Shown: positions 1-64,000 of the stretch, in pieces | How the letters are laid out: every line of letters begins with the position of its first letter | Numbering within the stretch: the stretch's first letter is position 1 | Source of the DNA: Halichondria panicea | Lineage: Eukaryota > Porifera > Demospongiae > Suberitida > Halichondriidae | DNA: 64,000 bases | NCBI RefSeq assembly: GCF_963675165.1 | Contig: NC_087386.1 | Location: 23,501 to 87,500 of the forward strand | Direction of reading: 5' to 3' | Made by a program: the position numbers and the translations under genes | The notes under the pieces: model-generated | Database searches by the model: none | What the model was told of the DNA's origin: nothing | The model's input: the letters and a program-made list of their open reading frames with translations, nothing else

Positions 1-622
1 ACGCTCCATTAACTCCCTCTATCTCTATATTTATCCTGAACCTGTTGAGAGGTACCTCCGTGTCGTATAGTGACCTCATGCGTGTGTTGAGGTCCTCTAG
101 TGATTCCTGGGACACTATGGAGACTGGAGCAGCATCAGCCAGACTCACACTCATGGGAGGAAGCCGATGCTTTAGACTAGAGGGGAGATTATCCACTCGT
201 CTATCATAGCCACCGTCACACTTGCCACAACCAACCAATCGGTATAAGCCACTCAGTCCAATCAGATTGCTGAACCATGTTGCAGCCTCGTCCCCTTGAT
301 CCACCAACTGTACATTAGTGCCCCAGACAGTGCACGGTACACGAGGTCCAACCATCACTGGTGTTAGTCTGAGCTCAGAGCTAGCAGAGGGTGCACTGAC
401 TGTCAACACTCTCCCATCGTCTCCCTCTGATACATAGCAGGCAGTTACTGTGGCTAGGATGGGGAACTTGCGTTGTGAGACAAAGCGACCACTAGAGTCC
501 ACCACCATTAGCCGTCTATCATCCGCTACACCATATTGGTCCAGGCTGATACGATCCACTGATAAAGATCTACAAGACTTGATGGGATGGATGTTGAGCC
601 CTGTCACAGTAGCAGTCGTCAT
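1..622 (-). CDS. MOSC-domain protein (mARC-like), 5' part
   Basis: This is the amino-terminal 207 codons of a MOSC-family protein, read on the minus strand from an ATG at 622-620 and running open, without an intron, off the left edge. The product begins MTTATVTGLNIHPIKSCRSL, which is the start of the MOSC N-terminal beta-barrel (the 'YPIKSC' signature), followed by a DDRRLMVVD segment and a QRKFP segment typical of the same domain. The last visible part, around bases 2-60, reads LNRFRINIEIEGV, the 'RFRPNIVVEG' motif that leads into the MOSC domain proper, where the molybdenum-cofactor cysteine lies; that half is outside the window. Animal members are the mitochondrial amidoxime-reducing components (MTARC1/2), which reduce N-hydroxylated compounds with cytochrome b5. 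No clear mitochondrial presequence is seen before the barrel, so the start could lie in an upstream exon. Family call is firm, exact orthology is not. Confidence 0.85.
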   Translation of the reverse strand, partial: MTTATVTGLNIHPIKSCRSLSVDRISLDQYGVADDRRLMVVDSSGRFVSQRKFPILATVTACYVSEGDDGRVLTVSAPSASSELRLTPVMVGPRVPCTVWGTNVQLVDQGDEAATWFSNLIGLSGLYRLVGCGKCDGGYDRRVDNLPSSLKHRLPPMSVSLADAAPVSIVSQESLEDLNTRMRSLYDTEVPLNRFRINIEIEGVNGA

Positions 623-1107
623 GGCCGGCTGTCCTAATGCACGTGCATGAAAGTATTACAATGATGATTTTGTGGGTACAGTGATTACAAGTGAAAGCAT
701 TGTTCCATTGTACACACGCACACACACGCTAATTAGTACAAGCTGAAGGTACTAGGTTAGTTAATGATTACTCATTATTTGTTACCAGATAGAGTTACTT
801 AGCACTACATTGGCAGTACAGGATTGTGTGTGTTCATATCAAGTGAATATTGCTACCCAGAGCTAGCTAGCTACAGTGTTGACTCACAAGGACCTAGTCT
901 CACAGCTCACCGTCTCTCTGGGTCCACTATATACAGTACTTGTCTTGAGTGCAGCCGGCCTGTGTCTGTGACTGTACTGTACTAGAGCTCGAGTGTGTTT
1001 ACAGTTTACACGGCCAGGGTACAAGGTGGTGTTAGCTACGCCCATCTCCGCTAATTAGTATGCAATATCAGCCTTTGAGCTACAGCTTTAGGGAAGAAAG
1101 TGTCAGA
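623..1107. other. Intergenic divergent spacer
   Basis: About 485 bases between the MOSC gene (minus) and the Rab gene (plus). I see no open frame with coding character here. A short CA run lies near 714-728. As both genes point away from it, it must hold both promoters, but I cannot name a core promoter element. Confidence 0.6.
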
Positions 1108-2265
1108 ATGGCCCTTCACGAAGTCAAGCTTTGTCTCCTCGGGGTGAGTGCCTGTGTGTGTGTGTGCTCAGTACTAAGCACTATCTAGTACCCCATTAGA
1201 TCATCCATTCATTGTGTAGGAAAGTGGTGTTGGCAAGACCTGCATTGTTAACAGATTTGTATCAGATCTATTCTCTGAACATGAAAGTTTAACTGTAGGG
1301 TAAGTTCATACATGCTATCACATAGTCTAGCATTATATAGTTACTAGCTAGCCTCCTATAAAGAAACTAGTCATGGTTGGATTGAGCTGTGACATTGTGT
1401 TCCACCCCCCCCACACACACACGTACACCAGAGCTGCCTTCACTACCAAGACAGTGCGTGTGGATGACAACTCTATCCTCTTCCAGATATGGGACACTGC
1501 AGGACAAGAGAAGGTGACTCATAACCTGGGCCACTAGTTTAGATGCTGGTGGCTTTAGCCTCTCAGGATGGTTTGTTTATGGGGAGTAAGTATGTTTTGT
1601 CATAACACTCTTTGTTTTAGTAGAGTCTGTCAACAAGTGACCTCCCACAGCTAATAACACCTCCCCCCCCCCCCACACACACACACACACGCTACTCACC
1701 CCCCCCCCACACACACACACACACCCCACACCCACCCACCCCCCACACACACACACACACCCACACACACACAGTATCGAGGGCTTGCTCCGATGTACTA
1801 CAGAGGATCATCAGCAGCTATTGTAGTGTATGACATCACTAGTGAGGTAAGAGCCCCTCCTGCACGAGATGGTGGTGGCCAGTGTGCCCCCCCCACACAC
1901 ACACACTATACACTGTACGCCCACACACACACACACAGAGGAGCTTCAATGAGATGCAGACATGGATTACTGAGCTGAGGCAGTTGGGACCTCAGAACCT
2001 GGTCCTGGCTATAGCAGGGAACAAGTTGGATCTAGAGTCATCACGACAAGTAAGCCAATGCTGTGAGAGTGGGCGTGTGTGTGATATATGTGTGTGTAGG
2101 TGTCCACAGCAACTGGAGAGACGTTTGCTAAGAATGCAAATGCTATTTTTATGGAGACGAGTGCTAAAGATGGTCATAACGTACAAGAACTGTTCAAGGA
2201 AATTGGTAAATTGGACTTTAATAGTATACTCTGCATACCTTACTCCCCACACACCCACCCACTCA

Positions 2266-2300
<35 letters not shown>

Positions 2301-2451
2301 CACCGCCCACCACACACACTCACTGCCCACCACACACACACACTGTGTAGCTGAGAGTCTGCCGCTGGATAAGATTGCACTGGAGAACAAATCTAGCACT
2401 TTAAAACTCTCTCGATCTTCTCAAAAGAAAGAGAACAATTGCACTTGCTAA
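1108..2451 (+). CDS. Rab GTPase, Rab22/Rab31-like
   Basis: Seven exons join in phase: 1108-1143, 1220-1299, 1432-1513, 1775-1846, 1939-2049, 2100-2205, 2351-2451, giving 195 residues, the usual Rab length. Start MALHEVKLCLLG matches the Rab22/31 start MAL-EL-KVCLLG. Visible G motifs are ESGVGKT (P-loop; the usual G-D-T-G-V-G-K is here G-E-S-G-V-G-K), WDTAGQEK (switch II; Rabs normally have QER), GNKLDL (NKxD) and ETSAKDG (SAK). Effector-region sequence LAPMYYRGSSAAIVVYDIT is characteristic of the Rab5/21/22 group. The protein ends Cys-Thr-Cys, a CXC signal for double geranylgeranylation. AATAAA overlaps the stop at about 2450. These Rabs act in early endosome and trans-Golgi traffic. Intron 4 contains (CA)n and C-rich tracts. 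Rab22 versus Rab31 cannot be decided from sequence alone. Confidence 0.92.
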
Positions 2452-2653
2452 TAAAATAGAGTTTTTTTTACTTCTGTTTATGTTATCCGTTATACAATCT
2501 CTTCACAGTAGAAGTTGTTGTGCATATTTTGTGGTTGGAATAACAATAACATGATACACATCTCTGTGAATGAAGACCCTTTCCAGAGGAACTGCTACTA
2601 ATAGTTATACTCTATAGCTGGCTACTATATCTGCGCGCGCTGAGGTGTACGGG

Positions 2654-5600
2654 ATGGCCACTGTGTGCAAGAAATGGGCGAGTGTGTTTGGAACCTTGCA
2701 GCCAGTGATAATAGGAATGATCCATGTGCAAGCTCTACCAGGTAAGCCATACTGGTACCTACTGCGCATGCGCTAAGCCCCCCCCCCCCCCCCCCCGTGT
2801 AGGGACCCCCCACAACTGTCTGCCCATGATGGAGATAGTGAGGAGAGCAGTAGAGGAAGCGAGGATATATCGAGACACTGGATTGGATGCTTTACTTGTA
2901 GAGAATATGCACGACACTCCGTACCTAAGGGGTGTGGGGTCAGAGGTCACTGCCGCCATGACGAGGGTGGCATGTGAAGTGAGAGCGGCCGTACCTCAAC
3001 TACCACTAGGAGTGCAAATACTGGCAGGTAACCCTAGCGATAAGAGCATCCGGTCATAACTTTGGTCCATTTTTAGAAGTTGGCATTTGTATGGTCTTAC
3101 GAGACCTTGTGTTTAGAGAGAGGCCTTTCTATTTTTTGACAAAAGGACAAAAGACCATGAGCTTAGAAAATAAGGCCGTTCCAAATTTGGGATTTCAGCA
3201 TACCATCTGAACGGGAGCTATCACCTCTATGTATGTATACCCCCCCCCCCACACATGAACCATTATGTCACAATGGTCCCCCCCCCCCCCATACACTATA
3301 CAATACACAGGTTGCAACAAGGAGGCCTTGTCAGTGGCCCTAGCCAGTGGTGGGAGCTTCATTCGTGCAGAATGCTTTGTCTACTCCCACGTGGCTGATG
3401 AAGGTTGGATGGACGCTTGTGCAGGGGAACTGCTCAGATATCGCAGAACTATAGGAGCTGAGGAGATCATGGTGCTAGCTGATATCAAGAAGAAACACTG
3501 GTAAGCTAGTGTAGTGAGTGGCTAGCTACTAGAGGGGCCATTATATTGAGTCCTTCAATATCAGTAGCCTGTGCAGTAGTTGTATTCTGTAGAGATGTGG
3601 AAATAGTGAGAAGTGCACAGAACATTCCATAGGTAGCTGTCAAAGTCATTTGGAAATTATACACAAAATCAATCGCTAAATAATAACATCATTTGACAGG
3701 TCAATATTATTATTATTATCAATGCCCAATAGTTAGCTCTTGGGGAACTAGTTGGTACATGATATTCACTGGGATTGGTTGTTATAATAGGTGTGGGAGC
3801 ATTTGATCACCCTCCTCCTGTGTATTGCATTATTTTACAGTGGGAAAACTTTGCTAGTATTCCATTTAAAGTTCTTGCAATCTTTATTTGGAGCATAAGA
3901 ATGATGTCCCCCGTACCTCTGTACCTCCATGCAACCCCTCTACGCCATTGTTTGCCAATTCAATAATTAATTATTCACGGCTAGTTTATATTAGTGATGA
4001 TGTGATGAGGTGATGGGTGTGTCTCCATTCTTTAGACAACATGGCGAGCAAAGAACCTGTTAGCAGTGAAGTAGCTGATACTACGTGTCACATCTGTTTA
4101 GAGCAGTATAAGCACCCAAAGCTGTTGCCATGTGGACACACGTTCTGTCTCCACTGTCTGGTTAAGATGGAGGAAGCCAACACAAATCCTGGAGCTAATA
4201 TCTGCTGTCCAGAGTGTCGAACTAATCACACTATTACGAATGGCCCTTCATCTTTGCTGACTGACTACACTATGCTATGGGAGGTACAGACGTTGGCCTG
4301 GCGTGCTGGGTTGGATGAGAGGCGCTCTGTGTGTGGGGGGTGTCCTGATGGTCGTGATTGCCTCTGTTTCTGTATTGACTGCGATGATTTTCTCTGCTCC
4401 TTCTGTGTACAAGCTCACAAGCGAATGAAAACTTTAGCCAAACACAAGTTGATTGATGTCAAAGACCTAGCTACCATCAAGCCTAAGCCAGAGCCTATAT
4501 TGTGCTCATCTCACTCGTCCCTACTAGTGAGCATGTACTGCTCTACTTGTAGTCTGCTCATCTGTACTGACTGTATTACTCGTCACTCCAGGCACACACT
4601 CCACACCCTCACTGCACACACACTGACATCCTTTGAACACAAACTGGATGATCTTATCCAAAATATTGACAAAGCTGTATCCAAAAGAGCTCAAAGGATT
4701 GAGGAAATCAACACCGCTCAAGAAACAATGGAAGAAAATCCAGTTAAATTGAAACAAGCTATCAATGAAATGGCAGACAAGTGCTTGTTAGCTATAGAGC
4801 AGCTGAGAGTCAACGCACACGCACAAGTCAACCAACAACTAATCAGCTTGAAGAAAAGTACTGAACAAAAACAGACCATTACTGATGAACTAACTACGCT
4901 CAAGTCTTGTATGCAGTTCGCACAGAAAACCCTTTCATGTAGCGAACCTGCTGCCAGAATAGCAATGGTTGCTAAGGCCACTAGTGTGTTGTCAGGGGTT
5001 AAAGTGACCTGTACTGAAGTGCCAGCAACCGTACCGCTGTTTATGAGTGTCAACAATCTCGAATCCGTGCTCAAGTCTAAAGAGCTGGTATCTGAATTCA
5101 ACTCATCCAGAATAGAGGTGACTGGTTGGACTAACTCTATCCTCAGAAAGCAGAAGGTAGTACAAGTAGCTATTCCAGTGGTGCCTCCTCCAAAGCCAGA
5201 GTTCAGAGTGGAGTATAGTAGCCATCGTCGAGAGCTTTCAGTGAAGGTCACAGTCGTGGACAATAACACCTGGAGGTTAGAGTTCACTCCGTGCTACATT
5301 GGATGCCATTATTTGAAGGTAAAGCTGTTTGATGAATGGTTGTGTGTTCCAACGTCACAGTCTAGGCTTTCTAAGCACATTAATATTGAAGGCAGTTTGA
5401 CAGAGGGTGACATTGTGCGACCTCTGACTGAAGATAACACTGGTGATCACAAAGTTGGAAGAATTGATAAACTAGCTATTGTTCCCAGTAACTCAAGGAG
5501 AACTCACTCTTACACGATGGATATTATATGGAATTATAATACAGACAATTCAGTTCTAGAAGAAAAGCATACATTTTCTTATTTAGTGCGTGTTGGTAGT

Positions 5601-6277
5601 TTTCCTTTTGAACTTGTCCTAGCTGCTAATACTCCATAGGTAATAACATGCTGTGCAACTAACTAACTCTAACCCTAACTGTACTGTACACACGGCTTTC
5701 TGTTATCTCATCTCAGGAACTCTTACAATCCTTTTCCTTTTGAACTTGCTTTGAATTAGTGTTTCTGTGTGTGTACTTTATATGATTGTATGACTGCATG
5801 TTGATGTGTTTGTGTGAACGGAATTCCTACCTACTAATGTGTACTTAGTGCAAATGTGGATGCATGTGTGTGGGGGGGTGGTTTATTCTGTTCTGAAGTG
5901 TTTGTGTACATAAGAGCAATGGATTCTTATTTCCCAGTTCTCATTCTGTGACTGGTGACCTGAGTATTGGAGAGACGGCTCAAGCTGCTCGATTCTTTGC
6001 TGCTGATGGTGTGATAGTCACTGGAGCATCTACTGCACAACCTGCCAACACTTGTGAACTAGACACTGTACGCACTTCCCTAGGGTCAGAGGTCAATGGC
6101 GGGCTACCTATACTCGTAGGGTCAGGGGTCACTGTAGAGAATCTGGACAAATACATGTGTCGTGTGAACGGACTGATTGTGGGGTCAGAGTTCAAGGAGG
6201 GGGGACTGTGGAGTAATGCCATTGATGTTGAACGAGTAAGGAAGTTCCTGAGAAGGAAACACGAACTATTGCCCTAA
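2654..6277 (+). CDS. BtpA-family TIM-barrel protein
   Basis: Four exons in phase (2654-2741, 2803-3027, 3311-3500, 5938-6277) encode 280 residues. The product starts MATVCKKWASVFGT and shows the BtpA/SgcQ family pattern: GMIHVQALPGTP near residue 24, then VENMHDTPY, GVQILAG, FIRAECFVYSHVADEG, MVLADIKKKHCSHS, GVIVTGASTA and PILVGSGVTVENL. Bacterial BtpA stabilises photosystem I; metazoan homologues (for example C. elegans F13E9.13) have no firmly known function. The barrel has phosphate-binding-like glycine loops, so a sugar or nucleotide substrate is possible but unproven. Intron 3 is 2.4 kb and houses a separate RING gene on the same strand. The join H-C across that intron (TG|T) restores the family motif, so the long intron is real. 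Confidence 0.88.
3050..3230. repeat. Interspersed repeat, family D copy 1
   Basis: Non-coding segment in BtpA intron 2. Its end (CAAATTTGGGATTTCAGCAT followed by ACCATCT) recurs near 23305-23335 in the ROR intron (CAAATTTGGGATTTGAGCAT followed by ACCATCT), and the 'cataacttt-g' and 'cagaaaatcataaa' style phrases recur near 33310-33480. These look like related dispersed copies; boundaries are approximate. Confidence 0.5.
4041..5639 (+). CDS. TRIM-like RING/B-box/coiled-coil protein, single exon, nested
   Basis: A single-exon open frame of 532 codons from ATG 4041 (an in-frame GTG at 4017 is not a normal eukaryotic start). RING finger of C3HC4 type: C16, C19, C31, H33, C36, C39, C56, C59, with LPCGHTFC. 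Two B-box-like zinc modules follow at about 95-135 (CGGCPDGRDCLCFCIDC) and 152-190 (CSSHSSLLVSMYCSTC). Residues about 200-290 are Glu/Lys/Gln-rich and likely coiled coil. The C-terminal part holds a filamin-like Ig stretch near 400-440 (WRLEFTPCYIGCHYLKVKL) and no NHL or SPRY signature. Such proteins are RING E3 ubiquitin ligases of the TRIM group (closest in plan to TRIM2/3/45/71 without the NHL propeller). It sits wholly inside intron 3 of the BtpA gene on the same strand, and lacks introns while neighbours have many, which suggests a retrocopy or invading gene. Confidence 0.85.
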   Translation: MASKEPVSSEVADTTCHICLEQYKHPKLLPCGHTFCLHCLVKMEEANTNPGANICCPECRTNHTITNGPSSLLTDYTMLWEVQTLAWRAGLDERRSVCGGCPDGRDCLCFCIDCDDFLCSFCVQAHKRMKTLAKHKLIDVKDLATIKPKPEPILCSSHSSLLVSMYCSTCSLLICTDCITRHSRHTLHTLTAHTLTSFEHKLDDLIQNIDKAVSKRAQRIEEINTAQETMEENPVKLKQAINEMADKCLLAIEQLRVNAHAQVNQQLISLKKSTEQKQTITDELTTLKSCMQFAQKTLSCSEPAARIAMVAKATSVLSGVKVTCTEVPATVPLFMSVNNLESVLKSKELVSEFNSSRIEVTGWTNSILRKQKVVQVAIPVVPPPKPEFRVEYSSHRRELSVKVTVVDNNTWRLEFTPCYIGCHYLKVKLFDEWLCVPTSQSRLSKHINIEGSLTEGDIVRPLTEDNTGDHKVGRIDKLAIVPSNSRRTHSYTMDIIWNYNTDNSVLEEKHTFSYLVRVGSFPFELVLAANTP

Positions 6278-6647
6278 CCTTATTAGCACCATTACTGACA
6301 TAACTGACTCATTCATAGTGTTTCTGTTGATGGACTGTATGTGTCACATGCAACATCCCTCCTATCATTCTTAGTAATGTTATACATGAGTGTTTGATAG
6401 GCTGTAATGTAAGCAGATGTATATAGAGTATAATCATAATGTCTAAACATAGTCATGATACAGCCATCTGGTGGAAATGCACATACTGACTGTTGCTATG
6501 GGATACTGTGTGTAGGTGATCTAAAAACAATGAGGCTAAAATAATGTGTTTGCTACAACAACAGAACTGAAAGTGGGATAAAACAACATCCACACTCACC
6601 TAGCTAGCTATGGTGGCTAAGCTACTGTGGTGTTCTTATTATCAGTC
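6278..6647. other. Convergent intergenic spacer
   Basis: About 370 bases between the stops of the BtpA gene (plus) and the TP53INP gene (minus). AT-rich, no open frame of note. It must hold both 3' ends; nothing else recognised. Confidence 0.6.
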
Positions 6648-7467
6648 CTAGCATCTCCTCTTGCCAGGTGGTTTGACAGGTATCTTGTGAACTTTGTTGA
6701 GCTGTTTTCCACCCTTATGGTTGTTGATGTTCTGTCTCTTTAGCGCACGTCGTGTCAGTTTCCCTTGCTTGCTCCTATTTGCCCCCCTCACCCTCACTGA
6801 GCCTTTATCCTGCAATGGTATTTGGAGGTGCTGGGCTAGTTCTGTACGACGCCTGTTTCTCAGAGCAACTTCTCTCTCTAAACGGGCAGCCTCTAAATTA
6901 CTGTATGGGGAGAATACAATTATCATTCTTAATACAGAACATAGTATATAGCAACCAGGAACTTAAGTGTAGGAAGCTTAGCTAATAGGATGTTTATACT
7001 GTTGTGTGTGTGACCTGTTGTCTTGTTCGTGTCCCTCATCAGACCTTCCTGCTGGCTCCTGGTACACGGACATGGTGGGGTGCTCTATAAGGAGGTCCTC
7101 CATTGGATGTGTAGGGGCAGGGGCAGGGCCTCCAGTGAAGGTTGTGGCTGGCATTAGCACCCACGAACCATCAGAAGCCATAGACTCCATATCCCAGTCT
7201 TGTGGACCAGTGCTAGACGTTGAGCCTGGATGTGGGAGAGAGACAACAGTATCTTAGCTATGTATCGTATGGGCAGCTTGTTTCTTAGGGCAGCTAGCTA
7301 GGTACGTGGTGTCACTGTGTATTTAGACTACCTGCAGACTCTCTTGCTCTGTTTACCAGTAACCAACCCTCCTCCCCATCTTCAGTAGTCACCCCCTCTT
7401 GGTCCACCTCTTCCTCTTGAGGGTTCTCCTTGCCCCAGAACAACTTGCCAAGAAATGAAGTGAGCAT
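6648..7467 (-). CDS. TP53INP homologue (p53-inducible nuclear protein / DOR)
   Basis: Three minus-strand exons in phase (7467-7332, 7225-7045, 6900-6648) give 189 residues, close to vertebrate TP53INP1/2 (220-240). The N-terminus MLTSFLGKLFWGKE is followed by the acidic segment EDGEEGWLLV, matching the family's LC3-interacting motif (DEWILV/DGWLII). The middle carries PMEDLLIEHPTMSVY, nearly identical to the vertebrate hallmark PMENLLIEHPSMSVY. The basic C-terminus has LTRRALKRQNINNH, matching the LRRQN box. In vertebrates these proteins shuttle between nucleus and autophagosome, bind ATG8 proteins and co-activate transcription. The donor of exon 2 is GTCTGA, a weak but usable site; the phase and sequence both fit. 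The short distance to cyclin E (about 560 bases, divergent) suggests a shared promoter region. Confidence 0.88.
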
Positions 7468-8024
7468 ATTTTCTCTTTTAATATAGGGAGATGTGCAGCT
7501 GACAGTAGTTCAACAGCTTGAGTGAGGTCTTTGTCATTAGAGGGACACTTGGCGACTTTAGGAGAGAGAGTTTGTGCTAAATAGATACAGGCGAACGGAG
7601 AAAGCGCTCTAGTTAGACTAGCAATAGTAAATACACCTATAATAATAATAATTTTGTTTACATTCCACTTGTGGTTGAATGACGCAACCACAGCAGCCTC
7701 TATTAATTAGTGCAAGCTGCCGCCTTTTGTGTAGTGGGGGTGGGGCTGATACACCACAACACAGAACTGGAATGCTTGCATGTGCAAGCGCCAATCAAAA
7801 GCCTCACAGCTGATTTAGTTTCTAACAGGGCGCTAAAGACAAGCCCTTTCAATGTTCCCTTGCTAGTTTCTAGTATAGTGTAGGATTGTTGTAGCTAGAT
7901 CACTGGCTGTAGCATCTGCCAATCATCTCAATAACTAGCTAGTCTAGACCAGTCTACTCAGCACTGCCTTAGTAAGCTTAGATCACACAGATCAGCTTCA
8001 TTCCTCAGAGCTTGTATCCCTGCA
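7468..8024. other. Divergent spacer TP53INP / cyclin E
   Basis: 557 bases between two divergent starts. Contains a short ATAATAATAATAATT run near 7640 and no coding frame of note. Probably holds both promoters and 5' UTRs. Confidence 0.6.
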
Positions 8025-10493
8025 ATGGACAGCACCCCCGTCAAGAGAGTTACAAGAGCGTCGAGAAAGAGATCACAGGAGGACAGTACAGCTACACTGG
8101 AACAGGTGAGCTAGATCCAGCTGACCCATTAAATGTCATTAATTATTTTAGCTAGCTTGTAAAATCATGTATAGATTATCATTTCTTGTATGGTAAAGAG
8201 CTAGCTAGCTGCAGCGCACTGCACTGGGCATGGATGGAACCTAGATACTGCATAGTTAGCATCGTTTGCTGTGTGAATATATATTAGCACCACAAGCATA
8301 GTGTCTAGTGGAGTGTATGGTCACTATTCCCAACTGTAGGGCCCATCCAGAAAGAGACAGGCTACCAAAGAGACGGCAGCAGCAGCTACCATCCAGCCAG
8401 CCATGGAGGTAAGGAGAGGAGAGGTCGCCATGCAGCTCTAGATATACCGCCTTCCTGTAGCTATGAATAATCATAGTCTATAGTTGGGTGTGTGCTTGGA
8501 AAAAGGCGCTTGATTGCTTTCACTTGGATCTAATAATGTTGGCTGTGTCTGTCCCTCAGATGAAAGAGAACTGTATGATGATGTCAGTGCTGTGTCTACA
8601 CAAGGCTAGTAAGGAGAACCCAGCTGGCTACTACAAGCAACCCCCATTGGGAGGAGAGGGACTGTTCAGTAGCTGTGCCCCCTCGGAGACCCGCTCCCCC
8701 CTGCCCTCACTACGATGGGCTGCCTCGGGAGAAGTGTGGGCTCAGATGAGACAGCAAGACGTTGTCAAGTCAGCACCTGAGGCAGACCTGCAAGTGCGCC
8801 ACCCTGGTATTGTTCCGAGCATGAGGGTCATCTTGTTGGACTGGATGTTGGAGGTATGTACGTACGGTACTGTACAGTACGTGTGTGTGTGTGTGTGTGT
8901 GCACGGTACTGTACTGTGCGTGTGTGCGTGTATTGTGTGATAGCTAATGGCAGATAATGTCTTGTTAGCTACAGCTGATTACATGTACCACTGATCCCAG
9001 CTGATGCTTACACACGTACACAGGTGTGTGAGGAGTACAGGCTGCATAGGGAGACATACTATCTGGCAAAGGACATGTTAGACAGGTTCTTGGACACAAG
9101 ATCTGGACTCCAGAAAGAGCAACTACAACTAATAGGTGTAACCTGTCTGTTCATCTCTGCCAAGATAGAGGTGGGTCAGCTGTACTAGTATTCATTACCT
9201 TCTGTTTACTGGACATTGTGCCCCTTATAACAGTGTACTGTTTACTGTCCGTAAAGCCACTGTGTATATAGTAGTCCTTGTGTGTACAGCCCCCTGCATG
9301 GTGTTAAGCTGTGTACCCTGACTGTGCTAACACAGTTATGTCTCACTACACACACACCAAGTATTGACCCCTCTCCCTGTGTATCACTATGCACACCAAG
9401 TATTGACCCCTCTCCCTGTGTATGCAGGAGATCTATCCTCCCAAGGTTGGAGAGTTTGCCTATGTCACTGATGGTGCTTGCTCAGTGGCAAGTATCACAG
9501 AAATGGAGCTCATCATTTGCAAGGTAACTATATACATGCTACAGTGTGTGTGAGGTCCCCTGTATTTACATGATTGACCTTTAGACTCTCCGCTGGCGTC
9601 TCAACCACAGTCAGGTGACAGTCAACACTTGGGTTAACACTTACGTACAATTGCTGAGTCATCATTTGCGTCCTGGAGTCAAGGAGCGAGAGTTTGAACT
9701 ACCAGCATTCTCACCAATAGAGTTCATTAAGGTCATGCAACTACTCGACCTTTGCACCCTAGATACAAACAGTCGGCAGTTTGGGTCAAGTGTACTTGCT
9801 GCGTCAGCATTCTTTCTGTCTTCAGAGCGAAGTCGTGCTCACCTACTATTAATCACAGGTAGGGACTGTCCCCTCCACCCACGCACTGTGTCTATACTTA
9901 TGTACAGGGTACGAGCTGAGTGAGATTAGACTGTGTGTGGGATGGATGCATCCATTTGCTGTAGTCTATGGACACAACGGAACCATCATACAGAAAGCTT
10001 TCTCAGGAGTAAGTAGCTCTGGTAGTGGGGGTGTCTTAATGGGTGTGGTTACTCCTCCCCTTCCTACCACAGGTGATACCTCAAGACACTCATAACATAC
10101 AGACACACGATATCTCCATATCAATGATGGTGAGAATACATGCTTTAACCACTGCTAACCACTGCCCCCTCATATCACTACCCCCTGCTAACCACTGCCC
10201 CCTCATATCACTAACCTCTGCCCCCTCGTATCACTACCCCCTGCTAACCTCTGCCCCCTCATCACTACCCCCTGCTAACCTCTGCCCCCTCATCACTACC
10301 CCCTGCTAACCACTGCCCCCTCGTATCACTATCCCCTGCTAACCTCTGCCCCCTCCTATGTATACAGGATGATGCTAGAGAGCTGGGGACTACAGAAGAA
10401 TATCTGAGGATGGGATATTACGAGTCCTCTGTGTTTCTCACGCCCCCTCGCTCTGAGAGGCGTTGCCTAGCACCCATCAACTCACCACACTAG
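8025..10493 (+). CDS. Cyclin E
   Basis: Nine exons in phase (8025-8105, 8340-8408, 8560-8853, 9024-9170, 9428-9523, 9585-9858, 9908-10008, 10073-10129, 10368-10493) encode 414 residues, the size of animal cyclin E. The cyclin box opens with [20 protein letters not shown], the cyclin E form of the MRAILLDWL motif, and continues with [20 protein letters not shown] and MELIICKTLRWRL. The second fold carries DLCTLD. The C-terminal [11 protein letters not shown] matches the E-type HNIQTH element, and [11 protein letters not shown] is the Fbw7/Cdc4 phosphodegron (LTPP-S/E). Cyclin E activates CDK2 at the G1/S transition and is destroyed by SCF-Fbw7 after phosphorylation of the degron. The N-terminus is Arg/Lys-rich ([11 protein letters not shown]), a likely nuclear localisation signal. 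Intron 8 holds a short minisatellite. Confidence 0.95.
10140..10360. repeat. Minisatellite in cyclin E intron 8
   Basis: About eight imperfect copies of a CTGCCCCCTCATATCACTA / CCCCCTGCTAACC unit of roughly 30 bases fill almost the whole intron between exons 8 and 9 of cyclin E. Confidence 0.85.
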
Positions 10494-11453
10494 GACACTC
10501 AACAATTTTTTGTATGTTTTCAATGTAGCCCACTATAATTATTATATGGTTTTATCTTCACTTACTCTGACACACCTGTTACAGTAATCATTTCTTTATT
10601 ATCTTAATTCGTTGTACCAACTTTTGACAATGAATTGTGACTACATGGTAAAAATTACTGCATGCTGCATGGCATAATCATTCAGCTGCCAATGAAGTTT
10701 AAGACCATAACATAGCTTACCCCCCAGTATGCCCCCTCTCTCACAGTTCTTAATAACCCCACCCCCCCTCTCTCACAGTTCTTATAACCCCACCCCACCC
10801 CCCCTCTCTCACAGTTCTTATAACCCCACTACCCCCTCTCACAGTTCTTAATAACCCCACTACCCCCTCTCTCTCACAGTTCTTATAACCCCACCCCACC
10901 CCCCCTCTCTCACAGTTCTTAATAACCCCACCCCCCCTCTCTCACAGTTCTTAATAACCCCACCACCCCCTCTCTCGCAGTTCTTAATAACCCTACCCCC
11001 CCTCTCTCTCACAGTTCTTAATAACCCCACTACCCCCCCCTCTCTCACAGTTCTTAATAACCCCACCACCCCCCCTCTCTCACAGTTCTTATAACCCCAC
11101 CCCCCCCTCTCTCACAGTTCTTAATAACCCCACTACCCCCTCTCTCTCACAGTTCTTAATAACCCCACTACCCCCTCTCTCACAGTTCTTAATAACCCCA
11201 CCCCCCCCTCTCACAGTTCTTAATAACCCCACTACCCCCTCTCTCACAGTTCTTAATAACCCCCCCCCCTCTCTCACAGTTAAGTTGTTAATAACACATT
11301 AATTTGATTTTTGATTGAATTAACGAGCGATTAGCTCTGATGAAAATGGTGCTACATGCGTAAATACAGTAAAACATGTCGAGAGTGACTATACAGTAAT
11401 GGCTACTAGTGTTGTGGCAGTGTGTGTACAAGTGATGAGTGTGTGGGCGTGGG
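10494..11453. other. Convergent spacer cyclin E / vWA gene
   Basis: 960 bases without a gene: an AT-rich 3' flank of cyclin E to about 10700, the minisatellite described separately, and a short AT-rich piece 11283-11400 that precedes the 3' end of the vWA gene. Confidence 0.7.
10715..11282. repeat. Minisatellite, CTCTCACAGTTCTTAATAAC unit
   Basis: About 18 copies of a 27-33 base unit (CTCTCTCACAGTTCTTAATA then ACCCCAC(T)ACCCCC), varying by short indels in the C run and by TTAATAA versus TTATAA. It lies in the convergent spacer between cyclin E (ends 10493) and the secreted vWA gene (ends 11454). Open frames read through it on the minus strand are repeat artefacts. Confidence 0.9.
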
Positions 11454-12872
11454 TCAGTGTGGTTCTACTGGCAGCACTAGCGAGGAGCAGCAAATGTTCG
11501 TCTCTATAGATGGATTGTTGCAATAAGACACCTCCACGTTGTAGCCACTTCCACTATCCTCGGAGCCATGCCCACTTTCCTGGTAACGATGACTTGTGTG
11601 TAGTGGTTCTAGCCTGACCAGTGTTCCTGAGTCTATACTGCCATCCCCCCAGGCAACAGAATAGCTGCAGGGGAAGGGGGCGGGGCTAGATAACAGCACA
11701 CAATGAGGGGGCGGGGCTAGCACAATCGTACTCTATCAATTAGCCCACGCTAGGGAGGATAAGTGTATGCACTCACCTGAATCCCTCGGACAAGGAGCAG
11801 TTGCCAGGGGCAACAGAGAGGTATAGACTCGTGTCGTGAGGTTGTGAGATGTTGAGTAATGAGAGAGTGGAGTTGATGAGAGGGCAACACTTACGCTGGG
11901 CTGTAAGGGGGAGGGGACAACACTTACGCTGGGCTGTAAGGGGGAGGGTACTAAAGAGCTAATTAATTGAAATCAGACGTTTGCACCGCAAGTCATGGAC
12001 TATTAAAACTTGCTCTGAAAACACTCACTTATATTTCTGAGATAGCAGGACACGGTATTAGCTAGTATGCATGGGCCCACCTGACGGTATTAGCTAGTAT
12101 GCATGGGCCCACCTGTTCCAATAGTGAAGGGCAGGATCTTCATGAGTGTCTTGCCAAACCCATCATCCACACACAGAATGAACACGTGTGGTCCACCTCC
12201 CAGCGTGCTGACGTTAGCCACGTATATACCACTAGGAGAGTTACCTGTGAGGGGGGCACAGGGGGTTAAAGCAATGGGGGGGGGGGGCACAAGGGGTTAA
12301 AGCAATGGGGGGTGGAACAAAGGGTTAAAGCAATGGGGGAGGGCACAAGGGGTTAAAGCAATATGGGTATGTATACTTACAGGACTCTTGTTGTAGACTG
12401 GAGACCTGACAAGTTGCCATAACCCTCCTATCACAAGTGTAGTCAGCGACCAATCGGTGCTCCTGTATCCTCACATGTACGTCACACGACAATGGTCCGG
12501 GAGCTGCATACACACATACAATGCCCATATATGGTCACAGTGGTAGATAGTGTATAGGACTGAATTGGGGACACCTTGTACTTTTACAATGCTCCCATAC
12601 AGTGCTGGGTTGTGTATCTCACGTTATCCATTGAGAGGATCCATTCATATGAGCAGCTATTGTAACACAACAGAATAACTATATTGGGTTCGAATGCGAC
12701 GTTATTTGCATAATTCGCAATCGAAATAAACACAAAAAGTGAGCATGCGCATGCAACGCAATCAATGCTTGTACAGTGTCATTTACAACTAATTAATTAA
12801 CCTTGCATTCGAAACCTGATATACATTATATTACACAAAGACACCACCAGAAAACAAGAGGGTACAGCCCTG

Positions 12873-12917
<45 letters not shown>

Positions 12918-15900
12918 AGGCGGTGTAGTGTGTGTGTGCTCACGTGGTGTGGGAGGGAGAGAGAGTGAGAATTTGATGAGCTTATTGTCCGCATAGCCAT
13001 CTTCATCCATACAGGTTATGGAGAGAGTGTGATCACCACCTCCCAACACACGAGGGTCACTAGTGTACTCCATCGCACTACAATCCACTAATCTCAGTCC
13101 CACTATTCGACACAAACAACGCACATCAGGACGTGACGTATTGTAGCGTATTCTGATACGCCCAAATGGATCAGGGGCGTCTACTGTTGGAATACCAACC
13201 ACAATAGGACCTATATATGAGAGGCCATAATGAGACTAATAGACACACCCACACACCCACACGCTTACCTGTGGGTTTAGTGTAGGGTCTTTGCACTAGG
13301 AGACTTCCCGCTGCTAGTAGACCACGGTTGCCAATAGCAACAACGACAAACACTGATTGGTCAGTCCCCAATCTCTCCGCTGATAACACCTCAGACACAC
13401 CACCTACACAGCATCACAGTGACACCCACACCCACACACATACAAGGAGTAATTATTCTGACTGGAGGTGACCTCCAGCAAAGGTAAACTAGCAGACACC
13501 AAAGGTGAAGCTACAATCAACTGCAGCATCCACTACCAGCCGACACCTGTCATACACACACACTAGACACACACTGGTACACACATATCACACACACACA
13601 TTAGTCAGACACACACTGTTACACACACTGGTACACACATATCACACACACACATCAGTCAGACACACACTGGTACACACACTGGTACACACACTGGTAC
13701 ACACATATCACACACACACACATCAGTCAGACACACACTGTTACACACACTGGTACACACATATCACACACACACATCAGTCAGACACACACTGGTACAC
13801 ACACTGGTACACACACTGGTACACACATATCACACACACACACATCAGTCAGACACACACTGGTACACACACTGGTACACACACTGCACACTGGTACACA
13901 CATATCACACACACACATCAGTCAGACACACACTGGTACACACACTGGTACACACACACACTATTTGACCAACTACTTAACTACTTGCTCGTGCACTAGC
14001 ATGCAAATATTGAAGGTCAAAGGTCATAGTGTGATGTGATACATAATAATATCAACCATGTACGTGTCTTTTGCCTATGGAGATTACTAAGGACACATTG
14101 CATAGTGTCTGGCAGACCACACTGTATGATGCTAGTTATGTCAGGACACTCAATCAAGATGTACCTCTGGACACACACTTGTACTGTATACACTGATCGA
14201 TAGATGAGGGACCTCCAGCGAGTAGCAGCAGAGTGTCACACCCACCCCACACCCACCCACCCACACTCACACTCACACTGATAGAAAGGACCTCCAGCCA
14301 GCGAGCAGTAAAATGTCACACCCACCCACACACACTCACACTCACACTGATAGAATGGACCTCCAGCCAGCGAGCAGTAAAGTGTCACATCCAGGGAGAA
14401 GCCATAGTGTTGTGTCTCCACTCTTAGACTGCCATTACCAGCATCAACAGCCGTGGGCGTGATGTGGGGGAGTGTGGGTGTGGTCAACGTGAAGGCAAAT
14501 ATCCTCGTACCAATAGAATCTTTTCTCTTTCCAATGACAAGCATCTTGTGATCCCCAGAAGGCAGACTCTTGAGGTAGTAGGGACTGGAACCTGAGGGGG
14601 TGGGCACACCATCACAAGGGGCACACCCTCACAAGGGGCACACACTCACATGGTAGTAGCTGTGGTGTGTCTGTGTCGTTGGTCAGGAAGACACATTCAT
14701 AAGAGGCTCTATTAATGGTACTATTAAAGCTGAGCTCCACTTCCCCTCCAGGGAACTGATCCACTGCCCCTGTCACCAACAGAGGACCTGCAAACACACC
14801 ACACAGAAGTTATATACATGCACGGCTACATATACTGTTTGGTTACATATGGCATGGTTATATATGGCATGGTTACACATGGCATGGGGTTACATATGGC
14901 ATGGGGTTATATATGGCATGGTTATATATGGCATGGTTACACATGGCATGGGGTTACATATGGCATGGTTATATATTGTATGAGAGAGGTTTCTAAGGAC
15001 CATAATTCAATAACAATTTCACTACTTAATTAAATACCAAGTCCAACAATTAATTAATGTAATTGCATTACAGAGCAGGGTGTGCACATGAGGATGTGTG
15101 GGTGGTTGTTAGTGAGGGTGTGGAGGGTGTGGAGGGTGTGCACACAGGCAGGCGGCAGGCAGGATAGGGTTAGGGTTATTGTAAATTGAACAGGAAAGAG
15201 AAACAACACTAAACAAGGTCATGCAACTCACGAGGTATTGAGGTGGGCTGGGGGTTAAGCACAGAGGACTGCCCCCCCTCGGGGGTCACAGGCGAGGGGG
15301 TCAAACACTGTGGGGGGGATAATGACACACTGTATACCAGTAATAATAACATACCTCTGTAGGGGCGTTGTTGGCAAGGCAACGGCAGGTCTCCTGGTCA
15401 GTGGCCTTCACACAGTCACGCCTGGCACACTCTCCACCTACGCCCACCTGCACACACTCACACTCTTCACACACACTCACAGAAAGAGTTCTTTGAATGT
15501 CATTTTCTGTCACGAAAGCTCGCACAAAAGTTTTCAGTACAGTGAGGTTACTTGTTGCCAATAGTGACAGTGGCCATGACGATCCTCCGCTAGCCGTTGC
15601 CAGGGTTACATAGTCCTCTACAGTGTTCCCTTGCACACTGGTCACCTCCACATTAGAGTCCATGATCTCATAACTTGCACCATTCTCAGATAGTGTGGAT
15701 ACTGTATGCGTGTCATGTAGACCTAGTACTATCTTCCCGGGTAATCGCCCGGGTAATCGCATGGACACGTCCACCACGACATTCAGTGCAGTCTCATGAC
15801 CAGCTAATAGACTAAAGACGTTATCTCTATTCAGATGACTGCTTGCAGCCAGAGCTGTGCGACCCATGTCTGTGACTAGTAGCAGTGCTCGGCCAATACG

Positions 15901-16732
15901 AGGGTCAGTGCGGAATGGAGCATGGGATAATGTGAACTGAACTGCTTCGTAACCATCGGCAACATCGCCTTTTTTCTGTAGTCGTCGCCGTGCCAACACA
16001 AAGTCGTTAGAGGGAAAAAATACGTTATCATTTGCTGTGAGAAAATGCCCAGTCAGCGATCGTCTATTACTGCCAAAATGCACAAGACAGTATTGATTAG
16101 AGACGATGTCCAGCGAGTTGAATTGCTCCTCCAGCAGAGTGACCACTTTCTGTAGCCAGAGATGCTTTCCTGACATGCTGCTAGCTCCTGATACCAGGAG
16201 GCACACATCCATCCCATTATAGCCTTTCAATGAAGACACTTCCCTGTATGTTACATTGCCTGCAGTCAAAGAGATTCAATGTTGCATGAATTTGCACATC
16301 ACTTTCCTAGCTATTCAAAATTAATGAGAACACGCAAAATGATTTTTAGTGAATTAAAAAGACAAGTATTATTGAATGCTTCGAATGATTTGGTACGTTC
16401 TTTCCATAGACCCAGATAAACCCATATACGCCTTGTCTATTCAACACCCCAATTATACTCAGAATGCTCTGAGCTCTACGCATACAATGCGACCATTGGC
16501 CACACTCTAGTCTAGACACGGTGTTGCACTCACTGTGAAGGAGCGGGGTGGTGTCACAATCCTCTCCTCCTGCAGTAACAAAACACATGCAGTCAATCAC
16601 TATAGCTAGTGGAGTACTAGTCTAGCTATTGCATGGCTTACCTGTACTGCAGTCTTGAGAGACAGTAGCTTGCAGACAATGCCCCAGCAGCACACACACA
16701 ACACACAGCAATATAACTCTAAGCTCCATCAT
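11454..16732 (-). CDS. Secreted vWA-domain protein with tandem Ig-fold (FECSLD-type) repeats
   Basis: Twelve minus-strand exons join in phase: 16732-16642, 16569-16534, 16259-15355, 15307-15232, 14787-14650, 14591-14346, 13403-13269, 13210-12944, 12503-12381, 12244-12113, 11900-11777, 11664-11454, giving 827 residues. It starts MMELRVILLCVVCVLLGHCL, a clear signal peptide. The large third exon holds a von Willebrand A-like domain (GMDVCLLVSGASSMSG, where the DxSxS motif is replaced by V-S-G-A-S-S; later ALLLVTDMG). A Cys-rich stretch follows (CEECECVQVGVGGECARRDC). The remainder is repeated 75-85 residue units of the pattern Y-x-C...C...L-x-x-G-x-H-x-x-x-x-x-x-D (for example YECVFLTNDTD, LPSGDHKMLVI, LGGGPHVFILCVDDGFGK), resembling the extracellular Ig-fold repeat known from SVEP1-like and bacterial adhesins. 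No membrane segment is seen. Likely an extracellular matrix or adhesion protein; I do not recognise an orthologue. Confidence 0.72.
11881..11945. repeat. Duplicated 3' splice site in vWA gene
   Basis: The segment CAACACTTACGCTGGGCTGT with AAGGGGGAGGG occurs twice in tandem. On the minus strand each copy contains an acceptor (CTTACAG|CCCAGCG) and the first bases of exon 11. Confidence 0.75.
12053..12113. repeat. Duplicated 5' splice site in vWA gene
   Basis: GTATTAGCTAGTATGCATGG followed by GCCCACCTG occurs twice in tandem. On the minus strand each carries CAG|GTGGGC, the donor of exon 10. Confidence 0.75.
13545..13970. repeat. Minisatellite in vWA gene intron
   Basis: Mixed tandem units (CACACACTGGTACACACA, TATCACACACACACATCAGT then CAGACA) over about 425 bases, arranged in higher-order groups with one to three CTGGTACACACA submotifs each. 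A 164-codon open frame across it is a repeat artefact. Confidence 0.85.
14225..14390. repeat. Tandem copies of an exon 3' end plus donor
   Basis: On the minus strand the end of exon 6 (coding CSLAGGPFYQ, then CAGT|GTGAGT) is followed by a second near-identical copy (14280-14330) and a more diverged third (14205-14225). Only the first has an upstream acceptor, so the others are read as intronic. Confidence 0.7.
14825..14980. repeat. Minisatellite, ACATATGGCATGGTT unit
   Basis: About nine copies of a 15-18 base ATGGCATGG(GG)TTACAT/ATAT unit in an intron of the vWA gene. Confidence 0.8.
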
Positions 16733-17338
16733 ACTCTCATGCACACTCAACTAAGCTAGCTAATAGCAAACACTATAATGCTCCTTGCAGATGGTTGGAT
16801 AGGTCTATAGAACTGCTCTTGTATAGAAAGCTATTGACTCCACTACAATGATGTACACAGGCTCTCAATTCAATTAAACCACTAGACACATTGCATGCAT
16901 ATATAACTATGCATTCAGGAAAGCCATAGCAATGCTACACAATCATTGAATCTGAATAATAGAGCATGGAAATCAACACTGACTAGTTATATGCTAAACA
17001 GAATTATGAGCTCACGCCCATGCTGACAAGGCGTCAGGAATACCACGTGCATTCGAGAGCTAAAAAAGAATTTGATTTTTTTTCAGAATTAGGCTTATAA
17101 GGTTGAGTTGCTAAGATACAAATTAGTTGCGAAAACCTGATATGTAGAGTTGAGGGGTTAGGGTGTACGTGGGAAGCAGGGTGTGTTCACTGAGACAAGA
17201 GGCGCTGCACACATAACACAACGCAATACAAGCAGCGGTACATGTACACACAACTCTTGTTAACCAAGCACTTCTAATGAGATCGTTTGTACAAGAAACT
17301 GCGTGCACTAAACAATAACATAATTATCATTATACAAA
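16733..17338. other. Spacer upstream of vWA gene
   Basis: About 600 bases between the start of the vWA gene and the end of MRPL3, both on the minus strand. AT-rich, no coding frame of note. It must contain the vWA promoter and the MRPL3 3' end. Confidence 0.6.
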
Positions 17339-18221
17339 CTATTTCTTTCTCTTATCAGGGAAGTCTAGTGTTGGTTGGTGTGGGAAGTGGATATCAGTGC
17401 AATAACTCTCCTCAGTCTCTGGACCACCTCCTGTTGGAAATGGGGCGTGGTGTGGGCGTGGCTTCCTCCTAGCATCTGTCACTCGCACATAAGTATTAGT
17501 ATGTCCTGGCACAGGTCCTTTAACATACAGTACGTTGTACTTATGGTTGACTCTGTACACCTATAGATAGAGGCAGGACAACAGCTTAGTTACAAATATT
17601 CACACCAAAACGGTACATCTATTACAATGAAACGTTTAGTGAGAACAATGCAAGGTTGGCACTATGGGTCAACTACTGGCACTATGGGTCAACTACTGGC
17701 TACATTCCTCGACTATTAATTAGCATAGTCTATATACAGTTACTACGACAGCATTCCCACACCACTTTCACCATGACTACCATACCCCCCTCACCTTGAG
17801 GCATTGTGCTGTAGCTCTCTTTCCCCCCATCCTCCCTGGCATCTTCTTACCAGGCCATATCCTGCCAGGTTCTTGACCTCCTCCAGTGGCACCCATCTTA
17901 CGGTGAGCCTTAGTCACGCCATGCGAGGCTGGCATACCGCTCATACCATGACGTTTCATCACTCCAGCAAAGCCCTTCCCAATGCTAGAGGAAGGACATT
18001 ATGAGTGCTAGCTAGCCACTATTAGTATCTTACGTCTTGGCACAGACATCGACATATTGGCCTGGTGTGAAGTGTGAGGCTGTGATAGATGTGCCCACTG
18101 GGAGGAGAGCATCCTCCGATACCCTGAACTCTTGTAAGACTCTCTTTGGTGTTACATCAGCTTTTGTATACTGACCCAGCACAGGTTTGGTTATCTGTAT
18201 AACATTAGATACATTGACACA

Positions 18222-18252
<31 letters not shown>

Positions 18253-18954
18253 TGTGTGTGTGGGTGTGTGTGTGTGTGTGTGTGTAGAGTGATGACTCAC
18301 ATTCCTAATCTTAGGATGGTTGACTGCTCCAACTTGTAGTCCATTGTACCCCTCTCCCTCGCGTGTACGAACCATCACCACCTCATTGTCCACAATCTGA
18401 GGGAGGGGGGTAATGAGGGACCCTCCACACACAGCACAGGGGGTAATAAGGGACCCCCACACACAGCACAGGGGGTAATGAGGGACTCCCACACACAGCA
18501 CAGGGGGTAATGAGGGACCCCCATACACAGCACAGGGGGTAATGAGGGACCCTCCACACACAGCACAGGGGGTAATGAGGGACCCCCACACACAGCACAG
18601 GGGGTAATGAAGGACCCCCCACACACACACACGTACCTGGAGGAGGGTGACAGCTACGGAGGTCCCCTCTTTAGTCCATACTTGACTCATACCTAACTTG
18701 ATGGCTACAGCTCCACAACGACGTGACGTACGACTCCATTCTCCTGCTTTTAGGGGGAGGTGGGCCACTCTAATAGACGCCGCGGGTTCATCCTCTTTAG
18801 CCTCACTATTTAGTCTAGCCAGTACCGATTCTGCCACTTGGAGCTCTTCTCTGGAGAGTGCATCAGAGGATACGGGACGACATGCTCTCACTGCTAATGA
18901 CCGACAGCTACCAAGTCCTCTAATGAAGCGTAGGGCTTGCTTGAACATAGGCAT
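17339..18954 (-). CDS. MRPL3: Mitochondrial large-subunit ribosomal protein uL3m
   Basis: Five minus-strand exons in phase (18954-18637, 18396-18301, 18194-18034, 17984-17795, 17560-17339) give 328 residues (human MRPL3 is 348). The N-terminus is Arg-rich without early acidic residues (MPMFKQALRFIRGLGSCRSL), a mitochondrial targeting signal. Conserved L3 elements are RCGAVAIKLGMSQVWTKEG, then TPGQYVDVCAKTIGKGFAGV, the glycine- and histidine-rich MKRHGMSGMPASHGVTKAHR, and the GRIWPGKKMPGRMGG loop that reaches toward the peptidyl-transferase centre. The protein is an early-assembling component of the mitoribosome large subunit. Intron 1 contains a minisatellite and intron 2 a long (CA)n tract. 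Confidence 0.95.
18410..18620. repeat. Minisatellite in MRPL3 intron 1
   Basis: About seven copies of a 30-31 base unit (CACACACAGCACAGGGGGTA followed by ATGAGGGACC). Open frames through it on the minus strand (ITPCAVCGGPS-type) are artefacts. Confidence 0.9.
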
Positions 18955-19084
18955 CGCTTATTTAATACCACGTGGGTCGCGTGATTAAAAAATCACTTGT
19001 GGCCTCAAAAGCCAGTTGACCTATGACCTCTTATTTGTACTTTCTAATAGATGCACACTACCCACGTGGACGTACACAGAAGAA
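18955..19084. promoter_or_regulatory. Putative bidirectional promoter MRPL3 / URI1
   Basis: Only 130 bases separate the MRPL3 start (minus) from the URI start (plus), so both promoters and 5' UTRs must overlap here. It contains CACGTG at 18971-18976 (in ACCACGTGGGTCGCGTGA) and CACGTGG again near 19062, E-box-like sites. Their function is inferred. Confidence 0.5.
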
Positions 19085-21407
19085 ATGCAGGAGGCCATCG
19101 ATTTCTCCAGGTTACAACAAGAGCACAGCAAGGTGAGCTATGTGTATAGTATAGTAGCTATGAACCTCATCCGCTGTAGGCCACCGAGGAGAGCAATGAC
19201 AAGATACAGAAATGGCAAGCTATAATTAATGAATGACATTTTAATGCGTCCTATTTTGTTGGTGTATAGGGAACAGTTTAAGGCTGACTATGAGGCACTA
19301 CAAACTAGACTGAGCACACTACCCAATCAGCTAACTCATGACGTTATGGTAGGTTTACCAATAGAGCAGTGCCTTGTGTGTGTGTGGGTGTGGAGCCACC
19401 AGTAGTGTAGTGTGTGTGGGTGTGGAGCCACCAGTAGTGTAGTGTGTGTGGGTGTGGAGCCATCAGTAGTGTAGTATGTGTGGGTGTGGAACCACCAGTA
19501 GTGTAGCGTGTGTGGGTGTGGAGCCACCAGTAGTGTAGTGTGTGGGTGTGGAGCCACCAGTAGTGTAGTGTGTGTGGGTGTGGAGCCATCAGTAGTGTAG
19601 TGTGTGTGGGTGTGGAGCCATCAGTAGTGTAGTGTGTGTGGGTGTGGAACCACCAGTAGTGTAGTGTGTGTGGGTGTGGAGCCACCAGTAGTGTAGCGTG
19701 TGTGGGTGTGGAGCCACCAGTAGTGTAGTGTGTGGGTGTGGAGCCACCAGTAGTGTAGTGTGTGTGGGTGTGGAGCCATCAGTAGTGTAGTGTGTGTGTG
19801 TGTGTGTGGAGCCACCAGTAGTGTAGTGTGTGTGGGTGTGGAGCCATCAGTAGTGTAGTGTGTGTGGGTGTGGAGCCATCAGTAGTGTAGTATGTGTGGG
19901 TGTGGAGCCATCAGTAGTGTAGTGTGTGTGGGTGTGGAGCCACCAGTAGTGTAGTGTGTGTGGGTGTGGAGCCACCAGTAGTGTAGTGTGTGTGGGTGTG
20001 GAGCCACCAGTAGTGTAGTGTGTGTGGGTGTGGAGCCACCAGTAGTGTGGGTGTGATGTGTGTATGTTGTGTGTTTTGTGCAGGTGCCTTTTGGAAGGTT
20101 TGCATTTGCTCGTGGTCAGCTTTACCATAGCAACGAGGTGACTGTGTTGCTAGGGGATAACTGGTTTATCAAGACCACCACTAAACATGCCCTCGAGATA
20201 GTTGAGCGGAGGAAGAAATGTGAGTCAGTGTGGGGATAATGACCCTATTGACCTCTGGGTGGGTATGTATATGGATCCTATTGACCTTTGTACAGATGTG
20301 TGTGAGATGCTGTCACAGGAACAAGAGTGTTTGAATGATCTAGAGAAGAGGCAGTTGTTCACAGAAGAGTTCCAGTCAGCAGTAGGGGTCAGAGGTCATA
20401 TTGTCAGTACACTACTCACTGTAATACATACAGGACACTGTGGAGATCAAGGAGAAGTGTGTTCCCCCTCAGTCATCACCAGGGAAGGGAAAAGGTTATT
20501 CATTAGCCTTCAATACACATCGCTCATAAATAGAGCTAGGATAATTGAAGAATACATTTTGCCCTTTGATGTTCTATTTGTTGGGCTATTATTTATAGAC
20601 TAGAGATTTCTCAGAAATAGGCCTGTTTTGATGTTTAACTTTGAACGCTCAAATTATGTAATTTTAAAATTGTTGATTAGTGCGCTGATGTAATTGTATT
20701 GTACTCGTCTTGCAGAACGCAAAGCTTGGGTGCCTAAAGGCAATGTACCTCCTCCAAGGAGAGTGTTCCCTCCCTTAAGAAAAGGCCCGAGGGACACACT
20801 AGAGGCTGTATCATCTACAATGGAGAAACTAAACGTTAACGTTCAGAGCGTTAGTGAAAGTGTAACCACGGCAACCAACCAGCCTCTACGGATAACTGTG
20901 ACTCATGGGGAGGCAAGTAACGACAACACGAGTGAAGGGAGCAGCGAGGTGAGGAAATATTAAGTCTATAATATAATTTTAATCCCTGTACTACAGGGAG
21001 GACGACCTTTGTACTCTAGTCCAGGAGACATATTCCCTCGTCTCACTCGACATGATGTTGTTGATTCTGTTGGCATGGCAGCCAAGAGTGTCAGATGGGG
21101 TCCCACTGAGTACTCCACACCCCCTGTCACACAAGCCACGCCCCCTCCACCGGGTAGACCCAGGGCAGTCCGGGTGAGGACGCTGTGTGTATGACTATTG
21201 TCACTGTTCTTGTTTGTGTGTGCAGCCATTTACTGGTCAAGTGATAGAGAGGATATCGCCCCAGACCACACCCACTACTGACAAAACCACACCAATTGCG
21301 GACAAGGTAAGCTGCTCTAGCTAATGTGTATGTGCTCATGACATTCGTAGTTGCAGGGAAACAAGAGAAGCTCACGTTTCAAGTCAAACAGAACTAAAAC
21401 TGATTAG
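19085..21407 (+). CDS. URI1: Unconventional prefoldin RPB5 interactor
   Basis: Ten exons join in phase: 19085-19132, 19180-19214, 19270-19348, 20084-20219, 20296-20381, 20434-20494, 20716-20948, 20997-21173, 21226-21306, 21357-21407, giving 328 residues. The prefoldin-like part is strikingly conserved: IQKWEQFKADYEALQTRLST, LTHDVMVPFG, then GQLYHSNEVTVLLGDNWF (human KLVHTNEVTVLLGDNWF). The C-terminus has PFTGQVIERISP and ends with RSSRFKSNRTKTD, the URI box and terminal basic tail. URI is a scaffold of the R2TP/prefoldin-like complex and binds RPB5, aiding RNA polymerase assembly. Intron 2 has a GC donor. The protein is shorter than human URI (535), mostly in the acidic middle. The start is uncertain: the frame stays open upstream to an ATG at 19016. 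Confidence 0.9.
19365..20060. repeat. Minisatellite in URI intron 3
   Basis: About 22 copies of a 31-base unit (GTGTGTGGGTGTGGAGCCAC then CAGTAGTGTA) fill nearly 700 bases of the intron. C/T variation in CCACC versus CCATC and a shorter GTGTGGGT variant form patterned sub-blocks, which suggests block duplication. Confidence 0.92.
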
Positions 21408-21636
21408 CTGAATCCTGTGATCACATGTTTGTTGACGTGCAATCATTAATTATACACCACCTGTCATTATATTCAAGGTACCTATAATTATATATAACAA
21501 TTCAGCTTGTGTGATATGAAATGGCAAAATTATGACGCTAATTATAATAATTTAATGTATTATTATGAGCAAAATACTATACATGTAGGGAAAAATGTTC
21601 AGTTTTTTGAGCTGACAGTTGACTAGACGCGTACAT
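21408..21636. other. Convergent spacer URI1 / ROR-like
   Basis: 229 AT-rich bases between two stops; must hold both polyadenylation sites. Nothing else recognised. Confidence 0.6.
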
Positions 21637-24600
21637 CTAGTCGTCTTTTGTCATTTCTGTCTCGGGGTCAGAGTTCTCCTCAAGGAAAGCATCGCTGGAT
21701 ATGTCAGAATACACACTTTGTGCATCGTATTCGCTAGAAGTGCTGACTCGGCATTCCTCGAGGCATTGACTTAGCTCTTTAAAGGTTGGCCGTGATTGGT
21801 CGTCTTGTGCCCAACACTCGTTCATGATAGCGTAGATACGACCAGAGCAATCTGATGGTTTCTGTAACACCTTGCCGTGACGCACCCTCTCCATGACCTC
21901 TTCATTAGAGGTGCCATAATAAGGCTGCATTCCAAGTGTGAACACTTCCCACATGACCACTCCAAAGGACCACACGTCACCGGCAGTAGAGAACTTGCCA
22001 TATATGATAGCCTCAGGAGACATCCAGCGAATAGGTAGCACAGCTTGCCCCCTCACGCGATAGTAGTCCTTGCTGTAGAGGTTGTGGCTGAGTCCAAAGT
22101 CTCCTATCTTGACTAGAACTCTGGATGGTGTAGCACTGCAATCATCATCAGGGAGAGATGACACCAGGCAATTACGACATGCCAGATCACGATGCACATA
22201 GTTCATTACTGAGAGGTATTCCATTCCTTGAACTATTTGCTTGCAGATATCGGTGAGTTGTTCTTGATTGAGTGAGGCAGGATCATCAGACAGTGTAGAC
22301 TCAGTACGAGAGCGTGGGCGGTCCAGAGGGTTCATGTAGCGACGTTGTAGACTACTAGCATTCTCCCTCAGGAACTTAGCAAGGTCACCTTTATCCATAT
22401 ACTCAAACACCAGATAGTAGGGGGCCTGCGTCATGCTTACAGCTAGGATCTTGACTATGTTCTCGTGGTCAAATCCAAACATAAGCTTAGCTTCATTCAC
22501 GAAAGCTTCTATTCCATCGTTAGTATCTTCCTTGAGTGTCTTGACAGCCACGTGTGTGTCAGGCTCTGAGCTGCCTTCCATGCCTCGTAGCTTGCCCTTG
22601 AACACCATGCCAAAGAAACCTTGTCCTAGTTGCTTGACATACTCTATGTTGGCTTTGGGGACTTGTTTGAATGAAGCGATTGCAGTGGCCACTTTAGGAG
22701 GGAGCAGTTGAATACGTGGATATTGATTATTGTCTCTGAACTTGACATTCTTGACAGAATCGTTGCCAATGACATGCAGCTGAGGTGAACTGGCAGTGGT
22801 TTGTTTCTTGTGCTTGTACACCACAAACCCAACGACACCACTAACAGTAACACAGATAGCAATGACTACACAAATCCCTAACACTACTGGAGCCACAGCA
22901 CTAGCAGGATTGGATGATGAGGGGTCCTTGGTCTCAATACCTGCAGGGGAGAGATGGCAATGAGTGAGGTATAATACCGTATAGTGGGTAATTTTCGGGG
23001 GACAAAATATTCGTGGTTGAGCAGTATTTAGTCATTTCGTGGATATTATTTTCGTGGTTGCTGCTTGCACTGCAGGTAAAGGTAGGCAAGGTTGCTTCAT
23101 TCGTGGGTAAAATATTTGTGGTCAGACCGAATATTTTGTGATTTTTGTCCCACGAAAATTACTCTTTATACGGTACTTTGGTACATGATTTTCTGAAAGC
23201 TTAAAATGGCTCCTTGAAATTAAATGTCAATTTTTGGTCTGTTTTTGACATAATATACCATACACCATGGGTCTTTTACCAAAAATAAGAAATTATGACC
23301 CGTTTCAAATTTGGGATTTGAGCATACCATCTAAAAAAGCTCCTTCTAGTAGTAAGCTTTCAGAAAATCAGAAAATCCTTGACTTTGGACCACAGAGCCG
23401 AATCTAGTTACTCTAAATGCAGGGGCTCATGCAGTCTTGTTTGAAGCTTTATACACGTGTGTTAGATGCTATGCATGCACATATGTACCCTCACCAACAA
23501 TGGAGCATGATTCAACGAGACATAGCTCAACGAGGCCCTGGTTGTTGAAACACCACGGAGCTTTGGCCCACTGTCCTGGATTCCTGCATGTGCTACCAGC
23601 TCCCACTAGCTCTGGGTAGAGTGTGGCAGTGAAACTAGTGTTAGTCTCGCTCCAGTCCATACAAGGCAGGTTAGACACTGTGCGTGAGTGTGGGCCACTA
23701 TAGCTCTGGCCATAGTCACTGCTGTTGTAGCAACCTGCAAGGGGAGAATGGAATGAATGATGGCAAGTCACTTCTGTAGAAAGAAGTCAGCTAAAGTTGC
23801 GGCCTAGACTGACTGGCTGGTGGTGGCATATGTTGTGTGGTCAGCATTGATAAGGTTTGTGGTGGAGGGAATCACTTGAGTGCTATTGATGAGCCACCAC
23901 ACCACATCACCAACACCACCACTAATACACTAAATCACCAACAAGAATGTGCAGGCACTCTGGACTCACTGCTGACAGCTTGAGTGGTGATGATGGTGGG
24001 AGAGGGCATACACTGCTCACTAGATGAGAGACTGCAATCAGGGCCTAGTAGTTGATTAACACGATGAGTAGAGCTCCAACGTGATGTCAGCTCAGAGAGA
24101 ACCTTGACAGGACAAACTAGCCTCATCTCATCTCTCAGTGTGCAATGGTCTACACAAGAAGACAGAGGACTAGGAGAGACTGCATGGGGGGAGTACAGTG
24201 TGGTAGGGGACTAGGAGAGACTGCATGGGGGAGTACAGTGTGGTAGGGGACTAGGAGAGACTGGTGTGAGCTGGGGGGTGGGAAGCAGCCATGAGCTCAG
24301 AGGACCTCTCTATGGGCTCTAACCACAAAGACTTACAATAGCTAACCACAAGTAATTGAATATCAACAGACCTCCATCCTTGCAGAAGGGCAGTGATCCA
24401 TGACATATAAGGAGAGTGAGAGCATTCTGACAGGCAGGGCTCAGTTTATCCCCCTCTAGACTGTGATACAGGCCCACCATGCTCCCCTCTATATCACCCA
24501 GTGACACACTGCTCCAACCCTCACGATTCACGTGCACACTTCTCTCTCTGTAGCCGGACAGCGAGGAGCAGAACTGACCACCATACATCTCACAAGTATC

Positions 24601-27420
24601 TGCAATAACCAGTAGCACCAATTAACAATGTTAACACTGCACACAAAGACACTAACTATGCGCCAGTACACACTAACACCAATTAACACATAAACCATCC
24701 AACACTGAACTACATACACTCACGACATTGTGGAGGATTGCAGTACTCCCACCGACCACTGCCTCTAGCTATGTAGCACCACGGTCGCTCTCCTATGCCA
24801 CCTGGGTTACGACAAGAGAAGCTAGCTCCATATAGCTCCAGTTGGAAGTGAGCAGGGACAATAGAGTGGGCGTTGGGTGACTGTGAGTACCAGGACTGAC
24901 AAGGTAACCCACTGGCAGTGCGTGAGAGGTGACCAGCGTAACTTCTACCATTGCCTTTAACACACTCCACTTGTTCCACTACACCCTCACCAGGGCTATC
25001 TGTATATAACACATAGTTAGCCTATAATGCATGCTATATGACTGCATGCTTCCTTACCTACTGCAGGGCTGTCTAAGGACACATAGATACACTCCGGGCT
25101 CTCTCCTCCAGGGGTAGTGCGATTATCACAGCTGGCAAACAGAGCATAACGCAGTGGGAAGAGCTGATAACGATACTCCTCAAGGAAGGATGGATCCAGG
25201 AAGAAGCCACAGAATCCTTCAGCTCTGAGAATGTTACAAGTGTGCTTGCAGAGAGGTCGTGGTACAGGATGACTGGTGGTAGAGCTGGCATCACAATAAG
25301 GGTATACACTACTGCAGGCAATGCCTCGAATAAAGTCATAACATTGATCAATAGTCTTTTCAGTGATACCGGCAGTCATATAGCGTGTGGAGGCCAGGTT
25401 ACCATGGTGACTGGCCGTGTAGGTACCTATCAACCCAATCTGTTCACTTATGGTGCTTTCCAACAACTCTGCTCCGCTATTGACCAGGACGTTTGTGTCT
25501 TCGTGGATAAAGTTACGACATATCCCACCGTTGTAAGGTTGACAAGGACTGCAGGAAAGTGCACGGTAAATTAATTAATGCAACCACTGTGTGGTAGACT
25601 GTGGTGGATGACAGATGCTATCCATTACCCTCTACACTTGTACTGCTACTCAATAACTGGCTTCCCACAACTCACTGTTGGTGGGTAATGTTCACTGACA
25701 CTGCATGATATGGAGGGATAAACATGGTCATCACACACACACACACACAGTGGGTTAGGTAGTGACTTACCTGCTCTCTTGATGGTGACCTTCTTGTTGA
25801 CAGTCAGACGTCTCTTGAGGTATGGAGGGTTCACGTGAATACTAGAGGCAGAGCAGTAATAGTCCCCAACATCAGACAATGAGACTATTATCTGATATCC
25901 AGTTCCTGTGAGTGTACCCAACTTACGACCATTACGTATGAGGAGGACATGAGGGGGCGGGGCACCTCCAGCTGGACACTGGATAGTGACAGTGTCCCCT
26001 ACACTCACTGTCAGTGTGATGTCATCACTCTCCAGGAAATAGGGCGATCCTGTGTGCAGTCAATGCAGAGATAGGCAATGCAGGGGGTAGGATATAGTCA
26101 ATGCAGGGGGTAGGGGGCTTACTATATACATACAGACAACTTACTTTGTTCCCCAAAGTAGAAGATGGGAGAAGGGAACTGATTGTAGAGGTACATTCCT
26201 GTGGTATCTTTATACCTGTTCCGTATCTGGAAAATGTAGTATTTGTCCCTACTGACTGGAGGAGTGTGTGTGTAGTGTGTGTCCCGTGCTTGGCTCGTGT
26301 TGATGTAGAATATTTCTGGGGCTGGTAACACGGGACCATTGTCCATATAATCATCAAGATCTTCTGGTTCAAACATGAGCACATACACAGAGTATCTGCG
26401 AGAGCCATGACAATATTCCATGTGGGTAGGACGAATAGTAGAGTCCCATTGTACAGTGACCATCTGGGTAGAGTTGATAGTGCTCACTGCAGCACTCATG
26501 TTGACAGCATCAGGATGATAGCAGCTAGGTTCATTGTCTGTGACTACTCCTCTGATCTGGTGCTCTGCATACACACACATATAAGCACATAAGCACATAA
26601 GCACATAAGCACACATACAAAACGGTGACTTACGTAGTTCTGAGTAGACATCAAATCTTGCTTCAGTAAATCTGTGCTGCACTTTGCAAATATAAAATCC
26701 TCTGAAGGCCTCATATTTCCTATCACTGCATGATGCAATGGTTAGGCCGCAGTCTAGTTGTAGTGAACCAGTAGAGTTAGGCTGGCCCAATATCCTGCGG
26801 CACTGTGGGTCTGCCACACTTAATGCTAGACCATACTCATTGATCCAATAGTGTGTGTCCGTCACTGAATGATATTCTTTCCCAGAGCGCGGCCTGAAAG
26901 TCCAGCTCACTGCGAACTTATATTCCTTAAAAACGAAATTCTTTGTACCATTGTACTTGACTCTGCAGGGTATGTGGCAGGAGGTGGGACCGATATCAGC
27001 GTCATCAGTTTGGATATTCTTAGTGCCAGCTATAGGGAGAGAGGGGCCAGGGGGGAGGAAGAGAGGTGGTGGTTAGCACAGAGGGGGTGCTAACAGATGA
27101 TAATTACTGCTCTGCTAACACACAAGGGAAAGTGGTAATAGTAGCAACTTAGCACTCAACCACTATTAAACTTGTTAGGGATGGATCACTAGATCAGATT
27201 ATTACTGTGTGTTCAGCTTAGGCTGGTCTGATTGTAGAATGTTCAGTGGAGGGATCATGTCACGTCAGTACATGCAAGCAGAGACATAATTATATGAGCT
27301 AGCTGTACATGGCTCAACTGACATACTGTATATATTCATTATTGCAGCCTCACCGAAATCACTTGCGAGGGAGGCTCCCACCAGCAGCAGGACTAGTAAA
27401 CCAGCTCTTATCATCATCAT
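21637..27420 (-). CDS. ROR/MuSK-like receptor tyrosine kinase with two CRD-kringle units
   Basis: Eleven minus-strand exons join in phase: 27420-27354, 27029-26634, 26564-26145, 26049-25771, 25700-25676, 25548-25058, 24999-24724, 24599-24372, 24149-23970, 23734-23495, 22940-21637, giving 1301 residues. Order: signal peptide (MMMIRAGLLVLLLVGASLAS); about 270 residues of unassigned extracellular sequence; an Ig domain (TIQCPAGG...GDYYC); a frizzled CRD starting PCQPYNGGICRNF with CSSVYPYCD; kringle 1 (CRNPGGIGERPWCY); a second CRD-like region (CEMYGGQFC ... CHGSLPFC); kringle 2 (CRNPGQWAKAPWCF); a transmembrane helix (VVLGICVVIAICVTVSGVVG); and a kinase with LGQGFFG, VAVKTLKE, YVHRDLACRN, DFGLSHNLYSKDYYR and LPIRWMSPEA, all catalytic residues present. 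ROR proteins are Wnt5-type receptors. Start chosen at the signal peptide; an in-frame upstream start also exists. Confidence 0.9.
22975..23175. mobile_element. MITE-like inverted-repeat element, family A copy 1
   Basis: A 201-base element with imperfect terminal inverted repeats: left TACCGTATAGTGGGTAATTT, right AAATTACTCTTTATACGGTA. Interior is AT-rich with repeated TTCGTGG motifs and has no open frame. It lies in the last intron of the ROR-like gene. A relative lies at 30093-30260. Confidence 0.7.
23195..23400. repeat. Interspersed repeat, family D copy 2
   Basis: Shares CAAATTTGGGATTT..GCAT and ACCATCT with 3185-3215, and the TCAGAAAATCA phrase with 33425-33440. Directly follows the MITE in the same intron. 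Boundaries approximate. Confidence 0.5.
24170..24270. repeat. Short tandem triplication
   Basis: Three copies of a ~42-base GGGGACTAGGAGAGACTG(CATGGGGGAGTACAGTGTGGTA) unit in an intron of the ROR-like gene. Confidence 0.75.
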
Positions 27421-28136
27421 CCCGTACAGTCTCTCTGGTTGGCTAGCACAGTCAGCCAGTGAGTCAGTCAATACAGAGAAAGCCTGAGCTGAGGTGTCTA
27501 TATAGGAAAATGTGCAGACCGCAGCATCTAATTATACGAAAAACAAGCTCCTGGCCACATAAAGAAATATTAAAAGCTGTACTCTACTGTACTGCTCTGA
27601 CTGTACTGCATGCATGTACTGTACAAAGTACAGTGTACACATGTACACGTACACAAGACCCTCATTATCTCTATAGCCCCTATAAACATTGTAGCCTCTG
27701 ATCTAACACTACACTTTAGCCGTCCTCTGGATTGATGTCTTCTGACCCCAAGAGAAAGCAAGCCAAGCCATACAGTATGAGCTAGCTCTCGTATTATGTG
27801 CTATATATCATCATGAGCCCTAATTATGGTCACACCATTCTGGTGTGTGTGATGCTGTCTAAGTGTCTAATGGGTTTGGGTATAAAGAAAGCCTCAGACA
27901 CGTAATTAGCCTCCACACAACACATCTATTGACCACCTAATATTATTAGAGTCCTGTGTACATGCGCAGGTGGTCCTCATGTCTCCAGTGACGTGACATG
28001 TGTGGAGGTTCTCGGCTTTATCCTGGACACACACATACACTTGTCCGCCCCCTCACCTCACACAACAAATGCCTCGGGAGGACGGAGGGAGCTAGTGTCC
28101 GCCCCCTCACCTCACACCCCGGGAGCACGGAGGGAG
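27421..28136. other. Divergent spacer ROR-like / E4-E2 gene
   Basis: About 716 bases between two divergent starts. Near 28045-28130 a ~48-base direct repeat occurs twice (GTCCGCCCCCTCACCTCACA ... GGGAG(GA/CA)CGGAGGGAG). This GC-rich duplicated segment just before the plus-strand start may be 5' UTR or promoter. No other gene seen. Confidence 0.55.
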
Positions 28137-31100
28137 ATGGCGCTCAGTTCCCACCAACTACCACTCAACAAAGGGGAGGGGACAAGACAAACATTTCAAG
28201 AGCTTTTATCGTCTTGTGCAGCTGCTGAGATTGTAAGTCTATTTATGTGTAACAGTTTTGGATATTTCTGGCTCAGGATGTGCTCGAGTATGCAGTTGGT
28301 TGCTATTCTCGTGCTTCCAGTCATCCTAGGCCATCATGGGATAATGAGGTATGGAGGGACATCTCCGCTGTTGCCATGGATACTACTGCACTGCTGACAC
28401 TACAGCAACTAGTGCAAGGTATTTTACTACACTCATGTGATAGGTTCATGACCTTCATGTGACGGGTTCATGACCTCTGTAGCTTCGTCCTCTCCTGGCT
28501 CTAATGATCTCTGGTCTGGTTTGTATGGAGGGAGAACTGTCAATGTGAGTCTCGTGTGTGTGTGTGTGCGTGCGTGCGTGTACACCCTGCCTCTTGTGTC
28601 CTCCCTGTACAGAGGGTGTTGAGTGGCTTCCTAGAGCTGCTCTCTGGTTGGTCGGAGGGTGGACTGGAGGTGACACCAAGCATGCTACACACTATTGCAG
28701 TACATGCACAGGCTGGACACAACAGACATGCTCTAGTACAACTGGTCAGTCCTTCCTAACCATGAAGCCACTTGCCTCTAATGTCATTATCAGTGCTCTC
28801 TCTATAGGTCAAAGGTGGCGGACAGTTACTCAGACAAGTCACTAGGTAAGCACACACACACACATACACACACAGCAGTGAGACCTTTCACCTCTTAGAT
28901 TGGACGAACTCCTTGTGAAGGAATCACGAACCCTGAGTGGCCTCGATCGTCTCTTCTCAGAGGTACGCCCACACCACACCACACACACCACACACACACA
29001 CACACACGCCCACACAGCCGCTAGTGGCGGAATTGTTGGCTGGGGAGTTGTTGGATGAGATTCAATTCAAATCAGGGGCAGAGTTTGAGAGCAGTTCTTT
29101 GTTTGGTGATCTCCTCGGTGTAACCATGGTGATAGATAAGCTACACACACAGTTACTAGTGGATAAGAAATATAGTTGCTTCCTGGAACTACGTAACTAT
29201 CCCACCGTCAATACTGGTGACATCATTTCCTGTCATGTAAGTATGAACCCTGGCCCCTAGCGCACATTAACCCTCTTCCTACTATATAGAGCCAGCTACA
29301 AGATGCTCTGCATAGAATACACACAACCATCCAATCTGCTCTCCTTAAGATGCTCAAATCACCTCACAAGAATATGTAAGATCACCCTCACACCTCACAC
29401 ACCACCCTCACACACCTCACACACCACCCTTATAGAGTGCTTGGGTGGCTGGCGGCAGTTGTACATCTCAACATTCCTAGGGTGGGTCCAAGGTTCAGAG
29501 GTCAACAGGGTGGTGGGATCCAAGGTGCCTGCTCTGATGGTAAGACACACTACATGTATATAGTGGTGTCATGATGACACTGCATGACACACTACATGTA
29601 TATAGTGGTGTCATGATGACACTGCATGGCACACTACATGTATATAGTGGTGTCATGATGACACTGCATGACACACTGCAGGTTGGATGGTGAACTTTTG
29701 CTCCGTGTTGCTGGAGTTGTGTCGACCATTTTTCAGTAGCAGTAGCTCTGGATCCAAGTTGTCCCTCATCCACTCCTCTTATCCCAGCTCTCCGTTGTGC
29801 AGACTGCAGCTCAGTCAAGAGCCTTGCTTGGCAGGGGGACATATTGGTGAGACTAATGCATGCTGGGACATGTCTGGTCGGTATGCTACAGTGGATTGCA
29901 GTGCCGCAAAACAGATAATAATTTCTAAGCCTAAACTAGGGGCTTTTCAATATTTCAGTTTGACCCTAAATTATAAATAAAAGAGCAAGCTTACGTAGGC
30001 CAGAATGATGATATACAATGTACATGCATGGCAACTTTCTTTTGCAAAGTCTTACGTATGTGTATGTATATATGTGATGACTAAGACTTAACTACCGTAT
30101 AGCGGGTTATTTTTGTGGGCAACTGACCTCCACGAAATTTAACGTAGGCGTGGCTTACCGGAACGTACGAACGCAGTGCAGGAAATGAACTTTTCACTCA
30201 CGAAAACCACCGTTTTCGAGTTGGACGAATTTTTTACCCCACAAAAATCACCATACAGTATCTAATAGTGGCTCAGTCTGTGCTGCAATCCACAACGCAA
30301 TAATTATGTTCACATACCGTATTTACTTGATTAAACGCCCTCCTTGATCGCCCATGGTAAAAGCTCTGATAAATGCCCATCTTAAATAATCGCCCATGTA
30401 TGGGCGTGGCACTGTGGGTGGAGCTGAACTAGCACGTGGAACCAGTTGCAAGCGTGGCAGCATAGACTATAGATACTTTTTATGGTGACAGAGAGAGAGA
30501 GAGATACCAACACAGAGGGAGAAACACCACTTCTATGACTTAAGATTTAAGCTGAGAGCTGTGGCAGCAGCGAAAAAGAGCATAATAACTGCTGATGAGC
30601 AAGAGTTTGGAGTAGACATGACCAATAAACGCCCATTTCGAATAAGCGCCAATCTCGTTTAAACGCCCCCTTTACAGACTTTTAAACGCCCAGGCGTTTA
30701 ATCAAGTACTAATAAATACGGTAATTATATTCCATAGTTATTCTGTAATCTATGACCACTCAACCATGCAGCCTTTTAGCCACTGTGTGTCTAAGCTGTG
30801 CAGTCAACCATGACCACTAATTACATTACTAAAATAGACACAACCCAGTGTGTTCATACACTAATTTTAATTTGGCAGAATTTAAAGTTGAAATTCAGTC
30901 AACCATGACCGGCCACTAGTAGGGAGAATATACAGTGTGTGGTCATGGTTGAACTGCCAACCAACCTGAAATCCTGTGTACATGTACATTATCTGAAACA
31001 CTAGTAGCTCTTTATTGGTTGGGAAAGCAATGTTGTGGGCAGACTAATGATACACCATAACCAGCTTGCATGTTGTGGTGTGTGTGTGTGGTAATACAAT

Positions 31101-31179
31101 CTCTCCACTAACACACACATGTATAGAGCTTCTTTATTGCTCCTATTTGAGTGATCTCATTATGTATCCTGTCCACACG

Positions 31180-31219
<40 letters not shown>

Positions 31220-31438
31220 GGAGGCCATTATGTGGAGGGATATTTGTCAGGAGGTGGCTTCAAGTTTGTAACTGAGTTATTTTTCCTGACACAAAGGGCT
31301 CTACATGTTGGACTATTACCTGCAGTCAACCAGTTCACTCAAACTTCCTCTCAACTTGCCAAACAATTGCTGGCTACTAACATGTCCTCTCCCCATCTCA
31401 AGCAGCTCAACTCAGTGAGTAGACCCACCCACTCCACA

Positions 31439-31498
<60 letters not shown>

Positions 31499-34400
31499 AC
31501 TCCCACCCCCACACACAGTTGCACATGCTGGCTGGGACCTGCTGCTTGCTGGACCCTCTGCTTGTACAGTATTGCTCAGAGTTCTACATCACCCAGGCAG
31601 TGTGGCTTACTAAGCTACTAGAGGACCATTGTATAGAGAATGACCAGAAGAGCATATTGTCCACTCTACCAGAGCATGCAGTCAAGGACATGGCTCTGTG
31701 GCTCCAGTTCATTGTGCTCAGTAGACCCACCTTGTTGCAGGGACTGCCAGTGAGTGTGTCCCTGATACTAACCACTCACTCTCTCTCTCTCTGCCTTATA
31801 GTTGACACCATTTATAGACTGTTGTGTGTGTCTATTGGAGCGCCCTGACCTCCTACCTAGTCCATTGGCTCAGAGTAGACTAGTGGGAGTACTTTTAGCC
31901 TGTCTCAACAGTGATAGGAGGGCACCACAGTAAGCACCACAAGCATACTCTGTATCCCATATTATACTGTACCCTTCCTCTGTAGGAGACTGCTAGGCTC
32001 TGAAGGTTGGGGGTAAGTACACACACACCTCACACACACACACTCAGCCAACACCCACTCCACCCACACACCCACTAGTGGTATCCTTGCTGAATTGTCT
32101 GTACTGGTGCAAGCTAGTCCATCAGTGAGAGACAAGTTAGGCCCCGCTCTCCTCCACACCTACGCTGCAGTCAGTGTTGTGGAAGGACTAGATGTGGACA
32201 AGGAGAGCTTTGACAAGTTTGCCACTAGGTACCCCTCCTCTGTTAACCACACCCATTAACCACACCCCTATCAGGTACGAGGTGGCTCAGCTGCTACTAA
32301 GACTCTGGGCACGTGATGATGCTCGTGCTTCCATTCTAACACAATGCTCTTCCAAGAAGTTTACGGTACTGTGACCTTTGTGTGTGACTAAACCTTGACC
32401 CAAGCTCTTACAGGCATTTCTTGGTGCAGTGTTAGACACACTCTTGTATCAGCTTAGTGACGCTCTCTCCCGTCTGAGCAATGTGCATGGGTGTGAGGCT
32501 GCCAAAGAAGGTAAGCCCACACACGCGCGCACACACACACACGCACACACACGCCCACTCACTGATAGGATGGAGTGCTTTGTCTGAGAGGGAACGCCGT
32601 GAGAAAGAAGTTTTCTTAACAGGAGAGCAACGTGCAGCGAAAGGATTCATGACACAAGCTAGTCTTCAACTAGACCTCCTGGCTCTAATGACACTCAGTG
32701 ATGTTGTGGTAGAGTGTTTGTTAGACCCCCAGCTGGTCAGAAGGACCGCCCACACAGTAAGTCAATGTGAGGGGTGTGTATACCGCTCACACAGTGAGTC
32801 ATTGTGTGAGGTGTGTATACCGCCCACACTGTGATTCATTGTGTGATGTGTGTATACCGCCCACACAGTGAGTCATTGTGTGAGGTGTGTATACCGCCCA
32901 CACTGTGATTCATTGTGTGAGGTGTGTATACCGCCCACACAGTGAGTCATTGTGTGATGTGTGTATACTGCCCACACTGTGAGTTCACGTGTGCACCCTC
33001 TTGTGTAGGTGTTGGGGCTACTGGAGACATTGTGTGGACCAGCATCCTCAGAGCTCAAAGTGGCGGACATGGAGAGCTACTCATTCAAACCCAAGGCTCT
33101 TGTGTGTCAACTATCCTCTGTCCTAGTACGAGGCTGGCAGATTGCAAGGGGTCGGAGTTCACTCTTCCTACAGAGCATAGTAGAGTATCCGGAGTACAGT
33201 GCTTCTACCATGAGCAAGTGTGTCGTTATTCTCTCCACTGAGCAAGTGGCCTTATCCACAGAAATGGCTCAACTATCTCAGCAGGTATAGCCTGGTCATA
33301 CCGGGGAGTTGAAAATCTTTCAACAGCCATAACTTTAGTACCATTGATCCAATATTATTTATTTCCTGAATATATAAATTTAATTATGACACCATTTACT
33401 ACACCATTTGAAAGGTCTCCTTCTAATTGTCAGAAAATCATAAAAATAATTGTTGGAAGTTGGATCCTAAGTTATGCTAGCTGAGAGATTCCCCAAACCA
33501 TTGATTAAATGGGAGGGGGGTTAGCTTTGTGTTATTTTCTAGAATTCAGCTGTTTTGGCAGCTATCTTTGAGGGCCTGTAACTGGTTGTTCCTGTAACTT
33601 GTGCTGTCTGATGGAGGTATGCGTGGCCTTAAAGCTGGGTCAACTCAGCCTACCACGAACTAACCCTAACCCTTAATTACACCACCCCCCCACACACACG
33701 CGCGTAGGTGGAGTCCCTTCAGTCTTCTGTGGAATCAGCCTCTTTCATTGACGGGGCTGCCCCTTCCAATCATGACTGGCAGAATATTGCTGACTCATCA
33801 ATAATTGACTCGAATGGTTTGTGTGAACTGTACGTGAGTGCATTGGAAGAGGTCAAGTATGAAAGTGCCGAGCTGGTCGACTCTCATCTACTAGCTGATA
33901 AACTGCCGCCGACGCTTGACCCGAGGTCACCAAAGGTCAGAGCTATACTCCGTGATATGAAACAACTACAAGAGTCCCTCCCACTTCATCCTGACTCAGC
34001 AATATTTGTTAGACAAGTGAGTGGTATGTTGTTAGACTTGTCATGTCCCCACACCCCACTCACCCACACCCACACACACAGGATGAAGATCGTATGGACC
34101 TAGTGCGTGTGCTTATTACTGGCCCTACAGACACTCCATACAGTCGAGGTTGCTTTGTGTTTGATATCCTCTACCCCAGCTCTTACCCCACACACCCTCC
34201 TCTGGTCTTCCTCACTACCACTGGAGGGGGTACTATTAGGTGGGCTCATTAGTGGACACTGCTCTCATTATGTCCCGGTGCTTGCTTGTGTGTTAGGTTC
34301 AACCCTAACCTATATGCTGATGGGAAGGTGTGTCTAAGTCTTCTGGGTACATGGCATGGAGGAGATGCTTCTGAGAAGTGGGACCCCCTAAGATCTAACC

Positions 34401-34965
34401 TACTCCAGGTACCCCCCCCCCCCACACACACACACACACACATCACAATAGGTACTGCTCTCCATCCAAGGCATGATTCTCATCTCAGACCCCATGTTTA
34501 ATGAGCCTGGCTATGAGACTATTAGAGGCAGTCAGGAGGGACATGTAAGTACTGCCTGGTTGGTTGGTGTGTGTTGATTAGCTCTGTGTGTGTGTGTGTA
34601 GGATCGGAGCAGACTCTACAATGCTGACCTTCGTGTGCACACAGTGCGTTATGCTATGCTAGAGCAGTTGAGACATCCTCCCAAAGGTAACCACCCACCC
34701 CCACCACTCTCCTAGTCCCCCGCCCCCACCACTCTCCTAGTCACCCGCCCCCAACACTCTCCCAGTCACCCACCCCCACCTGACCCTTGTCCCCACCCGA
34801 CCTTTGCCCTCTACAGGTTTTGAAGATGTGATTCAAGTGCACTTTGCCTTGCAGCAGGAGCCACTATTAAAGCAGCTATCTGATTGGCTGAACCATTGCA
34901 TATCTCCAGAGCAGCAAAGGCGACTCAGGAAGGCAGTGGATGAACTGAGGACACTGTTAGACTAA
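28137..34965 (+). CDS. Ufd2/UBE4 core fused to BIRC6-like E2 (UBC) domain
   Basis: Twenty-five exons join in phase without a stop: 28137-28232, 28277-28418, 28483-28544, 28613-28744, 28808-28845, 28899-28962, 29018-29236, 29290-29375, 29436-29539, 29682-29846, 31218-31414, 31519-31749, 31802-31929, 31986-32012, 32079-32228, 32275-32365, 32414-32510, 32569-32756, 33009-33284, 33708-34016, 34082-34239, 34297-34408, 34452-34544, 34602-34686, 34817-34965; 1132 residues. Residues about 270-830 match the Ufd2P core: [67 protein letters not shown]. The C-terminal 240 residues are a UBC domain of BIRC6 type: [30 protein letters not shown] (active Cys in KVC), FNEPGYE. E4 enzymes elongate ubiquitin chains through a C-terminal U-box; no U-box is visible here. 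Alternative: reading through the exon-19 donor gives a TAG at 33288, so two adjacent genes are possible. The start is tentative. Confidence 0.8.
29570..29670. repeat. Tandem triplication in E4-E2 intron
   Basis: Three copies of a ~48-base unit (CACACTACATGTATATAGTG then GTGTCATGATGACACTGCATG). Confidence 0.85.
30093..30260. mobile_element. MITE-like element, family A copy 2
   Basis: 168 bases; left end TACCGTATAGCGGGTTATTT, right end AAATCACCATACAGTA preceded by CCCCAC. Same end sequence and size class as 22975-23175. Lies in the long intron of the E4-E2 gene. Confidence 0.7.
30315..30723. mobile_element. MITE-like element, family B
   Basis: 409 bases bounded by TACCGTATTTACTTGATTAA(ACGCC) and (GGCG)TTTAATCAAGTACTAATAAATACGGTA, an inverted pair with a small insertion on the right. 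Interior carries further diverged copies of the AAACGCCC motif in both orientations and no open frame. It lies 54 bases after family A copy 2 in the same intron. Confidence 0.75.
30750..30990. mobile_element. Repeat family C, copy 1
   Basis: Contains CAACCATGACCACTAATTAC and, at its right end, CCAACCAACCTGAAATCCTG(TGTACA). The same elements occur at 35191-35371. Boundaries on the left are unclear. Confidence 0.55.
31440..31498. repeat. (CA)n microsatellite
   Basis: About 28 uninterrupted CA repeats inside an intron of the E4-E2 gene; a second CA run lies at 31180-31216 immediately before an acceptor. Confidence 0.95.
32757..33005. repeat. Minisatellite in E4-E2 intron 18
   Basis: About six copies of a 41-42 base unit (GTGAGTCATTGTGTGAGGTG then TGTATACCGCCCACACA). 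Each unit starts with GTGAGT- or GTAAGT-like donor sequence, so it probably arose from the exon-18 donor (ACA|GTAAGTCAATGTGAGGGGTG). Confidence 0.85.
33300..33485. repeat. Interspersed repeat, family D copy 3
   Basis: AT-rich non-coding segment in the intron between the Ufd2-core exon and the E2-side exons. Shares CATAACTTT and GTCAGAAAATCATAAA-type phrases with 3050-3230 and 23195-23400. Homology weaker than between the other two. Confidence 0.35.
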
Positions 34966-35413
34966 CAATTGCTCGAAACTCTCATTTATATACAGTTTAG
35001 TTTTGTATGACTCACAGTATTGAATTTTTCATACATGTATACGTAGTTTTTGTACGTAATTTTTTGTGCAAAACTTACCGTTTTGAAGTTGTATAATTGT
35101 TATACTCAACAAAGTTAATTATAATCCAACAATTAGCAATAATTAATTTTTTATGAAAGTATAATCACAGATCTAGAATAAAATAATTTTACAGATGATT
35201 TCAGGTTGGTTGGTAGCCTCCTTCACGAGGCCTCAACAACACTATATATATATAGAAGCCCTAGTGCACTCAACCATGACCACACACACTGTACGCTTCT
35301 TCACTAATGTAATTAGTGGTCATGATTGACTGAATGTCAACTTTCGCCAACCAAACTGAAATCCTCTGTACACAGTCATAATACATGCACACACAATAAT
35401 ATTATATACACAA
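34966..35413. other. Convergent spacer E4-E2 / RABGGTA
   Basis: About 450 AT-rich bases, including a MITE described separately at 35191-35371. No gene seen. Confidence 0.65.
35191..35371. mobile_element. MITE-like element, family C copy 2
   Basis: About 181 bases with imperfect inverted ends: left TACAGATGATTTCAGGTTGG(TTGG), right CCAACCAAACTGAAATCCTC(TGTA). The interior has an inner inverted pair CAACCATGACCA / TGGTCATGATTG. It lies in the spacer between two 3' ends. Confidence 0.7.
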
Positions 35414-37154
35414 CTAAAGAGTGAGTTCTACAAGTCCAGGAACTATTGCTCTGAGCATATCCTGCAGAAGGGGTTTTCCCTGGGAGCAGAGGGGATTCCC
35501 CTGCAAACACAGCACTTGGAGTGTCAGGAGACTCTTCAATGCTTCCTTTATAGCCTCCAGCTCTGCAATATCTGGGAGGTCTGGTTGAGGATAGAAACAA
35601 GTCTATTATACTTATGTACACAAAAAAGGTGGATACAATTGTTAGTGAGGGAGAGGTGTTGTAAAGGAGCCTGGATATGAGGTAGGGCTACAAGATGGTT
35701 GTCATCTAGTATCAGTCTGGTAAGTGCAGGACAGATCAAGGTAGGAGGTAGACACCTCAGAGCATTGCCACTCAGATCCAGCCTTTCATAGGGAAGTAAG
35801 TACTGTGTGTGCTCCAACCGAGTCAGCCCCTAACGAACACGAGTACATTAGTGACACACCCACACACACACACCCACTCACCATGCCTGAAAGGTCCAGT
35901 GCTGTGAGATGAGTGGAGACTCTCAGAGCTTGTCTCAACATGAACCTGCTCACTGCATGACATATACACACTGCTGTCAGAAAATGGACAATTTTAGTCA
36001 GAAATTAATCACTGATCTAAGCACACCATGTAGCAGCTAAATAATTACAATTCAGAAGTCGGACATTCACAACCCAAGTTATGGACCATCAAAGTTGCTT
36101 CTAAAACTGCCCCATTTAGACATGCAGTGTGTGTACTCACTGAGGTCAGTGTAGTAGGATTTCCTGAGTGGGTCCACTTGACACAGCCGAGAGGTCATGT
36201 GTTGGATTAGGGGGGAATATTTGACAGGATCCAGAGATTGCATGAGGAGCACTGTGGTCAACAAGCACCCTACACACACAGAGTGTAGTGAAGGGTGAGG
36301 GGGTACACACACACACACACAGAGTGTAGTGAGGTGGTGAGGGGGCACACACACACACAGAGTGTAGTGAGGGGGTGAGGGAGTACACACACACACATAG
36401 AGTGTAGTGAGGGGGTGAGGGGGCACACACACACACACACACACACAGAGTGTAGTGAAGGGTGAGGGGGTGAGGTGGTACACACACACACAGAGTGTAG
36501 TGAAGGGTGGGTGAGGGGGTGAGGGGGTGAGGGGGCACACACACACACACACAGAGTGTAGTGAGGTGGTGAGGGGGTACACACGCACACACACACACAC
36601 AGAGTGTAGTGAAGGGTGAGGGGGTGAGGGGGCACACACACACACACACACACACACAGAGTGTAGTGAAGGGTGAGGGGGTGAGGGGGCACACACACAC
36701 AGAGTGTAGTGAGGGGGTGAGGGGGCACACACACACACACACAGAGTGTAGTGAAGGGTGAGGGGGTGAGGGGGTACACACACACACACACACACAGAGT
36801 GTAGTGAAGGGTGAGGGGATGAGGTGGTACACACACGCACACACACACACACACACAGAGTGTAGTGAGGTGGTGAGGTGGTGAGGGGGTACACACACAC
36901 ACACACACACACACAGAGTGTAGTGAGGTGGTGAGGGGGTGAGGGGGTACACACGCACACACGCACACAGTGTAGTGAAGGGTGAGGGGTGAGGGGGTAC
37001 ACACACACATACGCACACACACAGAGTGTAGTGAGGTGGTGAGGGGGTGAGGGGGTACACACACACACACACACACACACAGTGTAGTGAGGGGGTGAGG
37101 GGGTACACACACACACACACACAGAGTGTAGTGAGGGGGTGAGGTGGTGAGGGG

Positions 37155-37193
<39 letters not shown>

Positions 37194-37419
37194 GTAGTGA
37201 GGGGGTGAGGTGGTGAGGGGGTACACACACACACACACACAGAGTGTAGTGAAGGGTGAGGGGGTACACACGCACACACACACACAGAGTGTAGTGAGGG
37301 GTGAGGGGGTACACACACACACACGCACACACACAGAGTATAGTGAAGGGTGAGGGGGTGAGGGGGTACACACACACACACACACACACAGTGTAGTGAG
37401 GGGGTGAGGTGGTGAGGGG

Positions 37420-37480
<61 letters not shown>

Positions 37481-37561
37481 GTAGTGTGGGAGTGAGGGGG
37501 TGAGGGGGTACACACACACACACACACAGAGTGTAGTGAGGGGGTGAGGGGGTGAGGGGGT

Positions 37562-37592
<31 letters not shown>

Positions 37593-38115
37593 GTAGTGAG
37601 GGGGTGAGGTGGTGAGGGGGTACACACACACACACACACACAGAGTGTAGTGAGGGGGTGAGGGGGTACACACACACACGCGCACAGAGTGTAGTGAGGG
37701 GGTGAGGTGGTGAGGGGGTACACACACACACACACAGAGTGTAGTGAGGGGGCACACACACACACACGCACAGAGTGTAGTGAGGGGGTGAGGTGGTGAG
37801 GGGGTACACACACACACACAGAGTGTAGTGAGGGGTGAGGGGGTGAGGGGGTACACACACACACACACACACAGTGTAGTGAGGGAGTGAGGTGGTGAGG
37901 GGGTACACACACACACACACAGAGTGTAGTGAGGGGGTGAGGTGGTGAGGGGGTACACACACACACACGCACAGAGTGTAGTGAGGGGGTGAGGTGGTGA
38001 GGGGGTACACACACACACACACACACACACAGAGTGTAGTGAGGGGTGAGGTGGTGAGGGGGTACACACACACACACACACACACAGTGTAGTGAGGGGG
38101 TGAGGTGGTGAGGGG

Positions 38116-38154
<39 letters not shown>

Positions 38155-38334
38155 GTAGTGAGGGGGTGAGGTGGTGAGGGGGTACACACACACACACACA
38201 CACACAGAGTGTAGTGAGGGGTGAGGGGGTACACACACACACACACAGAGTGTAGTGAGGGGGTGAGGTGGTGAGGAGGTACACACACACACACACACAC
38301 ACACAGTGTAGTGAGGTGGTGAGGGGGTGAGGGG

Positions 38335-38373
<39 letters not shown>

Positions 38374-38737
38374 GTAGTGAGGTGGTGAGGTGGTGAGGGG
38401 GTACACACACACACAGAGTGTAGTAAGGTGGTGAGGGGGTACACACACACACACACAGAGTGTAGTGAGGGGGTGAGGTGGTGAGGGGGTACACACACAC
38501 ACAGAGTGTAGTGAGGGGGTGAGGGGGTACACACACACACACACACACAGAGTGTAGTGAGGTGGTGAGGGGGTGAGGGGGTACACACACACACACACAC
38601 AGAGTGTAGTGAAGGGTGAGGGGATTAGGGGGTACACACACACACACACACAGAGTGTAGTGAGGGGGTGAGGTGGTGAGGGGGTACACACACACACATA
38701 CACACAGAGTGTAGTGAGGGGGTGAGGTGGTGAGGGG

Positions 38738-38772
<35 letters not shown>

Positions 38773-41543
38773 GTAGTGAGGGGGTGAGGGGGTACACACA
38801 CACACACACAGAGTGTAGTGAGGGGTGAGGGGATGAGGGGGTACACACACGCACACACACAGAGTGTAGTGAGGGGGTGAGGTGGTGAGGGGGTACACAC
38901 ACACACACACACAGAGTGTAGTGAGGGGTGAGGGGGTGAGGGGGTACACACACACACAGAGTGTAGTGAGGGGTGAGGGGATGAGAGGGTACACACACAC
39001 AGAGTGTAGTGAGGGGGTGAGGTGGTGAGGGGGTACACACACGCACACACACAGAGTGTAGTGAGGGGGTGAGGTGGTGAGGGGGTACACACACGCACAC
39101 ACACAGAGTGTAGTGAGGGGGTGAGGTGGTGAGGGGGTACACACACACACACACAGAGTGTAGTGAGGGGGTGAGGGGGTACACACACACACACACAGAG
39201 TGTAGTGAGGGGTGAGGGGATGAGGGGGTACACACACACACACACACAGAGTGTAGTGAGGGGTGAGGTGGTGAGGGGGTACACACACACACAGAGTGTA
39301 GTGAGGGGGTGAGGTGGTGAGGGGGTACACACACACACAGAGTGTAGTGAGGGGGTGAGGTGGTGAGGGGGTACACACACACACACACAGAGTGTAGTGA
39401 GGGGGTGAGGTGGTGAGGGGGTACACACACACACAGAGTGTAGTGAGGGGTGAGGGGGTGAGGTGGTGAGGGGGTACACACACACACACACACACAAACA
39501 CAGAGTGTAGTAAGGGGATGAGGGGGTTAGTTAGTGCTCACATTTGTTGGATGGCTCTTCTTCCAATAGTTGCTGACAACTTTCCAGTTGAGACGCCAGT
39601 AGAGAGGGTGTGGCTTGAGTATGTGTCCATGGTAACAGCCCGTCCCCACGCACCCAATACACAGCCTCACCTACACACACACACACACACACACAATGTA
39701 GTGAGGGGTGAGGTGGACACTCACACACAATGTAGTGAGGGGTGAGGTGGACACCCACACACAATGTAGTGAGGGGTGAGGTGGACACTCACACACAATG
39801 TAGTGAGGGGTAAGGTGGACACTCACACACAATGTAGTGAGGGGTGAGGTGGAAACCCACACACAATGTAGTGAGGGGTGAGGTGGACACACACACAATG
39901 TAGTGAGGGGTGAGGTGAACACCCACACCCACACACACACACACACACACAATGTAGTGAGGGGTGAGGTGGACACTCACACACAATGTAGTGAGGGGTG
40001 AGGTGGACACCCACACACAATGTAGTGAGGGGTGAGGTGGACACACACACACAATGTAGTGAGGGGTGAGGTGGACACACACACACAATGTAGTGAGGGG
40101 TGAGGTGGACACCCACACACAACACCAGCTTACTGGGGGAGAGGGAGATGTTCTGTTGATCAAAAGAGATGTTGATTGTACTTGGCAGTGTAGGCAGTGT
40201 GGTCTGATAGAGTGTTGTAGGCCATTCCCCCTCACACACAATCTCACACACAATCTCCCCATCCATAGTGATACACAGTCTCTGGTGGACCTGAGTGGGC
40301 AGTGTGGAGGTGGATAGTGTGAGTGGTGCTCTCACATTGAGGGGTTGGTTGAAGGATATGACCAGCTTTGGTTGGGAGGATACTTGCAGGTATACCATAT
40401 CCACAGAGTCTAGACACCTCACTACAAACAAGGTGGGGGGTCAATATGTATAGCAGGGTGGGGGGCCATGACTTACCCTCCCCCAATAACCAGCGATGAT
40501 AGAACCATGCACTCTGGTCATCAGGATCAGTGAAGAATGCATTCTGAGCCAGCTCATGTTCTGTAGAGTGAGGAGGGGCCAATACACACACACACGCACA
40601 CGCCCACACACACCCACCCACCCCCACTAGCAGTCCCACCTTTAGCCAGTGCATCACCAGACACCAGTCCACCATCATCAGAGGGACTGCCACTAGAAGG
40701 ATGGACTAAGGGTAGGAGCTGACTACGATAGTGCCATGCTGAATAGTTGGAGAAGTTGGATGCTATCTTGTCATAGGTAAAGGACAACTCTTGATTGACA
40801 GACACACAATGAGACTGCTGTATCACAAAGCGTCGATGGTCCCAACAATGAACTGTATTATAGGAGAAGATAAATATGTTTTTGTGTGTGCATGTGCTTT
40901 GTGTGTGCATGTGCTCACAGTTTCTCTCATCATAGTTAAGTAGCTTATCACACAAGCCCTTCTCTCTGACCCAGTCTGCTTGTGGACAGTGTAGTAGTAT
41001 CCATTGTCTAGACAACCACACGCAGTAAGCCTTGGGGTTCACACGGAGACAACTCTCCAACAAATTCAACTCTTTGCAACACAAGAGAGAAAACTCCTCA
41101 TCACTCCTGTACAGGGAATACGGTCACTGAGGGCACACCCACACCACGCCCACACACACATGTTGGCCTGTCTCTCCACGAAGATCTCCCTCCTATAGTT
41201 CCAGAGTGTGGCTATCTCCGGGTTAACACAAAGCACTTCCCTCGTTAGTGATAGGCACTCATCGTCAAGGCAACCAGACTCTCGCTAAAAAGGAACTACA
41301 CGTGTTTGACCACACCCACATATTGACCACACCTACCTTATTGAATATTTGTGCCATAACTGTTTTATACGCACTGGCTTTGTCATCTCTTTCCTTCTTT
41401 CTTGCCCTATCTTGCTCTTCGCTGGAGCGCACTTTGACCCTGCCATGCTGTAAGTACATGTACATGATATATGATCTGAATAGGTATCAGTTAAAGCATA
41501 GATTGAGTATATGGTTAAAGTACATACACCTAGTACCTACCAT
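35414..41543 (-). CDS. RABGGTA: Rab geranylgeranyltransferase subunit alpha
   Basis: Twelve minus-strand exons in phase: 41543-41541 (coding part), 41447-41337, 41284-41160, 41106-40919, 40852-40640, 40560-40477, 40421-40134, 39670-39542, 36269-36141, 35970-35882, 35829-35637, 35580-35414; 572 residues (human 567). It starts M|HGRVKVRSSEEQ (human MHGRLKVKTSEEQ). Prenyltransferase alpha repeats follow: ESCLRVNPKAYCVW, YDERNFHCWDHRRFV, NFSNYSAWHYRSQLLP and AQNAFFTDPDDQSAWFYHRW. An Ig-like insert spans exon 7, then LESCQQLLEEEPSNKWCLLT, and C-terminal leucine-rich repeats ending LQVLCLQGNPLCSQG. With the beta subunit and REP it attaches geranylgeranyl groups to Rab C-termini. Intron 8 (36270-39541) is 3.3 kb of minisatellite. 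The initiator codon sits alone at an exon end (ATG|GTAGGT); an alternative start MYMYLQHGR in exon 2 is possible. Confidence 0.93.
36275..39520. repeat. 3.2-kb minisatellite in RABGGTA intron 8
   Basis: Roughly 60-70 units, each made of (CA)n of variable length followed by GAGTGTAGTGAGGGGGTGAG(GTGGTGAGGGGGTA). Variation is in the CA length, the number of GAGGGGGT/GAGGTGGT submotifs and rare C(A>G) changes. The minus strand lacks stops in all three frames, giving open frames of 1140, 1115 and 776 codons of low-complexity CVCVPPHH-type sequence; these are not genes. Confidence 0.97.
39675..40120. repeat. Second minisatellite, RABGGTA intron 7
   Basis: About 13 copies of a ~34-base unit (ACACACAATGTAGTGAGGGG then TGAGGTGGACACCC). 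It is clearly related to the 3.2-kb array on the other side of exon 8 (AGTGTAGTGAGGGG core), so the two arrays flank a 129-base exon. Confidence 0.93.
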
Positions 41544-42527
<984 letters not shown>

Positions 42528-42684
42528 CATTTTGATCAATGATAATTATTGAATTTTGAGTAATGTTGATTAAAAACAACACTATTAATATAATAACTGA
42601 TTGGCTATGACTAGTAATCAACACACTCAGTACAGTAACACTTGTGTGCAGAGAAGAACAACACAATATAAATTATGAGTTAGT

Positions 42685-45025
42685 TTATCGCAGTACATAA
42701 TAGACACAGTATCCAAGCACTGCTACGAAGCCTACCAACAGCCAGGGAACAGACCAATCAGATTCATTATCAATCTGATTCTTTATTGAATGAATTTTGT
42801 CCAATGTTTTCTGTCGTCTCATTTCACGTTCTGAGACAAACCTACAAAAAATAAGAGTTTATAACAGTATATATACAGTTGTATCACCTGCCCACTCACT
42901 CTGGTCCTGCTGACAACTCTCCGTTGTGTGTGGACACCATCTGGGCTAACTCGTCCAGTTCAGACAATAGAGCTCTCTCTTCATCTTCTATCTCACCGCC
43001 ACCCACACTAACGGTGGTCGGTGGTGGCGGCTGCTCCCCCCCACCACTATTAGTGAGTACTGGTGGAGGCTGTACCCCCCCACTCAGAGTAGTGGTGGCT
43101 CGAGCCTGCTTCGCTGGGAGAGGGGGGGGTCTTTGAGGAGAATCGCCTCCTCTTCCTACCCCTAAAAAAGGATCAGATGAATTGTAGATATCGACTTTAG
43201 CTGGACTGAGGCTACGTGCTGGCACTGGGGGTCCTTCCTCTGCAGGGGGTCCCTCCTCTAACTTCCTGCGTTTGGTTGATTGCTCATTACCCAATGGAGG
43301 GGATGTTGGGGGACCTAGGGTAGTAAAAAAATTAACATTGCAGGAAGTATAATTTTATTGGCAAGTGAGAGGAGTGTACCTGGTGGGCGTGTAGTGGGCG
43401 GTGGAGGTGGTCTCTCATAGGCGTCATCACTGTCATCAGAGTAGTCAGGGGGTAGTGTGTCTGGGGGGCGAGGGGGGAGTGGTGGGGGGAGCTCCTCTGA
43501 AGGTCTACCATACTGCCGACTCAGACCTGGATATTTTCTCTCCATACGTTCGTCCTCATCCTCGTCAACATCACCTGTGAGGGGGTGGGTATGAGTGTGT
43601 GATGTGTGAGGGGTGTGACTTACTGTCAGTGTCATCGAGGCTGTCTTCCTCTGACTCTTCTGATAGTTCTGGTTCATAGCTACTTGTTTCAAGATGAAGG
43701 TCTTGTATGGCTCCTTGGAGAATGGCAATGTAAGAGAATCTCAGTTGATCTGGTGTTTGGATGAGCCCTAATCTCTGCTTACGCATGTCCAGTAACACAC
43801 TCTGAGTGTTAACTGCACCGAGGTCACTTACTCCCTCCAACTACAGGAGAAAGGTGGTAACACTAGACAATGAGGAGGAAGGACTTACATTGGCTAACAT
43901 GAGATCCACTAAACAGAAGGTGCCAGTACGCCCAATCCCAGCACTACAGTGAACAACACAAGGTCCCACACTCTCTCCCAGAACACCACTACCACGAACA
44001 GCATACAGGAACTCTAGGAACACATCAGGATTCTGAGGTACTCCAAAATCAGGCCACTTGGTATAATGGTAGTGCAGGATTACCCGAGACTCTTCAGTCT
44101 GCACATATACACACATAGAGGAGGTCATACATACGCACGCACAGACAGAGGGGGTGTACACAGAGGGGCGTAGACGCGCACACACACACACACACAGAGG
44201 GGTGATGGTTATACCTCTGTATTGATGAGCTTGAGGTTGGACAGTTGATATGATGGCTCCTCTTCTGTACCAAGGTTCTCAATAGTGAACACTCCAGCTT
44301 CAAGTGGTGGGTCCTCTGCGTGTGGCCAGTAGGGAAAGCACTTGCTCTGTGGGGTGTGTGGAGTGGGTGTGTGGGAAGTGAGTGGTGTGTGTGGAGTGGG
44401 TGCTTACCATTCCTCGCTCCACACACTTGTTGAGCATGACTATTCCTGACGAGTTATTCTCCCAAACCATTTGCCAGAAGTGAGGGCACGTATGTTCTAA
44501 CGGTCCTTGCGTTAGAATGAACTTTCTTTGCACCTCTTCAAACTGTAGGAGGTATAGGAGTGGGCTAGGAGATATGCTGAGTCAGCAGCTTACCCGAACA
44601 TGGTTGGCATTAATGTAGTCATTGTCAGGATTATCCAACACCACTCGAGTCGAGTCAACTGGAGGTATACACTTATTGAACATTGTGTATAATGAAACCA
44701 TTTCAGTGTATGTGTTTACTAGCAACACACACGCACTATAGATTGTACACACACGCACTATACACACACTAATTAAAAGACTTACTGGGTAGGACGTCTC
44801 GGTATCTGTTCCGTATGACATTCAACGGTTTCTTGGCCACCAGTTGAGGACCAGCATTCACTCGAGAGATTTGGTGAAGTTTCTGTATAGTGTGTTATGG
44901 GCCTGTACTGAGACTAGCTCTAGCTCTATGGTAGGGGTCATGGGCCTGTACTGAAACTAGCTTACCTGGAAGAGGAGCTGCCAGCCTCCCTGTTGACCCT
45001 CGATCTGTATAAACTCTACATCCAT
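42685..45025 (-). CDS. Non-receptor tyrosine phosphatase, PTPN1/PTPN2-like
   Basis: Ten minus-strand exons in phase: 45025-44966, 44882-44786, 44658-44594, 44542-44408, 44346-44215, 44098-43889, 43840-43624, 43574-43380, 43314-42900, 42841-42685; 560 residues. The catalytic domain has the pTyr loop [16 protein letters not shown], the WPD loop TKWPDFGVP, the P-loop [14 protein letters not shown] with catalytic Cys and Arg, and the Q loop [14 protein letters not shown], in the PTP1B/TCPTP style. The tail is acidic ([11 protein letters not shown]), then proline-rich ([28 protein letters not shown]) with a basic KRRKL, and ends with a hydrophobic helix [21 protein letters not shown] plus Arg, a tail anchor as in ER-bound PTP1B. 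It dephosphorylates receptor and cytosolic tyrosine kinases. The C-terminal linker is longer than in human PTP1B (435). Confidence 0.93.
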
Positions 45026-45400
45026 CTCTAGCTCTAGAGTAGCTGTGATCCTACGATCGTGTGTACGTACGTCTTCTAGTTCTTGCCAATATTAATTATT
45101 ATTATTAAGCGAAATGCAAGAAAAATTAGACACACAAGCCCCGCCCACTCTAGACTCCGCCCAACAAAATTAATAATAATGTCACGCGCAATGAAACTTG
45201 ACAGCATGATCCAGATCGAGACTAGCCTCGATCCGTCTCCAATTGAACGCTAGGTCGCCTAGTTGGATGACGATTGCACAAGTAACTTCCGCTATGTGCA
45301 GTAAGCTAACTACCTGCTCCATACATTTAGTGGGCGTGATATGAGAGTGAAAACTAAGCTAATTGTGACCCACTGCCTTTCACTATAATTATGGTTGTGT
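45026..45400. other. Upstream flank of the phosphatase gene
   Basis: About 375 bases upstream of the PTP start, AT-rich with ATTATTATTATT near 45095. Contains the palindromic-looking GATCGAGACTAGCCTCGATC at 45214-45233. No gene seen. Confidence 0.55.
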
Positions 45401-45401
45401 T

Positions 45402-45803
45402 TTGTGGAGAATTGACAACAAGAAAATTCGTGCTCTTGAAACCGCTTTTAACAATATTTTGAGGAAAATTTGGAGATTGCCTCGTCAATGTCACACAAGA
45501 ATTCTCCACTGTGTTGCTGGAGTTCAGAGTTTGTTTAATAGAATATCAGATATTTTTTTGAACTTCATTTCACGTGCTTTAGCATCTAAATCCACCCTCA
45601 CTAGATCAGTTTTCTCATGGGCGTCTAGCCATGCATTCACAGCAGTCGGGGCTAACAACCTGATCAAAAGGAATTTTATTAAAGTTTATAGCAGTGACGA
45701 CATGGTTTGTGCGGACTTTGTTCGGGATGTCAGGCTTGGCCGCATTTCTTTCAACTCGCGTGAAAATACCTCAATGATAATTAACTCTATCTGCTGTGAT
45801 TGA
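45402..45803 (+). pseudogene. LINE (non-LTR retrotransposon) ORF2 C-terminal fragment
   Basis: A 133-codon open stretch whose product has the C-terminal region found after the reverse transcriptase in jockey/CR1-type elements: a Trp, then IRALETAFNNILRKIWRLP, CHTRILHCVAG, then helical sequence ending in CCD. No reverse transcriptase or endonuclease sequence precedes it, so it is a 5'-truncated copy. It is followed by TAATATAATATG and an AATAATAATAATAATAATTG stretch (about 45899-45920), the kind of simple-repeat tail left by target-primed reverse transcription. A 15-base direct repeat AGATCGAGACTAGCC flanks it at 45213-45227 and 45971-45985. Confidence 0.7.
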
Positions 45804-48800
45804 CTTTAAGTTGGACTAAATATTCTTGCACTATAGTTCTATACTATTACTATATACATGTAATATAATATGTACACCTATTCCGGGTGTGTTCAATGAT
45901 AATAATAATAATAATAATTGTAATTTTCAACTTTGTTCTATTAAAAAAAAATCGGCCTGGGAACGAGGCTAGATCGAGACTAGCCATTAAATTGACAGAA
46001 GGTTAGCCGAGGTCAGAGTTTACAAATTTCATTAAAGGTGGGCGTGGCGTTATCATTTTTCTGCAAAGAAGCAGAGCAGTTATGGAGTATTTATGATTCT
46101 CTAGTACCTAGAGGTATTGTAGCCTCGATCTCCCAGGCTGCATGCACTTTTTTCAAGGCCTATGACTTTTCTCAAGGCCTATGACTTTTCTCAAGGCCTA
46201 TGAGGAGGCTATGACTTTTCTCAAGGCCTATGAGGAGGCTAGGAGTATTGTAGCCATGCTTACGTAGGTATCCACTCAATATTGTTGACAGGATTGCCTT
46301 TTTCCAAATCAGAGGCACGTACATACCCTTGGCTCTATTGAGGTGAGGGCTTATTCACCTATTTTAATGTTGTTAACCGCACACTTGATTTGTTTTAGTT
46401 ATAAATAGTTGATGAGATATGGTGGTAGAACTTGTGCGTATCTTTGTTATCTTTGTTATGTCAGAACAATTTAATGTTAGTTGTAACTTTTTATTACAGA
46501 AACTGATGGTGGAGTCAGTGGATCCCGTCGGACATTAATTAAACCCTCTCATTGACAGTTCACTGTTTCTATCACCACACACCCTGCATGTTTATTATTA
46601 ATGTTATAAATAATTATCTCTGTTATAATTACAAATTTGCCTTCATGAGAACAATTCTGTATGGTGTTGCGTTGCAGCTACTTGAATGTCAAGAAATGAT
46701 TCAGCACTGATACATGCACACATAGCATAGCAGTTATTTGCAGAGTCCTGAAGGGACAATAATTGTCCCTTCAGGACTCTGCTAAGTGGCTCATCATTAG
46801 CCACTTAGCCTCAGTACAACCATAGTCTATGGTATAGATATAACTGCACTAAATACGGCCTTGAATCGAGGCTACCACTGCACTATCCTGGAAGGGCGGC
46901 TGGCTAATTCATGAGAGTATTGAATCAATTCGTTAACTTTGACCTCGGCTGACCTTCTGGATTTAACACCACTAATGATTGAGGGCAGCTCTTGGGTGTG
47001 TGGGGCTCAGACTCATGAGCAGACAGCTCGGATAAAGGTACAGTCTCACCACACTCGCTACAATACTTGCAATACTTCCTACACTTGCCTCGTGAAGGTC
47101 AAATGTCTCTATTGGAATTTTCCCTGACTAGACAGGAGGGAGAGAATGAGAGAGAAACAAAAAGTGGACAACCTACCAGTTGGAACACATCCTCTAGCTT
47201 GGCCATGTCATTGATGATCTTGTAATTGTGTACATTGTACACACAATCCAGCAGCCCCGCCCACTATTAGCACTGGTCTGCGAGGTCTCAACACCCACTC
47301 AGTCTCTAAAGATGGGTGGGGCTGCTCCTGCAGTAAGTTATGAATCAGCGCAGCCGTCTTCCAGACTTATCTTGGCTGCTACCTCGTGATACGCATGTCA
47401 GCACATGTCATTTGCAGCCACCAGACAAAGAGAGAGCAAGACAAGGTGTACCCTGCCGGCTCTCTCCTTGTGTGTCGGTCACCTTTTGGTGAGCGCTATA
47501 GCTAGCAAGGTGGTAGTTGGATATTATTAATAGTGACAGCCTTGTGTTAAAGTAGCTCTGTGTATACTGTCCTTATATTGTTCTCTCATGTCTTACTCAC
47601 AGATAACTACTCAACGCTGCACAGCACAGGATTCAGCATTCAATCACTCTCATAATTTTATTGTCATTTCATCTTTTATGGGGGATGCCCCACTCTTAAT
47701 TTTTATCACTGAATGGCTGCTGACGTACGTATATATAAGAGCACTACAAGATACGACAGGAAGGGTCAGTATAATAATTATGTATTGTCCCATGCACAGT
47801 GATGTAGTGTACTATCTGTTACTTCCTCTGGTGTTCAGCCCCTTTAACGAGCACAGGATTATATAGATCTCCAAGCCATTAGTATTGATGATTCATTGGA
47901 TACTGAATTTATATGGATGTATGGATGGGGCTATAATTCTTAGCCTTCCAGGCCGCAACATAGAATGCTGGCGTTCTGATCGAGGAGGAGATGATCTGTT
48001 ATTGGCTATTGGCTCTGAGTAGGCGGGGGATGGACTGGAGTCACTGGACCCACCTCTGAGAGACAAAGGGCCAGTTACTGTATCATGTATGAATATTCTG
48101 TTGCTTGTACATTATTTTCGTAACATTATCAGTAATTGACTGTAGAGTAGCATCTTGAGCTCCCCTTTCTTCATCACTCAATCTGCAGGCAGTGTATGTG
48201 ATTTTCTGACAGGGAGGCTACTCTAAACAGAGGAAGTCGGCCACACAAGGTATAGTCTAATAATTATTGTACAGTACTAGATGATCTTCTCTGTTTTGGG
48301 TCAGATGCAATTGCCTTGAATCACTAGCCAGTTAAAACATTTCTTCTACTCTTGGCTTAAGAAATTGTATTTTATTATTGTACCAGCATTAGGTAGTTAA
48401 CTCCACTTATGCATTGACCTCTACTACTGTGTAGCGGGAAAGTTCGTTATTTGAGCCCTCGAGAAATATTGTATAGTTGTTCACATTGCAATGCCAGGAA
48501 ACATAGCTTTGCATGGTGCGTGGGAGTGTCTTCCATTTATATTACATGAAGTGTGAAGTGTGTTGTAAGTTTGTACAGAGAGGACTCCCATGGTGGCAAT
48601 GATCTGATGATGGCTCCACTGCTCTGATGGACCAATGCAGGAGAAGTTATTCTGTATAATTATTACACTAAATTAATGTATGCCACTGTTTGGATCGGTT
48701 TCTGTTCTGCTCAGCTTCTTCCTCCAACTTGCTTACACAGGCTAAGCTTATTCTTAATTAGTTCATTCTTAGTTCATTCTATAGTCTAGTATTATTGTCG

Positions 48801-49510
48801 GTTTGATTGTTTTATGTTTTTCACCTGGTCATATGGAATCACTTCATTAATTTTTATACAGTGCAGACCACGCCTCTATCCACACATTGTACCTGCACAT
48901 CCTGTATATATGGGGCCACACCCCCACTCACTGTACTGATATATGGTCACACCCCCATACATGGTAACCCTCTTGACCACACCTCCACTGATGCATTGTG
49001 TCGTACATGCTGTGTTTTTGTGTACAGTACATGCATCATCCGTGTCTTTATCCCCACACCTAGTCGGAGGGAGCAGCAAGTTCTACTAAGAGCCAGCATC
49101 ACCAACTAACCAACACACTACAAGACCTACCTACTACCAGCTAGGACAGCACACCACCTGGGACAGTATATACCATGTAATACACCTTTGTATTACGATC
49201 ATGATACAATTTGCTGCCCTCCCTCGCCAATGGATTGAATAATTATGGTCACTCGCAGGACAACTAAGAGACTGACACACAATAATAGACACCTAACTGT
49301 ATTTTTCCATTATTATAATAAAATTAATCGTTAATAATGTATTAATTTTTTGCCATTAATTTTATATCATTAATTATAGCGGAATCATGCATGCCTGCAT
49401 GATAGTAGTCTCATGAATGAGTCGCCCTTTGTCCCACATGCATGCCTGCATGATAGTAGTCTTACGAATGAGTCGCCCTTTGTCCCACATGCATGCCTGC
49501 ATGATAGTAG
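45804..49510. other. Gene-poor AT-rich block
   Basis: About 3.7 kb in which I recognise no gene. It holds tandem TTTTCTCAAGGCCTATGA copies (46145-46245), a perfect hairpin (46740-46782), pieces shared in inverted orientation (AGAAGGTTAGCCGAGGTCA near 45999 against TGACCTCGGCTGACCTTCT near 46940), and two copies of CATGCATGCCTGCATGATAGTAGTC (about 49386-49510). Short open frames (for example 46939-47127, 47588-47866, 48807-49109) have no recognisable product or splice context. Confidence 0.55.
46740..46807. other. Perfect double hairpin
   Basis: Arms GCAGAGTCCTGAAGGGACAA(T) at 46740-46760 and its exact reverse complement at 46762-46782, with one base between them; immediately followed by a second hairpin with arms TAAGTGGCT (46783-46791) and AGCCACTTA (46799-46807) around a 7-base loop. 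Confidence 0.85.
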
Positions 49511-50085
49511 GGTGATGTAGAGCCTGTGCTAGGCCCTGCCTTAGGGACTAGCTGTGACCCTGTTGACCTGTTGTATGATCAGCAAGTTGAGCGTCTTAAG
49601 CGATCCTTACCTTTGGGAAAACTTGACAGTATAGCCTCTGTTCCATTTCTAGATTCCTTGCTTTTGGGATCCTGCCATCGCGTTGCGGTATCGGTAGCCC
49701 TGAAGGCATAGGATTTAGAAATCGGAACAGAGCAATACTGCCCAGTGGGGGCGCAATGACACTTATTGGTGATTGGACAGGAATGATGCAGGATAGCTAC
49801 GTTGTCATGACCCGATCGTACCGAGCATGCCACAGGTCCTAGCACAGGTTCTATGTTGCTCTGAGACATGATACCTTACTGTTCACTGAGTGCCTTGTTC
49901 TGTACTCTCTAGGGGTGTACAGTAATTAGGGTGGTACAACCAAGGCGAGTGTATGCTGTGCTTATGCTTGTAGCTGTGTGGTGTATGGGTGACTATTCTA
50001 TTCTCTTCATGTGCAACAGAGGGAGTATCACCATACAATGGACCAACCAACCACTCCATCATCCTGCCACTTGAACAGGAGGAGA
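49511..50085. repeat. Large direct repeat, copy 1
   Basis: A ~575-base segment (starting GGTGATGTAGAGCCTGTGCT) that recurs at 50236-50814 with a few percent divergence. It carries the frame-open stretch LGPALGTSCDPVDLLYDQQV then ERLKRSLPLGKLD on the plus strand. I do not recognise the product; a fragment of a mobile element is possible. Confidence 0.8.
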
Positions 50086-50235
50086 CCTCCATTGAGTGCT
50101 ACCTATTCCAGTGGGTAAGTTACTGTGTGTTAATTATTAAATAACTTTGAGCTTGTGTGCATGGCAGGTGGCCCATTATCTTTGTATCTAGGTTAGTACT
50201 GATTAGAGCTTTGTACAGTTGGGATCATGCCTCAG

Positions 50236-50814
50236 GGTGATGTAGAGCCTGTGCTAGGCCCTGCCTTAGGGACTAGCTGTGACTCTGTTGACCTGTTGTA
50301 TGATCAGCAAGTCGAGCGTCTTAAGTGATCCTTACCTTTGGGAAAACTTGACAGTGTAGCCTCTGTTTGATTTCTAGATTCCTTGCTTTTGGGATCCTGC
50401 CATCGCGTTGCGGTATCGGTAGCCCTGAAGGCATGGGATTTAAAAATCGGAACAGAGCAATACTGCCCAGTGGGGGTGCAATGACACTTACTGGTGATTG
50501 GACAGGAATGATGCAGGATAGCTACGTTGTCATGACCCGATCGTACCGAGCATGCCACAGGTCTAGCACAGGTTCTATGTTGCTCTGAGACATGATACCT
50601 TACTGTTAACTGATCCATTTAGTTACCTTGTTCTGTACTCTCTAGTGATGTACAGTAATTAGGGTGGTACAACCAGGGCGAGTGTATGCTGTGCTTATGC
50701 TTGTAGCTGTGTGTTGTATGGGTGACTATTCTATTCTCTTCATGTGCAACAGAGGGAGTATCACCATACAATGGACCAGCCAACCACTCCATCATCCTGC
50801 CACTTGAACAGGAG
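50236..50814. repeat. Large direct repeat, copy 2
   Basis: Second copy of 49511-50085, offset 725 bases, tandem with a ~150-base spacer. The copies differ by single substitutions and small indels; the plus-strand frame is interrupted by a stop (AAG TGA at about 50325) absent in copy 1. Confidence 0.8.
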
Positions 50815-52139
50815 GAGAGAGTTCGTTTCTTGTACATGATTCTGCAGCCACACTCTTGACAACGAATCGGATCCCTTGGCTTCACCTCATTCTCACTGTG
50901 ACACTCTGTGTTTGTGGAGTGGGCGGCATGTGTGGTGTGGCTCCAATTTCCCCTCCCTTTCAATGATGACTGAGTGTCCATAGCTGGGTATTATAACAGT
51001 TGACCTTTTTTTAGAAACATTTCTGGTTACTTTTCTCATATCCCCCCTCTACTTCAAAATCCTGTATGACACCCTTGGGCAGTGTGTGTGTGGGGGGGTG
51101 TGGATATCTCCACAGATATATGTCATGGGTTGCTTGGATTGGTTGGGGGGGAGCATTGGTAGAGATATCAGAGCGGAAGTAGTGCGTGGGCGTATTTTCG
51201 TACAGTAAATTCAAACGGGACCAGAAAGTGAGTGAACAAGAAGGGCTTTCCGCAAGCCCTGGAAGAGTCTAGCAAACAACAGCTGTTCCCAGGGGTAAAA
51301 AATAGCATAGAATTTGGTTTTTATAACAGTTTTTTATGATTTTAGCATTTGATGCTTGTTCTGTGTGTGATTTTTTCTCAAAGGTGATCATCATTTTGTC
51401 AACCAAACATGAAAATGAACAAAAACACAAGTGACCATGTCTTTCATCTCTAACTCTCTAGATTATGCAAAAAGTTGCTACAATAAGCTTTTATTTCTTG
51501 GGGAATCACATATTGCATGGATAGATGGGTGGAGCTGAGAATAGAAATGCAGTAAAATCAAGCCAAGTGTACCAATAGCTGTATTTATTTCTTAGAAGTT
51601 CTTAGAAGTTACTGAAAGTAATTATTGAAGCAATCTGAAAGCCTCTGTTGAAAAGAAACAAGAAAGATTGGAGAGAATTCCAGGGACAACAATGTAATCT
51701 ACCAAAACTATTAAATTGCAAGAACTAATTCAATTTGCACACGAAACAAGACAAGAGTATTCTACTGTATTAATTAGAAGCTGTCAACAGAGTTGTATCA
51801 TAGATTTATAGTTGTATGGCTACATCACACTAAAAACGAAATTGATAGAAAAGTAGCTTTTAAAGATCAAGAAACAGATACAAGCGTAAGTTGATGAGAG
51901 TTCTGAAACATGATACAATAATTATACTGTACGAAGGAAAAGATAGCATGGTTACTTTAAATCCAAAAGAACTCTCTGAAGCAGGAGACATCATACTATT
52001 ATAGGGACATCATAAAGATATACATTACAGAAACATTATAAACTTCATAATAGATATTAAATGGTTACAATGTTAAGTCCTGAGTGTCCATTTGATACTT
52101 TTTTTAAAAGAGAATAGACCAAGCGGTTCAGCAGATAAT
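50815..52139. other. AT-rich spacer
   Basis: About 1.3 kb with no gene recognised. Contains minus-strand open frames of about 70-120 codons (50619-50981, 51011-51214) without recognisable product; largely AT-rich from 51240 onward. Confidence 0.5.
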
Positions 52140-52984
52140 ACGGTGGCCCTGAGGTACACACCTACTCCATTTTTCATTTGCGGTTCATTTCACAGTTCAC
52201 TGCAGTTCACTTTGCAGTTCACTTTGCAGTTCACTTTTCAGTTCACTTTGCAGTTCATTTTTGCAGTTCACTTTGCAGTTCACTTTGCAGTTCATTTTTG
52301 CAGTTCACTTTTTGCAGTTCACTTTTCAGTTCACTTTGCAGTTCACTTTTTCAGTTCGCTCTGCTTTTGCAGTTGTCTGGCTTCTGCTCAATCACATGTG
52401 CTTTAATAAGAAACAAGTAAGAGAATGTTATTATGTAGCACTAATAGCTAGCTAGCTAGCTATGTCTCTGCTGTGTCTGTCTATGTTTAACGTTTATCAT
52501 GGCACATTAATCTACACAACAACTCAACGGTATAGCCTATAGGGTAGGATGTATGCAGATAATAATATTAAATACCCCAGATCTGTTGATAAAATACTTT
52601 TACTCGTAGAGACCCTACAAACTAATCGTTCAAACACAGACTGCAGAGATATTAGACACACAGCTATAGCTAGCCAGCATAATATTCTCTTGCCAATTAA
52701 AACTAATTATTATTGTTGTTTATGGTAACCTGTTTCTACAGGCTTGCCACATGATCAGCGTGATTGAGCAACTGCAAAAGTCAACTGCAAAAGTGAATTG
52801 CAGAAGCATAGTTGAACTGCAGAAGAGAACTGCAAAAGTGAACTGCAGAAGAGAACTGCAAAAGTGAACTGCAGAAGAGAACGAACTGCAAAGTGAACTG
52901 CAAAGTGAACTGCAGAAGCGTAGTTGAACTGCGAAATGAACCGCAAATGAAAAATGGAGTAGGTGTGTACCTCAGGGCCACCGT
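52140..52984. mobile_element. Foldback element with tandem 12-mer arms
   Basis: The outer 52 bases (52140-52191, starting ACGGTGGCCCTGAGGTACAC) are repeated exactly in inverted orientation at 52933-52984. Just inside each end lies an array of a ~12-base unit, CAGTTCACTTTG on the left (52192-52375) and its reverse complement on the right (52760-52932). The centre (52376-52759) is AT-rich without an open frame. AGATAAT occurs next to both ends (52133-52139 and 52987-52993), a possible target-site trace. This is the layout of a Foldback-type, non-autonomous transposon. Confidence 0.82.
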
Positions 52985-55900
52985 AAAGATAATTTATGCT
53001 AACTTTAAGATCATTTCCGGTATTAACAACAAATTTCATAAGTCCCGCCCAAGTGCGGTAAATTTTTGTACGAATTTTTCCTTGACTAGTGTTCTTCAAA
53101 ACGCTGTATCTCTGCATTCGCTTGACCAAATCGAGTGCAGAAAAGTTTTTCTGGTTTGCCTAGAGTGTTCAAAAGAGATAGTAATACATAGGAGTTAGAA
53201 ATAGCAAAAATGAAAATCGGTCTGACATCGCTAGCATTGGGGTTAGGTGTAGCTCCTCCTGATGCGGCTAGCTGGTGTGCTAGGATCCATTTTCGAAAAG
53301 CTAAAGGTCTTCTGCATGCATGGGATAAAAGGGGTGGGGCTGGTCTGGAGGTTACTGCGCATGAGTATAAGTACACTTGCGGCTGTCTGGGACAGATTTC
53401 GCAATACCCACAATAACTCACAATAGTACTCTTGCGGTCCTTATCGGTGGGAACTGCCGGTCTCCATGGCATCTCCACGGAGACTCTGACGTCAATCGCC
53501 TGGAATATTCCCAGATCCAGTTCCAGAAGCTCAGTTCCTTTGAAGAAGCGAAGTGTCTTGCTGGAAGAGGTGAGTTTCTTTGCTTGTAGCTTGCATGTTT
53601 GCAGGAATGTAGGCATGTAGCATTGTAGCATTGTTTGCTGTCTATTTTATTACTATTGACTTGCTTTTTATGCAGAATCATCGCGAGCCTTCCACGGTGT
53701 TGCAGAACCATCGATTTGGTGTACCTCAGTATATGCATGGCTAAACTCGTGTTGGTGTTGCGCTTATAATTTGTTTTCATGTACGCGTAGCTAAGAGTCC
53801 GTTATTCTGCATGGCCTTGAACCTTGGGGGGGGGGGGGGGGGGGGGGTGTCCGTAGCACTGGAGTAATCAATCAGTATGTGTGTGGAAGGTTCTTCAACA
53901 GGCGGTCGCAGGACAGCATCTTCTTGTTCTTGGAACCGTTGTCGAACCAGCCTTCGGGGTGCAACGATTGATTATTCATGGCATTCCAGTCTACGGAGGG
54001 AACACTCTGTTGTTAGTACCTGCCTAAGGGGAAAGCAGCACAGGGTATGTTCTCCCGGGAGCATATCCTGTCCTAATAGGGAGTGTTGAGATCTCGTTAT
54101 CAGTTCCAATAGTTAGTTAGCTAGACATTAGCTAGTTAGTCGACTGCTGGTTCCTGGCTATGCTATGTGAAGGCTTAAATATGCTTTTTATGATGCCTTT
54201 TTTAGTCGGGTGGATGGAATTGGTAAGTTCAGGCTTTAACTAAACCCTAGGTGCATGTGCCAAGGGAACTGTAGCCTTTGACTGGCTTGGTGGAAGAGTA
54301 GTCTTGAGCACTTGTGCAAGCCTTGCATGCCAGGCTTGTTACAACTGGAGTCAACAAGGGCTTCAAGAGCAAGGAGGTGTTGTCTCTGTGAGTCTACTGT
54401 TGTTGAACCATCCCACACATTCTGGTTGATTACTTCTGTGCTCAGTTAATGGTACTCCCAGTCACAGGGTCCCTTTAGTTTATTATGCCCTTATTGTATT
54501 AGTCCCTTGGGCAAGGAAACTACTGGACTACTGGTGGTGGTCCTCTTGTGGTTGATTTGATTGGTTGTGGTTGGTTTATTATGGGAAGTTCTGTCTTCTC
54601 TGCACAGTTGGTGCATGTGGATGATAATTATTTTTGTGTCTGAATTGGTGGTCTTGTTGTGTAGTCTTGCTGTTGAATTGATTGGTGGTTGTTCTCATCT
54701 CATCTCTGCACAGCACAAACAGCTATATAGTTTGCTATTAATTTTGTTGTCTGGTGTTATAACATTGTATTGTATAATTATGTGTATTGATAATACTAGG
54801 TTGATGGTTGTCAGCTGTGGTGGTGATTGGCTGGTATTGTATTGTGTGGAGTGGATGGTTTTGTTTGAACTGCTGCGCTCAATGTAACCATGCATTTGCT
54901 TGTTCTCTTGCAGCCACAATGCACACACACACAGCTCCTCCTACTAGCTGCTGTACTAGTGTTCCATTCTCTCACTGCTTTTGTCTCCTCTCTCCCCCAG
55001 GTACAGACAAGCCATGCTGAACCTGGGAGAATCACTAACCTGATCAATGTCTGCATAATTATTATTATTGCAGGTTTAAAGGGGCGGGGCTTGATTGTAC
55101 GCCCCCACATCTCTCTTCAGGGGGAGGGGCTCAGGTCTCAACGCCCACTAATTACAATCCCACTATAATTATTACTGGTCTATAGAGAGGTGGATTGTCT
55201 CTGTATGTATGCAGCCATGGATACATTAAAGATGAGAGATGAGTATGGCTGGCTGGCTACATGTGAAGTGTGTCTTATATTCTGTGATGTGTATATATAG
55301 GTAGATGTCTGTATAGCAAAAGATAGCCACTGTAACAGCATGCACACAGATGAGTAGCTAGCTATGTTGAGTGGCAAGTCTTTCATGCTCCACAATGTAG
55401 GTTGATTGCGTGTGGAGGAGCCACTGTAACAACATGCACACAGATGAGTAGCTAGCTAGCTATGTTGTGTGGCAAGTCTTTCATGCTCCCCAATGTAGGT
55501 TGATTGCGTGTGGAGGAGCCACTGTAACAGCATACACACAGATGAGTAGCTAGCTATGTTGTGTGGCAAGTCTTTCATGCTCCCCAATTGCAATGTAGGT
55601 TGATTGCGTGTGGAGGAGCCACTGTAACAGCATACACACAGATGAGTAGCTAGCTATGTTGTGTAGCAAGTCTTTCATGCTCCCCAATGTAGGTTGATTG
55701 CGTGTGGAGGAGCCACTGTAACAGCATACACACAGATGAGTAGCTAACTATGTTGTATGGTAAGTCTTTATGATCCCTCCAGGTTGATAACTTGGGATGG
55801 ACAGCAGTAACCAACACTATAAGCAATTAAGCAGCTCGACTCTTATTCTGATGGCTGCTGCAAACAATGATTGTCGTTCATGTTTTGTATTTTTATGACA

Positions 55901-56540
55901 ACATTTATAATTTTTTTATCAATAAATAATTGAGAGTTAACAATGGATTTAATTATCGATACAATCATGAGTACTTACAACACATCATCAATACTGTTAA
56001 AATCCCATCATTATTGAGTTCGATTGATGAGAGGAGATGCATGACTTGGCAGTAATTCAACACCTCTGTACAGCGTCCCTTGTGATGCATGGTGGTTGGT
56101 CCTGCACGCAATCATTATTATTATTCATTATTCACAGTCCACAATTTATAATTGTCCCCAAAATGTTAGTCTTATAGACCATCCAATGTCAATTTTTGTA
56201 AAGATCATTAGATTAAGTTTTGCATAACGATGTTCTCATGGTAAAAAGTGGGTAAAGATGAACAGTTCAACACTGAGAACCCATAATTATTATGAACGAG
56301 TCACATTTTTTTGGGATGAGAATAATAGGCAGATTTTCCAAGAATTAGGGATAAAAAAGCATAATAATGATTTATCAAGGCTCTGTAGTGAACACTACCT
56401 TGACCACCACATAATAATAATGTGGAGAGCTGGTAATTATAGGAGGGGGGGGACAGAGCATGAAAATCCGTAACCATTCCACACAAAGCATCCATCACAT
56501 GATAATTATGATCAAAGTTCAAGCTAGGGTAGAGTCACAT
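52985..56540. other. Gene-poor block
   Basis: About 3.5 kb without a recognisable gene. Minus-strand open frame 53086-53631 (181 codons, C-rich mid region) has no family I know and no clear splice context. A run of about 20 G lies at 53827-53848. A 92-110 base tandem repeat occupies 55330-55765. Confidence 0.5.
55330..55765. repeat. Tandem repeat, ~100-base unit
   Basis: About five copies of a unit containing GCCACTGTAACAGCATACAC, AGATGAGTAGCTAGCTATGT and GGTTGATTGCGTGTGGAGGA. The last copy is diverged (CTAACTATGTTGTATGGTAA). Confidence 0.88.
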
Positions 56541-56553
56541 GCACACAATCTGT

Positions 56554-56840
56554 AGACTTGCAAGCCGTCACTGTTGCAGGCAAACAGTAGACTGGTCAAA
56601 CTCCGTGTTGAGACTCGTGTAACGTTTGCCACGATATTTGTGGCAACTAACCGCATACGGTTACCACAAGATCAATGATAGTAACGTTTCACTAGAAAAC
56701 TCTACGTATCACATGCAGTATACTGACATCACGAAAAGCCACTTAAAATATTTTCTGATATGCTGACTGTGCAACACGAGTCTCAACACGGAGTTTGACC
56801 AGTCTACTGTTCGCCTGCAACAGTGACGGCTTGCAAGTCT
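56554..56840. mobile_element. Inverted-repeat element with 67-base arms
   Basis: Arms 56554-56620 (AGACTTGCAAGCCGTCACTG...) and 56774-56840 (its reverse complement) match at 66 of 67 bases around a 153-base centre. No open frame inside. The element is a long-hairpin MITE or foldback remnant. Confidence 0.85.
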
Positions 56841-56935
56841 ACACAATCTGCATGCGGCAGTACTCACTGTTTCTTGTATTCTATCTGCTGTACAAGTTGT
56901 CCTCAGTGCATGTGTCACCTTGTAACTTGCTGGGA

Positions 56936-57505
56936 ACAAGTCCAACTGACCCCCACGAACCTAATAAGCGAGAGAACGATTAGACCACTCACTAGTAGTA
57001 ATCATATAACTTCCCCCACAGAAAATGTTAATTCAAGCAACTTTCGGGAGGTCATAACTTCACTAAAAAGCTATCAATATCAAAACTAAGAGATGCATTC
57101 TGTAGCTCTAGACAAGGCCTATCACATGACATGCTCAGATCACAGTTCTGGTGGGGGAAAGAGTCACACTCTGCACGCGGCAGTACTCACTATTTCTTAC
57201 TTTATCTGCAGTGAAAGACGTCCAATGGGTATTCGACGAAGTCCACAGTGTCACCTTGTAACTCCTCCATCATATGTTGTCATAGCAATGTGTCACTGAC
57301 TCCGCCCCTCTCGTGCTCTCCATCACTGTACGCAATGAAGTAACGAGTCAACAAATGTGTAGCAATGGATGCATTTGTCACAGAGGCTGTATAGTTTGAT
57401 CACTAGTAATGATATCTATTAGCAGATATTGAATGCCAGTCATCTAAAGCAGCCTATACACTATACTAGGTGGTCCACTTTTGATCATGACTAGCCACTC
57501 ACTTG
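56936..57505. repeat. Local duplication, copy A
   Basis: Shares with 58293-58797: AGTCCAACTGACCC(C/T)CACGAA, then TTCAAGCAACTTTCGGGAGG and about 140 further bases nearly identical, then GTCATCTAAAGCAGCCTATA to GACTAGCCACTC. Copy A has an extra ~230-base piece (57180-57410) not in copy B. Confidence 0.8.
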
Positions 57506-57677
57506 TACTCGCTGCGATGCTCTTTGCCTCGTGATCCATTGCTGCTGGCCTTTTGGGTGAGTATCCACCCGATATCCAGCCTTGTGGAAGCTCCTAGAGG
57601 GAAGGACAAGTGAACGCTTTTCCTCACCAGCCGTCTCCATCTTGTGTGTGAGCCTGTCTGGTAAAGGGTCATCAAAT
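57506..57677 (-). other. Exon-like open segment, possible OGDH 3' exon
   Basis: Minus-strand segment with an acceptor (CATGTGTAG|AT at 57677/57678) and a donor-like CAA|GTGAGT at its lower end. Spliced in phase to the OGDH exon ending at 58798 it gives YLMTLYQTGSHTRWRRLVRK and ends ...ASSNGSRGKEHRSEYK before a TGA at the former donor. That is only vaguely like the conserved OGDH terminus (YAGRxPAAAPATGNKxTHxxE). It could be an exon of another transcript or a decayed exon. Confidence 0.25.
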
Positions 57678-58292
57678 CTACACATGAGGGCAATTTTGTT
57701 AGTATTAGATGTTTCGTTAACGATCTTTACTATTTCTTAGTATTATCTCGAGGTAAAGTCCTAGCAACACATTGAAGGGCGGCTGATCCATGAGACTACA
57801 TACATTTTTTTAACGACAGAAAGTAACAACTAAAAATAATAATTATTGATTCAAACTAAAAGTAATATAGTTCAATTATAATTATTGTCCGTCCTCCCCA
57901 ATGGAGGCGTCCGACATGAGTGGGCGGGCAGATGGGCGTCGGCTTGAGTGATGAAAATAATGATCCAAGTGCATTGCAGGTAGCTTGCTGCGTCGTGACT
58001 TAATCATAGTCCCCTAGTGTGTGTGTGAGGGGGTGGGTCATGACACACACACACAGTGTATGAGGGGGCGGGTCATCACATCACACACACGTACACAGTG
58101 TACGAGGGGGCGGGTCATCACATCACACACATGTACACAGTGTATGAGGGGGCGGGCACACACATCCACACTGTATATATAATGTAGTTAATGTCTCTAC
58201 CTCTTTCTTGAATCTCTTGAGAACACTGTTGACTATTTCCCGCAGTTCCTCGCAGATGTTTGATCATCCTCAGTCTAGAGCCAGAGCATCCA

Positions 58293-58797
58293 ACAGTCCA
58301 ACTGACCCTCACGAATCTAACAAGCGAGATAACAATTAGACCACTCACTACGTGATGATACTTCCTTAAAAAGTTATTTCTCAAGGTAAAACTATTTCAA
58401 ATCGAGCTATTTCAGCTTGAGCTGCAATAATTGTGTATGTATGTACAGTCTTGATGTGAAAGAGTTACATAAACTATACATACTATTTTGGAAATTGCAA
58501 CACAACACAAGTTATGGCCTCTCAAACTTACAACAGGCGGTAACCCGCACACAAAATGTATATAATTCAAGCAACTTTCGGGAGGTCATAACTTCACTAA
58601 AAAGCAATCAATATCAAAACTAAGAGATGCATTCTGTAGCTCTAGACAAGGCCTATCACATGACATGCTCAGATCACAGTTCTGGTGGGGGAAAGAGTCA
58701 CACTCTGCATGCGTTAGCAGATATAATTCCAGTCATCTAAAGCAGCCTATACACTATACTAGGTGGTCCACTTTTGATCATGACTAGCCACTCTTAC
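58293..58797. repeat. Local duplication, copy B
   Basis: Second copy of 56936-57505. Its right end coincides with the donor of the last recognised OGDH exon (TCTTAC at 58792-58797). Confidence 0.75.
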
Positions 58798-61700
58798 ATG
58801 TACTCAACTTCTTCTTGCATGTGGACGTGTGTAGGTGTGGCTGGACATAAGACCACGCCCCCATGTTCTTAGGTTCTTCTTGTACCCATCTCAACTCAGC
58901 CGAGGGATAACGAGTCAACTCACTCATCACCAGGTCGTATGGGAATGGGGATATCTGGGGACGAAATTAATGATTGCCAATAATTATTATTATGCAGTAT
59001 ATGTGTGATAAACATAGCAGCATGTTAGTCAAGCGAACATTGATAATCAATTGCCTCCTTTGCCTGTATAAAGGGGTCAAAGGTCGTATATGTGTCTACA
59101 TAGGTACTGTACCTGTTCAATTCTGATAATGGCCACTTTATTGGTGAGGCCTAATCGCTGTCTCTCTTTATACAGCTCATAGTGGATCTTGCCAGTACAG
59201 AATAATACATGCTGAACTTTGACCCCTTCTCCACATTCCCTGTCCACATACACTCTCTGAAAGCTGGTGCCTACACACAATAAGAAAGGGGAGGAAGGAA
59301 AGGAGGAAAGAGAGGTTAGGCAAGGACACACATAACTATTTATACACACATGTACTTACATCCACTAGTAGTCAGAGCAGTTGGTTGTGTTAGCCTAAAC
59401 ATGTACAGTATCACATGCAGCACATGCATTGTACCTTCTGTCATGTCTGAGATTGGTGACCTGGCATCAGCGTGTCGTAGCAGACTCTTGGGTGTCATGA
59501 CAACCAACTACAGTACAACATAACAGCACTAGTTACACAAACTCACACACATATACACCCACACACACACTCACACACTAGCTTACTGGTTTTCTGAAGG
59601 GTAGTTGAATTTGTCTCCGCAGAGCATGGAAGATATTAGCTGGTGTAGTACAGTTGACCACCTGTGAAGGACATTAAGAGGTCACTCACTACACACATGC
59701 ACACCCGCCCACACACACACACGTACCTGCCAGTTGCACTCATACAGTTGAGCTAGTGGTCTGTCCAGTCCTAGCTCTGGGCGCAATGGTTCAATGCTAT
59801 CAGGATTATCACAGCAACCTATAGTGTGGTGGTACAGTGAGCACACAGTACAAGGCCTACCATACAGTACCTTGTAGGAACCTCTCTAATCTTGCTGACG
59901 AGTGTTCAGGACCCATACCTTCATACCCATGAGGTAATAGCAGCACTAGGCCACTCTGGCGGACCCACTTGTCCTGACCAGAGCAGATGAACTGATCTAT
60001 GATGCACTATACAAAGGGGAGGGGCAATATCAACACTGCACACACCATTGGTACATAAATACAAATGTGTCCTGCTTAGAGCCTACAGTGTGGTCCCACT
60101 GTGTACATTGTAGCTAGTGTGTGTACAGTAGTGGGTTGGTCAAGTGAAGTGCCCTGTACCTACCTGTGCTGTATTGTGGAAGTCTCCAAACTGTGCCTCC
60201 CAGCACACCAGTGCATTAGGGTTGCTCATGGAGAAGCCAAGATCAAACCCAAGCACTCCAAACTCACTCAGAGAGCTATTGCACACAGTGTAGCTGGCTT
60301 GACCAGGGGACACATGAGACAAAGGGCTGTGTGTGTGTGTGTGTGTGTGTGTTGCAGCATAAACACAACACATGTACTAGCTGATGGAGATAACAGTTTG
60401 TAAAAACATAAGGACTAGACTAATTGACCTCAAGCACAGACAAGAGTATATAGTAGTATACAGCAATATTGGGTAACTTGGCTGTAACCACACACAGTGT
60501 ACACCATGATGACTTTGCACAGCCTCAGAGCTGTAACCACACACAGTGTACACCATGATGACTTTGCACAGCCTCAGAGCAGCTCATATGCCAATGAAAC
60601 TCTCAGAATGGTGTATCACAGTGTCTGGGGTTTTTATTTCAAGATAACCCATAATTATTCAGTGATACTTTGCAGTTATGCATGTTGCTTCTCTTCCCCA
60701 CTGGCCTAACACACCACCACCCCCTGTGATGGCCACCCCCTGTGATGGCCACCCCCTGTGATGACACTTGTTTGTATATAATTATAGGGAAACTCTCAAA
60801 ATTATTGGGTCAAGCAAAGTCAATAATACACCATTCAGATTTCTCAACCCAGATTCATTGGCAGGCATATGGGCTGAAAGGTCAGTGGGTTACAAATGTG
60901 GTTACAGCCAAGTTACACAGAATATTGCAAGTTGGACTGTAATACAACCTCAGTGTAGTGTGGACTGCTGACTAGGCAATGCCAACCTTATTAGAGACCA
61001 GTATAATTATAGTAGCTACAGTATACAGTGCACACAGTGGGACCACACTATAGGCTCTGTACACTAGCTGCAGTGTGCACAGTGGGACCACACTATAGGC
61101 TCTGTACACTAGCTGCAGTGTGCACAGTGGGACCACACTATAGGCTCTGTACACTAGCTGCAGTGTGCACAGTGGGACCACACTATAGGCTCTGTACACT
61201 AGCTGCAGTGTACACAGTGGGACCACACTATAGGCTCTGTACACTAGCTACAGTGCACACAGTGGGACCACACTATAGGCTCTGTACACTAGCTACAGTG
61301 CACACAGTGGGACCACACTATAGGCTCTGTACACTAGCTACAGTGCACACAGTGGGACCACACTATAGGCTCTGTACACTAGCTACAGTGCACACAGTGG
61401 GACCACACTATAGGCTCTGTACACTAGCTACAGTGCACACAGTGAGACAACACTATAGGCTCTGTACACTAGCTACAGTGCACACAGTGAGACAACACTA
61501 TAGGCTCTGTACACTAGCTACAGTGCACACAGTGGGACCACACTATAGGCTCTGTACACTAGCTACAGTGCACACAGTGGGACCACACTATAGGTTCTGT
61601 ACACCAGCTACAGTGTACACAGTGGGACCACACTATAGGCTCTGTACACACTTGCAGGTCAATTAAGTTGTAGTATACATTTTCAGCTTTTTGCTTATTT

Positions 61701-62000
61701 CCCGTGAGGCTACGGTAGCTGAGGTGTACCTGTATTGTTTCTTGTCCACCATCTGATCATGGATGACATGATGTCTGTGTGCAAATGTCCCTCTCTCCAC
61801 ATCTTGTCCTGACAGTCTGCCAACAATCATAGTCACTATGGAGTAGCTATAGTGGCCATGACCACCTACCTCACATGATAGCCTTCCTCCAATAATGAGC
61901 CTATAGCAAATGCCTCTCCCATTGCCCAGTCAGCAATTCCTTTATCCAGCATGTCAGCACGACCAGCCAGAACACGCTTCAGAGCTACACACACACAATG

Positions 62001-62035
<35 letters not shown>

Positions 62036-62036
62036 G

Positions 62037-62087
<51 letters not shown>

Positions 62088-62109
62088 CACACACACACCC
62101 ACTCGCACA

Positions 62110-62159
<50 letters not shown>

Positions 62160-63083
62160 GGCTTACACCAGTAGAGCCATGATTGCATTACCTGAGTGGA
62201 TGTTTAGCTCTGGTGGTACACTGGAGAACACAGCTCCAATGTGTTCCAGTCTCTTTATCTCCACTCCAGTCTGTGGCAAGCTCTTGTTACTGAAGTCAGG
62301 TCCACCATTCAAGGGGAAGAAGTCTAACAATACAATATAGACAATGTCACACACACACACACACACACAAACACTGTAGCCTCACCCTCCCAAGGTGAGT
62401 CCAGCCATTGTCCTTTAGCTAGTTCAACATCTTTAGACTTCTCATAAGCTCTCTTGCAGACATCATCATAAGTCTGTCTCTCACTCTTGTAATCCACCTC
62501 TGAAACCACACCCTCTTTAATGAGCTTGCCTGCATACTGTTCCACTACCGGAGGATGCTTCTTAATAGTCTGGTACATGAGAGGCTGTGATGGTTATATA
62601 GGGATAGTTATATATGGACACTCAGTGTAGCTGTGTGAGCATAGGCTCACGATGGTTGTATAGGGATAGTTATATATGGACACTCAGTGTACCTGTGTGA
62701 GCATAGGCTCACGATGGTTATATAGGGATAGTTATATATGGACACTCAGTGTAGCTGTGTGAGCATAGGCTCACGATGGTTGTATAGGGATAGTTATATA
62801 TGGACACTCAGTGTACCTGTGTGAGCACAGGATCACGATGGTTATACAGGGATAGTTATATATGGACACTCAGTGTACCTGTGTGAGCATAGGCTCATCC
62901 ATCTCATTGTGTCCCTGTCTTCTATAACACACTAGGTCAATGACAACATCTTTGTGGAATGTATTTCTCCATTCAGCAGCAACTTTGCAAACATGCATTA
63001 CAGCTTCCGGATTATCAGCATTCACGTGAAATATCGGAGCAGACACCACCTACACACACACACACAGTGCTTTAGGGGGGGGG

Positions 63084-63124
<41 letters not shown>

Positions 63125-63272
63125 GCTTTAGGGGGGGGCACACACACACACACACACACAGCGCTTTAGGGGGACACACGCATGCACGCACACACGCACA
63201 CGCACACACACACACACACACACAGTGCTTTAGGGGGGGCACACACACACACACACACAGCGCTTTAGGGGG

Positions 63273-63305
<33 letters not shown>

Positions 63306-64000
63306 CTTTAGGGGGGGGTACACACACACACACACAGAGCTTTAGGGGGGGGGTACACACACACACAGTGCTTTAGGGGGGGGGGTACACACACACACAG
63401 TGCTTTAGGGGGGGGGGGGGAGGCACTTACATACCTTGGCTACATCAGTGCAGTATGGGGAAGATCTTGCTACACGTGGATCAGTAGTGAAACCAATCTG
63501 ATTGTTGACTATGATGTGAATAGTGCCGTGAGTTGTGTAGTCAGGGAGGTCAGAAAGATGAAAGGTTTCATAGACCACGCCTTGTCCAGCGAAGGCAGCA
63601 TCTCCGTGCAGTAATATACTCATGGCACTGTCACCTATATGAGTGTAGGGTACGAGTGTGGTAGGGGACTAGGCACGGACTAGGCACACAGGTAGTGTGA
63701 TAGTGTGGTAGGGGGACTAGGCACACAGGTTGTGTGATTGTGTGGTAGGGGGACTAGGCACACAGGTAGTGTGATGGTGTGATAGGGGGACTAGGCACAC
63801 AGGTAATGTGATGGTGTGGTAGGGGGACTAGGCACACAGGTAATGTGATGGTGTGATAGGGGGACTAGGCACACAGGTAATGTGATGGTGTGGTAGGGGG
63901 ACTACATTGTAGGCACACAGGTAATGTGATGGTTAACCTGCTGTATCTCCTTTATAGAACTGCTCTGCACGTGTCTTGCCCTGTACGACAGGGTCCACAG
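58798..64000 (-). CDS. OGDH: 2-oxoglutarate dehydrogenase E1 component, C-terminal half
   Basis: Fourteen minus-strand exons in phase: 64000-63938 (cut by the window), 63634-63435, 63049-62879, 62584-62386, 62323-62192, 61984-61870, 61816-61730, 60326-60164, 60006-59871, 59818-59727, 59661-59587, 59507-59435, 59270-59113, 58954-58798. Conserved stretches include [132 protein letters not shown] and [21 protein letters not shown]1 is the thiamine-diphosphate enzyme that decarboxylates 2-oxoglutarate in the mitochondrial TCA cycle; the ThDP half begins upstream, outside the window. The last exon found ends KKKLST in phase 1; the expected final ~40 residues (YAGRxPAAAPATG) were not located. Introns hold several minisatellites. 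Confidence 0.93.
60076..60122. repeat. Inverted single copy of the 45-base unit
   Basis: AGAGCCTACAGTGTGGTCCC then ACTGTGTACATTGTAGCTAGT is, in reverse complement, one unit of the array at 61020-61655, lying about 0.9 kb away with an OGDH exon between. Confidence 0.7.
60484..60575. repeat. Tandem duplication of ~48 bases
   Basis: CTGTAACCACACACAGTGTA then CACCATGATGACTTTGCACAGCCTCAGAG occurs twice in an OGDH intron. Confidence 0.85.
61020..61655. repeat. 45-base minisatellite in OGDH intron
   Basis: About 14 copies of GTGCACACAGTGGGACCACA then CTATAGGCTCTGTACACTAGCTACA. Because the unit is a multiple of three, a plus-strand frame stays open for 212 codons (unit [15 protein letters not shown]), and a minus frame for 90. 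Copies fall into a GCTGCAGTGTGC block and a GCTACAGTGCAC block, with two copies carrying GTGAGACAAC. Confidence 0.93.
61990..62160. repeat. (CA)n/(GCAC)n microsatellite
   Basis: A compound array in an OGDH intron: ACACAATGGC flanking blocks, (GCAC) about eight copies at 62038-62072, then CA runs. Open frames through it are artefacts. Confidence 0.95.
62588..62900. repeat. 62-base minisatellite carrying an exon end and donor
   Basis: Five copies of a ~61-62 base unit (ACCTGTGTGAGCATAGGCTC, ACGATGGTT(G/A)TA(T/C)AGGGATA, GTTATATATGGACACTCAGT). On the minus strand each contains AGCCTATGCTCACACAG|GTACACTGAG or GCTACACTGAG, a copy of the last ~18 coding bases and donor of the OGDH exon 63049-62879. 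Confidence 0.88.
63055..63420. repeat. (CA)n + GTGCTTTAGGGGGGG minisatellite
   Basis: About nine units of (CA)n followed by AGTGCTTTAGGGGGGG or AGCGCTTTAGGGGG in the OGDH intron between 63435 and 63049. Same architecture (CA run + G-rich core) as the RABGGTA intron 8 array, different core. Confidence 0.92.
63655..63930. repeat. Minisatellite, GGGGGACTAGGCACACAGGT unit
   Basis: About eight copies of a 33-35 base unit (GTGATGGTGTGGTAGGGGGA then CTAGGCACACAGGTA(A/G)T) in the first OGDH intron of the window. Confidence 0.9.

Follow-up and report, generated by a model that had tools for sequence, protein, structure and literature searches.

The analysed window comprises 64,000 nucleotides (positions 23501-87500 of contig C10) of a compact genome of 131 Mb in 39 contigs. 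Its plus strand carries, between positions 28137 and 34965, a gene model of 25 exons separated by GT..AG introns throughout, which on rebuilding base by base joined in phase to a coding sequence of 3399 nt. The product has a length of 1132 amino acids followed by a TAA stop codon, exactly as given in the preliminary description of this locus (25 exons in phase, 3399 bases, 1133 codons including the stop). The features referred to below are the following:

28137..34965, plus strand: whole gene model (25 exons, 3399-nt coding sequence, 1132 amino acids and TAA)
28137..28962, plus strand: exons 1-6 (28137-28232, 28277-28418, 28483-28544, 28613-28744, 28808-28845, 28899-28962), residues 1-178, N-terminal part, matching no Pfam family
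29018..33284, plus strand: exons 7-19, residues 179-831, carrying the Ufd2P core (residues 230-834)
33285..33707, plus strand: intron 19, 423 bp, donor CAG/GTATAG, acceptor GCGCGTAG
33302..33581, no strand assigned: stretch of intron 19 (bases 18-297 of 423) matching a dispersed multi-copy repeat family
33611..33616, plus strand: ATGGAG with a GT after it, which under a rival reading could be the mini-exon that opens a separate E2 gene
33708..34016, plus strand: exon 20 (residues 832-934), encoding a linker and the BIRC6-like lead ahead of the E2
34082..34965, plus strand: exons 21-25 (34082-34239, 34297-34408, 34452-34544, 34602-34686, 34817-34965), residues 935-1132, BIRC6-type E2 and C-terminal tail
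34331..34333, plus strand: codon for Cys999, predicted to be the active cysteine, inside a 13-residue stretch at 34322-34360

The introns have a median length of 59 bp, and only three are longer than 150 bp: introns 10 (1371 bp), 19 (423 bp), and 18 (252 bp). In intron 18 (window 32757-33008), a short unit around TGTGTATACCGCCCACAC was seen by eye to recur in several near-copies. A first, untrained gene-finder chain was over-split, with 51 exons. A gene finder trained on the 25 exons recovered the same 25 at intron penalties of 10 and 12, 24 of them together with 4 others at a penalty of 8, and 20 of them among 43 predicted exons at a penalty of 5; since the training set consisted of these very exons, the agreement shows self-consistency and is not an independent test. 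Judged by its sequence, the gene model is real and intact, and its domain order is new to us.

Elsewhere in the window, a fragment of a Ras-family GTPase (1882-2448, plus strand, E 1.2e-6) and a TRIM-like open frame with a RING (E 6e-9) and a B-box (E 2.3e-6; 4017-5636, plus strand) were detected. A 419-codon open frame on the minus strand (21640-22896) contains a whole, intron-free kinase domain (PK_Tyr_Ser-Thr, E 2.4e-91). The 1140-codon mechanical ORF at 36079-39501 (minus strand) lies in a stretch of strong GC and AT skew that opens with CA-rich repeats, and is probably not a gene. Between the contig end and the first position of the window lie 23.5 kb, but the idea of a subtelomeric location was dropped, as the first 20 kb of C10 contain no run of at least three CCCTAA units on the one strand searched.

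Pfam analysis of the protein identified a Ufd2P core at residues 230-834, which covers positions 19-626 of the 628-position profile (E 2.6e-80, 271.1 bits against a cut-off of 20.4), and an E2 domain (UQ_con) at residues 925-1043 (profile positions 12-116 of 140, E 8e-20), bearing out the earlier claims of a Ufd2P core in mid-protein and of a C-terminal E2 with its active cysteine, predicted to be Cys999. Residues 1-273, searched alone, matched no Pfam family, and no BIR domain was found by Pfam in the whole protein at E values up to 1. Among solved structures, the core matched yeast Ufd2 (E about 5e-18), and the C-terminal part was most similar to the E2 of BIRC6 (241.8 bits, E 1.2e-70; phmmer), followed by UBE2O (161.4 bits) and UBE2Z (116.7 bits). 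Cys999 and the GKVCLS around it occur unchanged in human BIRC6 and in the BIRC6-type E2 encoded elsewhere in the same genome. The assignment of the E2 to the BIRC6 type, with a helical-looking lead, is upheld by the best match; the lead itself begins earlier than proposed, as the BIRC6-like part starts at residue 906 according to phmmer, and perhaps near residue 865 by eye, upstream of the previously quoted RDMKQLQ.

A U-box, as claimed earlier, is lacking. With the three profiles named in the preliminary description (Ufd2P_core, U-box, and UQ_con), the first and the last were found in the protein and no U-box was found at E values up to 1, the stop codon following the E2. A search of the genome for the U-box family yielded 10 matches, none of them on contig C10. 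When the genome's own two U-boxes were compared by tblastn with positions 28000-36500, the best matches had E values of 0.016 and 0.15, both on exon 21 of the E2. A U-box exon in 33290-33700, which the preliminary description had named as an outcome that would overturn its reading, was looked for with no convincing result, the best match inside the gap between the two halves (33374-33421, partly within the repeat) having an E value of 1.3. A missed U-box is accordingly unsupported by any convincing match in gene or gap in the Pfam, genome family, and tblastn searches.

The same genome contains separate relatives of both halves. Matches to the Ufd2P core and the U-box occur together on contigs C3 and C6, where models were built that both end in a U-box and look, by known features, UBE4B-like (C3) and UBE4A-like (C6); in the C6 model, core and U-box were identified by Pfam, with the U-box (719-789) lying 20 residues past the core. 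A partial UBE4A-like copy, in which one exon (NLSKIKKGEDMIESEEY) occurs twice together with a U-box exon, lies at C6:1940500-1950400 (about C6:1.943-1.948 Mb), approximately 2.3 Mb from the fuller gene, and looks like a degraded duplicate. A BIRC6-type E2 that is 73-74% identical to the human BIRC6 E2 is encoded on contig C15, where it is preceded on its own strand, at distances of about 22 and 34 kb, by weak BIR matches (E 1e-4 and 4e-4); BIR matches in the genome number 6, on C15, C16, and C17. The Pfam BIRC6 family PF12356 had no match in the genome, a result that is uninformative because the controls were empty as well. Contig C11 has a match to what is presumably a UBE2Z-like gene, and the family of the E1 catalytic cysteine matched at two loci, on C12 and C7. 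Since the genome also has U-box-bearing UBE4-type genes on C3 and C6 and a BIRC6-type gene on C15, the fusion is an extra gene, and the possibility that it serves as the sole UBE4 or the sole BIRC6 is ruled out. A set of two UBE4-type genes together with BIRC6 agrees with the genome being that of an animal.

Both halves are strongly diverged from these paralogs, as one old unit could be. The E2 of the fusion is 52-55% identical to the human BIRC6 E2 and 51-53% to the genome's own BIRC6-type E2; it is less alike than the human and own BIRC6 are to each other, and so split off earlier or evolved faster. A recent copy of the 3' end of the animal's own BIRC6 gene is unsupported, at an E2 identity of only 51-53% and with just one of the five introns in the E2 part (LLQ/V) coinciding with an intron of the partial BIRC6 model. 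In the core, 114 of 456 aligned columns are identical with the UBE4A-like model (25.0%) and 100 of 453 with the UBE4B-like model (22.1%), compared with 121 of 400 (30.2%) between the two models themselves, all these values being rough because the models are approximate. Only 42 of the 117 columns identical in both UBE4 models are kept in the core, which would fit a fused but inactive enzyme, that is, a gene in decay or with a regulatory role, in which the E4 or the E2 part has lost its function. We regard such an enzyme as very improbable, given a frame that is open across 1132 codons, a Ufd2P core covered almost end to end, and the invariance of the cysteine and its surroundings with human BIRC6 and the animal's own.

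Whether both halves form one protein, as the preliminary description claimed, depends on intron 19. About 280 of its 423 bp consist of the dispersed repeat, so that 17 + 126 bp remain outside it; 188 matches were counted for this query, with 40 of 778 candidates scored. The repeat is related to a tandem unit of 347 bp on contig C11, which occurs there in 7.7 copies with 97% matches (C11:93000-97000, positions 911-3546). The donor of intron 19 is the weakest of 24 by a leave-one-out matrix of the gene's own donors (score -0.2, with 61% of GTs equal or better) and the third weakest of 24 by a second matrix built from the 33 donors of the two UBE4 models (score 3.0, top 17%). A G at +5 is often missing (from 6 of 24 donors in the fusion gene and 13 of 33 in the UBE4 models), so that this donor is usable but unremarkable. 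The acceptor scores 6.4 and belongs to the top 2.4% of AGs. Downstream of it, the joined frame was the only one that was open and had a positive codon score in each of the three stretches of exon 20 tested; for residues 832-864 the score is 3.1 in the joined frame versus -2.3 and -15.3 in the others. Between 33582 and 33707 the codon score is negative in all three frames.

If intron 19 is left unspliced, an in-frame TAG is reached at 33288-33290. The locus could in that case harbor two neighboring genes, a U-box-less E4-type gene ending at this TAG, whose product would be a non-catalytic binder of substrates or chains, and a small gene for a BIRC6-type E2 that begins with the ATG at 33611, whose product would act alone or together with the E4 half. 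This arrangement, which we consider unlikely, would agree with the weak donor at 33285 and with an ATTAAA at 33504; the gap also contains a TATAAA at 33373, and an AATAAA lies at 35177, past the fusion's own stop. The ATGGAG/GTATGC at 33611 fits exon 20 in phase and has a good donor score of 4.7, but comparable starts (donor score of at least 4) were present in 24% of 1000 shuffled sequences and in 24.5% of 1321 stretches of 423 bases from the genome, and a mini-exon expected by chance at this frequency is no evidence for a second gene. A C at position -3 makes a poor start context, and the ATG at 33611 has such a C. Terminator and promoter alike would need to be situated largely within the dispersed repeat, and two incomplete ubiquitin genes would have become adjacent by chance. 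A simple gene finder scored two chains (178.6 + 56.1 = 234.6) slightly above one chain (229.7), which slightly lowers the odds for one gene; as this comparison carries no cost for an additional gene end and start, it does not decide between one gene and two.

Inheritance of intron 19 from a UBE4 gene is unsupported, its position not being shared with the two UBE4 models built here. Continuity of a helix across the join appeared good by eye, but among 7 shifts the real join ranked 4th, 3rd, and 5th at 100, 102.9, and 98 degrees, respectively. These ranks favor neither reading. The unshared intron position counts against one gene, as do the weak donor, the two-chain score, and the ATTAAA and TATAAA in the gap. 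In favor of one gene count the lack of a U-box in the gap, the repeat that fills it, coding that begins at the acceptor of exon 20, and the strength of this acceptor. In addition, each half lacks what the other supplies, and two incomplete halves of a matching pathway lying head to tail are more easily explained as one gene. With sequence signals pointing both ways, we consider a single fused gene probable, and the claim that both halves form one protein stands as the better reading, tempered by the donor, the possible start in the gap, and the score of 234.6 versus 229.7. Both forms, the E4 core alone and the hybrid, might also be made if intron 19 were alternatively spliced or offered a choice of poly(A) sites. 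The weak donor with an in-frame stop three bases on and the ATTAAA within the intron would be compatible with this, but a weak donor alone is insufficient to show an alternative product, and we regard the coexistence of both forms as quite improbable.

Returning to the fused reading, the protein is most likely a hybrid of an E2 and an E4, both of kinds already known, and it is fairly likely that one gene encodes all 1132 residues of it, with a core devoid of a U-box and a BIRC6-type E2 instead. Ufd2-type enzymes rely on a U-box to borrow a charged E2. Yeast Ufd2 consists of an armadillo-like trunk and an E2-binding U-box, with N-terminal loops that bind K29-linked chains, and Ufd2 without its U-box did not restore growth of ufd2-deletion yeast on oleic acid or at acid pH (PMC5303827); the UFD-2 of worms prefers unfolded segments and has a U-box described as flexible (PMC5797217); and BIRC6 has a flexible UBC after an armadillo scaffold, acts as both E2 and E3, and has been found together with UBA6, an E1 (PMC10827748). 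By analogy, an E1 would charge Cys999 of the hybrid directly with ubiquitin, the Ufd2-type core would bind a substrate that is ubiquitylated or unfolded, in the manner of Ufd2/UFD-2, and this client, held by the core, would receive ubiquitin in cis from the tethered E2. The linker, the BIRC6-type lead, and the catalytic E2 (residues about 865-1132) would occupy the place of the U-box, which would be unneeded because there would be no separate E2 to recruit; BIRC6 already is E2 and E3 in one. We infer the single transcript, the choice of substrate, the E1 partner, the activity, and every functional step, and the earlier term "self-contained chain-elongating enzyme" is likewise a deduction from the parts.

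The order of a Ufd2P core followed by an E2 was not described in the titles and abstract openings listed from the searched literature, which came mostly from outside subscription journals, nor was this architecture reported in the available portions of PMC11354881, PMC6052599, and PMC3087547. Pattern searches for relatives gave 4 and 67 matches in viral contigs and 108 and 40 in genome contigs, none of which was confirmed; these collections comprise viruses, bacteria, and archaea, and the absence thus says little about animals. A survey of animal U-box ligases reports UBE4A as well as UBE4B for most animals, among them sponges (PMC3087547). Such a survey does not capture an E4 that has no U-box. 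Our tentative proposal is that the gene could represent an old E4 lineage of animals, the third, whose U-box gave way to a BIRC6-type E2 and which was kept in related animals and missed by U-box inventories. With the same reserve, its self-sufficient E2/E4 might extend chains on ubiquitylated or unfolded clients without recruiting an E2. A natural swap of the U-box for an E2 would offer a test of whether the core alone selects substrates and of whether chain extension needs only a charged E2 held nearby. If fused, the protein would be a second kind of scaffold with a built-in E2, beside the BIRC6 and UBE2O scaffolds.

Compared with Ufd2, UBE4A, and UBE4B, the fusion has the Ufd2P core over nearly the whole profile (19-626 of 628), but it lacks the U-box and carries an E2 domain after the core, where the animal's own UBE4A-like model has its U-box. 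UBE2Z has a related E2 subtype (117 bits) that is more distant, and UBE2Z is not known to have an E4 core. UBE2O, an E3-independent E2, likewise carries a related E2 subtype (161 bits) on a large protein, but the E2 of the fusion scores 80 bits lower to UBE2O than to BIRC6, and UBE2O is not known to have a Ufd2 core. BIRC6 (BRUCE/Apollon) differs from the fusion in size (about 4,860-4,900 versus 1132 amino acids), and the fusion has no BIR by Pfam and a Ufd2 core as its scaffold. The C-terminal E2 of the fusion is nevertheless of the same subtype, including the lead, and is placed on a helical-repeat scaffold, as described for BIRC6 (PMC10827748). In this respect the fusion resembles a miniature BIRC6.
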